Assembly: GCA_016789265.1 (NCBI GenBank)
Contig: JAEUQK010000030.1
Span: forward strand, 1 to 64,000
Origin: Blastocatellia bacterium
Lineage (GTDB): Bacteria; Acidobacteriota; Blastocatellia; Pyrinomonadales; Pyrinomonadaceae
Direction of reading: 5' to 3'
DNA length: 64,000 nucleotides
Shown here: positions 1 to 64,000 of the stretch, in pieces
Layout: every line of letters begins with the position of its first letter
Numbering within the stretch: position 1 is the stretch's first letter
Position numbers and translations under genes: made by a program
Notes under the pieces: generated by a model
What the model saw: the letters and a program-made list of their open reading frames with translations, nothing else
Databases searched by the model: none
What the model was told of the DNA's origin: nothing

Positions 1-758
1 CGGCACTTTGGAACATTGCAACCTCAACTTACAAGGGCCTGGAGATCGAAAAAGGAGACACCGTGGTTCTGTCTGCGCGCATAATCCCAGGCAATGAAAA
101 GAATATCAGTCGGCTCATCGGCCACCTGTATAAGCGCGGGGCCAACATCATCGAGGAAAAGCGTCGTTTGGTACACGTCTCCGGTCATGCGTCTCAAGAA
201 GACATTAAGATAATGGTAGAGACGGCTCGGCCGAAATACCTTGTGCCGATTCACGGTGAGTACAGGATGCTCTTTCGCCACAAGGAATTTGTAAAGAATC
301 ACATTCCGGGATACTCCGATGAAAATGTGATCTTGATAGAAAATGGTGACCTTCTCGAAATCGACGAATTTGGAGCGCGGGTTGTTGAAAATCACGAATT
401 ACATAAGACCTTTATTGATGAGGAATCGCTTGGTGAGATCGAGTATGACGTCATCCGGGAGCGGAAGAAACTTGCTTATGGCGGTGCGGTTTCATTGGTC
501 GTGACGGTGAATAAGACGACTCATCAACTTGTGGGAGAACCCCAAATATCATTTAACGGTGTGGCAGGCTTAGATCTTTCCAATGGATTCACGACCGAAG
601 CCCGTCGAGCAATATCGAGTGCGGTATCGGAAATGAAACGCGAGCAGATCGCGGATAAAACCGTCTTTAAGGAGAATCTTCGAATTCATTTAAAACGGTT
701 CGTACAGAAGGAACTAGGTACTAAACCCGTGATCGTTACGACAATTGTTGAGGTATAA
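1..758 (+). CDS. rnj: Ribonuclease J, C-terminal part (5' end outside window)
   Basis: The reading frame is open from the first bases (codons start at base 3), so the gene begins upstream; 251 residues are visible. RNase J is a metallo-beta-lactamase/beta-CASP nuclease that acts as 5'-3' exonuclease and endonuclease in RNA decay and rRNA maturation. The visible part has the end of the beta-CASP domain (SARIIPGNE), the IHGEYRML motif whose His helps bind the catalytic metals, and the C-terminal domain typical of RNase J. The catalytic HxHxDH motif must lie upstream of the window. The GTG at base 63 is an internal Val codon, not a start. Family assignment is firm; J1 versus J2 cannot be told. 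Confidence 0.93.
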   Translation, partial: ALWNIATSTYKGLEIEKGDTVVLSARIIPGNEKNISRLIGHLYKRGANIIEEKRRLVHVSGHASQEDIKIMVETARPKYLVPIHGEYRMLFRHKEFVKNHIPGYSDENVILIENGDLLEIDEFGARVVENHELHKTFIDEESLGEIEYDVIRERKKLAYGGAVSLVVTVNKTTHQLVGEPQISFNGVAGLDLSNGFTTEARRAISSAVSEMKREQIADKTVFKENLRIHLKRFVQKELGTKPVIVTTIVEV

Positions 759-763
759 GACAT

Positions 764-1201
764 GTGAATGGTGCCGTCGAACTCTTGAAGAGATCTTCTG
801 TGATCGTTTCGCCAGAGACATTCTCATTTGTTTCACTCAGTAGAGAAGCCTGGAACAAACTTTTACTAGAGCCCCAATTAAGTCCGCGAATGTCCGTCCC
901 ATTCATGATCTTCATGGATGGGCATGAGGTCACCTTGATGCTAGACGAGACAGACCTTTCAAACATGCGGCGAGGATTCGGTGATGCGAAGATCGAAGAA
1001 GACCTTAGACTGTTGACCTTCAGTACCGTAATGGATTTGTCGGTCGTTGGATTTATGGCCGAAGTATCGAGAATACTTGCAGATGCCGGTATCTCGATCT
1101 TGCCGATCGCGTCATTTTCCCGAGATAGTGTTTTGGTCAAGCAAGACGATCTAGCTATGGCAATGCGTGCCCTTGGGCCCCATGTCGATTCGTTCTGTTA
1201 A
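764..1201 (+). CDS. ACT-domain protein, possible small-ligand sensor
   Basis: 145 residues. It starts at GTG five bases after the RNase J stop, so the two are probably co-transcribed. The C-terminal half (about residues 80-135, TVMDLSVVGFMAEVSRILAD...GISILP) has the beta-alpha-beta pattern of an ACT domain; such domains usually bind amino acids. The N-terminal half looks like a second, diverged ACT-like unit, as in the small two-ACT proteins of the CASTOR/DUF type. There is no catalytic domain, signal peptide or membrane segment. It may be a cytosolic regulator, but the ligand and target cannot be inferred from sequence. Confidence 0.7.
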   Translation: MNGAVELLKRSSVIVSPETFSFVSLSREAWNKLLLEPQLSPRMSVPFMIFMDGHEVTLMLDETDLSNMRRGFGDAKIEEDLRLLTFSTVMDLSVVGFMAEVSRILADAGISILPIASFSRDSVLVKQDDLAMAMRALGPHVDSFC

Positions 1202-1255
1202 TATTGGGCCTTAGATTCACGTCTGCGAGATATTTAGCGAAAACTGATCTGAATA

Positions 1256-2026
1256 ATGAATTGGAGTGGAAAAGTTGTCTTTCTTACCGGAGCATCTAGC
1301 GGTATTGGCGAAGCTCTAGCTATTGCTTTAGCAAGGCGTGGAGCTGCATTGGGTCTTGTCGCCCGTCGAAGGGAACAATTGGTGGAACTGGCGGATAAGT
1401 GCGTAAGTATCGGCGGTAAGGCGAGCGTTTTCGCAATCGACGTCACCGACGAAACCGCAGTCACGAATGCGGCGGACGAGTTGCGTTCCGAGTACGGCCA
1501 TATAGACATTCTAATTGCAAATGCAGGAATCGGCGGAAACGACGAGGCGACCCGCTCCTATAAGCCGCAATCTGTCAAAAAGGTTATTGACACTAATCTT
1601 CTTGGTGCCGTAAATGCGGTTCATGCGGTCGTGCAGGCAATGATAGAAAGAGGCGAAGGTCAAATAGTTGCGATCTCAAGTCTTGCGGGTTTTCGGGGAT
1701 TGCCTCGTTCAGCGGCATATTCGGCAAGCAAAGCAGGAATGACGGCGTTTTTCGAAAGCCTTCGCCTCGACGTGCAGCAGAAAGGCGTCAGCGTGACGAT
1801 AATTCAACCCGGGTTTATCCGAACACCTCTCACGGCCGGACGCGCCAATAAGATGCCCTTTTTGATGGAACTTGAAGCGGCAATACCACTATTCATTAAA
1901 GCTATCGAGAAGAAGAAAAAGTTCGCGGCATTTCCATGGCAATTGGCGACCGTCGTCCGGGCGGGCAAATTCATGCCGGCCTGGCTTTACGACCGCATCG
2001 CGGGAAGGGCCAGATATCGTGAATGA
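1256..2026 (+). CDS. Short-chain dehydrogenase/reductase (SDR family)
   Basis: 256 residues with the classical SDR layout: an N-terminal nucleotide-binding TGASSGIG motif (about residues 10-17), an ANAG motif (about 88-91), a catalytic Ser in the AISSLAG strand, and the YSASK Tyr/Lys pair (about 158-162). The fold is an NAD(P)-dependent Rossmann oxidoreductase acting on a hydroxyl or keto group. The hydrophobic C-terminal tail is like that of DltE/YqjQ-type SDRs, which act on lipids or act peripherally at the membrane. It lies 54 bases after the ACT protein and before a long gap, so it gives no pathway clue. Substrate unknown. Confidence 0.88.
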   Translation: MNWSGKVVFLTGASSGIGEALAIALARRGAALGLVARRREQLVELADKCVSIGGKASVFAIDVTDETAVTNAADELRSEYGHIDILIANAGIGGNDEATRSYKPQSVKKVIDTNLLGAVNAVHAVVQAMIERGEGQIVAISSLAGFRGLPRSAAYSASKAGMTAFFESLRLDVQQKGVSVTIIQPGFIRTPLTAGRANKMPFLMELEAAIPLFIKAIEKKKKFAAFPWQLATVVRAGKFMPAWLYDRIAGRARYRE

Positions 2027-2568
2027 ATTCGGAAACGTCGTCCAGTTCGAGGTATTAGATCGTGTGATATTGGCTTTCAGAGGTGTCGTGCATTGCGACT
2101 ATTTTGGATTGATGCCGCTCACGTGTTTTCGGTCCTCAGACGGAAAATAGTATTGATAGGCACAAAAACGGACCTTGGGTGCTTTGTCAATTCGTTTGTC
2201 TCATTGGATGACGTTGCATTGCAGTTGTCAGACAACTACCGAATAAGGAGTTCCTTTGAGCTAATAGGCGAAAAACCGCCTGTGTAGTTCTCGACTTCCC
2301 ATCCAATCTTTCTAATTGGAGCCCATCCGAAATCTAGGCTTTATCCATTTTTCCTGACGAACAAATCCGCATCATGAGATAACCTGCCGAGGTCGAACGT
2401 TACTGACGACAACTGATCAGGATGGTCGCTGAAAGTTGATGTTTTATAGCATGCGCGATCAAGGTCGAACAAGGCGAAAAGGGGACAAATTGATTATTTG
2501 TTATGTTACCCGGCAAGTGTTAAATTTCAGTGTACTAACTAACCGCCCGCCTTCGGACGTGAACACTA
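2027..2568. other. Non-coding stretch of about 540 bases
   Basis: This is the longest gene-free stretch in the window. Only short open frames of 60-64 codons occur, without ribosome binding sites or recognisable motifs. I see no convincing RNA gene, repeat or pseudogene. The only supported element is a promoter-like pair near its right end, before uppP. Confidence 0.5.
2498..2526 (+). promoter_or_regulatory. Putative housekeeping promoter of uppP-recJ
   Basis: TTGTTA (2498-2503) and TAAATT (2521-2526) are separated by 17 bases, close to the sigma-70 consensus. The predicted start is about 35 bases upstream of the uppP ATG. No experimental support. Confidence 0.4.
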
Positions 2569-3459
2569 ATGAACATTATTCAGGCGATCATACTTGGCTT
2601 AGTTCAGGGTTTGAGTGAATTTATTCCGATCAGTTCCACCGCTCATCTTGTTTTTGCAAGCCGCTGGACAAACATCTATGACGGAAATGCCCAACAGATA
2701 ACCGCAACAATAGCGGTTCTTCAGCTTGGAACGCTTGCCGCGGTGTTCGTCTATTTCGCATCAGACATTTGGAACATCTCTTCAGCGTTCATTCGCGACC
2801 ATTGGGCATTGCTCACCGGAAAGCGCGGAATGAGGTTTTCGGGTACCGACGGCGTTCGCCCGATCTGGCTGTCAAGCGAATCATGGCTTGGCTGGCTGAT
2901 CATAATTGGTTCTATCCCGATCGGTACGATCGGCCTAATATTCAAGGATTTCATTGAAGGAGAGGGCACTAAAAACCTTTGGATCATTGCGTCAATGCTT
3001 ATCGGGATAGCGCTTCTGCTTGCGTTGGCGGAAAAGGTTGGGAGCCAACGAAAGGACATGAAGCACTTGGGCGTTTTGGATGCATTGGTGGTCGGTTTTA
3101 CCCAGGTACTCGCACTTATGCCGGGAGCAAGCCGATCGGGTTCGACGATCATGGGCGGCCTTTTCGCTGGACAGAAGCGCGAAACGGCAGCTCGATTTTC
3201 ATTTCTTATGTCAATTCCCGCGATCACTGCGAGCGGACTTTTAGAGCTTCGTGAAGCCCTCCACATTCTCCCCCCTGACAGTTTTGTACCACTGCTGGTC
3301 GGAACCATCGTTTCGGCGGTTGTAGGTTATCTTGCCATTTGGTTTCTGATCGCATTCCTTCGTAAAAATACAACGTTTATTTTTATATTGTATAGGCTGA
3401 TACTCGGCACGTTGATATTGGTCTTACTCTGGCAGGGAATACTGGATCCAAAGGCATAA
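2569..3459 (+). CDS. uppP: Undecaprenyl-diphosphatase
   Basis: 296 residues, a polytopic inner-membrane protein of the BacA/UppP family. It removes a phosphate from undecaprenyl diphosphate, regenerating the lipid carrier for peptidoglycan, O-antigen and other surface glycans. Both signature regions are present: an N-terminal QGLSEFIPISSTAHL block (about residues 14-28, with the catalytic Glu) and the PGASRSGSTIMGG block (about 185-197, with the active-site Arg and Ser). Length is slightly above the usual 265-280. It overlaps recJ by one base (TAATG), so translation is probably coupled. The start ATG has only a weak ribosome binding site. Confidence 0.95.
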   Translation: MNIIQAIILGLVQGLSEFIPISSTAHLVFASRWTNIYDGNAQQITATIAVLQLGTLAAVFVYFASDIWNISSAFIRDHWALLTGKRGMRFSGTDGVRPIWLSSESWLGWLIIIGSIPIGTIGLIFKDFIEGEGTKNLWIIASMLIGIALLLALAEKVGSQRKDMKHLGVLDALVVGFTQVLALMPGASRSGSTIMGGLFAGQKRETAARFSFLMSIPAITASGLLELREALHILPPDSFVPLLVGTIVSAVVGYLAIWFLIAFLRKNTTFIFILYRLILGTLILVLLWQGILDPKA

Positions 3460-5159
3460 TGCAGAAGCGTTGGGTGATTAGAAAACATGATCACGAAAGA
3501 TCCCGAGAATTCGCGGAGCAGATCGGAGTATCACCGCTTGCTGCGGCGCTATTGATCGCGCGTGGTCATGACAATGAAGAATCCGCACGATCATTTCTCT
3601 ATCCAAGCTTATCCGCACTCCACGAGCCATATTTGTTGAAAGGCATGCGGGAGTCCGTAAAACGGATCCAGAAGGCGATCAAAGACAAGGAAATGATATT
3701 GATCTGGGGTGATTATGATGTAGACGGCACGACGGGAACGTCTCTGCTCAGAAAAGTTATCAAGATGATCGGCGGTACCTCCAGGTTTCATATTCCTAAC
3801 CGTTTCTCGGAGGGCTACGGCGTCAATACTCAAACGCTGCAAAGGGCAAGATCGGATGGAGTAACTCTCGCCATTACAGTCGATTGCGGGATCAGGAGCT
3901 TTGAGCCACTTGAGTGGGCAAAGGAAAACGGCCTTGATGTTATCGTGACCGATCATCATCTTTCTGACGAGACTAGAGGAAATCCCCCTGCCTTTTCTGT
4001 TGTAAATCCAAACCAGCCCGGATGCCCATATCCTGACAAAAACCTTGCTGGCGTTGGTGTCGCATTTAAATTGGCACACGCACTGTTGAGAGAGGCGAAC
4101 TTAGAGCATCTTGTTCCTGGTCTGCTCAAAATAGCGGCGATCGGAACAGTTGCGGATATCATGAAGCTGACAGGTGAGAACCGGGCAATTGTGTCTCTTG
4201 GCCTAAAGGACCTTACAAATACATCTAATCTTGGATTAAAGGCGCTGATGGAGATCGCTGATTGTCGATCAGATATGACGAGCTACCACATCGGCTTTCG
4301 GGTCGCACCAAGAATAAATGCAGCCGGTAGGATGGATGTAGCCAAAACGGTTGTCGAGCTTTTTGAGGCTAGTGACTTCACGTTGGCGCGAAGGCTTGCC
4401 GAAGAACTCGATGTTAGAAACCGTGAACGCCAAAAGATCCAACAAGACATTAGTGAACGAGCTCTCTTTGAAGCCTGCGAAAATCTTCAAAACAAGTTCA
4501 TAGTAGTAGCAGGTGAAGGCTGGCACCGAGGCGTCATCGGACTCGCTGCTTCGCGGATCGCGGACAGATTATATCGCCCGACTATCGTGCTTTCCGTTGA
4601 TAACGAAATAGCCCACGGCAGTGCACGAAGCATCGGGAACTACCATCTGATGCATACTCTAGAGTCATGCGCGCATCTTTTTGAACAATTCGGCGGACAC
4701 GCTGCGGCTGCAGGCCTACAAATCAGAACCGAGAACATAGAGGCTCTAAGATCCGAACTCAATGCCCATGCCGCGTCGAAGTTGTCTGAGGACGATCTCA
4801 TTCCCGTGCTAGACATAGATGCACACGTTTCCGCCCAGACACTGGATCTGTCGCTTATTTCCGAAATCGCACGATTCGAGCCTTTTGGTGCTGGAAATCC
4901 AAAACCCGTATTCGTCACAAAAGGATTAGTTGTTCTTGAGGAACCCAGGGTAATGAAAGACAAACACCTGAAGTTGTGGCTTCTTGGTGAAGGCAACAGA
5001 CGGTTTGAGGCCGTATGGTGGGATGGGGTCGAACGATCAATGGGGCGAACGCTGGGACAAGGCACCCGCATCCAATTAGCTTATACGGCTGAGGCAAACA
5101 CGTGGAATGGCAATACTAGGCTTCAGCTTGTCGTCGAGGATCTAAGAGCCGATAATTAG
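3459..5159 (+). CDS. recJ: Single-stranded-DNA-specific exonuclease RecJ
   Basis: 566 residues, the usual length. RecJ degrades ssDNA 5'-3' in recombination, mismatch and base-excision repair. DHH-family motifs are present in order: GDYDVDG (about 84-90), VDCGI, TDHHLS (about 164-169), and later a DHHA1 domain with GVIGL and the GGHAAAAG motif (about 410). The C-terminal OB-fold region includes FEPFGAGNPKP. Its ATG overlaps the uppP stop by one base. The following lptC-like gene starts four bases after its stop, placing it in the envelope operon. Confidence 0.95.
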   Translation: MQKRWVIRKHDHERSREFAEQIGVSPLAAALLIARGHDNEESARSFLYPSLSALHEPYLLKGMRESVKRIQKAIKDKEMILIWGDYDVDGTTGTSLLRKVIKMIGGTSRFHIPNRFSEGYGVNTQTLQRARSDGVTLAITVDCGIRSFEPLEWAKENGLDVIVTDHHLSDETRGNPPAFSVVNPNQPGCPYPDKNLAGVGVAFKLAHALLREANLEHLVPGLLKIAAIGTVADIMKLTGENRAIVSLGLKDLTNTSNLGLKALMEIADCRSDMTSYHIGFRVAPRINAAGRMDVAKTVVELFEASDFTLARRLAEELDVRNRERQKIQQDISERALFEACENLQNKFIVVAGEGWHRGVIGLAASRIADRLYRPTIVLSVDNEIAHGSARSIGNYHLMHTLESCAHLFEQFGGHAAAAGLQIRTENIEALRSELNAHAASKLSEDDLIPVLDIDAHVSAQTLDLSLISEIARFEPFGAGNPKPVFVTKGLVVLEEPRVMKDKHLKLWLLGEGNRRFEAVWWDGVERSMGRTLGQGTRIQLAYTAEANTWNGNTRLQLVVEDLRADN

Positions 5160-5163
5160 CATT

Positions 5164-7788
5164 GTGGCAGAGTCGAGATCAGATAAATTAAGCAGTTTTG
5201 GATTGCGAGCCGCTATTCCCCGTTACGTGCGTTACGGGGCGATCGCCTTGCTCGGGCTTACGGTGATCGGCATTGGGATCAGCTACATAAACTCCCGTAC
5301 AAGCACCGATTTTCGGATGAAGGGCCGCCCCACTTCACTCTCAAAAGATGTGGTTGCGACGGTGGACGGTTACGAACGGACTGAGTATGACGAGGGGACA
5401 AAGCGATATTACATAAAGGCTGACCGAGCCGTCACGTACTCAGACAACCACCAGGAGCTGGAAAATGTTTTCCTCCAGGTATTCGCCCAGACAGCTGATG
5501 TTTCGGACCGGATCACAGCAGATAAGGCGATCTATATACCTGAAGAAGATAAGAACTTTACGGCCTATCTCGCGGGAAAAGTCAATGTAGATACTCGTGA
5601 CGGATTAAAAGTCATGACTGACCAGATCACGTACAGAAAGTCTGATGAGACCGCGACCGCAGAAGAATCGGTAGAATTCGTCCGTGAAAACGTATCCGGT
5701 AGCTCTTATGGCGCTGTTGTAAACGTACCAAAGAAATTGATCGAACTGCTTCGGGAAGTTGAGATCCGGCAGTATGAATCTGTAGAACTTTCAGGCGAAC
5801 CATCCGCCACCATTAACGCGGGGTATGCATCTTATGATCAGCTCAATGAGAAGGTGGAGACGAGGGGCGGTACCAAGATACATAGCGTCTCTAAGGTACC
5901 GTCCCGCATGATCGATCTCACAGCTGATCATTCGGTCGTGTCCCTATTTGTCCCTGAAGGGCAGCCGCGACAGCTCAAGTCGGCCGAAGTTTTTCAGAAC
6001 GTATCGATCCAATCGGTCGAAAACAGTGGCCCGCAATCAACAATTACTTCCGGCTACGCACTTTACGATAAGCCTTCTGATAGTTTTAACCTGCGTGATG
6101 ATGTCAACATCGTGACAACATCGTCCGACTCAATGCCCACGACCATTACGTCGTCTAGTGCATCCTACGGCCAATCGACAGGTCACATTGAGTTAGTGGG
6201 GTCTGCACAGATCACCCAGGGTGCAAATTTCGCACGTGGTGACAAGATCATCGCGGACTTGTTTCCAACAAAAAGATTAAAAACAACACACATTGTTGGG
6301 AGTGGTTACCTTCGGCAAATCGAAGCAGATCGAACGATCGAGATATCAGCAACCGAACTGAACGCCGCATTTGCCGATGGGCAGGCACTAACCGAGGCTA
6401 ATGCGGTCACTGAGGCCTCGACCGTATTGACACCGTCGAAACCCGAAGAGTATTCAAAAGTCACAATGGAGACTCCGCGTTCGATCAGCCTTAGATTCAA
6501 ACAAGGCGGCATACTTGAAAAGATGTTCACCGAGGGCCGGACGACGATTCAGCTTGACTCACCGAACAATGCACCTGATGCCGCCAACAAACGCGTAACC
6601 GCGGATACAGTACGGACATTTTTCTCATCAGATGGAAAGAATCTTTTGAAGGCTGAGGCGGTAGGATCAGCCGAACTTTTTGTTGATCCCCTGAAAGTTG
6701 CGGCTGAGAACTATAAGACCAAGATCACCGCTCCGCGATTCGATTGTGAATTTTTTCCGACGGGCAACAATGCAAAGAACTGTAGCGGTGGAAAGGGCAC
6801 ACGGACGGTCCGGACCCCAACTTTAGCGACTGTGTCTCGCGGCGAACAGGTGTTGACCGCTGAATCACTAAATGCGGCTTTTAGTGAAACGTCAAGGGAC
6901 ATAGAAAAGCTTGATGCTCTCGGAAATGCCAGGTTTTCTGAATTGGATCGAAATGGTTTAGCTGATCAAATGTCATTTATGCCTACTACAGGGATAGTAC
7001 AACTTCGCGGCGGAGAACCGGCCGTCTGGGATTCCAGGGCGCGAGCGAAGGCTCGTGAGATCGACTGGGACACGAAAAATGAAAGGTCTTCTTTGCGACG
7101 TAGTGTTAGTACGACATATTACAGCCAAAAGCAGGCCGGCGGAGCAACGCCTTTCTCGGATTCTAACAAGCCCGTATTCGTGACGTCAGACACGGCAGAG
7201 ATCGACCATCGTGCCCAAACAGCCACATATAGCGGTAATGCGCGAGGATGGCAGGAAAAGAGCTACGTCAGGGCGCGCCGTTTTTATATACAACAACCGC
7301 TTGGACAATTTGATGCAGAGGGGAACGTTCAGAGTCTTTTATTCGACGTAAAGCGGAAAGAAAACGGAATTGAAAAGACAGTACCCGTATCTGCATTGTC
7401 CGATTCGATGACCTATTACAGAGACACGCGTCTAATACGATATGTCGGGGGTGTGGATGTCCGTCAGGCTACTGATCGCATAACGGGCGGGAGGGCAGAC
7501 ATCTACTTAAATGAGAATAACGAACTTTCGCGTTCTGAATTTCGGGAGAGTGTTATCATCACTCAGCCGAAAAGAAGGGCTGATGCCGATTCTGCCTTAT
7601 ACAATGCGTCTGATGAGAGTGTGATCCTTCGCGGAAACCCGGCCAGAGTGGAGGACGCGGAAAATGGAACATCCCAAGCCGGTCAAATGACCATCTTTCT
7701 TCGCAGCAACCGGGTCGTGTCCGAAGGAAGATCCACACAAAACGCCAACGGCCGTACCCGTTCGATTTATAAGATAAAGGAAAATTAG
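5164..7788 (+). CDS. Giant LptC/LptA-like LPS transport bridge protein
   Basis: 874 residues, GTG start. A cytosolic N-terminus (1-25) is followed by one membrane segment (about 26-44) and a long periplasmic part rich in alternating beta strands. The first about 200 residues resemble LptC: single anchor, then strands carrying the YYIKADRAV and ITADKAIY patterns. The rest repeats OstA/LptA-like units with patterns such as [27 protein letters not shown] and [11 protein letters not shown]. coli LptC (~190 aa) and LptA (~185 aa) are separate; here one chain seems to cover both. It directly precedes lptB (13-base gap), which supports a role in moving LPS across the periplasm. Cofactor-free beta-jellyroll function is inferred from the family; the exact domain count needs a structure prediction. 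Confidence 0.85.
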
Positions 7789-7801
7789 TATCATCCTACC
7801 A

Positions 7802-8584
7802 ATGAAGAACGGGGCTTCGAACGGGTTGTTGAGTTCAGACGGCATACAAAAAAGAGAACCTGGCATTTCATTCTCCGCGAATGGTATCAGAAAGACATAC
7901 GCAAAACGTCGTGTCGTTGACGATGTTACGATCAATGTTGCGACGGGAGAGGTAGTCGGATTGCTAGGAGCAAACGGGGCAGGGAAGACAACTACCTTCT
8001 ACATGATGGTAGGTCTGGAACCTACTGAACACGGTTCGATCAGCATTGGCGAGGAGGAGGTCACGCGTCTGCCCATGTATCTCCGTGCTCGGCTTGGTGT
8101 TGGATATCTTCCGCAGGAGCCGTCGATATTCAGAAAGTTGACGGCAGAACAGAACATCTTGGCGGTGCTTGAGACACGGAGATCGACTCGATCGGAACGA
8201 ATGAACCGGCTGCAGGAACTGCTTGAAGAGTTTGGAGTTGAGCACGTACGACGTGTTCGCGGCGATTCGCTGTCAGGCGGCGAGCGCCGACGGGTCGAGA
8301 TAGCACGATGCCTTGCGACTGAACCCCGGTTTATTCTTCTCGACGAGCCATTTGCTGGAATAGACCCCCTGGCAATTGACGATATTCGTGAGATAATACT
8401 GCATCTTAAGCGAAACGGCATCGGAATATTGATCACCGACCACAATGTAAGGGAGACCCTTGGTATCACTGATAGGACCTACATATTGACGGAAGGTAAG
8501 ATCCTCAGAAGTGGCTTCCCCTCTGAGCTGGTAGAAGATCCAGAGGTCAGAAGATATTACCTTGGCGAACGATTCAGCCTCTGA
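7802..8584 (+). CDS. lptB: LPS export ABC transporter ATP-binding protein
   Basis: 260 residues. ATPase that powers extraction of LPS from the inner membrane with LptF/LptG. Walker [10 protein letters not shown] (about 56-64), Q-loop region LPQEPSIF, signature LSGGERRR (about 158-165) and Walker B with [13 protein letters not shown] are intact, and the Q-loop and GIDP wording is typical of LptB. The first about 24 residues are an extension absent from E. coli LptB. The order lptC/A-lptB-rpoN-hpf matches the well-known proteobacterial arrangement and strengthens the call. lptF/G are not in the window. Confidence 0.95.
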
Positions 8585-8630
8585 AATTCTGATATTTTTC
8601 ACATTCCCCGAAAAACCATTTATAATCAAA

Positions 8631-8658
8631 TTGACTCGTGCAGCAATGGTTCGATACT
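8631..8658 (+). promoter_or_regulatory. Putative promoter of rpoN
   Basis: TTGACT (8631-8636), a 16-base spacer and GATACT (8653-8658) lie in the 94-base gap before rpoN. A TATAAT sequence at 8621-8626 is an alternative -10. Consensus match only. Confidence 0.35.
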
Positions 8659-8678
8659 TTCATCGGCATCTGTAAATT

Positions 8679-10259
8679 ATGTCGTCACTTAGATTAACCA
8701 CCTCTTTACAGCAGAAGATGGTCCTAACGCCTCAGTTGCGTCAAAGGATCGAAATGCTGCAAATGACATCGATGGAATTGCAGGATCTCATCGAGCAGGA
8801 GATGGTTGCAAATCCAATTCTGGAGGAAGTTCAATCCGGAGATGAGCTCAACGAGATCTCGGCGGATATCCTCGATCAAAACTCCAGCGGTACGGATGAT
8901 GGTTTTCTTAATGGCTACGAGAAAGGTGCCTCGGAATTCGAAGGAGCACAACCGGACCAGAAGTCGATCGTAGAAGATCTTGATTCGGGACAATCAACTG
9001 TAAGCGACTACGACACAGACAGTGGTTCCGATTCGGATCTTCCTGACAGCTCCGGAGTTGAAAATACCGACGCATTTGAAGAGATCGATTATGGACGTGA
9101 GTTTCAGGATTACTTAGACCCGGGATACCGTACCCAGGAGATCGAATATAAGGACGATGCACCGAGTTTTGAGCAGTTTCTTACGCATAAACCGTCGTTA
9201 AGCGACCATCTGGAATGGCAGCTTAATATGTTGGATGTTTCCGAAGCTGTTAGGGAGGCTGCAGTCGCGATAATTGGCGATCTCGACGAAGACGGAAGGT
9301 TGTCTGCGAGTATTGAGGATATCGCCGAGCTCGCCGGATGTTCATTGGAAGTGGTGGAGAAAGCAAGGCAAGCCGTTCTCCGAATGGATCCGATCGGGTG
9401 TGGGGCGTTTAACGTTCGGGAGTGTCTGTCAGTTCAGCTTGAGGTTGAGGACATGGCTAACAGCTTAGCTGCAAGGTTGGTGATGGACCATCTCGAGGAC
9501 CTTCAGCCGCATAGGCTCCAACATCTTTCGAAAGCAACTGGGGTGGAGATACACGAACTTAATGAAGAGATCAAGAAGATAAGAGCTCTGGATCCCTATC
9601 CGGGCAGGCGTTACTCGTCTGAAGACGCCATGTTCGTGGCTCCAGAGGTCTATATTGAAAAGATCGAGGAAGATTATGTTATCTATTTTGCAGATGACGG
9701 CAGCCCGCGACTTCGGATAAGCCCGACCTACCACCAGCTTCTCGATCAGTCCGACACTACCAAGGAAACCAAAGATTTTATAAAGGAAAAAGTGAGATCA
9801 GCGGTTGATCTTCTTCGAAACATCGAACATCGGCGACAGACTATTTATAGGGTTGTTGAATGTATCGTAGATCGTCAAAGGGAATTCCTGGATAAAGGTG
9901 TCGAGTACATTAAACCGATGATGTTGAAAGATGTTGCTGAAGATATTGGGATGCATCTATCAACGATATCACGGGTGGTAAATCGAAAATACGCACATAC
10001 GCCCCAGGGCGTTATCGAACTAAGACGATTTTTCAGCGAAGGGATGATGAACGAAGAGGGAGAAGAAGTCTCGACACGCATCCTCAAGTTGAAGATCAAG
10101 AAGATGATAGAAGAAGAAGATACGAAGAAACCCCTTACCGATGATCAGATCGCAAAGATACTGAGCAAGGAAGGTGTAAAGCTCTCACGGCGAACGGTGG
10201 CAAAGTACCGCGACCAATTGAACATCGCCGGATCTAGAGAGCGAAAGACAGTCATCTAA
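8679..10259 (+). CDS. rpoN: RNA polymerase sigma-54 factor
   Basis: 526 residues. Sigma-54 recognises -24/-12 promoters and needs AAA+ enhancer-binding activators. Region I is Gln/Leu rich (SLQQKMVLTPQL, about 9-20; ILEE near 48). An acidic, variable region II (about 55-155) follows, then the core-binding domain, the HTH (KDVAEDIGMHLSTISRVV, about 415) and the C-terminal RpoN box SRRTVAKYR (about 506-514) that reads the -24 element. All domains are intact. It sits between lptB and hpf as in proteobacteria. A possible target promoter is noted at 53262. Confidence 0.97.
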   Translation: MSSLRLTTSLQQKMVLTPQLRQRIEMLQMTSMELQDLIEQEMVANPILEEVQSGDELNEISADILDQNSSGTDDGFLNGYEKGASEFEGAQPDQKSIVEDLDSGQSTVSDYDTDSGSDSDLPDSSGVENTDAFEEIDYGREFQDYLDPGYRTQEIEYKDDAPSFEQFLTHKPSLSDHLEWQLNMLDVSEAVREAAVAIIGDLDEDGRLSASIEDIAELAGCSLEVVEKARQAVLRMDPIGCGAFNVRECLSVQLEVEDMANSLAARLVMDHLEDLQPHRLQHLSKATGVEIHELNEEIKKIRALDPYPGRRYSSEDAMFVAPEVYIEKIEEDYVIYFADDGSPRLRISPTYHQLLDQSDTTKETKDFIKEKVRSAVDLLRNIEHRRQTIYRVVECIVDRQREFLDKGVEYIKPMMLKDVAEDIGMHLSTISRVVNRKYAHTPQGVIELRRFFSEGMMNEEGEEVSTRILKLKIKKMIEEEDTKKPLTDDQIAKILSKEGVKLSRRTVAKYRDQLNIAGSRERKTVI

Positions 10260-10285
10260 GTAACTACGTGACAAGAGGGGACAAC

Positions 10286-10816
10286 ATGAAATTCGAATAT
10301 ACAGGACGTCACATCGAAGTAACTCCCGCGCTAAAGGCGCATGTCGAGGAGCAATTTAAAAAGGTTGAGCATATTTTCAACGGGAAACCGGCAAAAGCAC
10401 ATGTGATCATAGAGGTTGAAAGGGGACGACATCGCTCCGAGGTTATCCTGAACTGGCGAAAAGAAACAATAACGGCCACGACCACAAATTCGGATATGTA
10501 TCTGTCGCTTTCGCAAACGATCGCAAAACTTGAGAAACAAGCATTGAAGATAAAGAAAAAGGTGATCGACAAGGCGCATAAAGCAAAACGCTCTGCCGTT
10601 GTCGCTGAACGCCGTACAGAATCAAGGGGGGATGTTCGCCGCCCGCGGATCATACCGGCGCGAAAATATGCGGTAAAGCCTGTCGCGCCTGAAGAGGCAG
10701 TAATGCTGCTCGAACAAGATTCAAAAGATTTTCTTGTTTTCCGAAACGCTGAGAACCAGAAGATCGCCGTGATCTATAAACGATCGGACGGAAACTTTGG
10801 ACTCATCCAACCATAG
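10286..10816 (+). CDS. hpf: Ribosome hibernation promoting factor, long form
   Basis: About 176 residues. I place the start at ATG 10286, which has a strong ribosome binding site (AGAGGGG, 10274-10280); an in-frame GTG at 10268 lies upstream of that site and is unlikely. The N-terminal S30AE domain (about 1-100) binds the 30S decoding region. The C-terminal domain (about 125-176, ARKYAVKPVAPEEAVM...) is the dimerisation domain of long HPF, which makes 100S ribosome dimers in stationary phase. It sits directly between rpoN and hprK. Confidence 0.93.
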   Translation: MKFEYTGRHIEVTPALKAHVEEQFKKVEHIFNGKPAKAHVIIEVERGRHRSEVILNWRKETITATTTNSDMYLSLSQTIAKLEKQALKIKKKVIDKAHKAKRSAVVAERRTESRGDVRRPRIIPARKYAVKPVAPEEAVMLLEQDSKDFLVFRNAENQKIAVIYKRSDGNFGLIQP

Positions 10817-10818
10817 GA

Positions 10819-11790
10819 ATGATCTCAATCGACGAAGGTAATCGAACCCCGGCTGTTTCGGTCCATACTTTCTTAGAGATTGCGTTTGACCAGATGCCTA
10901 TCGAATGTTTGGTCGGATCGGATTCCCTCAAGAAGCATTCGCTCGATTCGCCTCGGGTTCAAAAACTCGGTCTTGCTCTTTCAGGGTTCACGCATCGAAT
11001 ACATCCGGGTAGGATCCAGATCTATGGCAACAGCGAAGCGTATTTTTTTTCAAATCTCTCCGCGGATGAAATATCGACAGCCATAGATCGCCTTGATGCC
11101 AAGAACATAAGCTGTATCCTTGTCACAGCAAGTAATAACCCACCGGAAAGGTTTCGCGAATTTGCTCGTAAAAATAAGATCCCGCTTCTGCGAACATCGA
11201 TCGCCAGTTCCGAGGCTATAAATGCGGTCGCCAGGATCCTTGGATTTGAGCTGGCCCCGCAGCAGACTGTCCACGGCGTGTTGATAGAAGTATTCGGTAT
11301 CGGAACTATCCTTATCGGCGAATCTGGTATTGGTAAATCAGAATGTGCACTTGACCTGATCGGTAGAGGGCACCGCTTGATATCGGACGACTCTGTTGTC
11401 CTAAGGCGCATTGGTGATCGACTGATCGGGGCCGCTCCGGATATCACGCGGGACCACCTGGAAATACGAGGGTTAGGAATAATAAATGCCCGAGAACTTT
11501 TCGGGGTTTCTGCATTAGGACGGGAGACCAATGTCGCTCTGTGTATTGAGTTTGTTGGCGATAGCGAGGAATCGCATTTCGATCGTCTCGGATTTGAATC
11601 GGGTTCCTTTTCTGCTCTGGGCATTGATATCCATAAATTCGTATTTCCAGTTCGGCCCGGGCGTAATTTGGCTACGCTGTCTGAAACAGCGGTCCGAGTG
11701 TTTGTTTCAAATAGAAAGGCGGGAGGAGCGGCTCATGAGCTTATTGCCCGGCATGATAAGGCGTTGAGGGACTTGAATGGCCAAGAATAG
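10819..11790 (+). CDS. hprK: HPr kinase/phosphorylase
   Basis: 323 residues. A bifunctional enzyme that phosphorylates and dephosphorylates the regulatory Ser of HPr. The N-terminal domain (1-130) is followed by the catalytic domain with HGVLIEVFG (His152), P-loop GESGIGKS (about 167-174), LISDDSV, and the HprK signature LEIRGLGIINARELFG (about 214-229). It starts two bases after hpf and overlaps rapZ by 14 bases. In E. coli ptsN sits at this place; finding hprK together with HPr and EIIA suggests a regulatory PTS output rather than sugar uptake. Confidence 0.95.
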   Translation: MISIDEGNRTPAVSVHTFLEIAFDQMPIECLVGSDSLKKHSLDSPRVQKLGLALSGFTHRIHPGRIQIYGNSEAYFFSNLSADEISTAIDRLDAKNISCILVTASNNPPERFREFARKNKIPLLRTSIASSEAINAVARILGFELAPQQTVHGVLIEVFGIGTILIGESGIGKSECALDLIGRGHRLISDDSVVLRRIGDRLIGAAPDITRDHLEIRGLGIINARELFGVSALGRETNVALCIEFVGDSEESHFDRLGFESGSFSALGIDIHKFVFPVRPGRNLATLSETAVRVFVSNRKAGGAAHELIARHDKALRDLNGQE

Positions 11791-12670
11791 GTCCAAAAAT
11801 GCTCCGCATCATTTCTTGATCATTACCGGGCTCAGCGGCTCCGGAATGAGTTCTGCGACCAAGGCATTCGAGGATCTTGGCTACTTTTGCGTCGACAACC
11901 TCCCTCTCACAATGCTTTCAACCTTTGCCCGTCTGCTGATCCCGAACGAAGAAGAACATCCGGCGATCGAAAAGGCTGCGTTGGTCATTAATATTCGGGA
12001 ACGGCATTTTTTGTCGCAATTTCAATCTGAGCTTGCGAAACTCGAACGGAAAGATCTCAAGCCCTATATCATCTTCTTCGAAGCAACTGACGAAATACTA
12101 CATAGGCGTTTTTCTGAAACGAGGCGCCCGCATCCTTCTGTCGGCGGCAAATCGTTGGACAGATCAATAAAAGCCGAGAGAAAGGAGATGCAGGCGCTGA
12201 GAAAGCTCGCTGACCTGATCATCGACACTTCGGAGCATACCGTGCACACTCTTCGGCGTTCGTTGATGGAGACCTTCCGTACATCTAAGGACGGCGCGCC
12301 GTTTCGAGTTCAGATCGTCAGTTATGGACACAAGTTCGGAAACCCCCGCGACCTGGATCTTTTGTTTGATGTAAGACACTTGCCAAATCCGTTTTTCGAA
12401 CCGAATCTACGAGAGTTGACCGGGGAAGATAAACGAATCGTAAAATTTCTCGACAAATACCCGGAAGTAGCCGAGACAATATCAAGGTTCAGTGATCTGC
12501 TCTTGTTTTTGTTGCCATACTACAGGCGAGAAGGGAAGTCATATGTTACTGTCGGGATCGGCTGCACCGGAGGACGACACCGTTCTGTGATGGTAGCGAA
12601 TAGCCTGAAACGTGTTCTTACCCGTCACAAATACGATGTTTCGGTAAACCACAGAGATATGCAAAAATGA
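11777..12670 (+). CDS. rapZ: RapZ/YvcJ family nucleotide-binding protein with altered P-loop
   Basis: 297 residues. RapZ family proteins are small-RNA or RNase adaptors (in E. coli RapZ directs RNase E to GlmZ), often encoded beside PTS genes. The family wording is clear: FEDLGYFCVDNLPL (about 31-44), FDVRHLPNPF (about 197-206), TGEDKRIV and the GCTGGRHRSV motif (about 262-271) of the C-terminal domain. The Walker A is GLSGSGMSS (18-26): the Lys needed for nucleotide phosphate binding is Met24, encoded ATG. The rest is well conserved, so the protein looks functional in its C-terminal role. It overlaps hprK upstream and EIIA downstream (ATGA). Confidence 0.93.
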   Translation: MAKNRSKNAPHHFLIITGLSGSGMSSATKAFEDLGYFCVDNLPLTMLSTFARLLIPNEEEHPAIEKAALVINIRERHFLSQFQSELAKLERKDLKPYIIFFEATDEILHRRFSETRRPHPSVGGKSLDRSIKAERKEMQALRKLADLIIDTSEHTVHTLRRSLMETFRTSKDGAPFRVQIVSYGHKFGNPRDLDLLFDVRHLPNPFFEPNLRELTGEDKRIVKFLDKYPEVAETISRFSDLLLFLLPYYRREGKSYVTVGIGCTGGRHRSVMVANSLKRVLTRHKYDVSVNHRDMQK

Positions 12671-13101
12671 TGGTTATGGAAAGAATCGGTGGAGTGATCG
12701 TTTCACACGGCCAACTCGCAAATGAACTATTGGCGGCGGCGGAAACGGTAGTTGGTGACATTGGCCACATTATTGCGGTCTCGATCGGTTGGCACGATGA
12801 TGTGGAAATGGCAAGAGACGAAGTCGAGCGGGCTATCAGATCAGTTTCCAAAGGAACAGGGGTCATCATCTTGACCGACATGTTCGGCGGAACTCCGACC
12901 AATATTGCCGCGATGTTCCTCTCACCGGGTGACGTCGAGATCGTCACCGGTGTCAACCTCCCGATGGTGATCAAACTCGCGTCGAATACAAAGGATCTGG
13001 ATCTTATTGATCTCGCAAAAGAGATCGAGGATCAAGGGAAGACCTCCATATATAGAACGAGCGCACTTTTGGAGCCACAAAAACTAAAGAAGGATGCTTG
13101 A
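12667..13101 (+). CDS. PTS EIIA component, mannose family
   Basis: 144 residues, one EIIA-Man domain. The phospho-accepting His is in VSHGQLA (His14) and the DMFGGTPTN loop is at about 75-83. In a full PTS it passes phosphate from HPr to an EIIB. No EIIB, EIIC or EIID lies nearby, so here it is probably a regulatory acceptor, as proposed for similar hprK-rapZ-EIIA-HPr clusters. It overlaps rapZ by 4 bases (ATGA) and HPr by 8 bases, so translation is likely coupled. Confidence 0.92.
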   Translation: MMVMERIGGVIVSHGQLANELLAAAETVVGDIGHIIAVSIGWHDDVEMARDEVERAIRSVSKGTGVIILTDMFGGTPTNIAAMFLSPGDVEIVTGVNLPMVIKLASNTKDLDLIDLAKEIEDQGKTSIYRTSALLEPQKLKKDA

Positions 13102-13366
13102 GGGCAACGTTAAGGTTATCAATCGACTTGGTTTGCACGCGAGAGCTTCCGCTCAGTTGGTCAAGGCCGCGTCGAGGTTTTCATCGAAGATACAACTTAA
13201 GCGAATTGACCGCGACATCACCGCCAATGCCAAATCGATCTTGAGCGTTCTCACTCTGGCTGCCGGGATAGGAACTACCTTAGAAGTAAAGATCGATGGA
13301 GAGGACGAAGACTCGGCCTTCGAGGAGATAACTCGATTGTTCTCATCGGGGTTTGGCGAATCGTAG
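13094..13366 (+). CDS. ptsH: HPr phosphocarrier protein
   Basis: 90 residues. His15 in NRLGLHARAS is the site phosphorylated by enzyme I. Ser48 in NAKSILSVL aligns with the Ser46 target of HPr kinase, so this HPr is suited to the HprK encoded upstream. Enzyme I (ptsI), which usually follows HPr, is missing; arginase follows instead. Enzyme I may be elsewhere or the system may rely mainly on Ser phosphorylation. Confidence 0.94.
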   Translation: MLEGNVKVINRLGLHARASAQLVKAASRFSSKIQLKRIDRDITANAKSILSVLTLAAGIGTTLEVKIDGEDEDSAFEEITRLFSSGFGES

Positions 13367-13384
13367 TCTTTGGTCTTGATCCAT

Positions 13385-14326
13385 ATGAAAAGCAGACCCG
13401 AAAATATTGGAATTCTTGGTATACCGCTCGGCTTCGGTGCAGGGCAGACGGGCAGCGAACTAGGTGTCGATGCGATGCGCCTTTCCCGGGTGCGTGGAAA
13501 ACAACTTGCGGAACACCTCTCTGATCTTCAACTTTCAGTAAGGGACTATGGAAGTGTTCCGGTAATTCGCCCCTCAAGGGAAGCAGATGCGTCTGAGAAT
13601 CCGAAGTATTTAGATGAGATGGTCGCTTCGAGCCGGAATATTCTCGATTCTGTACTGACTTTATTGAGAGAGGGCTCATTTCCGGTGATACTGGGCGGAG
13701 ACCATTCAATTGCTATAGGGACATTTTCCGCGCTTTCGTCATTTTATCGCTCCAAAGGCGAGGAGATCGGGTTGATCTGGTTTGATGCACATGCCGATAT
13801 CAATACACCTGAGAGCTCCAGTTCCGGGAACGTCCATGGAATGCCTTTAGCAGTTTTGCTCGGTGAGGGAAGAGATGAGTTGACAGGCCTTGGAGGCTTT
13901 TCACCAAAACTCAACAAAGATCATTTTGCACATGTTGGGGCCAGAGACCTAGATCAAGGAGAAAAAGATCGAATAAACTCGCTTTGTCTGCGGGACCAAT
14001 TTTTTACGATGAGCGACATCGACAAAAGAGGAATGCTCTCCTGCGTCGAAGAAGCGATTTCGATAGCGTCAAAGGCTCCGGGAGGCTTTGCGGTCACGTT
14101 TGATGTAGATATGATCGATCCTCGGTTCGCTCCCGGTTCCGGGACGCTCGTCAGAGGTGGAACAACATATCGTGAAGCTCACCTTGCACTCGAAGTCATC
14201 GCCGAACATGGCGGAATGGTCTCGTTTGAAATCGTCGAGGTGAATCCACTTCTGGACCAGAGCAACATAACCGTAGAACTCGCTGTTGAGTTGATCCTCT
14301 CGGCCCTTGGTAAAACCATTCTTTAG
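13385..14326 (+). CDS. rocF: Arginase-family ureohydrolase, probably arginase
   Basis: About 313 residues from ATG 13385; a TTG at 13370, three bases after the HPr stop, is an in-frame alternative and neither has a good ribosome binding site. The two-manganese site motifs are present: GGDHSIAIG (about 105-113), DAHADINTP (about 134-142), NVHGMPLA (about 148-155) and FDVDMIDP (about 241-248). The Asn/Ser-rich loop after DINTPESSSSGN and the HGMP motif fit arginase (arginine to ornithine and urea) better than agmatinase or formiminoglutamase. It is the last gene of the hpf-hprK-rapZ-PTS string by spacing. Confidence 0.88.
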   Translation: MKSRPENIGILGIPLGFGAGQTGSELGVDAMRLSRVRGKQLAEHLSDLQLSVRDYGSVPVIRPSREADASENPKYLDEMVASSRNILDSVLTLLREGSFPVILGGDHSIAIGTFSALSSFYRSKGEEIGLIWFDAHADINTPESSSSGNVHGMPLAVLLGEGRDELTGLGGFSPKLNKDHFAHVGARDLDQGEKDRINSLCLRDQFFTMSDIDKRGMLSCVEEAISIASKAPGGFAVTFDVDMIDPRFAPGSGTLVRGGTTYREAHLALEVIAEHGGMVSFEIVEVNPLLDQSNITVELAVELILSALGKTIL

Positions 14327-14400
14327 ACTGCTAGTTACTAGGTCTCGTTCTGACCAGTAATTTCCTGGATTTCAATACTTTTTTCCGAGCCAACAAATTT

Positions 14401-15522
14401 ATGAGAAAAACGATCGGGGTTATTTTTGGAGGGAGATCGGGGGAACATGAAATATCGGTCCGATCAGCAAATACAGTGATTCGGGACATGGACCGGAGCA
14501 AATACCGCATTATTCCGATCGCGATCGGACAAGACGGAACGTGGCTTAAACCAGCAACTTCATTGGGATTACTGTCCCCTGAGTGCGTGGCACTCGTTGA
14601 GCCTGACATTACGGGTATTGATCCTCGAGACATTATCTTCATTTCAAACCCAAAGGTCCGAGACCTCAGGGATGACAAGATCGGTTCGCCGATCGAGATT
14701 GACGTATTATTTCCTATACTTCATGGGACGAATGGGGAGGACGGGACCATCCAAGGGCTTATGGAGATCGAAGGGGTAGCATACGTTGGCTGCGGCGTAC
14801 TTGCATCTTCTTGTGGAATGGATAAGTTGGTGATGAAATCACTCTTCAAGGAAGCCGGCCTGCCTATCTGCAAACACGTAAGTTTCTTGCGAAGCGAATG
14901 GGAACACGATCCCGACATAGTTAGAAGATCGGTCAATGATTCGATCGGTTTTCCGTGTTTCGTCAAGCCGGCGAATCTAGGTTCGTCGGTCGGTATTTCG
15001 CGGGCTGAAAATGATGAAGAACTGACTACTGCTATTAATGTCGCAGCAATGTACGACCGACGCATAATTGCGGAGGAGGCTCTTAAAATGAGGGAGATCG
15101 AATGTGCGATAATCGGAAATGATCATCCCCAGGCGAGTCTTCCCGGCGAATACATCATTCGCGATCGATCTAAAGTATTTCTTGACTATACTGAGAAATA
15201 TGCAGGAACAGGGAACAATGAATTCGTTGTCCCTGCTCCGGTCTCCGAACAGCTTTCCGATCGGATCCGGCAGATGGCCATCGCAGCGTTTAAGGCGATC
15301 GATGGGTCCGGATTGGCTCGCGTAGATTTCTTCTTAAGAACAGATAACGGTGCATTGCTCGTTAACGAAATAAATACGATGCCAGGGTTAACGGACGCAT
15401 CCGGCTTTCCCAAAATGTGGGCCGCAAGCGGAAAGTCAATGAGTTTGGTCATTGATGAGCTGATCGACCTTGCGATCGAGCGGAATCAAGATAAACAAAG
15501 AAATATGACTTCGCTAGTGTGA
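14401..15522 (+). CDS. ddl: D-alanine--D-alanine ligase
   Basis: 373 residues, ATP-grasp enzyme making the D-Ala-D-Ala dipeptide for peptidoglycan. Motifs: GGRSGEHEISVRSA (about 11-24), LHGTNGEDGTIQG (about 109-121), ATP-grasp loop KPANLGSSVGISRA (about 191-204), and metal-binding NEINTMPGLT (about 323-332). The active-site loop EKYAGTGN... fits the Ddl rather than the VanA group, though I did not resolve the Lac/Ala selectivity residue. It lies 74 bases after arginase and converges on the VWA gene. Confidence 0.95.
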   Translation: MRKTIGVIFGGRSGEHEISVRSANTVIRDMDRSKYRIIPIAIGQDGTWLKPATSLGLLSPECVALVEPDITGIDPRDIIFISNPKVRDLRDDKIGSPIEIDVLFPILHGTNGEDGTIQGLMEIEGVAYVGCGVLASSCGMDKLVMKSLFKEAGLPICKHVSFLRSEWEHDPDIVRRSVNDSIGFPCFVKPANLGSSVGISRAENDEELTTAINVAAMYDRRIIAEEALKMREIECAIIGNDHPQASLPGEYIIRDRSKVFLDYTEKYAGTGNNEFVVPAPVSEQLSDRIRQMAIAAFKAIDGSGLARVDFFLRTDNGALLVNEINTMPGLTDASGFPKMWAASGKSMSLVIDELIDLAIERNQDKQRNMTSLV

Positions 15523-15536
15523 GCGGCTGACTGAGG

Positions 15537-16448
15537 TCAATTCTTCGACTTTTCGGCTGTATATCCCTTTCGGGTTCTTATTTGCAGGTTTGGCCGACTG
15601 ACGCGGAGTTCGATAGCCCGCCATTTACCGTCCTTTTGAGAATTGGTGGGTGAATAACCCAAAGTGTATTGGCTGCCGAGCTCATCGACGATAGATTCAA
15701 ACGCCGCACGCAGCGCAGCTCCACCGGGTGTCGCCACAAACGTTCCTCCGCTCTTCTCCGCAAGATTCTTTAGGGGAGCCTGATTCTGAGAACGTTTAGA
15801 ATCTCCTATTGGTGACATATCAACGGTGTATATCACTACGTCAGCCGAAAGTGCCGCTTTCAGGGCCTTTTCGCTCGAGCGGCCACTCAACGTATCCTGT
15901 CCATCGGAAAGCACTATAAGCGCGCGCCGTTTTTCGGGACGCTTAGACAAAGCGGTGGAGGCTTCGTAGATAGCGTCATTCAGTTTCGTCATTCCATTCG
16001 CTTTTAGATCGAAGATCTTTTGTTCGATGTCACGGCTGTTCGAAAATTCCTGAACAAGAGTGACTTTAGAATCAAAAGAATAAATAGCAACGTTATCTAA
16101 TTCTCTGAGACCATCCAAGAATCTGATAGCCGCCGCCCTGGCCATGCTCACGCGTTCTTCCATGCTCCCCGAGGTGTCTAGCAGGATGGCCGCTGCAAAC
16201 GGTGTTTCTTCCGCGGAAAACAGTTCGATCTTTTGTTCAACCCCGTCCTCAAAAACTTTGAACTGCTCACGTCTTATTCCGGAAACGGCACGTCCCGCCG
16301 AATCTTTGATCGTTGCATTCAATACAACGATCGAGGAATCGATCTTTAGTTCGTCTTTGTCCTCCTGCGCAGCCGACTGATGCCATAGTAGACAGAGGAC
16401 CACTGCGGCAAAAGCCATCGTGGCGTTTTTACGTCGTTGCTGTAGCAA
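15537..16448 (-). CDS. Secreted VWA-domain protein (acidobacterial VWFA-related type)
   Basis: 303 residues with an N-terminal signal peptide (hydrophobic about 10-25, cleavage near SAA-QE). A short region resembling the acidobacterial VWFA-related domain (residues 35-80, GIRREQFKVFEDGVEQKIELF) leads into a VWA domain. MIDAS residues are present: DTSGS (91-95), the Thr in NGMTKLNDA and LSDGQD (Asp). It is exported, probably a periplasmic metal-dependent adhesion or assembly protein. Such proteins are very common in Acidobacteriota but poorly characterised. First gene downstream of the two secreted proteins that follow on the same strand. Confidence 0.85.
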   Translation of the reverse strand: MLQQRRKNATMAFAAVVLCLLWHQSAAQEDKDELKIDSSIVVLNATIKDSAGRAVSGIRREQFKVFEDGVEQKIELFSAEETPFAAAILLDTSGSMEERVSMARAAAIRFLDGLRELDNVAIYSFDSKVTLVQEFSNSRDIEQKIFDLKANGMTKLNDAIYEASTALSKRPEKRRALIVLSDGQDTLSGRSSEKALKAALSADVVIYTVDMSPIGDSKRSQNQAPLKNLAEKSGGTFVATPGGAALRAAFESIVDELGSQYTLGYSPTNSQKDGKWRAIELRVSRPNLQIRTRKGYTAEKSKN

Positions 16449-16482
16449 GTTAATAGTCAGATAAGCGGGTTGGGTTCTGCAG

Positions 16483-17028
16483 CTATTGCTTCAGCCGTAG
16501 AAATTTTATGACTCTGATAACGGCGTTCGAACTCTGAATAGCAACTGCCGAAATACTGAATCTCGTTGTTTTTCTTATTTCGTCGACAAGTTTAACCGTA
16601 GTTGATCGCAAAACTCTGAACGCAGACTTAAGGTCGACGGGCTTTTCGTCATCGTCGTCAGACTCTTCGACCGATTGGTCATCATCTCCGCCGAGTTCGC
16701 CGCGGATCTTCTTGACTACCTTTTCCAGTTCGGCGAGTTTTTTTACGTCATTCGGCGTAACTACCGGATTTTCCTCAAAGGCGGAATCAAGTTCTTCTGA
16801 AAGTGCCAGTGCGGTCTCAGCTCTCTTAAGGAGTTCTTCATGTTCCTTTTTGTCACGTTCCGCTTGTTGTTTTGCGAGCATGTCGCGAACTTGCTTTGAG
16901 TCCTCGATCCGTTTTCCATCGCGATCGGGAAATGGAAAACCGGGATCCGTATTTTGAGCCTTTGCGACACTTGTACATAAGGCGACGCATGAGATCAAAA
17001 CAAATGAAAGGGGAGCGAACCGCAACAT
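16483..17028 (-). CDS. Secreted protein of unknown function with charged coiled coil
   Basis: 181 residues. A signal peptide (about 1-24, cleavage near AKA-QN) is followed by a highly charged helical stretch (about 40-105) with heptad-like Lys/Glu spacing, an acidic cluster (DDDQSVEESDDDDEKP, about 116-131) and a C-terminal amphipathic helical region. No known domain recognised. It lies 13 bases after the 209-residue secreted protein, so they are likely co-expressed in the periplasm or envelope. Confidence 0.7.
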   Translation of the reverse strand: MLRFAPLSFVLISCVALCTSVAKAQNTDPGFPFPDRDGKRIEDSKQVRDMLAKQQAERDKKEHEELLKRAETALALSEELDSAFEENPVVTPNDVKKLAELEKVVKKIRGELGGDDDQSVEESDDDDEKPVDLKSAFRVLRSTTVKLVDEIRKTTRFSISAVAIQSSNAVIRVIKFLRLKQ

Positions 17029-17041
17029 CTTTACCGAGCCT

Positions 17042-17671
17042 CTAATTATTTATGGTCTGATCCGGATCGAGCGACTTACCGGTTACCGCCTCAACTATCA
17101 ATTTTAGGATCTCGTCTTCGGCCAAACCCGAACTTTGAAGCGTCGTCCATTCCGAACCCAGTCCGGTCCCGGACCGACCTTCCACCTTTGCATTTACAGT
17201 CACATTATTCTGAACTCCGTCGATCGACTGAACTTCGATAACTAAGGTGTAGCGTGCCCTCGACCACGCGGTGTCAGAGGTTTGAAGTATCGCGTATCGA
17301 AGCAGTTCGCTTTGTGCTAATACCGGTCCTTTCGCGAACTGGAAAGGCTGGGTGACTATAATTCCATCGGAAAATCTTGAAGACGCTTCATCGACAACAA
17401 ATTTGCTGTCTCTCAGAACCTGTTTGATCGTTTCGACCAGAACATCGCGCCGAGATGCCAGCCTGTAAGGGTTAGCAAGCCTTTCCCGGACCTGAGTCTT
17501 ACCTTTTCCCCAATCAAACGACCGGGTAGCATCGCTCTCCCGAGAAGTTGTCTTATTCGTTGTTTCCTTGATCTTTTGTGTCTGGGTGTCGATACCTTTT
17601 TGGGCCGCCCCAACGGAGTCCAAGGCAAAGAGGACCCCAATAGACAAAACGACGGACGTTAGTTTGGACAT
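17042..17671 (-). CDS. Secreted protein of unknown function
   Basis: 209 residues. Signal peptide (about 1-23, cleavage near GAA-QK), then a Thr/Lys-rich linker and a folded domain (about 75-200) starting near LVETIKQVLRDSKFVVDEASSRFSDG-type sequence and ending in ...GKSLDPDQTINN. The pattern of predicted outer-membrane lipoprotein-like or DUF-type assembly proteins (Val/Asp strands, ...IVTQPFQFAKG...) is visible but I cannot name a family. First gene of the block 17671 to 15537; an inverted repeat lies just upstream. Confidence 0.65.
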   Translation of the reverse strand: MSKLTSVVLSIGVLFALDSVGAAQKGIDTQTQKIKETTNKTTSRESDATRSFDWGKGKTQVRERLANPYRLASRRDVLVETIKQVLRDSKFVVDEASSRFSDGIIVTQPFQFAKGPVLAQSELLRYAILQTSDTAWSRARYTLVIEVQSIDGVQNNVTVNAKVEGRSGTGLGSEWTTLQSSGLAEDEILKLIVEAVTGKSLDPDQTINN

Positions 17672-17683
17672 AAAGTAACCCTA

Positions 17684-17708
17684 ATTAGAAATATAGCTGA
17701 TTTCTAAT
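17684..17708. repeat. Inverted repeat upstream of secreted-protein operon
   Basis: ATTAGAAA (17684-17691) and TTTCTAAT (17701-17708) form a perfect 8-base inverted repeat around a 9-base centre, 13 bases before the reverse-strand start at 17671. A further related ATTAG/AGAAAATTAG sequence follows at 17715-17724. It may be an operator or an mRNA leader hairpin; there is no T-run typical of a terminator. Confidence 0.4.
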
Positions 17709-17759
17709 CGAATCAGAAAATTAGATGTGACTGGCTTCGAATTGGTTGTAGATAAGGAC

Positions 17760-18533
17760 CTATTCCGTTTTACGGCCCTCAGACTGATTTTCGAGGAAAA
17801 TAAGATGCTTCATCAACGTATTATGGGCTGCAAAATAGGCGATAAGCAGCCCATTGCGACCATCGAGAACACCGGCCTTAAGGACATACGATCTTATGAA
17901 TGTCCCGAGCGCTGACATAAAGGCATTAAGAAAGCTTGTACGCTTATGATCGGTCAACATCTGTTTTGCCCCAAGCGGTGCATATCGCTCAGCGATCGAT
18001 CGATTGTGCTGCTCAATGCTATCAACGGTGTAATGGAGGAGGTGACCTGAAAGCTCTCCAAGGGTAGCACCTTTTTGAAGCTTAAACGACTCGTGAATTA
18101 CCCGCGGGGTCCATTCGCCGGCCCGCCTGTCAAAGAATCGAAGCTGGCGGTCCGGATACCATCCGCCGTATCGTATTTTTTGACCCCGGTAGAATGTTTG
18201 TCTGGGAACGGAATATCCATCTTTTAAGTCACCGGCTCCGGTTAGAGACAAGATCTCGTCTTTAAGCTCCGTCGTTACACGTTCATCCGCGTCCAGGCTT
18301 ATGATCCGATCGTTCTCCGCATTTTGCATGGCAAACTGCTTCTGCTCGGCAAAACCGATCCACGGATGATATATAACACGTGCTCCCAGCGACTCAGCGA
18401 TCTCTCTGGTATCGTCCGTACTTCCGGAGTCAACCACCAGGATCTCATCCGCCCAATCTACGGAACGGATCGCTTCGCCAATGTTCCGAGACTCGTTATA
18501 GGAAATTATGACCGCTGATATCTTCACGAACAA
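17760..18533 (-). CDS. Family 2 glycosyltransferase, LPS core type
   Basis: 257 residues. GT-A fold with SAVIISYNE (about 6-14), VVDSGSTDDT (about 33-42), and the DADERV metal-binding motif (about 80-85), followed by a FYRGQKIRYGGWYPD block typical of the WaaE/KdtX-like lipopolysaccharide core glycosyltransferases. The C-terminal half has hydrophobic helices (about 205-245), suggesting inner-membrane association. The sugar and acceptor cannot be defined. It is encoded after tolC with a terminator between, so it likely has its own promoter. Confidence 0.85.
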   Translation of the reverse strand: MFVKISAVIISYNESRNIGEAIRSVDWADEILVVDSGSTDDTREIAESLGARVIYHPWIGFAEQKQFAMQNAENDRIISLDADERVTTELKDEILSLTGAGDLKDGYSVPRQTFYRGQKIRYGGWYPDRQLRFFDRRAGEWTPRVIHESFKLQKGATLGELSGHLLHYTVDSIEQHNRSIAERYAPLGAKQMLTDHKRTSFLNAFMSALGTFIRSYVLKAGVLDGRNGLLIAYFAAHNTLMKHLIFLENQSEGRKTE

Positions 18534-18601
18534 AATTTTCGCAGAGAAACTTGTTTTACGAAAGTTCCGGAATGGCTCGCATGATCCCTTCGGCCGTTAG
18601 C

Positions 18602-18629
18602 AATAAAAAAGAGGCCGAACGGCCTCTTT
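18602..18629 (-). terminator. Rho-independent terminator after the TolC-like gene
   Basis: Read on the reverse strand: AAAGAGGCC, loop GTTC, GGCCTCTTT, continuing into a run of T (TTTTTTATTG). A perfect 9-base-pair stem, 42 bases downstream of the TolC-like stop. Confidence 0.85.
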
Positions 18630-18670
18630 AACTTCACAAGATCGAATGATCTAAACATCTATAACTGATG

Positions 18671-20494
18671 TCATTTCTTTTCGACTGGAGAAACAACTTC
18701 AATGTTGTTCATCTGGAATGTCGTTGATGTAGCTTTCTGCAAATTTGCAACTGCCTTGTTATAGTCTGTTTCAGCCCGAATCTCGGCATTGCGGGCGTTA
18801 GCAAGTGAATTTTCCCTTTGAAAAAGCAAAAAAGACGTGGACTTACCCGCATCGAAAAGCTTCCGCTCACCGTCCAACTGGATCTCCGCATTCTCCCGTG
18901 CCCTGCGGGCTGCAAGAACACGTTGCCGGGCAGTTTCGACCGCCTGCACCGCGTTCCGGACCTCAACCATCACAACCTGTTCCTGGATGCGGGTCTGAGT
19001 TTCCAACTGATGTTTTGTGATCTCAGCTCCGGCTAGGTTCGCCTTTGCGGTTCGGTTTCCGATCGGAAACGAGAATGTAACGCCAACCGAGTAATTGGGA
19101 GCGTCACTCCGGAAAAGATTAGACATTGATCGCCCAAAACCGCCCGACAGATAGCTCGGTGTACCTGGTACGGTGACGTTAGGAACTGGCGTGATCCCTC
19201 CAGGAAAAAGGCGCCTCAATTCCGCAAGAAGGAATCCACTTGCAGAAACGGCAGTTGCCGAATTCTCGGTAGCGATCAATGGAAAAGTTACCGCGTCGGT
19301 ACTTGCTCCGCCTCGTGCCAAACCATCGAGAGAAAAGGTCGTGTTCAGATCGATCTGAGGTCTCGTCTGATTTCGAAAGAAGTTAACATCGATCTTGTTT
19401 ATATCGGCCGCGAGCTTTAGACGCTGTAATTCATATCTGTTGTCCATGGCGTCTTTGACCGCATTGTCCAAACTGATCGCGTCAAGGCTGAATGCAGGTT
19501 TGTCGGTCGGCGTGTACGACTGCGACCATTCAACAGATGTAGAATCCCTTAGTAGTAACTGCTTCAGCGTATTTTCGGCGATCGAAACTTGCTGAGTCGC
19601 GATCAATACGTCCGACTCACGATTCGCAAGTTCCGTCGCAACTTCAGCACGAGCTAAAGGCGCGGACGCCCCGGCGGCGATTCGTGCCTCGACCTGCCGC
19701 AAATTTTCCTTTGAGAGTTCCAGATTGGCAACACGATTCTGTTGATCACGCAAAGCAAATACGAGATCCCAGTATGCATTCTGTACCCGAGCGATCGTTT
19801 CGATGGTTGTGCGACGAAAATCCGCATCGCTCTGCTCTAATCTCCTACGGGCTATTTTGAGATTCCGTCTCGTATTATCTATCGAGAAATTCCTTACAAG
19901 CGGCTGGGTGTAGCGGATCCCCAGGCTTGAAGAATAGATCGCGCTTGAACCGCCGCTGATGTTCCCGTTACTCACCTGGGCCTGCGAAAAGGCATTCTCG
20001 GTTCGCGTGTTATTAAAGAAGATCGTGTAATTGCCACCTCCGGCTTGAATTGCGTGCCTGAGGTCAGAATTTACGCTGAAATCGTTCGTAGCCGCAGAAC
20101 CCGTAATGGAATTCCTGCTGTAGTTCGGATTAATCGTGAAAACCGGATCGTAGGAACCCCGAAGAGAACGGATCTGTGTTTCCTGGATCCGGACGTCATC
20201 ACGGGACACGTCGATGTCATTGTTGTTTGCAAGTGCTCGTCGGATCGCCTCATCGAGGGATAGAGAGATGGGTTCCGCAGATTGGACACCAACACGCGTC
20301 ATTAATGGACGCCCCGACAATATCGATACAGGACGATCGGATCTCGGCTCTTCTGCCAATACAATATCAACGACCTTAACATCGGTAATGTTCTTAGCAA
20401 CTTGCTCGCCCTGTCCATAGGCGTTGTTCGCAACGACGAAGAGTGTTAACACCGCTGCAAGTCCGAGGGTAAAATAGCGCAATGAAAAGTTCAT
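18671..20494 (-). CDS. TolC-family outer-membrane efflux/secretion protein
   Basis: 607 residues. Signal peptide (1-27, cleavage near AYG-QG), then two internally similar long-helix halves with coiled-coil pattern (about 90-330 and 340-600), characteristic of the outer-membrane factor family: LSLDEAIRRALANNNDI (start of domain, about 78-94), and ARRRLEQSDADFRRTTI. It forms a trimeric outer-membrane exit duct for tripartite pumps or type I secretion. No pump or adaptor gene is next to it. Longer than E. coli TolC (493) because of an N-terminal extension and a loop rich in GGAS/Val residues (about 400-445). Confidence 0.9.
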   Translation of the reverse strand: MNFSLRYFTLGLAAVLTLFVVANNAYGQGEQVAKNITDVKVVDIVLAEEPRSDRPVSILSGRPLMTRVGVQSAEPISLSLDEAIRRALANNNDIDVSRDDVRIQETQIRSLRGSYDPVFTINPNYSRNSITGSAATNDFSVNSDLRHAIQAGGGNYTIFFNNTRTENAFSQAQVSNGNISGGSSAIYSSSLGIRYTQPLVRNFSIDNTRRNLKIARRRLEQSDADFRRTTIETIARVQNAYWDLVFALRDQQNRVANLELSKENLRQVEARIAAGASAPLARAEVATELANRESDVLIATQQVSIAENTLKQLLLRDSTSVEWSQSYTPTDKPAFSLDAISLDNAVKDAMDNRYELQRLKLAADINKIDVNFFRNQTRPQIDLNTTFSLDGLARGGASTDAVTFPLIATENSATAVSASGFLLAELRRLFPGGITPVPNVTVPGTPSYLSGGFGRSMSNLFRSDAPNYSVGVTFSFPIGNRTAKANLAGAEITKHQLETQTRIQEQVVMVEVRNAVQAVETARQRVLAARRARENAEIQLDGERKLFDAGKSTSFLLFQRENSLANARNAEIRAETDYNKAVANLQKATSTTFQMNNIEVVSPVEKK

Positions 20495-20641
20495 TTTAAG
20501 ATCGCTCCAGGCTTTCTAGGCTCAAATGTACATGCCGGAAACTCAAACGCTTACTACGTCACAAGAATTCGCTTTGTTTCAACAAAATCACGCTGAGACT
20601 ATGCTTTACAGGCGACGGCAGCAATTGAATCTGGCCCTCAA

Positions 20642-20670
20642 TTGGGATATCTTCTTCCTTTTAATATACT
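20642..20670 (+). promoter_or_regulatory. Putative promoter of gap
   Basis: TTGGGA (20642-20647), 17-base spacer, TATACT (20665-20670). It is followed by a strong ribosome binding site GAGGAG (20681-20686) and the gap ATG at 20698. Four and five of six consensus matches. Confidence 0.5.
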
Positions 20671-20697
20671 GTAATTTCACGAGGAGAATACTCATAA

Positions 20698-21705
20698 ATG
20701 GCTATTAAAGTTGGCATTAACGGATTTGGAAGAATTGGACGCAATGTGCTCAGGTCTTGCCTTGGCGACAAAGGGATAGATTTTGTTGCTGTGAATGACC
20801 TGACGGACACAAAGACACTGGCCCATCTTCTTAAATACGATTCTGTAATGGGCAATCTTGATAACGATATCAAGGCTGAAGGAGACACGATCACTGTCGA
20901 CGGCGATTCATTCAAGGTGTTCTCAGAAAAAGATCCGGCGGCTATCGACTGGGCTTCTGTCGGTGCCGAAGTAGTGATCGAATCGACCGGTCGTTTCACG
21001 AAAGCAGAGGATGCAGGAAAGCACCTAAGGGGAAGCGTAAAGAAGGTGATAATTTCCGCACCGGCTAAGGGCGAAGACGTAACGATCGTGCTTGGTGTAA
21101 ATGATGCAATGTACGATCCAACGAATCATCACATTATCTCGAACGCGTCATGTACGACCAACTGCCTTGCCCCGGTAGCAAAGGTCATACACGAAAAGTT
21201 CGGCATTAAGAATGCGTTAATGAATACCATCCATAGCTACACCAATGATCAGCAGCTTCTTGATCTGCCTCACAAGGACCTGCGAAGGGCAAGAGCGGCA
21301 GCTTTGTCGATGATCCCGACTTCGACAGGTGCCGCCAAGGCCGTGGCTCTTGTGATCCCGGAACTTAAAGGCAAGTTTGACGGGATTTCGGTACGGGTTC
21401 CAACACCCAATGTTTCGCTTGTAGACGTCGTGATGAATGTGGAAAAGGAAACGTCGACTGAGGAAGTGAATCAGACGCTTAAAGACGCGGCGAACGGTCC
21501 GATGAAGGGAATCCTCGCATTCTCCGAAGAGCCGCTTGTGTCGATAGATTTCCGCGGCAATCCGAATTCGTCGATCGTCGATGCCGAGAACACAAAAGTC
21601 ATCGGCGGAACCGCGATAAAGATCTTATCCTGGTATGACAATGAGTGGGGATATTCCTGCCGTGTTCGCGATCTTGTAAAGTTCATCGCGGACAAAGGCA
21701 TTTAG
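20698..21705 (+). CDS. gap: Glyceraldehyde-3-phosphate dehydrogenase, type I
   Basis: 335 residues, NAD-dependent glycolytic GAPDH. N-terminal NAD fold [10 protein letters not shown] (about 7-16), active-site [12 protein letters not shown] (about 149-160, Cys153), and NEWGYSCRV at the C-terminus. The residue Asp after the nucleotide strand (VNDLTD, about 33-38) suggests NAD preference. Strong ribosome binding site. First gene of the gap-pgk-tpiA cluster. Confidence 0.97.
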
Positions 21706-21728
21706 AAGACTTAGGCCCGATATTACTT

Positions 21729-21764
21729 GCCAATAGCTGTGGCTTGCAGCTATTGGCTCTTTTT
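21729..21764 (+). terminator. Intrinsic terminator or attenuator between gap and pgk
   Basis: GCCAATAGCTG (21729-21739), loop of 7, CAGCTATTGGC (21747-21757), then CTTTTT. A perfect 11-base-pair stem ending five bases before the pgk ATG (21769). It can terminate gap transcripts and set gap/pgk ratio, or be read through. Confidence 0.8.
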
Positions 21765-21768
21765 CACT

Positions 21769-23079
21769 ATGAACAAGAAAACCATTAAAGATGTCGATCT
21801 AAAAGGGAAAACCGTATTTATCCGGGTTGATTTCAACGTACCTATCAAGGACGGCGTGATCGAAGACGACACGCGGATCCTCGGTGCGATCCCGACGATC
21901 AAATATGCGATCGACAAAGGTGCCAAGGTAGTGCTCGCGTCGCATCTCGGTCGTCCGTTGAAAGATAAGAAAAAGGCTGAGGAAAAGGGGACCGAATTCG
22001 ACCAGTCTAAGTACAGTCTTGTGCCGGTGTTTGAGTTTCTTCGCGGCCATTCCGACCTGCAAATCAGGTCCACGGCTGGCGAGGGCGTTTCGGCGTCATC
22101 AGAAGGAGTAGCGATGGGGAGGGCGGAGATCGTAAACGACGCGGTCTTTTTTGTCGATGACTGCGTTGGTGAGAAAGCGTCGGAAGCGATCGCGCGGCTG
22201 CAAACCGGTCAGGTACTTCTACTGGAAAATTTGCGCCTACACGCGGGCGAAGAAAAGAACGATCCGGAGTTCGCAAAGCAACTCGCTTCCGGGATCGACG
22301 TGTATGTGAACGACGCTTTCGGAACCGCGCACCGAGCTCATGCTTCTACCGAGGGGATCACCCATTTTGTTGAAACCTGTGTTGCCGGCCTGTTGATGGA
22401 GAAGGAACTGGAGTTCCTAGGAAAGGCGTTGAATAACCCGGAACGACCGTTCGTCGCGATCCTGGGCGGGGCAAAGGTATCTGACAAGATCCCTGTGATC
22501 GACTCATTGATCGAGCGGAAAGTAGACAAACTTCTGATCGGCGGTGCTATGGCATACACGTTTTTCAAAGCTCAAGGATTTACCGTTGGCAAGTCACTCG
22601 TGGAAGACGATATGATGCCAACCGCGCTTGAGATCGAGCAGAAGGCTAAAGCTGCGGGCGTTGAATTACTGCTTCCGACCGACCATCAGGTGGTAGATTC
22701 TTACGATCCGATCAACTCGCGAAAGGCGATCCAGATCGAATTTACAAATGCGGGCCTGGTGGGCCTCGATATAGGCCCTGATACTGCCGGTCTATTCGCG
22801 CATGCCCTCGAAGGCGCGAAAACAATAGTCTGGAACGGTCCGATGGGAATGTTCGAGGAGAAACCATTTGACGAAGGTACGATCGCGATCGCAAATGCCG
22901 TCGCGCAAGCAACCGAGAAAGGCGCGACGTCGATCGTGGGCGGCGGAGATTCCGTCGCAGCGGTCAATCAAGCCGGCCTTGCGGATAAGATCTCACATAT
23001 CTCGACCGGCGGCGGAGCGACCCTTGAGTTCCTTGCCGGCGACGTATTGCCAGGCGTTGCTGCTCTTAACGACAAGTAG
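21769..23079 (+). CDS. pgk: Phosphoglycerate kinase
   Basis: 436 residues from ATG 21769. An upstream TTG at 21727 would run through the terminator hairpin, so it is rejected. Glycolytic transfer of phosphate from 1,3-bisphosphoglycerate to ADP. Motifs: [11 protein letters not shown] (about 19-29), LASHLGRP (about 61-68), [13 protein letters not shown] (about 146-158), [13 protein letters not shown] (about 178-190), GGGDSVAAV (about 391-399). An insert around residues 80-125 ([11 protein letters not shown]...) is somewhat longer than in E. coli. No Shine-Dalgarno is visible in front of the ATG. Confidence 0.97.
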
Positions 23080-23137
23080 ATTCTTGTAAACACACATAAC
23101 TACGGGTAAACTCGTCCGCATCTGATAGGAAAATCCC

Positions 23138-23950
23138 ATGAAGATCGGGTGTCTTACATCACAACGACGTCTATTCAATGGTCTCTTTTTGGTTCTTATT
23201 GCGTTGATCACCATCGAGGCCAACTCGCAGCGCCGTTACATTCTATGGAGCGGTGAAAAACAATGTGGACAGAGAGGTTCAGGAATAGCAAAGGATGAGG
23301 CGGTAGAATGTGTCTCGGTCGATACGCCGCGCGGAAAAGTGAGTGCGGTTCTCCACGATAGCATCAGCGTCGCAGTCGCGATCGCTGAAGATGGTAATAA
23401 CTATATTCTAAGCTCGCAGATCCGCAATGACTCTCCGTCAACGATTGAATTTGACACTGATCTCTGGGGCGCGGCTCATTTCACACAAGCAAAGAACGGC
23501 AGCGACCGTAAGCTAATTTTAGCTGAGACGGCGATTCCTTCAAGGGATCTCTTTAAGAAGATCACTACGGCTGCAAATCAGGAAACAGAGATCGACACGT
23601 ATATGGCTGATGTTGCCAGGACGACCGAAGTTCGGGAACTAAGACGATCAGATGGAACTCGATATCGAACGACCGTAATTACGCCGGACCAGGATGCAAA
23701 ACGAATAGCGAATGATCGCGGTGAAGCTCGACAGGCAATGGCATCAGATGAAAGGTCGCGTGTTCGATCATCGGCGATCACTCAAAAATGGCTGAAGTCA
23801 GGCACATCCGTAAAAGGCCTCGTTTATTTTAGGCGACTGAAAAAAGCGGGTTTGGTAATTTTCTCCCTTAAGGTCGCCGAAACAACTTACATTTTCCGCT
23901 TTCAAACAGATCAATCCTCGAATTCAGCTAAGAGTCTCCGAAATAGATAG
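23138..23950 (+). CDS. Secreted protein of unknown function
   Basis: 270 residues. Signal peptide with positive N-terminus and hydrophobic core (about 14-27), cleavage near ANS-QR. The mature part has a C-G-Q-R-G-S patch with two Cys (about 46 and 62) that could form a disulfide, followed by beta-rich sequence ([19 protein letters not shown], about 87-105) and a basic helical region (about 165-225). The end ([20 protein letters not shown]) resembles periplasmic proteins of unknown function from Acidobacteriota. It lies between pgk and tpiA, which is probably accidental. Confidence 0.65.
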
Positions 23951-23982
23951 GTCTCAGATGGCAAACCATTAACTCCTATTGT

Positions 23983-23988
23983 TATAAT
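23983..23988 (+). promoter_or_regulatory. Possible -10 element of tpiA
   Basis: A perfect TATAAT 28 bases before the tpiA start at 24016. The -35 region is poor (TGGCAA with an 18-base spacer), so the promoter call is uncertain. Confidence 0.4.
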
Positions 23989-24015
23989 CCGTATCTTGGT
24001 TTTGGTCGGACTACT

Positions 24016-24771
24016 ATGAGAAAACCCGTGATCGCAGGTAACTGGAAGATGTATAAGCTGCTCGGTGAAGCAGTCGAGACCGCGTTGGCGTTAAAGCCTC
24101 TTGTTGCGAACTCGACACATTGCGACGTCGTCATCGCACCTGTGTTTACTGCGCTGAAAACCGTCGCCGATCGGCTCGAGGGCTCAAACATCAAGGTCGC
24201 CGCTCAGGATTGTGCCGTGCAGAATGAGTTCGGCGCTCAGACAGGCGAGGTCGCTCCTGTAATGATAAGAGACGCGGGATGTTCGCACGTTATCATCGGC
24301 CATTCCGAACGACGACAGTTCTTTGGCGAGACGAATGAAAGCGTAAATAAGAAAACGAAGGCTGCCCTGAGTGCGGGTTTGGCGGTGATCGTTTGCGTTG
24401 GTGAAAGCCTAAGCGAAAGGGAGTCCGGTAACGCGGAATCTGTCGTAAAAAGCCAGCTATTTGGCGGATTGGCGGGTTTGACAGTTTCCGACCTGGAACG
24501 TATCATTATCGCTTACGAGCCTGTCTGGGCGATCGGCACGGGTAAGACCGCGACGCCTGAACAGGCTCAAGAAATGCATGGGTTCATTCGCAGGGTTCTT
24601 GCGGAAACACATGGGGCCGAGGCCGCTGATTCGATGAGAATTCTCTATGGCGGTTCGGTAAAACCCGACAACATCGCATCGCTGATGAATAACGAAGACG
24701 TTGACGGAGCGTTGGTCGGGGGAGCTAGTCTCGAAGCCGGGAGCTTCTCGAGGATTGTGAACTATAAATAG
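24016..24771 (+). CDS. tpiA: Triosephosphate isomerase
   Basis: 251 residues, TIM barrel dimer. Catalytic residues: Lys in GNWKMYK (about 8-14), His in IIGHSERR (about 93-100), Glu in [11 protein letters not shown] (about 164-174), and the phosphate-binding YGGSVKPDN (about 209-217). The flexible loop 6 ([10 protein letters not shown]) is intact. Completes the lower glycolysis gene set with gap and pgk; secG follows. Confidence 0.97.
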
Positions 24772-24791
24772 TTCAAAGGTGGTTTAGAAAC

Positions 24792-25175
24792 TTGTTATAC
24801 GTACTCTACGCATTGTTTTTTATCTCATGTATTGTCTTGATCGGAACCGTGCTTTTGCAGCCGGGCAAGACTGATGCAGGCGCTTTGTTTACCAGCAACA
24901 TTTCGAATGCTGCATTCGGGCCTCGCGGTACGGCATCGGTATTATCGAAGATCACGATCGTCGCGGCGTCTGCTTTTATGGTGCTCGCGCTTTTGATCTC
25001 AATGCCGGCATTGCAAGGCGGCGTCTCGGTTCTTCAAACGACGTCGGAGACTCCGACGACTACACCAGCTGAATCTAATACCAACACCGCACCGGCAGCC
25101 GATGCTAATTCAAATGCGGCTCCGGCGACAAACTCTGAGGCTCCCGCGAGCACGGAAGCCCCGGCGAACAAATAG
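24792..25175 (+). CDS. secG: Protein translocase subunit SecG
   Basis: 127 residues with a TTG start at 24792 and a ribosome binding site AGGTGG (24777-24782). Two membrane helices (about 3-24 and 54-74) flank the conserved loop ending LLQPGKTDAGALF (about 22-34), typical of SecG. It is part of the SecYEG channel for protein export. The C-terminal tail (about 85-127) is low complexity, Ala/Pro/Thr/Asn rich. The tpiA-secG-tRNA-Leu order is common in bacteria. Confidence 0.9.
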   Translation: MLYVLYALFFISCIVLIGTVLLQPGKTDAGALFTSNISNAAFGPRGTASVLSKITIVAASAFMVLALLISMPALQGGVSVLQTTSETPTTTPAESNTNTAPAADANSNAAPATNSEAPASTEAPANK

Positions 25176-25186
25176 TTCTTTCCCTT

Positions 25187-25271
25187 GCTCAGGTGGCGTA
25201 ATTGGTAGCCGCGCACGTTTGAGGGGCGTGTGGAGAAATCCGTGCGGGTTCGAGTCCCGCCCTGAGCACCA
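25187..25271 (+). tRNA. tRNA-Leu (anticodon GAG), CCA encoded
   Basis: 85 bases, a class II tRNA with long variable arm. Acceptor arms GCTCAGG and CCTGAGC pair perfectly, with discriminator A (25268) and an encoded CCA (25269-25271). The anticodon stem CACGT/GCGTG holds loop TTGAGGG, anticodon GAG, reading CUC/CUU Leu codons. The T arm GGTTCGAGTCC is standard. It follows secG and ends before a strong terminator. Confidence 0.95.
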
Positions 25272-25279
25272 AATCAAGA

Positions 25280-25310
25280 AAAAAAGACAGGTCTGAAGCT
25301 TGTCTTTTTT
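25280..25310 (+). terminator. Rho-independent terminator after tRNA-Leu
   Basis: GACAGG (25286-25291) pairs with CTTGTC (25299-25304) with one G-T pair, extended by A-run/T-run pairing (25280-25285 with 25305-25310). Forward terminator, also convergent with argB. Confidence 0.8.
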
Positions 25311-25330
25311 CTGTTTGACCGAGCCTATTA

Positions 25331-26218
25331 TTAACTGACGATCATCGTTCCCGTTCCCTCGTCTGTAAATACTTCAGCCAGGATGCCGTTTCTAGCGGTG
25401 CCGCTGATAACATGGGCAGAGTTTACGCCCCTTTCCAGGATGGATATTAGATTTTCCAGCTTTGGGATCATACCGCCGGTGGCATTTCCCGATTCGATCA
25501 TCGCCCTGGCATCCGCTTTACTCAATCTATCGATCTTGCTTGTTTCGTCTTTTGGATCGAGATAGATACCATTGACATCCGAAAGGAGTACTAATTTTTC
25601 AGCTCCCAGCATGACGGCTATCTCAGATGCAATGGTGTCGGCGTTTATGTTGTATATCTTTCCTTCGTCATCGGCCCCGAGCGAGGAGATAACCGGCATA
25701 TAGTCATTCTCAAGCAACAGAATTATCAAACGTGCGTCGACTTCCACTACGTCACCGACATGGCCATAATCAACGGTCTCCGTTTCTCCCGTTTGTTTAT
25801 TGAGTACGTCCTTTGGCGGCCGGCGTTGGGCTTTGATAACACCTCCGTCAAGACCGGATAAACCGACAGCATGAATACCTCGGTGACGAAGGGCCGAAAG
25901 GATTTCTGTATTGATCTTTCCTCGAAAGATCATCTTTGCCAATTCCAGCGTGTCGTCATCCGTAACACGACGACCTTCGATCACCGTCTGAACAACGCCG
26001 AGTTTGCCTGCCAATTCAGTTAGTTGCTTTCCGCCCCCATGGATAACGCAAACACGGATGCCTACTTGATGCAGCAAGGCCAGTTCTTCGGCAAGAGAGA
26101 TCAACACTGCTTTGTCCTCAGTCACTTTGCCAGAAAACTTGATGACAAAGGTCTTTCCCTTGAAACGCTGAATATATGGCAGGGCCTCACGAAGCAGGTC
26201 CAATGTCTCAATGTTCAT
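25331..26218 (-). CDS. argB: N-acetylglutamate kinase (N-acylglutamate kinase)
   Basis: 295 residues, amino acid kinase family, second step of arginine synthesis. Motifs: KFSGK (about 24-28), HGGGKQLT (about 60-67), GLSGLDG..., INADTIASEIA near 190-200 and the K/R-rich active site (LSDVNGIY, SGNATGGMIPKL). It is the last gene of the arginine operon and overlaps argF' by 4 bases. Given the T92 residue of the carbamoyltransferase, the acyl group may be succinyl rather than acetyl; this kinase cannot be assigned from motifs alone. Confidence 0.93.
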   Translation of the reverse strand: MNIETLDLLREALPYIQRFKGKTFVIKFSGKVTEDKAVLISLAEELALLHQVGIRVCVIHGGGKQLTELAGKLGVVQTVIEGRRVTDDDTLELAKMIFRGKINTEILSALRHRGIHAVGLSGLDGGVIKAQRRPPKDVLNKQTGETETVDYGHVGDVVEVDARLIILLLENDYMPVISSLGADDEGKIYNINADTIASEIAVMLGAEKLVLLSDVNGIYLDPKDETSKIDRLSKADARAMIESGNATGGMIPKLENLISILERGVNSAHVISGTARNGILAEVFTDEGTGTMIVS

Positions 26219-27216
26219 TTGATCAACTCCGCCATTATTGCTTTTTGGATATGTAGGCGATTCTCAGCTTCGTCGATCACCACTGAATTCGATCCATCGA
26301 TCACGCCGTCTGAGACGATCACATTCCGTCGAACCGGGAGGCAATGCATGAAGATCCCGTTGTTGGTCCGAGTCATCTTTGCCTCGTCAACGATCCAATC
26401 TTTTCGGTAAGCCTCACGCTCACGAATGTCGCCGTTCGAGTCACCATAAAAGGTTTTGCTTCCCCAGCTCTTCGCATAAACCACTTCGACTCCGTCAAAG
26501 CCTGCGTTCACATCGTAGGTGTATTCGACGCTTCCCCCCGCTGCGGCTGCGTGGCCTTCGATCTCGGCCAGCAGGTCATTGTCCAGTTCATACCCTTTCG
26601 GATGGGCGATCCTAAGATCGTGCCCGAATTGAGCTGCCGCAAGCGCAAAGCTGTTTGGTACGGCCATTGGAAGTGGTTTTGGATGCCAGGCCCACGTCAA
26701 CAATACCTTCTTTTTCTTCTCGCCTAGGTTCTCTTTGATCGTCATCATATCTGCCATTGACTGACAGGGATGGTGCATAGCGGATTCGAGATTGATGATC
26801 GGGACACTGGCGTACTTCGCAAACGAACGTAGGATCGGATCGGTGCGTTCTGTCTCCCAATCCTGAAGGTCGGCAAACGTTCTTACTCCTATGGCGCACA
26901 CATATCGCTCAAGCACTCGAACAAATTCTTTAAGATGTTCTGTTTTCCCGCCGTCCATCACGACACCTTCGCGATGTTCGAGAGTCCACGAAGTGCCGCC
27001 GGGTTCAAGGATCACGGGATTACCGCCAAGTTCGTAAATACCGACTTGCATCGATGCTCTCGTACGTAAGCTTGGATTGAAGAATACCAATGCGACCGAT
27101 TTTCCTTCCAATGGACGCAAAGCAGAGCTTCCGGTCTTAAAAGCTCGAGCCGATTGGATAAGGCTTTCAAGCTCCTTCCGGTTGAAATCAGAGGTTTTCA
27201 AGAAATCCCCGGGCAT
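26215..27216 (-). CDS. argF': N-acylornithine carbamoyltransferase (acetyl or succinyl)
   Basis: 333 residues. Transcarbamylase with the SOTCase/AOTCase wording FFNPSLRTRASM (about 45-56), carbamoyl-phosphate site HHPCQSMAD (about 147-155), HCLPVRRNV (about 294-302) and the ENRLHIQKAIMAEL end (about 318-331) that distinguishes N-acylornithine enzymes from ordinary ornithine transcarbamylase. The residue equivalent to Glu92 of the Xanthomonas enzyme (acetyl-specific; Pro in the Bacteroides succinyl enzyme) is Thr92. From the published mutant work as I recall it, small or non-acidic residues there favour succinylornithine. Its ATG overlaps the upstream PLP gene by one base (TAATG). Confidence 0.9.
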   Translation of the reverse strand: MPGDFLKTSDFNRKELESLIQSARAFKTGSSALRPLEGKSVALVFFNPSLRTRASMQVGIYELGGNPVILEPGGTSWTLEHREGVVMDGGKTEHLKEFVRVLERYVCAIGVRTFADLQDWETERTDPILRSFAKYASVPIINLESAMHHPCQSMADMMTIKENLGEKKKKVLLTWAWHPKPLPMAVPNSFALAAAQFGHDLRIAHPKGYELDNDLLAEIEGHAAAAGGSVEYTYDVNAGFDGVEVVYAKSWGSKTFYGDSNGDIREREAYRKDWIVDEAKMTRTNNGIFMHCLPVRRNVIVSDGVIDGSNSVVIDEAENRLHIQKAIMAELIK

Positions 27217-28427
27217 TACTTAACTATCTCCAAGGTTCTAAGGCAGCGCTCGATCCGTTCATAAGTGTGTGCAATGTCGTTATCCAATCCTATGGAAAAC
27301 CGAACTAGGCCCTCGCTTAGACCCATTTCAATTCTTTCTTCCAAAGGGATCTCTGACGATGTACTGTGGCCGGGCATGCTGAATAGCGTTTTGAAATATC
27401 CGAGACTAACGGCAAGGTAACCAACCTTTTCCTGCTGCATCAAACGCATCAATTCGTTTGCGGTCTTCGTATTTCCGACATCGAGAGCAAGCATTCCGCC
27501 GTACCCGTATCCTGGATTCATTATCTCGGTTAACAACCCATGCTGAGGATGACTAGAAAGCCCCGGATAGTGCACTGTTAGACCGATATTCTGAAACTGT
27601 TCCGCGAGGTACAATGCATTCGAACTATGCTGCCGCATGCGTAAATGCAGGGAATGCAGGTTCTTTAGAATGCTGGCCGCGCGCATGCTGTCGAGTACGC
27701 CGCCCAGTAACATCGATGTACCTGAATTAATATCCGTTAACGAATGGATAAACTCATCGCTCGCACAGATGCACCCCGCCACACAGTCGCTCGTACCGTT
27801 AATGAACTTGGTCATACTGTGAACCGCCACATCCGCGCCGAGTCGAATCGGAGAAACCATCATCGGACTAAACGTGTTGTCCACAACCAATCTAATGCCT
27901 TTGCTTTTTGCGATCTCTGAAAGCTGTGGCAGATCGGCGATCTCCAGTAGCGGATTGCTCGTGGTCTCGCAATAGATCACCTTGGTTTGTTCGCTAATGG
28001 CAGAAGTGACTTCTTCGAGATCTTGGATATCTACGAATTTCGTTGTGATCCCGAGTCGAGGTAAAAGATTCTTGAACAGCGCGTAGGTTCCGCCGTAAAT
28101 AGTGTGCGCCGCAACGATCTCATCACCAGCATCGCAGATCTGCAGTATGGCCGAACTTATCGCCGACATTCCCGATGCGCAAACTTGCGCGGATTCGCTG
28201 TCCTCCATTCGCGCGAGAGCTTGGGCAAGATGTTTGTTCGTTGGGTTCCAATGGCGCGAATAAAGAAAGCAGCCTTCGATCTCGTGTTCGAACAACTCCT
28301 CCATCGTCTCCGGTGTAAGGAACGTGAAGGTGGACGAATCTGTGACCGATGGATTGACATCTCCGTATTCTCCAAAGACGAGAAAGTCCTGTACTCTACT
28401 GCCTGGATCAAAAGGCCGTTTGGTCAT
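27216..28427 (-). CDS. Cys/Met-metabolism PLP enzyme inside the arginine operon
   Basis: 403 residues, transsulfuration family fold. Active-site lysine in SMTKFINGTSD (Lys207), YSRHWNPTN (about 56-64), TIYGGTY (about 109-115) and ETTSNPLLEI (about 154-163) fit gamma-lyase/gamma-synthase members such as methionine gamma-lyase, cystathionine gamma-synthase or O-acylhomoserine sulfhydrylase. The N-terminus (residues 1-30) lacks the usual polar tail of gamma-synthases. It lies between argD and argF' with overlapping stops and starts (4 and 1 bases), so co-regulation with arginine genes is likely. Its substrate is unknown; the context suggests it could act on an arginine-pathway intermediate or couple sulfur metabolism. 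Confidence 0.82.
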   Translation of the reverse strand: MTKRPFDPGSRVQDFLVFGEYGDVNPSVTDSSTFTFLTPETMEELFEHEIEGCFLYSRHWNPTNKHLAQALARMEDSESAQVCASGMSAISSAILQICDAGDEIVAAHTIYGGTYALFKNLLPRLGITTKFVDIQDLEEVTSAISEQTKVIYCETTSNPLLEIADLPQLSEIAKSKGIRLVVDNTFSPMMVSPIRLGADVAVHSMTKFINGTSDCVAGCICASDEFIHSLTDINSGTSMLLGGVLDSMRAASILKNLHSLHLRMRQHSSNALYLAEQFQNIGLTVHYPGLSSHPQHGLLTEIMNPGYGYGGMLALDVGNTKTANELMRLMQQEKVGYLAVSLGYFKTLFSMPGHSTSSEIPLEERIEMGLSEGLVRFSIGLDNDIAHTYERIERCLRTLEIVK

Positions 28428-29599
28428 GACAACTCCTTGATGAGAATGTCTAAATCATCGAGTGACGTATTTAGGGGCGGAAGCAGTCTGAGCACCTTTG
28501 GGTCACTAGATGTTCCCGTAATGATCCCTGACTCAAGAAGCCGGTTGAAGGTATCGCCTGCATTGCCGGTACATTCGATGCCTAACAAACATCCCTTACC
28601 GCGAATCGACCGAACGCCTTTAAGTTCAGCCGCTCTGAGTTTTTGTTCAATAGCTTTCGCATTACCGAGCATACCGTCCTTCTCGATCGCCTCTAAAGTC
28701 GCGATCACGGCGGCCATTGCGATCATTCCGCCGCCAAACGTAGTCCCAAGATCATTCTCTTTTATTGAAGAAGATACGGTGTTATTGACCAAACATGCCC
28801 CGACAGGAATGCCGCTGCCGAGTGATTTGGCGAGGGTGACGATGTCGGGCACAACGCCTGCGGCCAATTCGCTCCCCGCAAAGAACCAATTACCGGTTCT
28901 TCCGACACCCGTTTGCACCTCGTCAAATATCAGCAACGTTCCATTTTGATCGCAAAGTTCACGTAACCGTTGAAAATACGATGGTTCAGCTTCGCGGACA
29001 CCGGCCATTGATTGGATCGGCTCAAGTATCACTCCGGCAGTTTCCATATCGATCACCGATAACAGAGAGTCGATATCGCCAAATTCAGCTTCAACATGAA
29101 AGGGAACATTGGGCTCCCCAAGTTTTCGATATTTGCCAAGAAAAGTAGCAGAGATCGAATCAGCCGTTCTGCCGTGAAATCCGCCAGAAAATGAAATGAT
29201 CTTTTGCCTCCCTGTCACCATTCGCGCCATTCGCATGGCATTTTCGTTTGCCTCGGTTCCTGAATTACAAAAGAACACCTTAGACAGGGAAGCGGGTGCC
29301 AGTGACGCTACCTTTTCAGCAGCCCTACCTCGAATATCGGAATAAACGAGATTTGAGTAAAAAATGACCTTTTCGGCTTGTTCTTTTATCGCCGCAACGA
29401 CGTGCGGATGCGAGTGGCCCGTGGCACAGACCGCATGTCCTCCATAGAGATCAAGGTATTTTGCACCGCTGCTGGAGTACACCCACGAACCGTTCCCGCG
29501 TTCGACCGCGATGTCCATTTTCTTGTAGGTTGAGACCTGAAACTTATCTTCTATCGATCTGATCGCTTCAAACGTATCGACAGCCCCTGCAAACTTCAT
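28424..29599 (-). CDS. argD: N-acylornithine aminotransferase
   Basis: 391 residues, fold type I aminotransferase. PLP lysine in LAKSLGSGIPVGA (about 277-289), FCNSGTEANE (about 109-118), FDEVQTGVGRTG (about 245-256), and DLYGGHAVCATGHSHP (about 50-65) match acetylornithine aminotransferases (ArgD). It overlaps argC and the PLP gene by 4 bases each. It converts N-acylglutamate semialdehyde to N-acylornithine. Confidence 0.93.
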   Translation of the reverse strand: MKFAGAVDTFEAIRSIEDKFQVSTYKKMDIAVERGNGSWVYSSSGAKYLDLYGGHAVCATGHSHPHVVAAIKEQAEKVIFYSNLVYSDIRGRAAEKVASLAPASLSKVFFCNSGTEANENAMRMARMVTGRQKIISFSGGFHGRTADSISATFLGKYRKLGEPNVPFHVEAEFGDIDSLLSVIDMETAGVILEPIQSMAGVREAEPSYFQRLRELCDQNGTLLIFDEVQTGVGRTGNWFFAGSELAAGVVPDIVTLAKSLGSGIPVGACLVNNTVSSSIKENDLGTTFGGGMIAMAAVIATLEAIEKDGMLGNAKAIEQKLRAAELKGVRSIRGKGCLLGIECTGNAGDTFNRLLESGIITGTSSDPKVLRLLPPLNTSLDDLDILIKELS

Positions 29600-30624
29600 G
29601 GATTACCTCCCGGAAAGATCAGACCGGTCCGTTCATCGAGCCCGAACATCAAGTTCATGTTCTGAACCGCCTGGCCAGCGGCACCTTTTACCAGGTTATC
29701 AATGGCGGAGAAAACTACGATATTCTCGCCATTTGTATGTACGAAAATATCGCAAAAATTTGTGTTCTTGACCCAGTTGATGTCGGGTGAACCATCCGCA
29801 AACCTGACAAAATACGATCCGGAATAGAAATTTCGAAACAGACCCAATGCATCTTCATTCGTTAGTTTTGCAGAGGTCTCAGCGTAGCACGAGGCAAAGA
29901 TACCCCGGGAAACAGGCAAGCTGTGCGTCATAAAGACGAGTTGGTTATCAAAATCGCCAAGTGCCTTGAGATGCTGTACGATCTCAGGCACATGCTGGTG
30001 CTTGAACGGCTTATAAGCGTAAAACGAGTTCATCCGCTGCGGATGGTGAGTGTTTGCAGCCGGTTTTGCACCTGAACCCGATGAACCTGTCTTTGCGTCA
30101 ACTATCACCTTACCAGTCAAGAGTCCGCTTTTTGCCAAAGGCGCTAACGCCAGCGCGGTCGCCGTCGCAAAACAGCCAGGATTGGCTATGTATTGCGCGG
30201 AAATGATCGCGTCTCGGTTTGTTTCCGTCAAGCCATAAACAAATTTCGATTGGAACTCACCAGCATGTTTGATCTCATAGTACGCTTCGAAGGTCTCAGC
30301 GTCATCTATTCTGAAATCGCCCGAGAGATCGATCGCCTTTACCGATGGAGGAAGATTAGGGATCAAGTCGAGAGCCTGTCCATGTGGCAACCCGAAGAAA
30401 ACAACATCTACATAACTCAATGATCCGAGATCTTCCGGAGCCTTTTCAAACATTAGTTCGGTGAGGGAATTGAGATTACGGTGAACGGAAGATACCGGTT
30501 TTCCCGCATGTTCGTTGGCCGTGACAAGTACGATCTCTGCATTAGGGTGGAATAGTAGAATTCGAAGCAGCTCGCTGCCTCCGTAACCCGATCCGCCGAA
30601 TATTGCGATCCGGATCTTACTCAT
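29596..30624 (-). CDS. argC: N-acetyl-gamma-glutamyl-phosphate reductase
   Basis: 342 residues, NADP-dependent semialdehyde dehydrogenase family. Nucleotide-binding GGSGYGGSELLRILL (about 10-24), catalytic NPGCFATATALAL (about 148-160, Cys151), and HTHHPQRMN-like substrate loop (NTHHPQRMN, about 190-198). Part of the overlapping arginine operon (4-base overlaps on both sides). Confidence 0.94.
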   Translation of the reverse strand: MSKIRIAIFGGSGYGGSELLRILLFHPNAEIVLVTANEHAGKPVSSVHRNLNSLTELMFEKAPEDLGSLSYVDVVFFGLPHGQALDLIPNLPPSVKAIDLSGDFRIDDAETFEAYYEIKHAGEFQSKFVYGLTETNRDAIISAQYIANPGCFATATALALAPLAKSGLLTGKVIVDAKTGSSGSGAKPAANTHHPQRMNSFYAYKPFKHQHVPEIVQHLKALGDFDNQLVFMTHSLPVSRGIFASCYAETSAKLTNEDALGLFRNFYSGSYFVRFADGSPDINWVKNTNFCDIFVHTNGENIVVFSAIDNLVKGAAGQAVQNMNLMFGLDERTGLIFPGGNP

Positions 30625-31661
30625 GCGAACACCGCCTTTGAGACCAGCGAGGCTTGAACGACCTCAAACAACCTCTCGCCGTCGCGTCGCGCGTTTCCGG
30701 CTTCGATACCGTAATTATCCCGGACAAAGTCCTCACCCATTTTTGAATCCGTGACGGATCCTGCTATGACGTCGATGTTTATTCCAAGTTCCTTCAAAAC
30801 CGATATACCGCCGATAACCCCCACATAGTCAGACGCACAAAACACAAACGAAGACATTGCGGATCTAAATTCCGTATCCTTGAGGATCGTGTCCACCGAA
30901 TAGCCTCCAACGATCCCATCTCCAAGTTCGATCACGATCAGGTCTGGCCCGCATTTGTTCAGATGATTCATTATTGCTTTCGCCATTGGGGCCAGATCGT
31001 GACAATCTACTGTGGAAGGCAGGCCGTAGTCCAAGAAGCTGGCTGTTGCAATGGCTCCGTGGTCTTCCATGTTGAGCGTATCCCTGAGGCATGCGATCCC
31101 TGAGAGTTTCGCTCCGACGACACGAAGACCCGCATTTGAGGCCTGTTTGATGATCTCGACAGCAGCGACAGTCTTCCCGGAATTCATGCACGAACCAGCG
31201 ACAACGACGATCGGAGCCGAAGGACGCAATAATTCTGCAGGACCAAGGGCGCCGTCGCCGATATTTATAGTGAGTCCAAGGGCATCGGACGCCAAACCGA
31301 TGACCTCTACCAGAATGGCATCTGACAATGAAGAATGGTGGCCTTTGCATTGGCCGATCACTCCACCCATATTAAGCAGATGTAGCTTGTCGCCGGCCGC
31401 CACAGTTTCGGGCACGTCTCCGACAAATCCTTTCAGTGCACGTCGCTTTCCAAGGACACCAAGCAGCACATCGCCTGTGTTTATTTTCGCAAGACGGCCG
31501 GTTAGCAGCTCAAGTTGTCCGTAGGTGACACTTTCTGAAAGCGCCCGGACGGCGATCACGTCGCCAACATTGCAAGCCTGGCGGTCTTTGGCAACCTCAA
31601 CCAATCTTCCCGGATCTATTGGCTTTGTCGCTGAACCTATTTTATCGATGTGAATCTTCAT
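30621..31661 (-). CDS. Uncharacterised P-loop protein of the arginine operon
   Basis: 346 residues. N-terminal region (about 1-140) looks beta-rich, with repeated turns such as NVGDVIAVRAL and NTGDVLLGVLGK; then a P-loop domain with Walker A GSCMNSGKT (156-164), AKLSGIACLRD (about 184-194), and LIVIELGDGIVGG (Walker-B-like, with E and D), and a C-terminal region DYVGVIGGISVLKELGINIDVIAGSV. Layout resembles DUF1611-type/SIMIBI P-loop proteins, but the N-terminal part differs. I recall that one DUF1611 protein (DgcN) is a D-glutamate N-acetyltransferase, so glutamate N-acylation is a testable role. It is translationally coupled to argR and argC, and no argA/argJ is nearby. Function otherwise unknown. 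Confidence 0.75.
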   Translation of the reverse strand: MKIHIDKIGSATKPIDPGRLVEVAKDRQACNVGDVIAVRALSESVTYGQLELLTGRLAKINTGDVLLGVLGKRRALKGFVGDVPETVAAGDKLHLLNMGGVIGQCKGHHSSLSDAILVEVIGLASDALGLTINIGDGALGPAELLRPSAPIVVVAGSCMNSGKTVAAVEIIKQASNAGLRVVGAKLSGIACLRDTLNMEDHGAIATASFLDYGLPSTVDCHDLAPMAKAIMNHLNKCGPDLIVIELGDGIVGGYSVDTILKDTEFRSAMSSFVFCASDYVGVIGGISVLKELGINIDVIAGSVTDSKMGEDFVRDNYGIEAGNARRDGERLFEVVQASLVSKAVFA

Positions 31662-32086
31662 ACGTCCGCCCCCTCGAATAATTCCCAGATCTTTTTGATC
31701 ACCGTCCTTTGCCCGTGTTCGTCCTTTACCGCAATGAAGATCGTGTCATCTCCGGCGATCGTCCCGACGATCTCTTCGATCTTCGCAGCGTCAATTCGAA
31801 CTGCAGTCGCAGACGCGAGTCCGGAATGACATTTGGCGACAACCAGGTTATTACCCGACGCCGACACGGAGATGAGGCCTGGTTCAAATGTTCCGATCCT
31901 CCGGCCAGGCTGAGTGTATTTCCCATCGACTTTTACGATGCCTAGGGCATCGAGATCTCGCGAAACACTGGCCTGTGTTACATCGAAACCATTTCGGCGC
32001 AAAAGGCGCACCAGTTCTTCCTGCCTAGATATACGGGCCGAATTGATAATGTTAAGGATCGAAACTTGTCTCTCAGATTTATGCAT
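31658..32086 (-). CDS. argR: Arginine repressor
   Basis: 142 residues, normal ArgR length. N-terminal winged helix (KSERQVSILNIINS, SRQEELVRLLRRNGFDVTQASVSRDLDALGI; about 4-50) and C-terminal oligomerisation/arginine-binding domain with TIAGDDTIFIAV (about 108-119). Arginine-dependent repressor of arginine biosynthesis. First gene of the operon; its start codon overlaps a TGCAT element, so it probably autoregulates the operon. Confidence 0.95.
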   Translation of the reverse strand: MHKSERQVSILNIINSARISRQEELVRLLRRNGFDVTQASVSRDLDALGIVKVDGKYTQPGRRIGTFEPGLISVSASGNNLVVAKCHSGLASATAVRIDAAKIEEIVGTIAGDDTIFIAVKDEHGQRTVIKKIWELFEGADV

Positions 32087-32136
32087 ACTATCACGTTATA
32101 TGCATGGACAATGCATACACAGTGCATAGATGCATA
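32081..32136. promoter_or_regulatory. Array of ArgR-like TGCAT operator boxes
   Basis: TGCAT starts at 32082, 32101, 32112, 32123 and 32131. Four of the five lie between the argR start and the -10 element; spacing of 11, 11 and 8 bases between the last four. ATGCAT N5 ATGCAT (32100-32116) is a palindrome like E. coli ARG boxes (TGAAT-N4-ATTCA). It overlaps both the argR start codon and the promoter, fitting repression. Assignment to ArgR is inferred from position. Confidence 0.65.
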
Positions 32137-32162
32137 ATATACAATCGATGCTGGCAGGTCAA
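32134..32162 (-). promoter_or_regulatory. Putative promoter of the argR-argB operon
   Basis: Read on the reverse strand: TTGACC (32162-32157), 17-base spacer, TATTAT (32139-32134). The -10 overlaps the outermost TGCAT box, and the predicted start falls inside the operator array. Confidence 0.6.
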
Positions 32163-32174
32163 TAGCTGAGTCAG

Positions 32175-33380
32175 TTAAAAAAGACTGACCTTGATACGGA
32201 GAAATTTCTTTGGATTTTGTCGGAAGTCGTAAATGAGCTTTGTGGTTTCGCTTGAGAATTGATTAACGTTAGACGCGGTTTGATTGATGTTATTATACAG
32301 TGTTTCGTCAGTAACAAGTCGGCCGATCGTACCTTTACCGGCTCGCGCATCGCCCAGGATCAGATCTAACTTATCAGCAGTAGAATTGAACTTAGCCAGC
32401 GTATCCCTGGCATTCTCGTAGAGTTTCTCATCTTTAAGAAACTTTCCAGCACTACCGGTTCCACCGGCGAGATCGGTAGTTATCGACTTTAGATCGTCGA
32501 TGACGCCGTTGAATTTAGCTGCCGAAGCACGCAGATCAATGATCGCGGCTCGTGTTTCATTATATAAAGCGTCGTCGGTCACAAATTTACCGGCCGTGCC
32601 TTTTCCGGCTTTGATGTCGTTCGAGATCGCTTCGAGCTGAGAGACCGTATTGTTCAGACTTTCATAAAGCTTCGGGTCGTTGACCAGCTTGCCGGCTGTT
32701 CCGTCGCCCTTGTTTATCTTATCGATTGTCGTTTGCAGTTTTACGACGGTCAATTTAGTTTCGGCAACTGCTGCATCTAGATTCCGGTAGAGAGACTCAT
32801 CATTGACGATACTTCCAAGTGTCCCCTCGCCCTGATTCGCTTTATTTAATATCTCATTCGCAGGGATAGCTAGTTTGTTTATCTGCTGAAGCAGATCGTT
32901 TCCGGTCTTGGTGAGCTGATTGACAGATATAGCCTGGGTTGAATCCAGGACGTGTCCTTCCTCTACTGGGTCACCTTTCGATGTTCCCGGGGTAATGTTG
33001 ATTATCTTGTCGTTTGCAAGGACAGAGATAGCAATGAGTTGTGCAGTCGAGTCCGATCTGATCCGTTCAGTTATCGGCCTGTCATTCAGTTGGCCGTCGA
33101 CCGCCATTACGGCCTCTATCTTCGCATCCTCCGGAGAATCCGGCGGCAACAGAGAAACTGTTTCGACTTTTCCAATACGGACACCGGCGATCTGAACTTC
33201 CGCACCTTCACGAAGACCATCAGCCGCAGCGAATCGAGCCTTCAACCTTAACTTCTTTTCAAATGGATTAAAATCGCCCGTCGAATTCAGGATAAGGAAT
33301 GCAAGAACTGCTAAACCAACCAAAACGAAGATCCCAACGCGAAGCTGGCTAAATGTTAATGTAGGTTTCGTTTGTACCAT
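32175..33380 (-). CDS. mlaD: MlaD-family substrate-binding protein with C-terminal repeats
   Basis: 401 residues. A membrane anchor (about 13-31) and an MCE domain (about 43-130, GLREGAEVQIAGVRIGKVETV) place it as MlaD, the periplasmic lipid-binding part of the Mla phospholipid transporter. Residues about 160-380 are long helices broken by five copies of G-x-G-T-x-G-x-x-x-x-D-x-x-L-Y (near 184, 225, 259, 306 and 348). It follows mlaF by 13 bases and is the last gene of the mlaEFD operon. Confidence 0.88.
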   Translation of the reverse strand: MVQTKPTLTFSQLRVGIFVLVGLAVLAFLILNSTGDFNPFEKKLRLKARFAAADGLREGAEVQIAGVRIGKVETVSLLPPDSPEDAKIEAVMAVDGQLNDRPITERIRSDSTAQLIAISVLANDKIINITPGTSKGDPVEEGHVLDSTQAISVNQLTKTGNDLLQQINKLAIPANEILNKANQGEGTLGSIVNDESLYRNLDAAVAETKLTVVKLQTTIDKINKGDGTAGKLVNDPKLYESLNNTVSQLEAISNDIKAGKGTAGKFVTDDALYNETRAAIIDLRASAAKFNGVIDDLKSITTDLAGGTGSAGKFLKDEKLYENARDTLAKFNSTADKLDLILGDARAGKGTIGRLVTDETLYNNINQTASNVNQFSSETTKLIYDFRQNPKKFLRIKVSLF

Positions 33381-33393
33381 TCGCTAATCTTTT

Positions 33394-34299
33394 CTATTTT
33401 CCGTAAACGAAGTTTTGTATATAAGGATCCGAACTGGATCTGAGTTTTTCGTCGGTGCCGCTAAACGCTATTTTTCCATCACGCAACATTATCACTTCCG
33501 TATTTATCAAACAAAGCTTTTCGCCTTCTTTTTCAAGAACGACCTCGCCGGTTTCGGTAACGATCGCATACTCGGATGAAAGGTAACCAATGTTATTCAT
33601 TTCATGAGTTACGAATATGGACGAAACGTCCTGCAGATCGCGTAATTTGATGGCCAGTTCGCATATCGTCCTCGCGGTGGGAGGATCGAGTCCTGCAGTT
33701 GGTTCATCATAGAGGACGATCTCAGGATCGCCGACCAATGCCCTGGCAATTCCAACACGGCGTCGCATACCGCCTGATAGTTCATTTGGCGTTTTGTCTA
33801 TCGCGTCCTCAAGGTCCACGAATCTTAGCATTCGACGAACCTCGTGTTCGATCTCTTCCTCCTCGACATTCTGTTCGCGAAGCCGATAGGCAACATTTTC
33901 ATAAACCGAAAGCGAATCGAATAATGCTCCTTCCTGAAAGACCATGCCTATCTTTTGTCTGACCGGCATCATTTCTTCTTCACTGAATCCTGTAATGTCC
34001 TCTCCGTCTATAAGGATCTGGCCGGAATCAGGTTTCAAAAGACCGAGGATCAGGCGTATCGTTGTGGACTTGCCCCCACCGCTTCTCCCTAGTATGCATT
34101 TTGTCTCTCCCCGCCGAACGGTAAAACTAACTCCGTCGAGGATCACCTTATCGTCAAAAGCCAGGCGAACATCACGAAACTCGATGACCGGCTTGACACG
34201 ATAAGGATCGTCCATTGCAGCATCGAACTCGGTGACAAAACCTTCTTCGTCGGATATGTTTAGTGTGTCCTCAAGTTTCGCCATCTGATAGATAGTCAC
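33394..34299 (-). CDS. mlaF: Mla-type ABC transporter ATP-binding protein
   Basis: About 301 residues starting at GTG 34299, whose GTGA overlaps the mlaE stop; ATG 34284 is an alternative 5 codons downstream. The longer upstream frame is rejected because it lies inside mlaE. Walker [11 protein letters not shown], signature [15 protein letters not shown], Walker B with [15 protein letters not shown]: complete ATPase. The closest family is MlaF/Ttg2A that drives phospholipid transport between membranes. An N-terminal stretch of about 30 residues precedes the ABC fold. Confidence 0.92.
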
Positions 34300-35066
34300 A
34301 TCTTTCCAATATCCAGCAAGTACTGTAAAGCCTTGGAAAGGAAGAAGTCGAAGATGATCACCCATATAGAAGCGATCACCACCGAATCCGTGGTCGATTT
34401 GCCGACACCAACGGTACCGCCAGTTGTACTTAGGCCTTTATGGCATGCGACGCTTCCGACAACGAGTCCGAAGAAAACGGGCTTAACGACACCGCCAATT
34501 ATGTCTTTGACCTGAATACCCTCGCGGGCCGAATTAACAAAGGCATTTACATCTTGGTTGTAAATAGTGTCTGCAACGATCGCACCGCCTATCAGTCCAA
34601 AGATGTCGGCAGCTACCGTCAATAGCGGCAGCATCAAAATCAAAGCGATCAATCTGGGCGCGACCAATTTTCTATTTGGATCAGTGCCGAACGCACGCAT
34701 TGCGTCGATCTGTTGCGAAACGACCATCGAGCCCAGTTCGGCCGCTATTGCTGAACCGATCCTCCCTGAAACCATCAAAGCGGTCAATACAGGGCCGAGT
34801 TCACGCACCAGCGACGTTGCGACGAGTTGGCCGGTAGAACTTTGAATGCTATAGGCCTGAAGTGTCAAATAAGTCTGTAGCACCAGTACCGCACCAGTGA
34901 AGAATCCCGTAAGTAGAACGATCGGCAAGGACCCGACACCGATCAGGTCCATCTGGCGAATCCATTCGGAAGCGTATCTTGGACGGCTGAACAGTCCCGT
35001 AAATGACCTCCACACCAGAAGGCTGATACCTTGAAGTTCAAAAATGAATTTTGTGATCGGGTTCAT
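34296..35066 (-). CDS. mlaE: Mla-type ABC transporter permease
   Basis: 256 residues, MlaE/Ttg2B family permease with five to six membrane helices. Conserved parts include [14 protein letters not shown] (about 67-80), [27 protein letters not shown] (about 87-113) and the [14 protein letters not shown] cytosolic loop region. First gene of mlaEFD. Phospholipid exchange between inner and outer membrane. Terminator and promoter region lie upstream. Confidence 0.93.
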
Positions 35067-35132
35067 CTATCGTGGACGGAGGCTGTCTGCAAATTATGAT
35101 TTTGTGTAGGTTACAGGAAAGTACTCTAAACA

Positions 35133-35170
35133 ACAAATAAAAGAACGGCCGAACCATATAGGCTCGGCCG
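35133..35170 (-). terminator. Terminator downstream of the sigma-factor operon
   Basis: Read on the reverse strand: CGGCCGAGCC, TATAT, GGTTCGGCCG with one mismatch, then TTCTTTTATTTG. It lies 29 bases after the stop at 35199 and upstream of mlaE. Confidence 0.75.
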
Positions 35171-35198
35171 CAACCCTTGGAGGAAGTATACGGGTCAA

Positions 35199-35747
35199 TT
35201 AAAGTTCAAAATTCGGTTTGCGCTGCCGCCTTTGCTGGCGCATCTTCTGTAAGGGGCGCTCGGCTGGAGGCGGCATTTGGCGATCTTGAAAATTTTCCCT
35301 GGCTCGAGCAAACCTGTCTCTCAAACTTCGAAAACGAATCAATTGGTCCGGGGTCAAGATCTTTCTTACCCCGAGTTCATTTTGGAAGCGAAGTTTGGCC
35401 ATTTCGGCCTGTGCCAATTGAAAATCGCGCAATCTGGCGACGAATTCTTCTTCGTTAACGGCATCGCTGTAAATCGCCATATCGAGGGCACGATTTGCAT
35501 CACGAAGGCGTTTGGCCGCCTCCTCCATGAGCGGCTTGCGGCTCTGATTCATTCTACGGATCTGCTGAATCTGATCGGGCGACAGTCCAAGTTCGCGTAA
35601 AAGGTTCGGGCGATCTTCACCGGAGATCGGTCTTTGCGGCGGCGGCCCATCTGGAGGCGGACCATCCTGACCAAAGGCAATGCTTACTGTCGACAGCAAA
35701 AAGATCGAAACTGAAAGCAAAACATATCTTGGGGAAAGATGCTTCAT
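35199..35747 (-). CDS. Spy/CpxP-like periplasmic protein (LTxxQ-type)
   Basis: About 182 residues from ATG 35747 (a longer frame upstream would overlap the anti-sigma gene). Signal peptide (about 1-24, cleavage near AFG-QD), a Pro-rich stretch (QDGPPPDGPPPQRP), then an all-helical domain (about 45-150) with LSPDQIQQIRRM and LTPDQLIRFRSL, like the paired LTxxQ helices of Spy/CpxP/CnrX. Such proteins are periplasmic chaperones or metal/stress sensors. It is the third gene of a sigma/anti-sigma operon, suggesting envelope-stress sensing or response. Confidence 0.75.
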   Translation of the reverse strand: MKHLSPRYVLLSVSIFLLSTVSIAFGQDGPPPDGPPPQRPISGEDRPNLLRELGLSPDQIQQIRRMNQSRKPLMEEAAKRLRDANRALDMAIYSDAVNEEEFVARLRDFQLAQAEMAKLRFQNELGVRKILTPDQLIRFRSLRDRFARARENFQDRQMPPPAERPLQKMRQQRRQRKPNFEL

Positions 35748-35751
35748 AGGG

Positions 35752-36456
35752 TTACTCCAGATCCCGTGTATCGAGATCGTCAAAAAGATCTGCAAGCCTA
35801 AGCGACTTGTCTTCACCGTCATCGTAACTGCTCAGGGTCGGAACGGAACGGTTCTGAGTACGCGAGCTTCGGCCGCGTGTGTTTTGGCTCTGAGGTGCGC
35901 TGACTGCGGTCTTTACAGTTCCTGGTTTCCTTTCGCCGGCTAGCGGAATACTCGCTTTCGGAACAACGCTCGTTGCATCTGAACCCGGATTGCTTGAAAC
36001 TTCCTCCGACCGTTTGACCGCGCTGGTAACTTGGGTCGGCGTTACCATCGGTTTCGAGTTCGCTACTTGCACGACGTCATCACCAGGCAAATTGCTCGAC
36101 ATCAGTAAAAAAACGAATGTACCTGCAATGCTGAGAACCGCAATTCCGGCCCCTGCAGCAACAAGTCCACGAGGGAACGCAAATACCGTCATCAGTGCCT
36201 GTATTAGCGACTCTAATTTGCTGGGTACTGCGACGGGTATAACAATTTCCGGCGTCATCATCGGTACGAATTCGGTCATTCGCCATTCGTAAACGGAATA
36301 ACGCGAATCTGAAAGCAAAGCTAATTCTTCAACACAGGCCTCACAATTCTCCAGATGCTCTTCAAATTGCAGACGTTCCGCATCGGTGGCTTCATCATAA
36401 AGATATGAAAGTACATCACCGTCAAAGCTACAATTGGTATTACTTACGATGCTCAT
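35752..36456 (-). CDS. Anti-sigma factor with zinc-finger domain
   Basis: 234 residues. N-terminal zinc-finger (zf-HC2) pattern: His34, Cys38, Cys41 (FEEHLENCEACVEE), with an earlier Cys9. One membrane helix (about 98-119), then a periplasmic Ser/Thr/Pro-rich tail (about 125-234). It lies three bases after the sigma gene and before the Spy-like gene, so it is likely the membrane-bound antagonist of the sigma factor. The redox or stress cue is unknown. Confidence 0.85.
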   Translation of the reverse strand: MSIVSNTNCSFDGDVLSYLYDEATDAERLQFEEHLENCEACVEELALLSDSRYSVYEWRMTEFVPMMTPEIVIPVAVPSKLESLIQALMTVFAFPRGLVAAGAGIAVLSIAGTFVFLLMSSNLPGDDVVQVANSKPMVTPTQVTSAVKRSEEVSSNPGSDATSVVPKASIPLAGERKPGTVKTAVSAPQSQNTRGRSSRTQNRSVPTLSSYDDGEDKSLRLADLFDDLDTRDLE

Positions 36457-36458
36457 TG

Positions 36459-37040
36459 CTAAACCACCTCGACCGGCGAACGTTCCAGCCTCAGCCTTAA
36501 TTGCTTCAGTGCGGTATAAAGCCGACTCTTTACAGTACTCAAGGGGATCTCAAGTGTTTCCGATATCTCCTGAAACGTCATTTCTTCGAATTCCTTCATA
36601 ACCACTACCTGGCGAAGGTCTACAGGTAACGCGCTAACTGCCTGTCGGACCACGTTCAGCCGTTCTGCCTGTTCGGCTTTGTTTCCCGGAGACAGTCTCG
36701 CAGGGGCAACAAAGATCCGGTCACCTTCGCCAGCCTCATCGTCCAAATACTCCTCCGATCGTGTTTTATGGCGACGTTTAACTGTCAAACATTGATTGAC
36801 CGCGATCCGATGCAGCCAAGACGATACCTTTGCTTCGCCACGAAACCGCCCAATATTCCGGTATGCGGCGATAAAAGTCTCTTGAGCCGCATCCCTCGCC
36901 TCATCCTCACGGGTGAGCATTCCAAAACAGAGGGCGAAGATCTTCCGCTCCCATCTCCTTACTATTTCGCCGAACGCGTCCGGATCTTCCGAAATCGCCA
37001 ATTCGACTAGCTGTTCGTCCGCAAGGTCTCTATACATCAA
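36459..37040 (-). CDS. ECF-type RNA polymerase sigma factor
   Basis: 193 residues. Sigma-70 region 2 (about 10-75, ALCFGMLTREDEARDAAQETF) and region 4 (about 130-185, VVVMKEFEEMTFQEISETLEIPLSTVKSRLYTALKQL) with HTH. No region 1 or 3, which is the ECF architecture. Likely regulates its own operon with the anti-sigma factor and Spy-like protein downstream. ATG 37040 or 37037 (adjacent Met) are both possible. Confidence 0.93.
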   Translation of the reverse strand: MMYRDLADEQLVELAISEDPDAFGEIVRRWERKIFALCFGMLTREDEARDAAQETFIAAYRNIGRFRGEAKVSSWLHRIAVNQCLTVKRRHKTRSEEYLDDEAGEGDRIFVAPARLSPGNKAEQAERLNVVRQAVSALPVDLRQVVVMKEFEEMTFQEISETLEIPLSTVKSRLYTALKQLRLRLERSPVEVV

Positions 37041-37069
37041 CTCGTGTGACCAGCACCTTATTCACGAGA

Positions 37070-37075
37070 ATTATA
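37070..37075 (-). promoter_or_regulatory. Possible -10 element of the sigma-factor operon
   Basis: TATAAT on the reverse strand, 30 bases before the sigma-factor ATG. The -35 region is not convincing; an ECF-type promoter was not recognised. Confidence 0.3.
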
Positions 37076-37193
37076 CAGCCAAAACAGAGACCGCTTAAAA
37101 ATTGCGATCTGTGTGGAATTAAGACGTATCATTCTTCAGAAAAGTTGAGATAGTTCCGCGATTTTCCACGCGTTCTACAGACGGGAGACGCTA

Positions 37194-38054
37194 ATGACAG
37201 AATTCAACCTAAGGCCCGTGAATCACGGCGACCAAGAACGCGTAGGAAAGATAATCTACGATGCCTTCTATCACATCTCGAACGTCCACAACTTTCCGCC
37301 CGATTTTGCATCGGAAGATATAGCGGTAGAACTCGCCGGAATGCTCTTGACACATCCAAGTATTTACGGGATCGTGGCGGAGTCCGATGGGGTCGTGATT
37401 GGAAGCAATTTCCTTTGGGAAGCAGATGAGGTGCCCGGCGTGGGGCCTATTACGATCGATCCTGGCTCACAGAACAGTTCTATCGGAAAAGCGCTTATGC
37501 TCGATGTTATCCACCGTGCCGAACAAACCAACGCCAACTCGGTGCGTCTGGTCCAGGCGGCATATCACAATCGCTCTCTTGCGCTTTATACAAAGCTTGG
37601 ATTCGATGCTGTTTCACCACTTTCAGCGATGAGCGGCCCTACCTTTAACGCCATTATCGATGGATATGATACAAGGCCAATGACCGCCGATGACGTAGAT
37701 TATGCTGATGCCGTGTGTATCGCGGTTCATGGTATCAGTCGTAAAAACGAGATAGCAGGTTCCGTAGACAGAGGTTCAGGTTATGTCGTCGAACATCGCG
37801 GCCTTATCACAGGTTACACGACCGGATTGGGATACTTTGGCCACACTGTTGGCACCACCAATGAAGAATTGAAAGCGCTGATCGGATCGGGGCAAGAGAT
37901 TACCGGCCCCGGTTTCCTCCTACCGACTACAAACAGTGTAATAATGCGATGGTGTTTCGAAAATGGACTGCGTATCGGCCATCCTATGACCTTGATGAAC
38001 CGGGGAGTATATCAGGTACCCAGGGGAGCATTTATGCCCTCTATCCTCTATTAA
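37194..38054 (+). CDS. GNAT-family N-acetyltransferase
   Basis: 286 residues. N-terminal GNAT domain (about 5-135: acetyl-CoA loop ITIDPGSQNSSIGKALM, and YTKLGF motif) followed by a second domain (about 140-286) with a GNAT-like C-terminal half (GYTTGLGYFGHTVG, GPGFLLPTTNSVIMRWCFENGLRIG). This resembles two-domain GNATs such as those with an SCP2-like or second GNAT part. Substrate unknown. It is divergent from the sigma-factor operon and has a moderate ribosome binding site (ACGGGAGACGCT). Confidence 0.78.
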   Translation: MTEFNLRPVNHGDQERVGKIIYDAFYHISNVHNFPPDFASEDIAVELAGMLLTHPSIYGIVAESDGVVIGSNFLWEADEVPGVGPITIDPGSQNSSIGKALMLDVIHRAEQTNANSVRLVQAAYHNRSLALYTKLGFDAVSPLSAMSGPTFNAIIDGYDTRPMTADDVDYADAVCIAVHGISRKNEIAGSVDRGSGYVVEHRGLITGYTTGLGYFGHTVGTTNEELKALIGSGQEITGPGFLLPTTNSVIMRWCFENGLRIGHPMTLMNRGVYQVPRGAFMPSILY

Positions 38055-38141
38055 CCTGGATTTGGGCGGCAGTGCCCTTGAGCTGTCGCCATTCTTCAAG
38101 TCATTTCTTACAACCAAGTGCGATCAGTTCATAACCCGTTC

Positions 38142-38161
38142 CGGCATTTACAAAAATGCCG
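38142..38161. repeat. Short inverted repeat before the DinB-like gene
   Basis: CGGCATTT, loop ACAA, AAATGCCG (38142-38161): a perfect 8-base stem in the 129-base gap between the GNAT and DinB-like genes. No T-run follows, so it is not a standard terminator. It could be a leader hairpin or chance. Confidence 0.3.
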
Positions 38162-38183
38162 AATGTGGGCAAGATTGCGTTAG

Positions 38184-38687
38184 ATGGACGACAAAAACAA
38201 CCTTTTGATCCATTTTCTTGCGGCATTGGCCTACAGGACGCAGAAGGCATTACGAAACGCTCCGGAAGGGTTTTGGGACTTTGACGCTGGTAACAAGACG
38301 CGAACGCCCAAAGAACTGATTCGGCACATGACCAGTGTGCTCGGCTATTCACGAACGTTCTTTATCGGCGGCGATTATTGGCCGGATCCGCTTCCAACCT
38401 TTGAAGACGAGATCGCTCGATTTCACGATATGCTCTCATCTATAAAGCAGCATCTTGAAAATGGAGACGATCCTAAAGACGGGATCACGCCCGAACGTCT
38501 GCTTCAAGGGCCGTTTTCTGACGCTATGACTCATGCCGGCCAACTTGCAATGCTGCGGCGAATTTTCGGTGATCCGGTCCCACCGGAGAATTTTGTCGTC
38601 GCCGACATTTCATCAAATAATGTTTCAGCCAAACAACCGAAACCGGTCAGCCCGGATGAGATGTGGCCCGAATCGGAGATCAATTGA
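38184..38687 (+). CDS. DinB-like protein
   Basis: 167 residues, four-helix bundle of the DinB/YfiT superfamily. The metal-triad helices are visible: helix with KELIRHMTSVLGYSR (His around 48) and DAMTHAGQLAMLRR (His around 130), plus an N-terminal HFLAALAYRT. This superfamily includes bacillithiol transferases and unknown metal-dependent enzymes. The typical three-His set is only partly clear, so catalytic status is uncertain. No partner gene nearby. Confidence 0.72.
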   Translation: MDDKNNLLIHFLAALAYRTQKALRNAPEGFWDFDAGNKTRTPKELIRHMTSVLGYSRTFFIGGDYWPDPLPTFEDEIARFHDMLSSIKQHLENGDDPKDGITPERLLQGPFSDAMTHAGQLAMLRRIFGDPVPPENFVVADISSNNVSAKQPKPVSPDEMWPESEIN

Positions 38688-38716
38688 AACCACTGCAATT
38701 AGGAGAATCTTAAAAA

Positions 38717-39526
38717 ATGCTTAATGAACTTTTAGTGACGGTTCAACACCGTTCACTTCCTATTATGTTCGCAGTTTTACTTGCATTTCCAGTCTTCTCT
38801 CAACAACCAGGTCAGGACGAAAAGGAAGTCCACATTGGGGTGAAGGCCGGTGTCAGTATCCCAAACTTGGTTGGCGGGAGCGATTTCGAAGTGACGAGAG
38901 ACTATAGATCCCGTGTGGACTTCAACCTCGGAGCAATTGTCGATGTCGGCCTAACAAGACGATTTTCGATCCAGACTGGTCTCGAATACGCACCGCAAGG
39001 CGGGAAGCGGAACGGTATTCAGCCGATCACATCGCCTCTACCGGGGCTTCCTCCACCGCCACTGGGTTCCTATTATTTCGGTGATTTCAAGAATACGGCG
39101 AAACTCAATTACCTAGAAGTTCCCGTGCTTTTTAAGTACACATGGAAACGGAAATCAGGTCCGCAGCCTTATTTGAATGCCGGGCCGTATTTCGGTTATT
39201 TAATGAAAGCCACACAAGTGACGCGCGGCACCAGTACGCTTTACATCGACCGAAACGGAACCCCGCTGCTCTTGCCCCCCGCAGGTACGCCGGTGCCCCC
39301 GATCTCATTTGACGCCGACACCGACGTGACCGACGAACTTCATCGTACAAACATAGGATTCACGGGCGGAGGCGGCTTAAGGTTTCCACATAAAAAGAAC
39401 TACTATTTCGTCGATGTGCGCGGGTCCTATGGATTCCGCACGCTTCAAAAAGACACTGTTACCGATGGTAACAGCAAGACTGGCTACCTGGTGATCTCTT
39501 TTGGATATGCGTTCAAAGTCCGATGA
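38717..39526 (+). CDS. Outer-membrane beta-barrel protein
   Basis: 269 residues with a signal peptide (hydrophobic about 14-26, cleavage after FSQQ). The mature part begins EVHIGVKAGVSIPNL, matching the PorT/OMP_b-brl family start, and alternates strands (FSIQTGLEYAP, LNYLEVPVLFKYTW, FGYLMKA) ending in FGYAFKVR with a C-terminal aromatic-like residue pattern of outer-membrane barrels. Probably an eight- to ten-stranded barrel. Function unknown. A bidirectional terminator follows. Confidence 0.82.
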   Translation: MLNELLVTVQHRSLPIMFAVLLAFPVFSQQPGQDEKEVHIGVKAGVSIPNLVGGSDFEVTRDYRSRVDFNLGAIVDVGLTRRFSIQTGLEYAPQGGKRNGIQPITSPLPGLPPPPLGSYYFGDFKNTAKLNYLEVPVLFKYTWKRKSGPQPYLNAGPYFGYLMKATQVTRGTSTLYIDRNGTPLLLPPAGTPVPPISFDADTDVTDELHRTNIGFTGGGGLRFPHKKNYYFVDVRGSYGFRTLQKDTVTDGNSKTGYLVISFGYAFKVR

Positions 39527-39552
39527 GGCCAACTAACACTAACAATTAAAAT

Positions 39553-39577
39553 GGGCGGTTCCTGGCCGCCCTTTTTT
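39553..39577. terminator. Bidirectional terminator between the barrel gene and proS
   Basis: GGGCGG (39553-39558), loop TTCCTGG, CCGCCC (39566-39571) and T6 for the forward strand; A/T-rich ATTTTAAT on the reverse strand side for proS. Strong stem. Confidence 0.85.
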
Positions 39578-39593
39578 AATATTTGGAAATGAC

Positions 39594-41078
39594 TTAATAG
39601 GCTCGCGCAAAAAGAACCCGTTTGGGGGAGTCCTTTCCCGAATAAACGCATTTTCCAGCCATTTCATCTGATATCAGAGGGATACATCGTATAGTCGCCT
39701 TTGTCTCTTCCTTTATCTTCGCTTCCGTTTCGGCCGTGCCGTCCCAGTGGGCCATTAGAAATCCGCCCTTTTCGATCTGCTCCTTGAATTCGTCCCACGT
39801 ATCGACGAGAAATGTATTATCTTCGCGGAACCTGAGAGCTTTGTTGTAAATATTTTCCTGGATCTCGTCGAGCAAGAGTTTGATCCCTAGAACGAATTCT
39901 TCAGGTTTCTCGAAATCTACTGCCCTCGATTCCTTTGTCAGCGTGTCTCGCCTTGCAACTTCCACCGTGCCGTTCTCAAGGTCACGCATGCCGATACCAA
40001 GTCGCACGGGTACCCCGCGCAATTCATACTCGGCAAACTTCCAGCCCGATCTTTGATTATCGCTGTCATCATACTTGACCGCGATACCCTGTGCTTTTAG
40101 TTCTCCAATGATCGGTCCGATCTTCTCGCTGATCGTGGCAAGATCTTCGGGCGATCTGTATATCGGGATGATCACAACCTGAATAGGAGCTAGTTTGGGA
40201 GGCAGAACCAATCCGTTGTCATCGGAGTGGGCCATGACAAGCGCTCCCATCATGCGCGTTGAAAGGCCCCAACTTGTGGCCCATGCATACTCAAGCTGGT
40301 TTTCCTTGTTCACAAACTGCACATCGAAAGATCTCGCAAAGTTCTGCCCCAGGAAATGCGATGTCCCGGCCTGAAGTGCTTTGCCATCTTGCATCATTGC
40401 TTCGATGCAAAAGGTCTCAACTGCTCCCGCAAACCTCTCGCTTGGCGTTTTTATCCCCTGAACGACAGGCATGCTCATCCAGTCTTCGGCAAACTCCGCG
40501 TAAACCCCTAACATCTGATGTGTTTCGCTTACCGCCTCTTCTTCGGTAGCATGAGCCGTATGGCCCTCTTGCCATAGGAACTCTGCGGTCCGAAGAAAAA
40601 GCCTTGTGCGCATTTCCCAACGAACCACATTGCACCACTGATTTACAAGTATCGGCAGATCGCGCCATGACTGGATCCAGCCCTTGTATGCATTCCAGAT
40701 GACTGTTTCTGATGTCGGACGCACTATCAACTCTTCTTCGAGCTTAGCGTTAGGATCTACCTCGAGGCCGCCGCTTCCGTCGCTTTTCAAGCGGTAGTGA
40801 GTCACAACGGCACATTCCTTGGCAAATCCCTCGGCGTGCTCCTCTTCCTTTTCAAGAAATGACTTCGGTACAAATAGTGGAAAATAGGCGTTTTGGTGAC
40901 CGGTCGCCTTGAACATATCGTCCAAGGCCCGCTGCATTTTCTCCCAGATCGCAAAACCATAAGGCTTAATTACCATACAGCCGCGGACAGCCGAATTTTC
41001 CGCAAGGTCGGCCCGCTTAACTATCTCGTTGTACCATTCGGAGTAATTCTCCGATCGCTTTGGAAGTGCTTTGCTCAT
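39594..41078 (-). CDS. proS: Prolyl-tRNA synthetase, archaeal/eukaryotic-like type
   Basis: 494 residues, class II synthetase of the shorter ProS type 3 (no bacterial editing insertion). Motifs: [17 protein letters not shown] (about 33-49), RPTSETVIW (about 132-140), [20 protein letters not shown] (motif 2, about 171-190), and the C-terminal anticodon-binding domain (about 300 onward). Ends in RVLFARAY, the typical C-terminal Tyr. Start ATG 41078 with a good promoter upstream. Divergent to proline dehydrogenase. Confidence 0.96.
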
Positions 41079-41114
41079 ATAAGAACCGTTTCGACAGGAA
41101 TCGATAAAACGAAA

Positions 41115-41143
41115 ATGATAATGTAATTGTAGGGCTTAGACAA
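41115..41143 (-). promoter_or_regulatory. Putative promoter of proS
   Basis: Reverse strand: TTGTCT (41143-41138), 17-base spacer, TATCAT (41120-41115). It lies 37 bases before the proS ATG, in the gap shared with proline dehydrogenase. Confidence 0.5.
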
Positions 41144-41205
41144 TTTTACAAAACCCTTTCATTGCAATAATCTTTGGCTTTGTGCCTTTTGGCATGCAAA
41201 CCTCT

Positions 41206-42384
41206 ATGAGCGATTTCACGCTGGACTTCCAGGACACCGAAACAGCTTTTGCGGACAAAACCGATTCCGAATTAAGAGAAAAATACAGGCTGTTCAAGAT
41301 ATTGAACTCACCCTTCCTGAATTCGCTGGGTACGTCCGCAGCTACGTTTGCTCTTTCATTGGGCCTTCCGGTCAAGGGCCTTATAAAAAAGACCATTTAC
41401 GAACAGTTTTGCGGCGGAGAAACCATTGAGGAATCTGAAGCCGCTATAAAACGGCTAGCTAAGTCAGGGATAGGTGCGATCCTTGATTATTCGGTCGAAG
41501 GAAAATCGACCGAGGAGGCATTTGATTTCACTAAGGACGAGATCATTCGCACTATCGAACGAGCGAAAGACGATCCGGCGATTCCTTTTTCCGTGTTCAA
41601 GGTGACGGGTATTGCGCCACTTGGCACCCTCGAGAAGATGAGCAGTAAGAAGAAACTCGACGCCAAAGGGCAGGCAAAATGCGAACGTATCCATTCACGC
41701 GTCAATGAGATCTGTGAGTTCGCTCATTCAATTGGCCAGCCCATATTCATTGACGCCGAGGACTCATGGATACAAGACGCTATCGATCGCCTCGCTACCG
41801 AGATGATGGAGAAATTCAACCGGGATTCACCGATCGTCTATAACACCATACAAATGTATCGGACAGACCGGCTTGAACATTTAAAGGAAGCCCGTCGGCG
41901 GGCTTCGTCAGATGGCTATTTTTACGGTGTCAAGATCGTGCGCGGTGCCTACATGGAAAAGGAACGTGAACGCGCGGCGGAGATGGGTTACCCTTCACCG
42001 ATCCACGAAGAAAAGAAGGGTACCGATCACGACTACGATGCGGCGGTTGAATATTGTTTGAAGCACGTTGATGAAGTCTCTTTTGTCGCAGGTACCCACA
42101 ATGAAAAAAGTACCCAACGTCTTGTCAGTCAAATGTACGAGCGAAGGATACTGCCAAACCACCCGCACGTGTATTTCTCTCAGCTCTATGGAATGAGTGA
42201 TAACTTAACCTATGTACTAGCAAAAAACGGTTACAACGTCACTAAATACGTTCCATACGGCCCGGTCGAGGATGCTGTACCCTATTTGATCCGACGAGCG
42301 GAGGAAAATACGGCTACCGCCGGACAAGTGAGTAGGGAACTGGACTTGATCGCAAAGGAACTGAAACGCCGAAAAGCACTATGA
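41206..42384 (+). CDS. Proline dehydrogenase
   Basis: About 392 residues from ATG 41206; GTG 41182 and ATG 41194 are in-frame alternatives and none has a clear ribosome binding site. FAD-dependent (beta-alpha)8 barrel oxidising proline to pyrroline-5-carboxylate. Conserved parts: NSPFLNSLGTSAATFALSLGLP start, KIVRGAYMEKER (FAD/substrate), YGMSDNLTYVLAKNG, YVPYGPVEDAVPYLIRRAEEN (Arg-Arg substrate pair). This is the monofunctional, eukaryote-like PRODH type. No P5C dehydrogenase next to it. Confidence 0.92.
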   Translation: MSDFTLDFQDTETAFADKTDSELREKYRLFKILNSPFLNSLGTSAATFALSLGLPVKGLIKKTIYEQFCGGETIEESEAAIKRLAKSGIGAILDYSVEGKSTEEAFDFTKDEIIRTIERAKDDPAIPFSVFKVTGIAPLGTLEKMSSKKKLDAKGQAKCERIHSRVNEICEFAHSIGQPIFIDAEDSWIQDAIDRLATEMMEKFNRDSPIVYNTIQMYRTDRLEHLKEARRRASSDGYFYGVKIVRGAYMEKERERAAEMGYPSPIHEEKKGTDHDYDAAVEYCLKHVDEVSFVAGTHNEKSTQRLVSQMYERRILPNHPHVYFSQLYGMSDNLTYVLAKNGYNVTKYVPYGPVEDAVPYLIRRAEENTATAGQVSRELDLIAKELKRRKAL

Positions 42385-42385
42385 A

Positions 42386-42745
42386 CTATCTCAGTCCCAT
42401 TAGTAACCGGATAGATCTGTCTGTAGGAAGGATACCAGGCTTTGATTTCCATTCTTGGATCAACCGATCTTCTTCGTCTGAAACTTGAATATTCAAGATA
42501 AATGACGTTTGCGTGCTATCAAAGGCCCTTTCGGTCATCGCTTCGTGAGCGATCTCAACCTTCAAGTTCTCAAGCGACCGTGCGGCTGCTTCAGCCATAT
42601 CGACATCCATAAATAGGTCGCCGTATGCCCTCACGTGCCAGACCCTGCTCTCTCCCTGAACCGAACCGCCGAGAACCCGAACCAAACCATAACCGCTCTC
42701 GATCTGGTACACCAACACATCACCGGGTGAAAAAGGTTGAGACAT
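42386..42745 (-). CDS. Small protein of unknown function
   Basis: 119 residues, cytosolic. An SH3-like N-terminal start (FSPGDVLVYQIESGYGLVRVL, about 5-25) recalls CarD-like or other small beta-barrel domains but the match is too weak to name. A C-terminal helix-strand part has EDRLIQEW. It converges on proline dehydrogenase with a gap of one base and no terminator, so read-through or antisense overlap is possible. Confidence 0.6.
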   Translation of the reverse strand: MSQPFSPGDVLVYQIESGYGLVRVLGGSVQGESRVWHVRAYGDLFMDVDMAEAAARSLENLKVEIAHEAMTERAFDSTQTSFILNIQVSDEEDRLIQEWKSKPGILPTDRSIRLLMGLR

Positions 42746-42810
42746 AATTGCGAGATTAGCATACGGCGCTGTTTGCCGATAAAATCAGGATCAGTAAGTA
42801 ATTCGAAAAT

Positions 42811-44085
42811 ATGAATCAAATCGTTACTGCAGAAGACGCCGTCAAAGCTATCCGTTCGGGCGATCGGGTCTTCGTTCATGGTGTTGCCGCCGCCCCCCAG
42901 TCGCTCATTCATGCGATGGTCGGGCGGGCATCGGAGTTAATCGGAGTCGAGATCGTGCACCTACATACCGAAGGTCCGGCACCTTACGCTGACCCGGAAT
43001 TTACAGAGAGTTTTCGCGTTAATGCTTTCTTTGTCGGATCGAATGTTCGGCCGGCAATAAACGATGGCCGTGCGGATTATATTCCTGTATTCCTTTCGGA
43101 AATACCCGCACTCTTCCGACGCGGTGTACTCCCCTTGGACGTCGCGCTGATAAATGTTTCAAGGCCTGACAAACACGGCTTTTGTTCGCTGGGTGTGTCC
43201 GTCGACATCGCAAGGGCGGCCGTAGACTGTGCAAAGACCGTGATCGCTCAGGTCAACCGCCATATGCCGCGGACTATCGGCGATGCACTTGTGCACGTTG
43301 ACGACATTGACTTCATGGTTGAGGTCGACGAACCCCTTCACGAAGTTCAGCCGCCCACGCTTTCCGATACCGATCGAGCGATCGGCGGTTATATTGCTGA
43401 AATGATCGACGACGGCGCAACCCTGCAAATGGGAATTGGTTCGATCCCGAATGCCGTACTTGCATCACTTGGTAATCACAAAGACCTCGGGATTCACACT
43501 GAAATGTTTTCCGACGGGGTGATTCCGCTTGTCGAAAAAGGAGTCGTAAACGGCCGAAAAAAAGCTAAACATCCCGGTAAGATCGTTTCGGGATTCGTGA
43601 TGGGTACAAAGCGGCTGTACGACTTTATCGACGACAATCCACAGGTACTAATGCTCGACATAGCATATGTTAACGACACGTCGGTAATACGCCGCAATCC
43701 AAAAGTCACCGCTATTAACAGCGCGATCGAGGTCGATCTGACGGGTCAGATCTGTGCCGATTCGATCGGCACAAGGCAATATTCCGGCGTTGGCGGCCAG
43801 ATGGACTTTATTCGCGGCGCATCTCTATCCGAAGATGGAAAGCCGATAATCGCGCTGCCTTCGTCCACAAATAAAGGGCAGAGTAAGATCGTCTCACAGT
43901 TAAAGTCAGGCGCCGGCGTTGTCACTACGCGCGCAAACGTGCATTACGTAGTGACAGAATATGGCGTGGCAAATCTTTACGGAAAGAACCTCCGCCAGCG
44001 TGCCCACGAGCTGATCAGGATCTCTCATCCGGACCATCGCGAATCGCTTTCAAAAGAGGCGTTTGAGCGATTTGGCGGCTGTTGA
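42811..44085 (+). CDS. Acetyl-CoA hydrolase/transferase family CoA-transferase
   Basis: 424 residues, Cat1/Cat2/AbfT family, class I CoA-transferase. Catalytic Glu in GIHTEMFSDG (about 229-238), GSIPNAVL (about 210), and SGVGGQMDFIRGAS (about 325-338). Family members transfer CoA between acetyl-CoA and 4-hydroxybutyrate, succinate, propionate or butyrate; the substrate cannot be fixed. It is followed by thiolase and 3-hydroxybutyryl-CoA dehydrogenase, fitting C4 acyl-CoA metabolism. Ribosome binding site is weak. Confidence 0.9.
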   Translation: MNQIVTAEDAVKAIRSGDRVFVHGVAAAPQSLIHAMVGRASELIGVEIVHLHTEGPAPYADPEFTESFRVNAFFVGSNVRPAINDGRADYIPVFLSEIPALFRRGVLPLDVALINVSRPDKHGFCSLGVSVDIARAAVDCAKTVIAQVNRHMPRTIGDALVHVDDIDFMVEVDEPLHEVQPPTLSDTDRAIGGYIAEMIDDGATLQMGIGSIPNAVLASLGNHKDLGIHTEMFSDGVIPLVEKGVVNGRKKAKHPGKIVSGFVMGTKRLYDFIDDNPQVLMLDIAYVNDTSVIRRNPKVTAINSAIEVDLTGQICADSIGTRQYSGVGGQMDFIRGASLSEDGKPIIALPSSTNKGQSKIVSQLKSGAGVVTTRANVHYVVTEYGVANLYGKNLRQRAHELIRISHPDHRESLSKEAFERFGGC

Positions 44086-44166
44086 ATAGAGTAGCCTGGG
44101 CCATTGTGATAATCTGGTTATTTGGGCGTTTTTGGTTAGATTTCACTATTTTCAATAGGGGTATTT

Positions 44167-45360
44167 ATGTCAGATAAAAGGGAAGCGGTCATCATAAGTG
44201 CGGCGAGAACGCCGACAGGGAAATTTCAAGGTGCCTTGAAAGGATTTTCGGCTCCCGAACTTGGAGCCATCGCAATAAAGGAAGCTGTAAGTAGAGCAGG
44301 CGTTGATCCGGCAAAAATTGATGAGGTCATCATGGGTTGTGTCGTTCAGGCCGGCATCGGACAGGCTCCAGCGCGTCAGGCGGCACTGAAAGCCGGCCTC
44401 CCACCTGAGGTTTCCGCATTGACGATCAACATGGTCTGCGGTTCCGGGTTGCGCGCGGTCGCCCTGGCATCACAGTCTGTGCAGTTAGGCGATTTTGACT
44501 TTGTAGTTGCCGGTGGTATGGAGTCAATGTCGAATATTCCTTACGCGCTGCAAACCGCCCGAGAAGGGTTTCGCATGGGAAATCAGACGGCAACCGACCT
44601 GATGATCCACGACGGCCTGTGGTGTCCTTTTGAAAACTGGCACATGGGCAATACTGGCGAAGTGGTCGCCGAGAAGCATCAGATATCGCGCGAGACACAG
44701 GACGAATTCGCATATAACTCGCACAGAAAAGCTACAGAGGCTCAGGCCGCCGGACGATTCAGGGATGAGATAGTATCGATCGAGATCCCGCAGAAAAAAG
44801 GCGACCCTATCTTGTTGGATTACGATGAGCCGGTTCGTCCTGAGACCACTGTCGAAGCGCTTGCAAAGCTAAAGCCGGCGTTTAAGAAAGACGGTGGTAC
44901 CGTGACCGCAGGCAACGCTCCGGGAGTTAACGATGGTGCTTCCGCTTTGGTCGTTACTTCAAACGAAAAGGCTGCTGAGCTTGGTGTAAGACCTCTCGGG
45001 CGAGTTGTTTCATATGCGGTATCCGGTATCGAGCCTAAACTCATAATGCTCGCGCCTGTCGAAGGCATTCGCCGCGCTGTAGCAAAGGCAGGCTGGTCGC
45101 TTGAGGACGTAGAGCTTTTCGAACTTAACGAAGCCTTTTCGGTCCAGGCACTCGGAGTAATGAAGGAATTGGGCATCAACCCCGATCTCGTCAACGTAAA
45201 CGGCGGGGCTGTTGCAATGGGCCACGCGATCGGTAACTCTGGCGGCCGTATTCTCACGACGCTTCTTTACGAAATGAAACGCCGCGGTGCAAAACGCGGT
45301 GTCGCCGGGCTTTGCCTCGGCGGCGGTAACTCGGTCGCAATGGCGGTCGAAAGCGTCTGA
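44167..45360 (+). CDS. Acetyl-CoA C-acetyltransferase (thiolase)
   Basis: 397 residues, biosynthetic-type thiolase. Active-site Cys91 ([11 protein letters not shown]), His in [16 protein letters not shown] (about 345-360) and Cys in AGLCLGGGN (about 383). Condenses two acetyl-CoA to acetoacetyl-CoA or the reverse. Strong ribosome binding site AGGGGT. Together with the neighbouring CoA-transferase and dehydrogenase it suggests acetoacetyl/3-hydroxybutyryl-CoA interconversion. Length and motifs match AtoB/PhaA. Confidence 0.94.
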
Positions 45361-45421
45361 TCGATTTTTGCAACACAGTCAACGGCCTTTCGTATAGTCT
45401 CTATATGGAGGCCGTCTATCT

Positions 45422-45889
45422 ATGACAGGAAAGGAGCAGGCAAATCTTCTCGGGCTCTTGTTTTGGGTGTACACCGGCATTCAGGTCTTTATCGTTGTCG
45501 CGCTTTTTGTCGTGTACGTCGCTGTTTTCGGTGTCGTATTCGCCGGTATGCCGCAAACTGGTCCCGACCAACCACCGATGGCACTCATCGCCCTTATTCT
45601 CGTTGTCGCCTTGCTTATCACCTTTGGCAGCTTGCTTTTGTTTATGGTCCCCAAGCTGATCGCAGGATACGGTTTACGTAATGAAAAACGGTGGGCACGG
45701 ACCTGGGCGATTGTCGCCTGCTGTATGGCAGTGATGAACATGCCACTTGGAACGGCGCTTGGCGTTTGGGGACTGATTTTCCTCATGGGCGATGAAGGTA
45801 GGCGTTACTTCGAAAGTCCGGAATATGGGCGTCTTGCAGACCGGTTCGAACGGCGTCAACTTGTGCCCGAACCCAACAGCTGGCGTTGA
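45422..45889 (+). CDS. Small membrane protein A (paralogue pair)
   Basis: 155 residues with about three membrane helices (about 9-40, 50-78, 95-120) and a short cytosolic tail. Begins MTGKEQANLLGLLFW, parallel to the next gene's MRAKEHTNLISIFSF, and both share the GIQ turn and a late GT(A)LGVWGLIFL/GAALGTYGLWFA block before a RYF tail. So the two genes are paralogues. Family unknown. Inserted between thiolase and 3-hydroxybutyryl-CoA dehydrogenase. Confidence 0.75.
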   Translation: MTGKEQANLLGLLFWVYTGIQVFIVVALFVVYVAVFGVVFAGMPQTGPDQPPMALIALILVVALLITFGSLLLFMVPKLIAGYGLRNEKRWARTWAIVACCMAVMNMPLGTALGVWGLIFLMGDEGRRYFESPEYGRLADRFERRQLVPEPNSWR

Positions 45890-45957
45890 TCTCATCGGTC
45901 GATTTCGGCAAATGTTTCGGGTCCAAACGTCTCGTCTTTGAGGAGTTTTCCTTCTAT

Positions 45958-46470
45958 ATGGCAATGAGGGCAAAAGAGCACACAAACCTTATTAGCATCT
46001 TTTCGTTTATTTTCGCTGGCATTCAGGGCTTGATGTTCCTGTTTTTCGCCCTATATCTGATCTTCATGTTTGGACTGATCATACTGAGCGCAATAAATGC
46101 TAAGAGCAGTGACGCAGCAGGTATAGCCATTATCGCGGTTGTTTTACTGATCATCGCCGCTTTCGCCGCGCTTGGCCTGACGACGGTTATACTCAATATC
46201 AAGCTCGGCCGTCGCCTTAGAAGCGACAACCCGCCTACCCAACGCTCGATGATCGTCACATCGATCTTCAATATATGCAGTTTCCTATGCGGCGGCGTAT
46301 TCGTACTTCCGTTTGGGGCAGCATTAGGCACATATGGGCTTTGGTTCGCTTTGTCAGACATGGGAAAGCGCTATTTTGACCGGATTCCTGACGAACCAAT
46401 ACTGATGAATCCTCCGATGCCAGACGCTTACGATCAATTTCGCCAGCAAGAACCGTATAAATGGCAGTGA
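45958..46470 (+). CDS. Small membrane protein B (paralogue pair)
   Basis: About 170 residues from ATG 45958, preceded by GAGGAG; an upstream TTG at 45886 extends the frame but overlaps the previous gene. The alignment with its neighbour suggests ATG 45958 or 45964. About three membrane helices, a GAALGTYGLWFALSDMGKRYFDR end that matches the first paralogue, and a Pro-rich tail. Function unknown. A terminator follows. Confidence 0.72.
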   Translation: MAMRAKEHTNLISIFSFIFAGIQGLMFLFFALYLIFMFGLIILSAINAKSSDAAGIAIIAVVLLIIAAFAALGLTTVILNIKLGRRLRSDNPPTQRSMIVTSIFNICSFLCGGVFVLPFGAALGTYGLWFALSDMGKRYFDRIPDEPILMNPPMPDAYDQFRQQEPYKWQ

Positions 46471-46495
46471 CCTTAGGTGATCGTCAGATACGTTC

Positions 46496-46532
46496 AGCGG
46501 CTGTGTTTATCCCACGGCCGCTTATTTGTTTT
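46496..46532 (+). terminator. Rho-independent terminator after the membrane-protein pair
   Basis: AGCGGCTGTG (46496-46505), loop, CACGGCCGCT (46513-46522) with one G-T pair, then TATTTGTTTT. Separates the pair from the dehydrogenase gene. Confidence 0.65.
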
Positions 46533-46599
46533 GAACCATTTATTTCGATAATCTGGAGTGTTCTATTTTCAACACTTTCCAAGAGGGTCTTAATAAGCA

Positions 46600-47448
46600 A
46601 TGAGTGAAACAATTGGTGTGATCGGAGCCGGCACGATGGGAAATGGGATCGCACAGACGGCTGCGAATGCAGGTTTTCCGGTGATCATGTGCGATGTTAC
46701 CAGCGAGTTCGTTGAACGAGGATTAGCTAATATCTCCAAAAGCCTCGACCGTTTCGTTAAGAAAGAAACGATGACCGAGGAACAGAAGTCGGAGGTTCTT
46801 GGCCGCATTAATACAACAACCCAACTAGAGGAACTTAAGGACTGCACACTGATCGTCGAGGCCGCGACCGAAAATTTTGATATCAAGAAGACGATTTTCC
46901 AAAGACTTGATTCCTTCTGCGGCCCGGAGACGATACTTTCGTCAAACACGTCCTCTATATCGATCACAAAGATCGCCGCAACGACGAGTCGTCCCGAGAA
47001 GGTTATCGGCATGCACTTCTTCAACCCCGTTCCGCTGATGAAGCTTGTTGAGGTCATCCGCGGCATAGCAACCTCTGACGAAACATATCTAAAGGTGAAA
47101 GAATTTTCCGAGAGACTCGGCAAAGTGCCGGTCGAATGTAATGACTATCCCGGATTCGTTTCAAATCGCGTTTTGATGCCGATGATCAACGAGGCGGTTT
47201 TTGCACTTCATGAAGGAGTGGCTACAAAGGAATCTATCGACGAGATCATGAAACTCGGAATGAACCACCCAATGGGCCCGTTGACCCTTGCGGATTTTAT
47301 TGGATTGGATGTCTGCCTTGCCATCTTGAATGTGCTTCACGAAGGGCTGGGCGATCCTAAGTATCGGCCCTGCCCGCTGCTCAAGAAATATGTTGATGCC
47401 GGATGGCTGGGCCGCAAAAGCGGAAAGGGATTTTACGATTACCAATAG
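46600..47448 (+). CDS. 3-hydroxybutyryl-CoA dehydrogenase
   Basis: 282 residues, NAD(P)-dependent 3-hydroxyacyl-CoA dehydrogenase (Hbd/FadB2). N-terminal Rossmann [19 protein letters not shown] (about 7-25), catalytic His/Glu region [16 protein letters not shown] (about 137-152), and C-terminal helical domain with [16 protein letters not shown] (about 220-235). The length fits the single-domain enzyme, without enoyl-CoA hydratase. With thiolase and CoA-transferase it forms a C4 module. Confidence 0.94.
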
Positions 47449-47511
47449 AATTTAGTCGTCCCTGCAAACATGTTAACAGCTCCAAGCGTATTACTCGTTA
47501 GGTATATTCAT

Positions 47512-48861
47512 ATGCAATTTCGTTTAAAATGTTTAACGTCTCTCGTCACGGTATTGATCCTTCTGACACTAGGTATTTCGGCCCAGGTCAAGTTGGCTCC
47601 GTTGAACATCAAGGAACGCACTCTCGCTAACGGCCTTCGCGTCGTCTCCGTTCAGGATAATTCAAACCCGACAGTTTCGATCCACGTGTGGTATGACGTT
47701 GGCGGCAAAAACGACCCGCCGGGACGTTCGGGCTTTGCTCACATGTTTGAACACATGATGTTCAAGGCGACAAAAAATATGCCGGACGAGAAGATGGACC
47801 GCCTGACCGAAGACGTCGGCGGATTTAACAACGCATCGACCTGGCCGGATTTTACGAATTATTACGAAGTCGTGCCGTCAAACCATCTCGAAACACTTCT
47901 TTGGGCCGAGTCGGACCGAATGGTCAACCTAAACGTTGATGAGAAGAATTTCGCGTCTGAGCGTGAAGTCGTTAAGGAAGAATATCGCCAGGGTGTACTC
48001 GCACCGCCTTACGGAAAGCTGTATTGGCTGCTTGATGACATCACATTCCAAAAGCACCCCTATCGCAGAGGCGTGATCGGCGACCTGGACCAGCTTAGTG
48101 CCGCGACGCGTGCCGACGCCGAACAGTTTTACAAGACATATTACCGTCCGGACAACGCCGTCCTCATCGTCGTCGGTGACTTTGATCAAAAGCAGTTTGA
48201 CTCATATGTGGACAAATACTTTGGCCGGTTAGCAAAGCCGACCGGAGCGATCCCTCGCGTCACCGAGGTTGAACCGGAATGGACCGCTGAGCGACGCTTC
48301 AAAGAGACCGGCCCCAGAGTGCCATTTCCTGCAACCGCGATCGTTTATCGCGCTCCGAGAACCAACAGCCCTGATATTCCTGCGCTTCGGCTCGCGTCAG
48401 CTATTTTGTCCGGAGGCGAAAGTTCGCGAATGTATATTTCGATGGTCCGTGAACAGCAGATCGCTCAGGAGGCCGATCTCGATCTCGAGTTGAATACCGA
48501 AGGGGGCAGGATGTCACTGATCGGGATAGGTTCCGAAAAGGGAACTTCGGAGAATCTCGAGCAGGCGATGCTGGCTGAGCTAAAAAAGATCCAGGACAAC
48601 GGGGTCACAGCAAAGGAACTCGAAAAAGCAAAGAACCAGCTCATCGCCCGCGCTGTGCGCTCGCTTGAGACCAACGATGGTAAGGCGATCGCTATTGAAA
48701 GAGCGGTGGCATATCTCGGTGACCCCAAGGCGCTTAACAATGAGGTCGCAAAGCTGCAAGCCGTGACCGCGGCCGATATCCAACGCGTGATGAAGACATA
48801 TTTTAAAAACAATAACCGAGTGGTGATCTATTACAACCAGGCTGATGCGGATAAAAAGTAA
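47512..48861 (+). CDS. M16 zinc metalloprotease, catalytic subunit
   Basis: About 449 residues from ATG 47512; the upstream TTG/ATG frame lacks a signal-peptide start. Signal peptide (about 1-24, cleavage near ISA-QV). M16 zinc motif HMFEH (His77, Glu80, His81) in the inverted HxxEH form, followed by the conserved downstream Glu. Two tandem M16 domains (about 25-240, 245-449). Exported processing protease. Paired with the non-catalytic partner that follows, 18 bases downstream. Confidence 0.9.
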   Translation: MQFRLKCLTSLVTVLILLTLGISAQVKLAPLNIKERTLANGLRVVSVQDNSNPTVSIHVWYDVGGKNDPPGRSGFAHMFEHMMFKATKNMPDEKMDRLTEDVGGFNNASTWPDFTNYYEVVPSNHLETLLWAESDRMVNLNVDEKNFASEREVVKEEYRQGVLAPPYGKLYWLLDDITFQKHPYRRGVIGDLDQLSAATRADAEQFYKTYYRPDNAVLIVVGDFDQKQFDSYVDKYFGRLAKPTGAIPRVTEVEPEWTAERRFKETGPRVPFPATAIVYRAPRTNSPDIPALRLASAILSGGESSRMYISMVREQQIAQEADLDLELNTEGGRMSLIGIGSEKGTSENLEQAMLAELKKIQDNGVTAKELEKAKNQLIARAVRSLETNDGKAIAIERAVAYLGDPKALNNEVAKLQAVTAADIQRVMKTYFKNNNRVVIYYNQADADKK

Positions 48862-48879
48862 AAAAGAAAAGGGAAATAT

Positions 48880-50346
48880 ATGAAACGAACAGTTACTGGA
48901 ATTTTGAAACGGCTGGCGGTTTTTGCCTTTTTACTTTTGACTCATACCTTTAGCGTATTCGCGCAGGAAACACCGCCGGCACCAGGCCCGGCAAGATCCG
49001 TCAACATTCCGGCCGTTAAAGAAACCAAACTCAAGAACGGCCTTACCGTCGCGGTCATTGAGAAGAAAGGTGTTCCGGTCGTAAGCGTTCAGTTACTTGT
49101 TAAGGCAGGTGCGTCGTCAGAAGGTATGGAAAAGGCCGGTCTCGCAAACCTGACCGCCGACATGCTGACCAAAGGAACTAAAACCCGCACCGCGGAGCAG
49201 ATCGCCGAGCAAATGGAGTTCCTCGGAAGTTCGATCAATTCTGGTGCGAGCTGGAATAGTTCCAACGTCGGCATGTCCGTCACGTCCGACAAACTCGATG
49301 CCGCGATGGCCATTTTTGCCGACGTCGTACTTAACCCTTCTTTCAAACAGGAAGAACTCGACCTTCTCAAATCGCAGACACTAGACGAACTGAAAGCAAG
49401 CCTTCAGCAGCCAGGTTTTCTCGCGAACTATGTTGCAAGCGTTTACAGCTACCGGGAACATCCGATCGGCGGAACGACGGTGAGTATTGAGGAACTTAAA
49501 CGCGACGATATTGAGTTGTTTTTCAAGCGAACATTTGTCCCGCAACGATCTGTTCTGATCATTGTTGGGGACATCTCTAATTTGTCGGCAGTCTACGCGG
49601 CAGAAAAGCATTTCGGTTCGTGGCCCGTTTCGGGGAACGTCTCAGGAACTGGGAGTTCCCGAAGTTTTTCTGGCGAGGGGCCGGCCTTTTCTCGACTCCT
49701 GGTCGTAGATCTGCCTAACTCCGGACAAGCCGCGGTCAATTACGTCGCTCCTCTCTCCGGTTTCGGACGGCGTGAAAAGGAATATTATACGGCGTCGGTT
49801 CTCAACTCGCTTCTCGGGGGAGGTTATTCGTCGCGGTTGAATCAAGAAATACGTATCAAACGTGGACTAAGCTACGGAGCAAGAAGCGGATTTGTATGGA
49901 GAAGCAATGATGCCAATTTCAGCGCCAGTGCCCAAACGAAGGTTGTCTCCGCCGCCGAAGTTGCAGAGCTCGTTGTTGCTGAGATCAACCGTCTCAGGGA
50001 TACGGACGTTACAGGAGTTGAGATCGATCCGCGAAAGGCGGTTCTGACAGGTGGCTTTGGCCGTAATCTGGAAACGAATCAAGGTTTAGCGGGAGCTTTG
50101 GCCGACCTCTATTCGTTCGGCATTCCGACCACCGAGCTGAACGCTTATATGGCAAACGTCAATAACGTCCAGAACACCGCTATCCGTAGTTTTGCGCAAA
50201 AGAACTTCGTAAACGGCGACCTGATAATTGTCGGCGATTACGAGAAGTTCAAGGTCGACCTTGCAAAGCGTTTTCCAAATACAAAGATCGAGGTCATCAG
50301 GGCTGCGGAGCTTGATATAACCAAACCAAATTTTCGAAAGCAGTAG
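48880..50346 (+). CDS. M16 family protein, non-catalytic partner
   Basis: 488 residues. Signal peptide (about 1-30, cleavage near VFA-QE). Same two-domain M16 fold, but the HxxEH site is absent: the matching place reads AGLANLTADM. It has a long Gly-rich substrate-loop-like region (GGGYSSRLNQEIRIKRGLSYGA). In two-component M16 peptidases one subunit is catalytic and the other, like this, helps form the chamber. Likely complex with the preceding subunit. Confidence 0.88.
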   Translation: MKRTVTGILKRLAVFAFLLLTHTFSVFAQETPPAPGPARSVNIPAVKETKLKNGLTVAVIEKKGVPVVSVQLLVKAGASSEGMEKAGLANLTADMLTKGTKTRTAEQIAEQMEFLGSSINSGASWNSSNVGMSVTSDKLDAAMAIFADVVLNPSFKQEELDLLKSQTLDELKASLQQPGFLANYVASVYSYREHPIGGTTVSIEELKRDDIELFFKRTFVPQRSVLIIVGDISNLSAVYAAEKHFGSWPVSGNVSGTGSSRSFSGEGPAFSRLLVVDLPNSGQAAVNYVAPLSGFGRREKEYYTASVLNSLLGGGYSSRLNQEIRIKRGLSYGARSGFVWRSNDANFSASAQTKVVSAAEVAELVVAEINRLRDTDVTGVEIDPRKAVLTGGFGRNLETNQGLAGALADLYSFGIPTTELNAYMANVNNVQNTAIRSFAQKNFVNGDLIIVGDYEKFKVDLAKRFPNTKIEVIRAAELDITKPNFRKQ

Positions 50347-50377
50347 AACCAAAACCGCGAAATACGCGAAGTCTACT

Positions 50378-50403
50378 AAAACTGATGACTTAAAGTCAGT
50401 TTT
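50378..50403 (+). terminator. Possible terminator before the UbiD gene
   Basis: AAAACTGA (50378-50385) pairs with TCAGTTTT (50396-50403) around TGACTTAAAG. A/T-rich; weaker than the other terminators. Confidence 0.35.
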
Positions 50404-50436
50404 CGCGTTGTTTGGCGTATTTAGCGGTCTGATTTC

Positions 50437-52191
50437 ATGCACAGGAACCTTCGTTCATTCATTTCGACCCTTCAACAAGAAAACGAGATCGTCGAGATCT
50501 CAGCGGAGGTCGATCCGTACCTCGAGATCGCGGAGATCCACCGCCGTATTATTGAAGAACAGGGAAAAGCTCTCTTGTTCACAAACGTAAAAGGGTCGAC
50601 ATTTCCCGTCGTAACGAATCTTTTCGGCACGATCAAGCGCATCGATCTCGCGTTCGGAAGACGCCCGCAAGAGTTTGTGAAACGTGCGGTTCACATGGTT
50701 GAAGACCTGATCCCACCTAAGCTTGGGAAGCTATGGGGTTACCGCGACATGGCGATGACCGGGCTCAAGTTGGGTACAAAGAAGGTCCGTAACCCTCCGG
50801 TTTTCGAAACTTGCCAGTCTGAGATCGATCTTGAAAAACTGCCGCTCCTTCAGCTTTGGCATGAAGATGGCGGGCACTTCATTACATTGCCTCTTGTCTA
50901 TACCGAAAGTCCTTCGTCCGGAAAGCCGAATCTCGGAATGTATCGAATTCAGCGATACGACAAGACCACGACAGGCATACACTGGCAGATAGGAAAGGGC
51001 GGCGGATTCCATTATTTCGAAGCCGAACAACGCCGTGAACCGCTGCCTGTTACAATTTTCCTTGGTGGGCCGCCGGCATTGATCCTATCAGCGATCGCGC
51101 CTCTTCCTGAGGATGTTCCCGAAATAATGTTGGCATCGCTGCTCGCGGATTCGAAGATCGGTATTGCAGATAATCCTATCGCCGGACATCATCGGCTGAT
51201 AGCCGAGGCCGAATTTGCGATATGCGGACATGTTCCGCCCCACGAGCGCCGTCCAGAGGGCCCGTTTGGCGATCATTACGGCTACTATTCGCTAACCCAT
51301 GACTATCCGGTCTTTCACGCCGACGGGGTATTCCATCGAAAGGATGCCATCTATCCGGCAACGGTAGTCGGAAAACCACGACAGGAAGACTTCTTTATCG
51401 GCGATTATTTGCAGGAATTATTATCGCCTCTATTTCCCCTGGTAATGCCGGCGGTCAGAGATCTATGGAGCTACGGCGAAACCGGTTTCCATTCACTCGC
51501 CGCCGCGGTTGTAAAAGAACGTTATGGACGAGAGGCGTTGTCTGCGGGTTTCCGAATTCTTGGCGAAGGACAGCTGTCGCTGACGAAATTTCTTTTGTTG
51601 ACCGACAAGCAGCAGGAACTGCGTGAATTCAAACCTTTGTTTGAGCACATCCTCGCTCGAGTCGAGTGGCACCGGGACTTCTTCATTTTTTCGCAAACGT
51701 CGTTCGACACGCTCGATTACGCTAGCGGTAAGATCAATCACGGAAGTAAAGCCATCTTAATGGGAACCGGCGAGGCGAAAAGGGAACTGTCTCGTGAGTT
51801 CCGGGGCGAATTGCCGTCAGGTATAAAACGAGCTGAGGTCTATTGCGGCGGATGTGTCGTAGTCGAAGGCCCGACTTACGAGGAAGAGAATGATCTCGGT
51901 GACCGAATAGCAAAGTCGAGCAGTTTTGACGATTGGCAGATCGTCGTAATTCACGACAATGCCGATCTTGGGTTATCGACCGACAAGTTCCTATGGTCTA
52001 CCTGGACGCGCTTCAATCCTGCAACTGACATTTATGCGAGAGAGATCAACCTAAAGAACAACCATATCGGGTACGCCTCGCCGATCATCATTGATGCCAG
52101 GATGAAACCATGGTATCCGAAGGAAGTTAAAGTTCGTGATGATATTGCTGCCCTCGTCGATAAACGATGGGATGAGTACTTTCCTAAGTAA
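50437..52191 (+). CDS. UbiD-family decarboxylase
   Basis: 584 residues, prenylated-FMN-dependent (de)carboxylase family. Conserved FRSFISTLQQ-type start, the NLGMYRIQRYDKTTTGIHWQIGKGG block and Arg/Glu network around GHVPPHERRPEGPFGDHYGYYSLTHDYPVF are typical. Family roles include ubiquinone or menaquinone synthesis (UbiD, MqnL-like) and aromatic acid decarboxylation. No UbiX-like flavin prenyltransferase is adjacent, so the precise substrate is unknown. Length (584) fits the longer MqnL-like or UbiD group. Confidence 0.88.
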   Translation: MHRNLRSFISTLQQENEIVEISAEVDPYLEIAEIHRRIIEEQGKALLFTNVKGSTFPVVTNLFGTIKRIDLAFGRRPQEFVKRAVHMVEDLIPPKLGKLWGYRDMAMTGLKLGTKKVRNPPVFETCQSEIDLEKLPLLQLWHEDGGHFITLPLVYTESPSSGKPNLGMYRIQRYDKTTTGIHWQIGKGGGFHYFEAEQRREPLPVTIFLGGPPALILSAIAPLPEDVPEIMLASLLADSKIGIADNPIAGHHRLIAEAEFAICGHVPPHERRPEGPFGDHYGYYSLTHDYPVFHADGVFHRKDAIYPATVVGKPRQEDFFIGDYLQELLSPLFPLVMPAVRDLWSYGETGFHSLAAAVVKERYGREALSAGFRILGEGQLSLTKFLLLTDKQQELREFKPLFEHILARVEWHRDFFIFSQTSFDTLDYASGKINHGSKAILMGTGEAKRELSREFRGELPSGIKRAEVYCGGCVVVEGPTYEEENDLGDRIAKSSSFDDWQIVVIHDNADLGLSTDKFLWSTWTRFNPATDIYAREINLKNNHIGYASPIIIDARMKPWYPKEVKVRDDIAALVDKRWDEYFPK

Positions 52192-52214
52192 TTTCAATTC
52201 AGACGGCTTAAAGC

Positions 52215-53129
52215 GTGTACCGGGAAAACAGCAGCAAAAGATCTAAGGCCAGCTACGCCATAACGGCGATCGGCGCCGTCACCCTATTATGCCTGGCCTA
52301 CGCGTATTTCATTGAACCCGGTCGGCTCGTGATAAACGCGCAAGACTTGAGAATAGAGAAGTGGAATTCGGCCTTTGACGGCTTAAAGATCGTCGCGATC
52401 GGCGACATTCATGGCGGATCGAACGGTGTTGACGAGGCTAAGCTACAACGAATAGTTCAAACCGCAAACGCACAAGACCCAGACCTGATCGTGCTGCTCG
52501 GCGATTATGTTTCGCAGTCAAACCTGCGTGACGCGAACGGAAAACGAGGGCTTTTGATGCCCGTCGAAACTGTTGTATCAAATCTCGCGGGACTGAAGTC
52601 GAAGTATGGAGTATTCGTCGTATTAGGTAATCACGATCTTTGGTACGGCAATGCCGAGATCGCGAACGGGTTTACAAATATCGGCTATACAGTTCTTGAT
52701 GGCGCTGTCACCACGATCGAAAGAAACGGCGCTAAGTTGCGGATCATCGGCCTCAAAGATCATCTGATTATCACCAGCTGGAAGCGATTCTCGGACGACG
52801 CCAAAACACTTCTCGCGGACACCGAGGGACAAGGTGATGTCCTCGTTCTTGAACACAGTCCCGACGTTCTGCCGATGATCACTGGTGATCTGGCGATCTC
52901 GAAGGACACAAAGCTGCTGCTCGCCGCACACACTCATGGCGGACAGGTTTGGCTGCCTGTACTTAGCAGACCGATCGTACCGTCTACGTTTGGACAGAGA
53001 TACGCCGCAGGACAAGTTATCGAAAACAATTTGGATGCGTTTGTAACGACTGGCATTGGTACCAGCATTCTACCATTCCGTTTTATGGTCCCTCCGGAGA
53101 TCGCAGTGATCACTATATCAAACAGTTAA
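52215..53129 (+). CDS. Membrane-anchored metallophosphoesterase
   Basis: 304 residues from GTG 52215. One N-terminal membrane helix (about 16-34), then a calcineurin-like phosphoesterase domain: GDIHGG (about 64-69), LLGDYVS (about 95-101), LGNHDLW (about 137-143), [18 protein letters not shown] (about 236-247). Resembles YkuE/LpxH-distant phosphoesterases; the order N-terminal anchor plus outward domain suggests an envelope-located phosphatase or lipid phosphodiesterase. Substrate unknown. Confidence 0.88.
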
Positions 53130-53261
53130 GCCTCTTGAAGACAGACGCAGAGCCTCGCAGCGACATTGAACACTGAACGATCATGCTGTGAGATTCCACA
53201 CGCATTCGCGTCGAGATTCACGCTTTTTTGTGAAATTCTAATGATTTACGTGCCTTTTGAG

Positions 53262-53276
53262 TGGAATAGCGCTTGC
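53262..53276 (+). promoter_or_regulatory. Putative sigma-54 promoter of the DUF883/rubrerythrin pair
   Basis: TGG at 53262-53264 and TTGC at 53273-53276: the GG-N10-GC spacing required for sigma-54 is exact, TGG and TTGC match, but CAC is AAT. It sits about 100 bases before the first gene (53379). rpoN is in this window. No activator site identified. Confidence 0.4.
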
Positions 53277-53378
53277 GTTATTAACGGTTAGTGCAGCGTT
53301 GGAGCGCTCAGGATGAAGGTTCGTCGCAATGTTGGCGAATTTCCTTGGGCTATATCGCGTGCGCTGGGAGGTACCACG

Positions 53379-53699
53379 ATGTTTGAGAAAACTATAGAAA
53401 CCGTTGACAACGGAAAGGGCCGTTTCGAAGACGTCTTAGAGAACAAATTTGCGGCTGTTGCCCTCGATGTCGATCTGTTGAAGAAAAAGGTCGAATATGC
53501 GGTCGAGGACGCCGTCATCGATGCTCAGAGACTCGCCAAACGAGGCCGTCACGCCATGGAAGATATGGTCGATGACACGGCTTACTTCATCAAAAAGGAA
53601 CCGTTCAAGTCAGTTGGGATCGCGGCAATTGCCGGTCTCGGACTTGGTGTTTTCACAGGATGGCTGATCAGCCGCAAACCGGGAAATAACATCCATTAG
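53379..53699 (+). CDS. DUF883/ElaB-like membrane-anchored protein
   Basis: About 106 residues from ATG 53379, set by a strong ribosome binding site GGGAGGT (53366-53372); an ATG at 53313 in the same frame has none. A long amphipathic helix (about 8-70: DVLENKFAAVALDVDLLKKKV) is followed by a Gly-rich membrane helix (SVGIAAIAGLGLGVFTGWLI, about 80-99) and a short basic tail. This matches the YqjD/ElaB DUF883 group of inner-membrane, ribosome- or stress-associated proteins. Directly followed by rubrerythrin. Confidence 0.75.
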   Translation: MFEKTIETVDNGKGRFEDVLENKFAAVALDVDLLKKKVEYAVEDAVIDAQRLAKRGRHAMEDMVDDTAYFIKKEPFKSVGIAAIAGLGLGVFTGWLISRKPGNNIH

Positions 53700-53728
53700 T
53701 TAGCCGGAAGATGAACGGGGAGGTTCTT

Positions 53729-54127
53729 ATGACCAGGACTGAAAGTAATTTGAAACGAGCGATCGCCGGTGAGGCAAAAGCAAGACTGGAATATATTGCA
53801 TTTTCGATGAAAGCAATGGAGGAAGGATTTCCGGAATATGCCCAGTTATTCATGGAAGCAGCAGGAGCTGAAACCATTCATGGTATCAGCCATCTAAGAG
53901 TCGCCGGGGAAGTTAGATCAACGTTAGAAAACCTTGACGTGTCGGCAAACGGTGAGGATTTCGAGATCGAGGAGATGTATCCGGAATTCATCAGGGAGGC
54001 AAACGAGGATTCGCGCCCTGATGCGGCCGCATCTTTCGAATTGGCGGTCGAACGCGAACGTCATCACAGGGAGATGTTTAGAAAGGCTTTTGCTGAAATG
54101 CAGAAGACCGCTGCAAAGGCGGCATGA
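53729..54127 (+). CDS. Rubrerythrin-family di-iron protein
   Basis: About 132 residues from ATG 53729 with ribosome binding site GGGGAGG (53717-53723); the ATG 53711 lies upstream of it. Ferritin-like four-helix bundle: EAKARLEYIAF, AGAETIHGISHL (ExxH), and ERERHHREMF (ExxxH) provide the di-iron ligands. The C-terminal rubredoxin domain of full rubrerythrin is missing, so it is the short type, probably an NADH peroxidase-like or oxidative-stress protein. Sigma-54-like promoter and DUF883 partner upstream suggest stress response. Confidence 0.88.
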   Translation: MTRTESNLKRAIAGEAKARLEYIAFSMKAMEEGFPEYAQLFMEAAGAETIHGISHLRVAGEVRSTLENLDVSANGEDFEIEEMYPEFIREANEDSRPDAAASFELAVERERHHREMFRKAFAEMQKTAAKAA

Positions 54128-54142
54128 GAGATAGCGAAAAGA

Positions 54143-54174
54143 TCGGGCATCGACCCTCACGATGCCCGAATTTC
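54143..54174. terminator. Bidirectional terminator between rubrerythrin and phosphodiesterase genes
   Basis: TCGGGCATCG (54143-54152), loop ACCCTCA, CGATGCCCGA (54160-54169): a perfect 10-base stem, followed by ATTTCTT on the forward side and TCTTTTC on the reverse side. Serves both convergent genes. Confidence 0.8.
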
Positions 54175-54175
54175 T

Positions 54176-55432
54176 TCAACGGAGCATTGATCTGACGCGG
54201 TCGAGGCTGCCATCGTTCGGAGCAGGCTTTAATCCGAGGATCTTGCACATAAGCTCGTAAACATCAACGTTCGGGAATGGTTCAGAAACAAAACCTTTTT
54301 TGAACGCCGAACCATGAGCGATGAATGTGGCTCTCATTGATCCCAAAGCGTTATCGTAGCCGTGAGCTCCCCTAGGCTGTGTGGGATCGTCAACCTCCTT
54401 CATCCAGTCATCGTATCGTTTGTGATTCGACGTTGACCATCCTTCCTGGGACGAACAGATAATAGGCGCGACCCGTTTACCGTCGCGATAGTGCAACCGC
54501 TCTGGAATATCTGCCTTCTTCCAACAGGTCACGTGCGGTAAACCTTTTATCTTTTCAAAAATAGAGTCTTCCTTACCTGGCTTTGGAAAGATCTGCACGA
54601 TCTCACCGGTCCATAGGATCCGTTCCGCATCGTCAAAATCAAAATGGTCGTCAAGAAACGTCACGTTTCGAACGTCTACACTCGCCATTCCGTGATCCGA
54701 AACGATTATTACATTCACCTGTTTGTCGATCCCGCGAAGTTTTAACCCTGACATCAGACGATCGATCGACGCATCTACATCCCAGACGGCATATTTCGTC
54801 TCTTCCGCGTCGGGGCCGAATTCGTGGCCCGCATCGTCAACGTCGCTGAAATAGAGCGTGATCATCGTTGGGCGGTTAGAGATCGGATTGTCCAGCCACG
54901 ATAACACCTTGTCAACCCGCATATTGTTCGGCACTCTGCCGTTGTAGTACCGCGATTTCCACAGATTGATGCGTTCGATCGGAGCTTCGGTTCCTACGAA
55001 GAAGTAACTGCCGGAGAGCTGTCCCTGCTTCTGTGCTGTAACCCAGATCGGCTCGCCGCCCCACCATCTGGGATTACGTACCTCCTCCCTCTTACTCATT
55101 GTGAAAACGGTATCAAAATCAAAAACGTTGTTCTCGACGATTCCATGGTGTGCAGGATAAAGCCCTGTTGCGATCGTGTAATGGTTTGGAAACGTCTTCG
55201 TGGGAAACGACGGGATCATCCATTTAGCCCGAACGCCCTCATTTGCAACCCTCGTCAATGCCGGAGGCTTAAACCGATCAAGGTAATCGGACCGCATACC
55301 GTCGATCGAGATAAGAATGACCGTTGGTTTAAGATCTTTGATCTTTGTCTGTGAGAGAACTGACGCTGCGAAGAAAAGACACAGCAGCAGGGCGAACCGC
55401 CATCGACCGAGAGAATACCGATGTTTAGACAT
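54176..55432 (-). CDS. Type I phosphodiesterase/nucleotide pyrophosphatase-like enzyme
   Basis: About 418 residues from ATG 55432; the long upstream extension lacks a start and is replaced by this one with a signal peptide (about 10-27, cleavage near VLS-QT). Alkaline phosphatase superfamily: LISIDGMRSDYL (Asp metal ligand), FPTKTFPNHYTIATGLYPAHHG (Thr nucleophile), YFSDVDDAGHEFGPD (Asp, His), VSDHGMA (Asp-His), and a C-terminal Asp/His pair. Like ENPP enzymes; exported, probably cleaves nucleotide or lipid diesters. Neighbour of no pathway gene. Confidence 0.9.
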   Translation of the reverse strand: MSKHRYSLGRWRFALLLCLFFAASVLSQTKIKDLKPTVILISIDGMRSDYLDRFKPPALTRVANEGVRAKWMIPSFPTKTFPNHYTIATGLYPAHHGIVENNVFDFDTVFTMSKREEVRNPRWWGGEPIWVTAQKQGQLSGSYFFVGTEAPIERINLWKSRYYNGRVPNNMRVDKVLSWLDNPISNRPTMITLYFSDVDDAGHEFGPDAEETKYAVWDVDASIDRLMSGLKLRGIDKQVNVIIVSDHGMASVDVRNVTFLDDHFDFDDAERILWTGEIVQIFPKPGKEDSIFEKIKGLPHVTCWKKADIPERLHYRDGKRVAPIICSSQEGWSTSNHKRYDDWMKEVDDPTQPRGAHGYDNALGSMRATFIAHGSAFKKGFVSEPFPNVDVYELMCKILGLKPAPNDGSLDRVRSMLR

Positions 55433-55522
55433 ATGATTTTCTAGTGTTTGAACTCTTGACCGCTTGTCGACTATTATAGCCGCGAACGTATCCGCATCAA
55501 ATTCAAACCGGGAGAACTCTTT

Positions 55523-56299
55523 GTGAACAAAACATCTTCGAAACCCACACTCGTTATTTGTCTGTCCATCATCGCGTCCGTCGGACTGGCGTGTAACAGC
55601 CTTAACAAGAACGAGAGAGTCTCGCCAGCACAGTCGAACGATACGAGGTCTACCGACAATCCGACCGCACCAACAAGCACAGCATCGACGACAACGGGAA
55701 GCCACGAGATCGCAGGCAATTACACGATAACCGGGACCAACGAAGGCGGCGGGGGAAGCTATGGCGGCGAGCTAAAGGTCACAAGACGTGATGAGGTGTA
55801 TCAATTCAGCTGGTCGAGCGGCGGCCGGACGTATGACGGTGTCGGCGTTCGAACGGATGACAACATTGCAGTGGCGTTTACCGAAGGAAGCGACGGGAAA
55901 GGCTGCGGGGTAGTGTTATACAACATTGCAAGCGACGGTTCGCTCGAAGGTAAGGCTGGTTATTGGGGTGTGAACAAGTCGGAGCTTGAGATAGCTACGC
56001 GCAAGTCTGGCACGGAGCTGGAAGGGACATATGATGTCGTCGGATCTGCTCCCAACGGTACCGAATATAAGGGCAAACTTTCCGTTAATAAAGCGGGTGT
56101 CGGTTATTCGTTCATGTGGGATACAGGCACGACAACCAATGGCTTCGGCGTGCGGACAGGCAACAAGGTTGCGGCCGGTCTTGGCGGAAAGCAGTGCGGC
56201 TTTGTCAGCTACGAGATCAAGTCCGACGGCACGCTTGAAGGCAAGTGGGGCGGACAAAGCTCGACGTCAATTGGCACTGAGATCGCGAAAAGGAAATAA
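55523..56299 (+). CDS. Lipoprotein-like protein with two tandem domains
   Basis: 258 residues, GTG start with GGGAG upstream. N-terminal signal with Cys24 in a VGLAC context, a likely lipobox, then a Ser/Thr/Asn/Pro linker (about 30-62). Two internal repeats, each with GxYxVxGxxxxGxxYxGxLxVx..xY.FxW.xG....GxGVRTxxxxA....G..CG.V.Y.I.SDG.LEGK: residues about 66-160 and 168-255. A duplicated beta-domain. Possible surface or periplasmic ligand-binding protein. Unknown family. Confidence 0.7.
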   Translation: MNKTSSKPTLVICLSIIASVGLACNSLNKNERVSPAQSNDTRSTDNPTAPTSTASTTTGSHEIAGNYTITGTNEGGGGSYGGELKVTRRDEVYQFSWSSGGRTYDGVGVRTDDNIAVAFTEGSDGKGCGVVLYNIASDGSLEGKAGYWGVNKSELEIATRKSGTELEGTYDVVGSAPNGTEYKGKLSVNKAGVGYSFMWDTGTTTNGFGVRTGNKVAAGLGGKQCGFVSYEIKSDGTLEGKWGGQSSTSIGTEIAKRK

Positions 56300-56309
56300 T
56301 AACTGTCGA

Positions 56310-56585
56310 GTGGCGGTTTATGTCGATAGTTTGCGTGATCATGGCTGGCGGCACGGCCCGTCATGCCATTTGATCGCGGATACCGTAGACGAATTGGTGG
56401 AATTCGCCGTCGGGATGGGCCTCAGGCCCGAATGGTTTCAACCTAAAAGCTCGCCGCATTTTGATCTCACCGAAGAGGGGAGAAAACTTGCCATCCAACA
56501 CGGTGCGGTCGAAGTGAATCAAAGGGAATTGATCGCGATACTAAGAAGGATCCGGGCCGCGAACAAAAAAGGGGATTTTGAATAA
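56310..56585 (+). CDS. DUF4031-family small protein
   Basis: 91 residues from GTG 56310, ten bases after the lipoprotein stop. MAVYVD start, WRHGPSCHLIAD, ELVEFAVGMGLRPEWFQ, HFDLTE, and KLAIQHGAVEVNQRELI match the DUF4031 pattern (small soluble proteins of about 80-90 residues, with conserved His/Asp/Trp). Function unknown. It begins ten bases after the preceding gene and three bases before the next, so likely an operon member. Confidence 0.8.
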   Translation: MAVYVDSLRDHGWRHGPSCHLIADTVDELVEFAVGMGLRPEWFQPKSSPHFDLTEEGRKLAIQHGAVEVNQRELIAILRRIRAANKKGDFE

Positions 56586-56588
56586 AGA

Positions 56589-57083
56589 ATGAAGACCTTT
56601 GCATTGCTTACAGCGTTGACGATCTGCTTTTATACGACCGGATGCGAAGTCCAAAGCGATATAACCAAGAAGAGTCTGGAAAAATTTCAGCCCACACCAA
56701 CACCGGAAAAGGTTCCGGTCGTCGAAGAGCCGATCGATCCCGCCGACGTGGTGACGGCGGACACCGCTGTTCAGGGCCCGCAGATATTCATTAGCCGCGC
56801 CACGGACAAAAAGAAGATTAACTGCGACAAATATAACCGCGTAATGGTTAACGGAAACGATCACGTTGTCGAAATAAAGGGTGCGTGTAGTCAGTTAATG
56901 GTGAATGGCAATAACAATCAGGTTACGTTGAACGCCGCGTCAGAAATTATCACCAACGGAACCAGCAACACGGTTCAGTATTCGAAATACGTTAACGGGA
57001 AAAAGCCAACGATCACAGATAATTCACGTGTCAACACGATAACTAAGTCTGATACAGCTGCTTCCGCTACTCCTGCAAAGTAA
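56589..57083 (+). CDS. Small lipoprotein with DUF3060-like region
   Basis: 164 residues. Signal with Cys19 in YTTGC, probable lipobox. Linker rich in Pro/Thr/Glu (about 32-60), then a short beta-helix-like region (about 75-140: YNRVMVNGNDHVVEIKGACSQLMVNGNNNQVTLNAASEIITNGTSNTVQY), an N-G/N-x-N repeat pattern seen in DUF3060 proteins. No enzyme motif. A tail rich in Ala/Thr/Pro. Converges tightly on the cupin gene. Confidence 0.7.
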   Translation: MKTFALLTALTICFYTTGCEVQSDITKKSLEKFQPTPTPEKVPVVEEPIDPADVVTADTAVQGPQIFISRATDKKKINCDKYNRVMVNGNDHVVEIKGACSQLMVNGNNNQVTLNAASEIITNGTSNTVQYSKYVNGKKPTITDNSRVNTITKSDTAASATPAK

Positions 57084-57085
57084 TC

Positions 57086-57973
57086 CTAGAAGGCAGCTAA
57101 CAGCACCTCGCTTGGTTCAACACACTCGTATCCGTCGATACGCTCACTGTCGCAGATAAACGCTCCACCAGCTGATGCCTCCGCGATGGAACCATCCATC
57201 AACGTCGACTTGATCTTGCCCGCGAGTACGAAGCAGAAGATGATCTGACGGTTATCGGAGAAAACTTTGAGATCAAATGAAGTGTCTTTATATCGGATCA
57301 CTTTTACGTCGGCAAAACCGTCGGTCGCGGCCATAAGTCCGGTATCGCGAACACTCTCGTCAAGATGATCTGCTGCAATGTGTCGCGCGAATCGCTGCCC
57401 GTGGAAGACGCGATCCGGTTTTATCTCTGCCGTCGGCAGTGTTATTTCGTGTTCGACCCAGGTTTCGTGGACAGCCGGCAAACCAAGTTCGACGACTTCC
57501 GAACGAGCCTCGGCCCATAGGACACGGTGGCGGATCTCCGGCGGCTGCAGCACGCAATCGCCCGGATGCAGCCAAAACGGCTCGCCCTGGTCTTCGTAAA
57601 CGACCCTGATCGCTCCGCGCACGCAGTAGATCATCTGAAACCGGACCTTGTGGTAATGAACGTAGTCTGGCACGTCGCCACCCTCGGTCAGCCGTATGTG
57701 CGAAGCGATCAGCTTTCCGCCAAGCCGGCCCGGAATGAGATCACGGTACATCATCCCAGCACGACCGGTGATCCACATATCGGAACATTCCGCGGGCGGT
57801 CCCGACTTTTCGAGCCGTATTCTTTCGCTGCCACGCGACAGCAACGCGGCAGCAGGCGAATCTGCCGGAACGATCATGTCGAGCCGATAGCCAAACTCCG
57901 AAGTATATAGTGCGATAGACGCGCCGATATCATCAACGAATAGTGTTTCAGGGTTGTCTGAACCGTGTTTCAC
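57086..57973 (-). CDS. Cupin protein with N-terminal glyoxalase-like region
   Basis: 295 residues. An N-terminal stretch (about 1-55, LFVDDIGASIALYTSEFGYRLDMIVP) looks like half of a glyoxalase/dioxygenase (VOC) fold. A cupin follows (about 95-180: HYHKVRFQMIYCVRGAIRVVYEDQGEPFWLHPGDCVLQPPEIRHRV), with His residues that could bind metal. A second beta-rich region closes the protein. Its start overlaps the pirin gene by 4 bases, so they form a unit. Enzyme activity unknown; VOC plus cupin fusion is unusual. Confidence 0.7.
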   Translation of the reverse strand: MKHGSDNPETLFVDDIGASIALYTSEFGYRLDMIVPADSPAAALLSRGSERIRLEKSGPPAECSDMWITGRAGMMYRDLIPGRLGGKLIASHIRLTEGGDVPDYVHYHKVRFQMIYCVRGAIRVVYEDQGEPFWLHPGDCVLQPPEIRHRVLWAEARSEVVELGLPAVHETWVEHEITLPTAEIKPDRVFHGQRFARHIAADHLDESVRDTGLMAATDGFADVKVIRYKDTSFDLKVFSDNRQIIFCFVLAGKIKSTLMDGSIAEASAGGAFICDSERIDGYECVEPSEVLLAAF

Positions 57974-58860
57974 AGCAGTTCCATTCGCAGGGCTTCTGCT
58001 TCATCGGTAGCCGAAGATATTTTGCGATATTTATTCACGGGTGCGAATTCGCCGTCTTCCCAGTCTTTCAAGCGCTGTTTAGCTTCTCCGATGGTGTCGG
58101 TTATGAAGTTCCAGTAGATGACAGTCGGTTCAGGGAGAGGTTCACCCCCGATCAGTACGAACTTCGAATCGCTCAAAGCATCGAATCCAAACATGTCACC
58201 GGTTGAAAGTTTTCCGAGGTCGTGCCGAGTCAACGTCCTATCTCCGATCCGAACCTCACCTTCGGCAACATACACAGCGAGTTCGTGCGACGGGTTTACG
58301 CCAAATTGGTGTGATGTCCCTGCGGCTGCTCTGATGTCGATGTAAACAAGATCCTGATAGGTCGGTATCGGCGAACGCTTGCCGTCAATCTCGCCGGCGA
58401 TCACCGTCATCGAGAATTCGTCGCCGTCGATCTTCGGGAGAACGTCTTTCGAGAAGTGGTCAAACGCCGGGTCGGTCTTTCGGTTGTCGTGCGGCAGCCC
58501 TACCCAACTCTGCAGGCCATGAACTCTTGGCTGAAGTTCGGTCACCTGTTCGCTGTGCGTTATGCCTCGGCCGGAGGTCATCCAATTCACGTCGCCGGGA
58601 TATATCTTCTGCTGATAGTCGAGCGAATCGGTATGAAAGATCTCGCCTTCGTATAAATACGTCACCGTCTGCAGGCCCACATGCGGATGCGGGGGCACGT
58701 CGAACAACTCGGGCGTGATGTTCGGCTGGTCGAAGTGATCAAGGAAAACAAAACCGCCGACCCTTCGAAGCTCCCGTCTCGGCAACGCCCGATGCACCAC
58801 GAAATCGCCGGGAAGGAACGACTTGCTCGCTGGTAGGATTACGTCAACGGTTCGATTCAT
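57970..58860 (-). CDS. Pirin-family protein
   Basis: About 296 residues from ATG 58860 (TTG 58872 is a weaker option). Two cupin domains: conserved HPHVGLQTVTYLYEGEIFHTDSLDY and MTSGRGITHSEQ patterns of the pirin N-terminal metal-binding domain (His residues about 60-115), and a second domain with PVNKYRKISS end. Pirins are metal-dependent, some with quercetinase activity, others regulatory. Co-transcribed with the cupin gene. Confidence 0.9.
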   Translation of the reverse strand: MNRTVDVILPASKSFLPGDFVVHRALPRRELRRVGGFVFLDHFDQPNITPELFDVPPHPHVGLQTVTYLYEGEIFHTDSLDYQQKIYPGDVNWMTSGRGITHSEQVTELQPRVHGLQSWVGLPHDNRKTDPAFDHFSKDVLPKIDGDEFSMTVIAGEIDGKRSPIPTYQDLVYIDIRAAAGTSHQFGVNPSHELAVYVAEGEVRIGDRTLTRHDLGKLSTGDMFGFDALSDSKFVLIGGEPLPEPTVIYWNFITDTIGEAKQRLKDWEDGEFAPVNKYRKISSATDEAEALRMELL

Positions 58861-58875
58861 TTTTAGATCCAAGAC

Positions 58876-59166
58876 TCAGTATTCCCCGTTGACGCTTCCG
58901 ACCGCGAACAGAACCCAAAGATATATCGTCGGAAAAACGACTGCGGAACTAATCAAGCCTAGACCAGCGTGAGTTTTATTCAAGGCAAGGGTCACGAACC
59001 CCACAATTCCGCATAATGTGGCGAGCCCGGCGCTCAAAAAGAGAAACGATACAGTAGCGTATCCGCGGGCCCATCCGTCCTGCATAACCAAAGCAACGAC
59101 GGCTAGGGAAGCACCTAGGACCGCGGACATTAGGTTAGGAGCAAGAAAACTATTGATTCGGCTCAT
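58876..59166 (-). CDS. Small integral membrane protein
   Basis: 96 residues, three membrane helices (about 13-29, 36-61, 67-90) with short loops and no known motif. It sits 15 bases upstream of pirin on the same strand and 31 bases downstream of asnS, so it may be part of the asnS-to-cupin transcript. Function unknown. Confidence 0.6.
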   Translation of the reverse strand: MSRINSFLAPNLMSAVLGASLAVVALVMQDGWARGYATVSFLFLSAGLATLCGIVGFVTLALNKTHAGLGLISSAVVFPTIYLWVLFAVGSVNGEY

Positions 59167-59197
59167 CGGATGACGCTTCTCCTTGGATTCATAAGCA

Positions 59198-60508
59198 CTA
59201 GGGCTGCAATCTATAAAGCATCCTCGGAAACGGTATCGTCTCTCTCACGTGTTCGATTCCCGCCATCCAGGCGGTGCAGCGTTCGATGCCCATGCCGAAG
59301 CCGGCGTGGGGGACGGAGCCGTATCGGCGAAGGTCAAGGTACCATTCAAATGATTCGCGCGGAAGGTTGTGAGCCTCAAGCTGTTTTTCTAGATACTCGA
59401 GCGATGCGGCTCGTTCGCCGCCGCCGATGATCTCACCGTAGCCTTCGGGTGCGAGCAGGTCAATGCCAAGGGCACATTCCGGTCGGTCCTTATCGACCTC
59501 GAAATAGAACCCCTTGATGGCAGTCGGGAAATGGTGGACGAACACCGGCAGCCCGAACTGCTTCGACAGAAACGTCTCGTCCGGGGCTCCGAAATCGCCG
59601 CCCCATTCGAAGTTGTTCTCAAGCTCGCCTTTCGCGTGGCCTTCCTGGAGCATCTTCACCGCATCGTCATAATGCAGACGCGGGAACGGTCCTTTGATCG
59701 CTTCGAGAATCGACGTGTCGCGTTCGAGGGTTTTCAATTCCTCTTGACGGTCGGCCAAAACTCTCTCGACAATGGCAAGGATCAGCCCTTCGCCGAGGTC
59801 CATCATATCCTCGAAGCCGGCATAAGCAACTTCGGGCTCGACCATCCAAAATTCGGTCAAGTGACGACGTGTCTTTGATTTTTCCGCTCGAAACGTCGGG
59901 CCGAACGCATAGGATTTACCGAACGCAGCGGCCGTTGCTTCGTTGTAAAGCTGACCGGATTGTGTGAGGTAAGCCTTATCATCTCCGAAATAATCGACCT
60001 CAAATAGCGTGGTCGTGCCTTCGCACGCGGCGGGAGTGAAGATCGGCGTATCGGCGAGCGTGAAACCGTTGTTATCAAAGAAGTCGCGTACAGATTTGAT
60101 CACCGTATGGCGGACTTTTAGAACGGCATGCTGTTTCTTCGAGCGGATCCACAGATGTCGGTGATCCATCAGGAACTCGGTTCCGTGTTCCTTTGGGGTG
60201 ATCGGATAGTCGTGAACGTTCTGCAGCACTTCGACATTTTTAACGTCTATCTCGACCCCGATCGATGAGCGTTCGTCCGCCTTAACGGTTCCCGTGACAA
60301 TGATCGAAGACTCTTGGCCTAACGACTTGGCCGTCTCGAAAACGGCTTCGTCGTTTCCCTTGAAAACCACGCACTGCACGATGCCCGTGCCGTCGCGAAG
60401 CTGCAGGAAAACAAGTTTTCCGCTTGATCGCGAATTATAAAGCCAGCCTTTTAAGGTGACTTCGTGCCCTATTTGATCCTTAAGTTGGTTAATATATGTT
60501 TGCGACAT
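59198..60508 (-). CDS. asnS: Asparaginyl-tRNA synthetase
   Basis: 436 residues, class IIb synthetase. N-terminal OB-fold (about 5-100: [26 protein letters not shown]), then the catalytic core with ...[23 protein letters not shown] (motif 2) and the C-terminal [16 protein letters not shown] (motif 3). Asn-type rather than Asp-type by length and the [19 protein letters not shown] block. Presence implies direct Asn-tRNA formation. Confidence 0.95.
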
Positions 60509-60654
60509 CGAATTGTTATCAGGCTAGCCGGTCGTTGGTGCAGCCCCCATTTCGGCGAAATCTTCGAGTTCAAGTTTAATAAATGCAGCAGCTGAGCACA
60601 AAAAGCGAATGTGCTACGACAGAGGTTGGTGAAGAAATAGGAAAAGACCTGCGC

Positions 60655-61023
60655 TCAGCCTGGATTTACTTCGATCGAGTTTTTCCCGCTCATATAAGAG
60701 ATCGAATCGATCCGATGAGCCTCAGACGTTATCTCCTCCATATTTGACTGTACTTTCGTATATAGATGGTAGGTCCAGCCCGAATAATGCAATGTGACGT
60801 GTTTATAGTATGCCCCTTTATAAGGCTCATACTGGTGCCAGCCTTCACTGCGTAAGTAGACCTTTCGTTTGCGATTATTTCCGCGTGCCGCCCAAAAAAG
60901 ATCCTTTATGAAACTAGGTTTTGAATACATTCCCGCGCTGGCGTCCACGACGGCATTAATGCTGTCCAGTTCATCCCAAGTCACATTTATTCTTTCGCCT
61001 TCAAAGGGTTCGACAACGATCAT
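60655..61023 (-). CDS. Small protein of unknown function
   Basis: 122 residues, no signal peptide or membrane helix. Features a Trp/Tyr-rich middle (WHQYEPYKGAYYKHVTLHYSGWTYHLYT) and a predicted beta-rich C-terminal part. No recognised family. Base use is not obviously different from neighbours. Could be a small cytosolic binding protein; confidence in coding is moderate because no ribosome binding site decides the start. Confidence 0.55.
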   Translation of the reverse strand: MIVVEPFEGERINVTWDELDSINAVVDASAGMYSKPSFIKDLFWAARGNNRKRKVYLRSEGWHQYEPYKGAYYKHVTLHYSGWTYHLYTKVQSNMEEITSEAHRIDSISYMSGKNSIEVNPG

Positions 61024-61167
61024 ATTCAGTAAACGTAGTTGACCGCTTTTGAAGCGGTTGATTGAAAATTGGTGTTTAATTTCGAATGGTGAACTGCATC
61101 AATATATCACAGACAGGATGTTGTCACTTATTGACTTAATACGCATCAATCAGCATTCTTGACGAAT

Positions 61168-62997
61168 ATGGGGAAGGAAGGAAAGAAGAAGATTGATTAT
61201 TCAAGCGCGTGGGCAGAAGCTCGCAAGATCGTTTGGAACGCGCGGTGGCGACTTGCATTCGGATCGGTCCTGATGTTGATCTCCCGGCTCGCTGGAATGG
61301 TTCTTCCGGCCTCGACCAAATACATCGGCGACGAGGTATTCGCGAAAGGGAATTATGCACTCATAAAATGGATCGCTCTTGCGATCGGTATTTCTACACT
61401 CATCCAGGGCTTGACCGGCTTTGCTCTTTCCCAGGTGCTCGGCGTAGCCGCTCAACGCGCTATAACCGAAATGCGTAAGCGAGTGCAACAACGCATTGAA
61501 CGCCTTCCGATCTCTTACTTTGATTCAACACAGAGTGGCCAGCTCATTTCGCGAATAATGAACGACGCCGAGGGAATTCGAAACCTGGTCGGCACTGGGT
61601 TGGGACAGATCCTTGGAAGTCTTGTCACGGCGACGATCGCTATCGGTGTTCTTTTTTATCTAAACTGGCAACTAACGATCGCCACGATCATCGTTCTACT
61701 AGTATTCGGTGCTGCCTTGCTCTATGCGTTTAAGGTCCTCAGGCCAATATTTCGCGAGAGGAATGAGATAAATGCCGAAGTCACCGGTCGTCTTGGCGAA
61801 AGCCTTGGCGGTATCCGAATAGTAAAAGCATACACGGCTGAAAAGCGGGAAGAACTCTCGTTTGCTCGGGGCGCGCACAAACTGTTTCGTAACATTGCGA
61901 AGACTGTAACCGGCGTCTCGGCGATCAGTTCATTTTCTTCGATCGTGATAGGTGCAGTCGCTGTAGTCATGATAGTGATCGGTGGAAATGCGGTTCAAAC
62001 GCAATCGATGACGCTCGGCGATTTCCTGATGTACATTTCGTTCACGTTTCTTTTGGCAATGCCCGTCGTCGAGTTGACTTCGATCGGGACGCAGATAACC
62101 GAGGCTCTCGCCGGTCTCGATCGAATTCGGGAAGTGATGGCGATGACGACCGAGGACGAAGAAGACTCAAAAAAGGCTTCGTTGCCTCATATTGAAGGAC
62201 GGATCGAGTTTCACGACGTTGAATTTGAATATGAAAAAGACGTTCCGGTCTTAAAGGGAATCACCTTTGATTCTGACGCCGGATCTACTACGGCCCTTGT
62301 AGGCTCGAGCGGCTCCGGAAAGAGTACGATCCTTAGCCTTGTGTTGAACTTTATCCAGCCAACGAAAGGTGTGATCAAGATCGACGGACACGATCTCCGA
62401 TCTGTCAAGCTAAGGGATTATCGGTCGCACCTTGGAGTTGTCCTGCAGGATAACTTCCTTTTTGACGGAACGATCCTGGATAATATTCGCTTTTCAAATC
62501 CCGAGGCTGATATCGATAAGATCAAGGAGGTCTGTCGAATCGCTAACGCTGACGAATTCATTGAAAAGTTTCCCAATTCTTACAAAACGATCGTCGGCGA
62601 ACGCGGGGTTAAACTCTCCGGCGGACAAAGGCAACGTATCGCGATCGCTCGTGCTCTGTTAGCTGATCCGAGAATACTGATACTTGATGAAGCAACTTCA
62701 TCTCTCGACAGCGAGTCTGAGGCGTTGATTCAAGAAGGGCTGAATCGCCTGAGAAAAGGTAGAACGACGTTCGTAATTGCTCACAGGCTGTCTACGATCC
62801 GGAGTGCTGACCAAATCCTTGTTGTTGAATCAGGCGAAATCCTTGAGCGCGGTTCACATGACGAACTTATGGATCTTGGGGGACGCTATAAACAACTCTA
62901 CGATAAGCAATACCGATACGAGCAAAACTTGTTCGTTAATCCGGGCGAAGATTTTACTTCGAACCAATCGGCAACGATGGCTAGATCAAAACTCTGA
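61168..62997 (+). CDS. ABC exporter, fused permease and ATPase
   Basis: About 609 residues from ATG 61168 (TTG 61159 weaker). N-terminal six-helix transmembrane domain (about 25-310) and C-terminal nucleotide-binding domain with Walker A GSSGSGKST (about 372-380), signature LSGGQRQR, Walker B ILILDEATSSLD, and switch His in IAHRLST. Half-transporter of the MsbA/LmrA/HlyB-like type; homodimer expected. Could export lipid A, peptides or drugs; nothing next to it specifies the cargo. Confidence 0.92.
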   Translation: MGKEGKKKIDYSSAWAEARKIVWNARWRLAFGSVLMLISRLAGMVLPASTKYIGDEVFAKGNYALIKWIALAIGISTLIQGLTGFALSQVLGVAAQRAITEMRKRVQQRIERLPISYFDSTQSGQLISRIMNDAEGIRNLVGTGLGQILGSLVTATIAIGVLFYLNWQLTIATIIVLLVFGAALLYAFKVLRPIFRERNEINAEVTGRLGESLGGIRIVKAYTAEKREELSFARGAHKLFRNIAKTVTGVSAISSFSSIVIGAVAVVMIVIGGNAVQTQSMTLGDFLMYISFTFLLAMPVVELTSIGTQITEALAGLDRIREVMAMTTEDEEDSKKASLPHIEGRIEFHDVEFEYEKDVPVLKGITFDSDAGSTTALVGSSGSGKSTILSLVLNFIQPTKGVIKIDGHDLRSVKLRDYRSHLGVVLQDNFLFDGTILDNIRFSNPEADIDKIKEVCRIANADEFIEKFPNSYKTIVGERGVKLSGGQRQRIAIARALLADPRILILDEATSSLDSESEALIQEGLNRLRKGRTTFVIAHRLSTIRSADQILVVESGEILERGSHDELMDLGGRYKQLYDKQYRYEQNLFVNPGEDFTSNQSATMARSKL

Positions 62998-63000
62998 CTC

Positions 63001-63444
63001 ATGAAGACCATGGCTGAAACGCAAACTTATCAAAACCATACACGCTGGTTTCCTCTCTTTCATTTTGTTATTACCCCGCTGCTCGCCGTCCTGATCATTT
63101 GGGCGGCAGCTTGTATGATGATGGAATTTCAATGGTGGCGGGTCCAGATCTTACTCCTTGCGATCTCTGTCGGGCTCGTTGGCCTCGCCGCCCGCATTCA
63201 GGCGTTAAAAGTACAGGACCGGCTGATCCATCTCGAAGAAACCCTCAGGTACTCACGGCTGCTTGATCCGGAATTGGCTGAAAAAGCAAAAGGACTTAAG
63301 TTGAGCCAGATAATCGCCCTGAGGTTTGCATCAGACGAAGAGTTGCCGGATATTGTCCGTCGGACTATTTCCGGAGAATTTGCCACGCCCAAAGATATTA
63401 AACTTGCGATCAGAAGCTGGCGGGGTGATCATCGCCGAGTTTGA
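63001..63444 (+). CDS. DUF6526-family membrane protein
   Basis: 147 residues. Two membrane helices (about 23-42, 48-68), then a cytosolic region with QDRLIHLEETLRYSRLL and IIALRFASDEELPDIVRRTI, a pattern of the DUF6526 family. Begins three bases after the ABC exporter stop. Its 3' end overlaps the convergent kinase-like gene by 16 bases. Role unknown; probably co-expressed with the exporter. Confidence 0.75.
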   Translation: MKTMAETQTYQNHTRWFPLFHFVITPLLAVLIIWAAACMMMEFQWWRVQILLLAISVGLVGLAARIQALKVQDRLIHLEETLRYSRLLDPELAEKAKGLKLSQIIALRFASDEELPDIVRRTISGEFATPKDIKLAIRSWRGDHRRV

Positions 63445-64000
63445 TGGGTTTCTCTTGTCAGGACCTCAAGAAGTACAGGGAATCGGCCAAGATTTGCTGC
63501 AGCCCGCGAAACGATCTGGATCATTGGTTGGATAAAAGGGAGAAAATACGTCTTCCCTCTGGTGGCGGACTGAAAGGAGAACGTCCCGACCGCCTTTAGA
63601 CAACGTTGAATGGTCTGTAAGCGGAATTCCGATGCAAATTCGTCATCATCCAGTTTCGGCAGCCCCATCAGTTCTCGACCTTCAAGAAACCGGCGCCGCT
63701 TTATTGCGAGCCATTCGGCGGGCGGAGCTTCAAGGACACGATCTAATAACAATGAAACTAGATCATACGAAGCAGTTCCGATCCGGGCATCTTGATGGTC
63801 AATGATCTTTAGTTCACCATGCTGATCCATCATTAGATTCGCGGCGTGAAAATCTCTATGGCAAAGAACCGACGCTCTGGAATCAAGGTCTTTCGACAAT
63901 TCGATAAACTCGCTCTTCAATGCCCGGCCCGTCATTTCGTCGAGTGGTTTTTGGCGTAAAGTACTAAAGTAGTGTTCCGTAAAGAAATCCAGTTCCCAGC
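63429..64000 (-). CDS. AmgK-like phosphotransferase, C-terminal part (5' end outside window)
   Basis: The frame stays open to the right edge, reading WELDFFTEHYF... upstream of the visible internal ATG, so the gene starts beyond the window; 189 residues seen. Aminoglycoside-phosphotransferase fold with catalytic CHRDFHAANLMM (Asp) and metal-binding DHQDARIGTASYDLVSLL. The wording (ELDFF..., DYDLVSLL-like, IQRCLKAVGTF) resembles AmgK, the MurNAc/GlcNAc anomeric kinase of peptidoglycan recycling. The MurU partner is not visible. Overlaps the DUF6526 gene by 16 bases. Confidence 0.82.
   Translation of the reverse strand, partial: WELDFFTEHYFSTLRQKPLDEMTGRALKSEFIELSKDLDSRASVLCHRDFHAANLMMDQHGELKIIDHQDARIGTASYDLVSLLLDRVLEAPPAEWLAIKRRRFLEGRELMGLPKLDDDEFASEFRLQTIQRCLKAVGTFSFQSATRGKTYFLPFIQPMIQIVSRAAANLGRFPVLLEVLTRETHQTRR

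What the first reader, a model, noticed from the sequence alone, without database searches (positions are those of the whole stretch)
5164..7788. One giant protein combining LptC-like and LptA-like parts
Seen: 874 residues, one membrane anchor, and many OstA-like strand repeats directly before lptB. Known: LptC and LptA are usually separate proteins of about 190 residues. Inference: a covalent LPS bridge several times longer than normal may span the periplasm without LptA polymerisation.
Basis: partly seen in the sequence, partly recalled or inferred. Interest (0 to 1): 0.55.

Follow-up and report, generated by a model that had tools for sequence, protein, structure and literature searches.

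The report
Fused, extra-long LptC–LptA lipid bridge
This bacterium seems to carry its outer-membrane lipid (LPS) across the space between its two membranes on one very long protein instead of a chain of separate ones, and the same fusion, plus a fusion of the two pump subunits, recurs across much of its phylum.

Summary
ORF 5164-7788 (874 aa) is one membrane-anchored protein: LptC at the N-terminus, LptA at the C-terminus, and about 460 further residues of the same fold between them, directly before lptB. AlphaFold2 predicts one helix, then β-strands from 63 to 854 (pLDDT 89.8); segments match solved LptC, LptA, LptH or LptD-N structures. I count about 45 β-rungs, against 8 per LptA. This genome (98% complete) has no other detectable LptA or LptC; it has LptB, LptD, LptE and LpxC. 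A covalent bridge without LptA polymerisation is the best reading; transport was not tested.

It is not an oddity. In 70 sampled genomes of the phylum no complete short LptA or LptC frame was detected; 37 of 41 with an LptC hit have LptA/LptD-N in the same frame. LptF and LptG are also fused (760 aa here; 68 of 70 genomes), although a 2022 survey reported them lacking in Acidobacteria. Among 76 class proteins, every bridge insertion of 12 aa or more is 31-39 aa, about one β-hairpin, so the bridge seems to change length in steps. New variant of a known kind.

The parts
5164..7788 (+). LptC-LptA fusion ('LptCA'), 874 aa: N-terminal anchor and continuous beta-taco
5200..5301 (+). single membrane-anchor helix, residues 13-46
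   Evidence: hydropathy; predicted helix
5263..5769 (+). LptC domain, residues 34-202
   Evidence: PF06835 and TIGR04409; model 62-211 on LptC of LptB2FGC 6mit_C, Z 17.1
5770..7155 (+). extra beta-taco between LptC and LptA, residues 203-664
   Evidence: pLDDT about 87-98 per 10-residue block; 366-664 folded alone: pLDDT 93.6, pTM 0.89, LptH Z 12.8 rmsd 1.6 over 124
6745..6783 (+). conserved cysteines C528 and C540 flanking one predicted beta-turn
   Evidence: C528 in 62 of 64, C540 in 46 of 64 aligned proteins; strands 517-530 and 537-542. A disulphide is inference
6922..7173 (+). most conserved stretch, residues 587-670, role unknown
   Evidence: mean top-residue share 0.70, 22 positions at 90% or more
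7156..7758 (+). LptA domain, residues 665-865
   Evidence: PF03968, TIGR03002; model 664-801 on LptA 2r1a_H Z 13.3 rmsd 1.9 over 124
7802..8584 (+). lptB
   Evidence: TIGR04406 352.9 bits, cut-off 240
8679..10259 (+). rpoN, same order as in E. coli
   Evidence: sigma-54 Pfam domains; E. coli order
10268..10816 (+). hpf
   Evidence: S30AE domains
10819..13101 (+). HPr kinase, rapZ and EIIA-man genes
   Evidence: Pfam

Best explanation
The ORF is the whole periplasmic part of the LPS bridge between the pump and LptD, made as one chain. Its N-terminal helix anchors it beside the LptB2FG pump, and its LptC part receives LPS from the pump. A continuous beta-taco groove about 45 rungs long carries the lipid part across the periplasm. 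The C-terminal LptA part hands it to the N-terminal beta-taco of LptD. Because the links between LptC and LptA units are covalent, LptA need not polymerise, and bridge length is fixed by the gene. The pump's two membrane subunits, LptF and LptG, are also one chain, so the usual seven proteins become five: LptB, LptFG, LptCA, LptD, LptE. Shown here: domains, fold prediction, gene neighbourhood, gene content, distribution. Inferred: LPS as cargo, groove continuity, docking to LptFG and LptD, transport.
For: Family matches over curated cut-offs for both LptC and LptA in one ORF. All-beta model from 63 to 854 apart from two short helical turns. Segments match LptC, LptA, LptH or LptD-N structures. 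No second LptA or LptC detected in the genome. LptD (851 aa), LptE, LpxC and a KdtA-type gene present. Fused LptF-LptG present: LptF half 245.4 bits (cut-off 230), LptG half 258.3 (cut-off 240), hydrophobic segments compatible with 6+6 membrane helices. The fusion sits where E. coli has lptC-lptA: before lptB-rpoN-hpf, with rapZ further on. A match of the protein in 157 of 162 genomes of the class.
Against: No experiment. A test for alternating hydrophobic residues was positive overall (14 of 2000 shuffles as high) but negative for 664-860 (932 of 1000). The whole-chain pTM is 0.69, so overall straightness is uncertain. The estimated 21 nm, plus the LptF and LptD parts, exceeds a 21 nm periplasm, so the bridge must bend or tilt, or the periplasm must be wider. 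A second, highly diverged LptA below detection cannot be excluded. TIGR03002 clears its cut-off only narrowly. In 4 of 41 LptC-positive genomes of the phylum no LptA/LptD-N hit was detected in the LptC frame, and 13 of 70 genomes gave no hit in any of three searches.
Confidence: 0.85

Rival explanations
1. The fusion protein is an LPS bridge, but still one unit of a larger assembly: several LptCA chains, or an undetected LptA-like protein, contribute, so covalent linkage does not replace polymerisation.
For: A soluble beta-taco protein can be too diverged for profile searches: 13 of 70 sampled genomes of the phylum gave no hit in any of three searches (counted by hand).
Against: Own-genome searches found no other LptA or LptC. 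About 45 rungs is already about 5.6 LptA units, while a published estimate gives 16 nm for a bridge with a single LptA.
Confidence: 0.1
2. The machine carries a lipid other than classical LPS, for example another glycolipid.
For: Lpt systems without LPS exist: the Treponema pallidum paper describes an Lpt apparatus for an uncharacterised substrate other than LPS (passage).
Against: LpxC and a KdtA-type gene, both of lipid A/Kdo synthesis, are present in this genome, as are LptD and LptE.
Confidence: 0.07
3. The middle region is a structural spacer or docking platform and lipid does not run along its whole length.
For: Residues 587-670 are unusually conserved, and segment 206-324 is poorly conserved and varies most in length.
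Against: The middle folds as the same beta-taco, close to LptH and LptA at 1.6 A; in an extended chain lipid could hardly skip about 25 rungs.
Confidence: 0.05
4. Assembly or frameshift artefact joining two genes.
For: None found.
Against: Homologues read as one frame in many independent genomes of the class (one listed match holds a TGA) and of other classes.
Confidence: 0.005

Closest known systems
E. coli LptC, LptA and the transenvelope Lpt bridge
   Same: Same fold, same gene order before lptB-rpoN-hpf, same domain families over curated cut-offs.
   Different: E. coli has two proteins of 191 and 185 aa (from coordinates), with an LptA multimer of unknown length; here one 874-aa chain with about 460 extra residues and no free LptA detected.
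LptB2FG with separate LptF and LptG
   Same: Each half matches its own NCBIfam equivalog over cut-off.
   Different: One 760-aa chain with a linker at about 366-413.
LptD N-terminal beta-taco
   Same: Same fold; 665-852 superposes on chain 4q35_A with Z 16.1.
   Different: No outer-membrane barrel; the LptD of this genome is a separate 851-aa protein.
Bridge-like lipid transfer proteins (TamB, YhdP, VPS13; recalled)
   Same: Long single-chain beta groove anchored at one membrane, built of repeats (recalled).
   Different: Different families; no TamB or AsmA Pfam family among hits of this protein. Works alike at most, not a member.

Membership tests
LptC | NCBIfam TIGR04409 over its cut-off | tested here: met
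   90.2 bits, cut-off 38
LptC | single N-terminal membrane helix followed by a beta-jellyroll like solved LptC | tested here: met
   helix 13-46; 81-214 on 3my2 Z 14.8 rmsd 1.8 over 121; 62-211 on 6mit_C Z 17.1 rmsd 3.1 over 145
LptC | binding to LptB2FG | not testable with these tools
   lptB adjacency only
LptA | NCBIfam TIGR03002 over its cut-off | tested here: met
   73.2 bits, cut-off 71.7, narrow
LptA | LptA fold | tested here: met
   664-801 on 2r1a_H Z 13.3 rmsd 1.9 over 124
LptA | separate soluble periplasmic protein of about 185 aa | tested here: not met
   part of an anchored 874-aa chain; so it is an LptA domain, not an LptA protein
LptF and LptG (gene outside the window) | TIGR04407 and TIGR04408 over cut-off | tested here: met
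   245.4 (230) at 7-365; 258.3 (240) at 414-757
LptF and LptG (gene outside the window) | two separate polypeptides | tested here: not met
   one ORF, L140:2335-4617
TamB/AsmA-like bridge proteins | TamB or AsmA Pfam domain | tested here: not met
   no such family among hits up to E 1

The most novel reading that the evidence does not exclude
Across the Acidobacteriota, LPS export runs on a condensed Lpt machine of five chains (LptB, LptFG, LptCA, LptD, LptE). In it a genetically encoded, single-chain bridge acts as a ruler: its length evolves by adding or removing single two-rung beta-hairpins (about 35 residues, about 1 nm each) and tracks the periplasm width of each lineage.
Probability: 0.35. 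Interest if true: 0.78.

Novelty: new variant of a known kind. Interest (0 to 1): 0.6.

Why it matters
How many LptA units a bridge contains, and what sets its length, is unsettled in E. coli: a 2017 paper calls the LptA multimer 'of unknown length' (passage). A single-chain bridge has a fixed, readable length, so bridge length against periplasm width becomes directly testable across natural variants. It also corrects a census: a 2022 survey reports lptF and lptG as apparently lacking in Acidobacteria (section read), whereas here 69 of 70 sampled genomes have matches and 68 have both in one frame. A fused LptFG also gives an LPS pump whose two halves are fixed 1:1, useful for structural work.

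Tried and rejected
Artefact of assembly or frameshift: rejected, conserved as one frame in many genomes. Separate LptA or LptC elsewhere in the genome: searched, none detected. Apparent short LptA/LptC frames in the phylum (246, 353 and 449 aa in G206, G177, G197): all run off contig ends, so rejected as free LptA/LptC. G214, where LptF and LptG seemed separate: both frames run off contig ends, consistent with a fusion cut by assembly. Hydrophobic alternation as a test of a continuous groove: mixed result, not relied on. Literature searches for a fused LptC-LptA or LptF-LptG listed no paper whose title or shown abstract reports either; only PMC papers under open licences were searched, and most listed papers were not opened (passages of PMC8871954, PMC5575297, PMC8407342, PMC5491611, PMC8787282 and PMC11130926 were). 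PMC8787282 (passage) mentions an 'LptF/LptG' permease in an acidobacterium without saying it is fused. Whether such fusions occur in other phyla did not complete.

Full report
OBSERVATION. The ORF at 5164-7788 (+) is real: 874 aa, GTG start. It carries Pfam LptC at 34-202 (75.5 bits, cut-off 21) and four stretches of Pfam LptA/LptD_N (90.9 bits, cut-off 20.4); NCBIfam LptC scores 90.2 (cut-off 38) and LptA 73.2 (cut-off 71.7). Hydropathy shows one membrane region, near the N-terminus. The next gene is lptB, then rpoN, hpf, an HPr kinase gene, rapZ and an EIIA-man gene. E. coli K-12 has lptC (191 aa), lptA (185 aa), lptB, rpoN, hpf, ptsN, rapZ. The fusion thus stands where lptC and lptA stand in E. 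coli.

FOLD. AlphaFold2 with 64 sequences (window plus 63 loci of the search for related loci) gave mean pLDDT 89.8 and pTM 0.69: one helix at 13-46, then only strands from 63 to 854 apart from two three-residue helical turns. Second-look structural alignment: 62-211 on LptC of LptB2FGC (6mit_C, Z 17.1, rmsd 3.1, 145 aligned); 81-214 on LptC 3my2 (Z 14.8, 1.8 Å, 121); 209-366 and 246-366 on LptA (Z 9.2, rmsd 4.0, 112; Z 9.6, rmsd 3.1, 108); 664-801 on LptA 2r1a_H (Z 13.3, 1.9 Å, 124); 731-870 on LptA 2r19_A (Z 12.8, 2.5 Å, 127). That list gave no single-domain match for 367-663, so I folded 366-664 alone (60 sequences, four of the 64 left out): pLDDT 93.6, pTM 0.89. Its best matches are LptH 4uu4 (Z 12.8, 1.6 Å, 124) and LptA 2r1a_C (Z 12.3, 1.6 Å, 123), corresponding to 513-654, and LptD N-terminal domains over about 371-582 (Z 11-12, rmsd 3.5-4.4). 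So the whole periplasmic part is predicted as β-taco.

LENGTH. The model lists 54 strands; counting nine pairs of short neighbours as one gives 45 rungs (my count by hand). The stretch 664-801 that superposes on one LptA holds 8 of them, so 45 rungs is about 5.6 LptA units. At 4.8 Å per rung (recalled) this is about 21 nm if straight. A 2017 paper (passages) gives 21 nm for the E. coli periplasm and about 16 nm for the whole bridge with a single LptA. Adding the LptF and LptD parts, the bridge here would exceed 21 nm; it must bend or tilt, or the periplasm is wider. This is an estimate.

GENOME CONTEXT. In the window's own assembly (42 contigs, completeness 98.07) all matches of PF03968 and PF06835 at E 0.001 lie in this ORF. 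LptD is an 851-aa ORF elsewhere (its own LptD_N match, 18.8 bits, falls under the cut-off of 20.4). LptE, LpxC and a KdtA-type glycosyltransferase gene are present.

A SECOND FUSION. Both LptF_LptG matches of the genome lie in one 760-aa ORF: LptF 7-365 and LptG 414-757, each over its equivalog cut-off. Hydrophobic segments fit six helices before and six after the linker. The seven classical chains are thus five here.

DISTRIBUTION. In the class, 157 of 162 genomes have a match of the window protein. In 70 genomes drawn from the phylum: LptF/LptG matches in 69, both domains in one frame of 744-987 aa in 68; G214's two halves run off contig ends; G189 has no match. LptC matches in 41 of 70; in 37 of these 41 an LptA/LptD_N match lies in the same frame; the other four are G163, G171, G191 and G197, where G197's frame is cut by a contig end and G163 and G171 have single frames of 635 and 614 residues. 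The only frames under 500 aa (246, 353, 449) run off contig ends. With alignment A1, 52 of 70 match. By my hand count over, 13 of 70 have no hit in any of the three, so nothing is known of their bridge. Some hits in these lists are LptD N-termini. Frame lengths in these tables are stop to stop. In 16 LptCA loci fetched from genomes of other families (chosen because they had hits, not at random), ORFs are 548-850 aa with an N-terminal hydrophobic segment, and an LptB-like ORF lies next to it in 15 of 16. Nearest named relatives are mostly Pyrinomonadaceae and other Acidobacteriota.

PRIOR LITERATURE. PMC8871954 (section 3.4 read whole) states that lptF and lptG are 'apparently lacking in Acidobacteria'. 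The present counts contradict this; that the fusion caused the miss is my guess. Nine searches of the open-licence PMC library listed no report of either fusion in titles and shown abstracts.

QUANTISED LENGTH. In the 64-protein alignment the LptC part (61-205) is 140-152 residues in 63 of 64 (101 in one whose ORF starts late) and the LptA part (665-854) 185-193 in all. Segment 325-665 is 336-344 in 60 and 376-377 in 4. Segment 205-325 falls in groups: 9-24 (23 proteins), 82 (1), 111-134 (21), 153-169 (19). In a realignment of 76 distinct class proteins, insertions of 12 aa or more relative to the window protein inside 61-854 occur at five sites and all measure 31-39 aa: 22 proteins after 264 (31-33), one each after 377 (37), 408 (37) and 455 (39), two after 582 (34). 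Three small ones of 10-11 aa also occur. Large deletions in 205-325 are 106-115 in one piece in some, or split by the aligner into 75-78 plus 18-29 in most; smaller gaps of 10-34 also occur there and fit no clear step. Two rungs of the model take 2 x (854-63)/45, about 35 residues. The natural reading is gain and loss of single two-rung hairpins, which keeps the chain's direction. I did no test against chance or phylogeny; the 22 at site 264 may be one event, and aligned positions of indels are uncertain.

MECHANISM. Shown: architecture, predicted fold, gene content, neighbourhood, distribution. Inferred: LPS moves from LptFG to the LptC part, along the groove, to LptD, with no LptA-LptA joints.

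VERDICT.

Noticed in passing
G000:C14, L140:2335-4617 (-), outside the window: LptF and LptG are one 760-aa ORF; both domains lie in one frame in 68 of 70 sampled genomes of the phylum, against a published statement that both genes are lacking in Acidobacteria.
   Followed up: yes
LptCA family, sites 264, 377, 408, 455, 582 of the window protein: Large insertions in the bridge are all 31-39 aa, about one two-rung hairpin.
   Followed up: partly
window 6922-7173 (residues 587-670): Most conserved stretch of the whole protein, more so than the LptC and LptA ends; no known reason.
   Followed up: no
window 6745-6783: Two conserved cysteines, C528 (62 of 64) and C540 (46 of 64), on neighbouring predicted strands: possible disulphide in the bridge.
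   Followed up: partly
G176:C163 and G176:C134: One genome of the phylum carries two fused LptFG frames.
   Followed up: no
G172:C48:17344-18399: An additional single LptF/LptG-type frame of 362 aa beside the fused one.
   Followed up: no
window 32175-33380 (-): An MlaD-domain protein (PF02470), a possible second lipid transporter component in the same window.
   Followed up: no
window 26215-30624 (-): Cluster with carbamoyltransferase, class-III aminotransferase and semialdehyde dehydrogenase, plus a Cys/Met-type PLP enzyme between them; looks like arginine synthesis with an unusual member.
   Followed up: no
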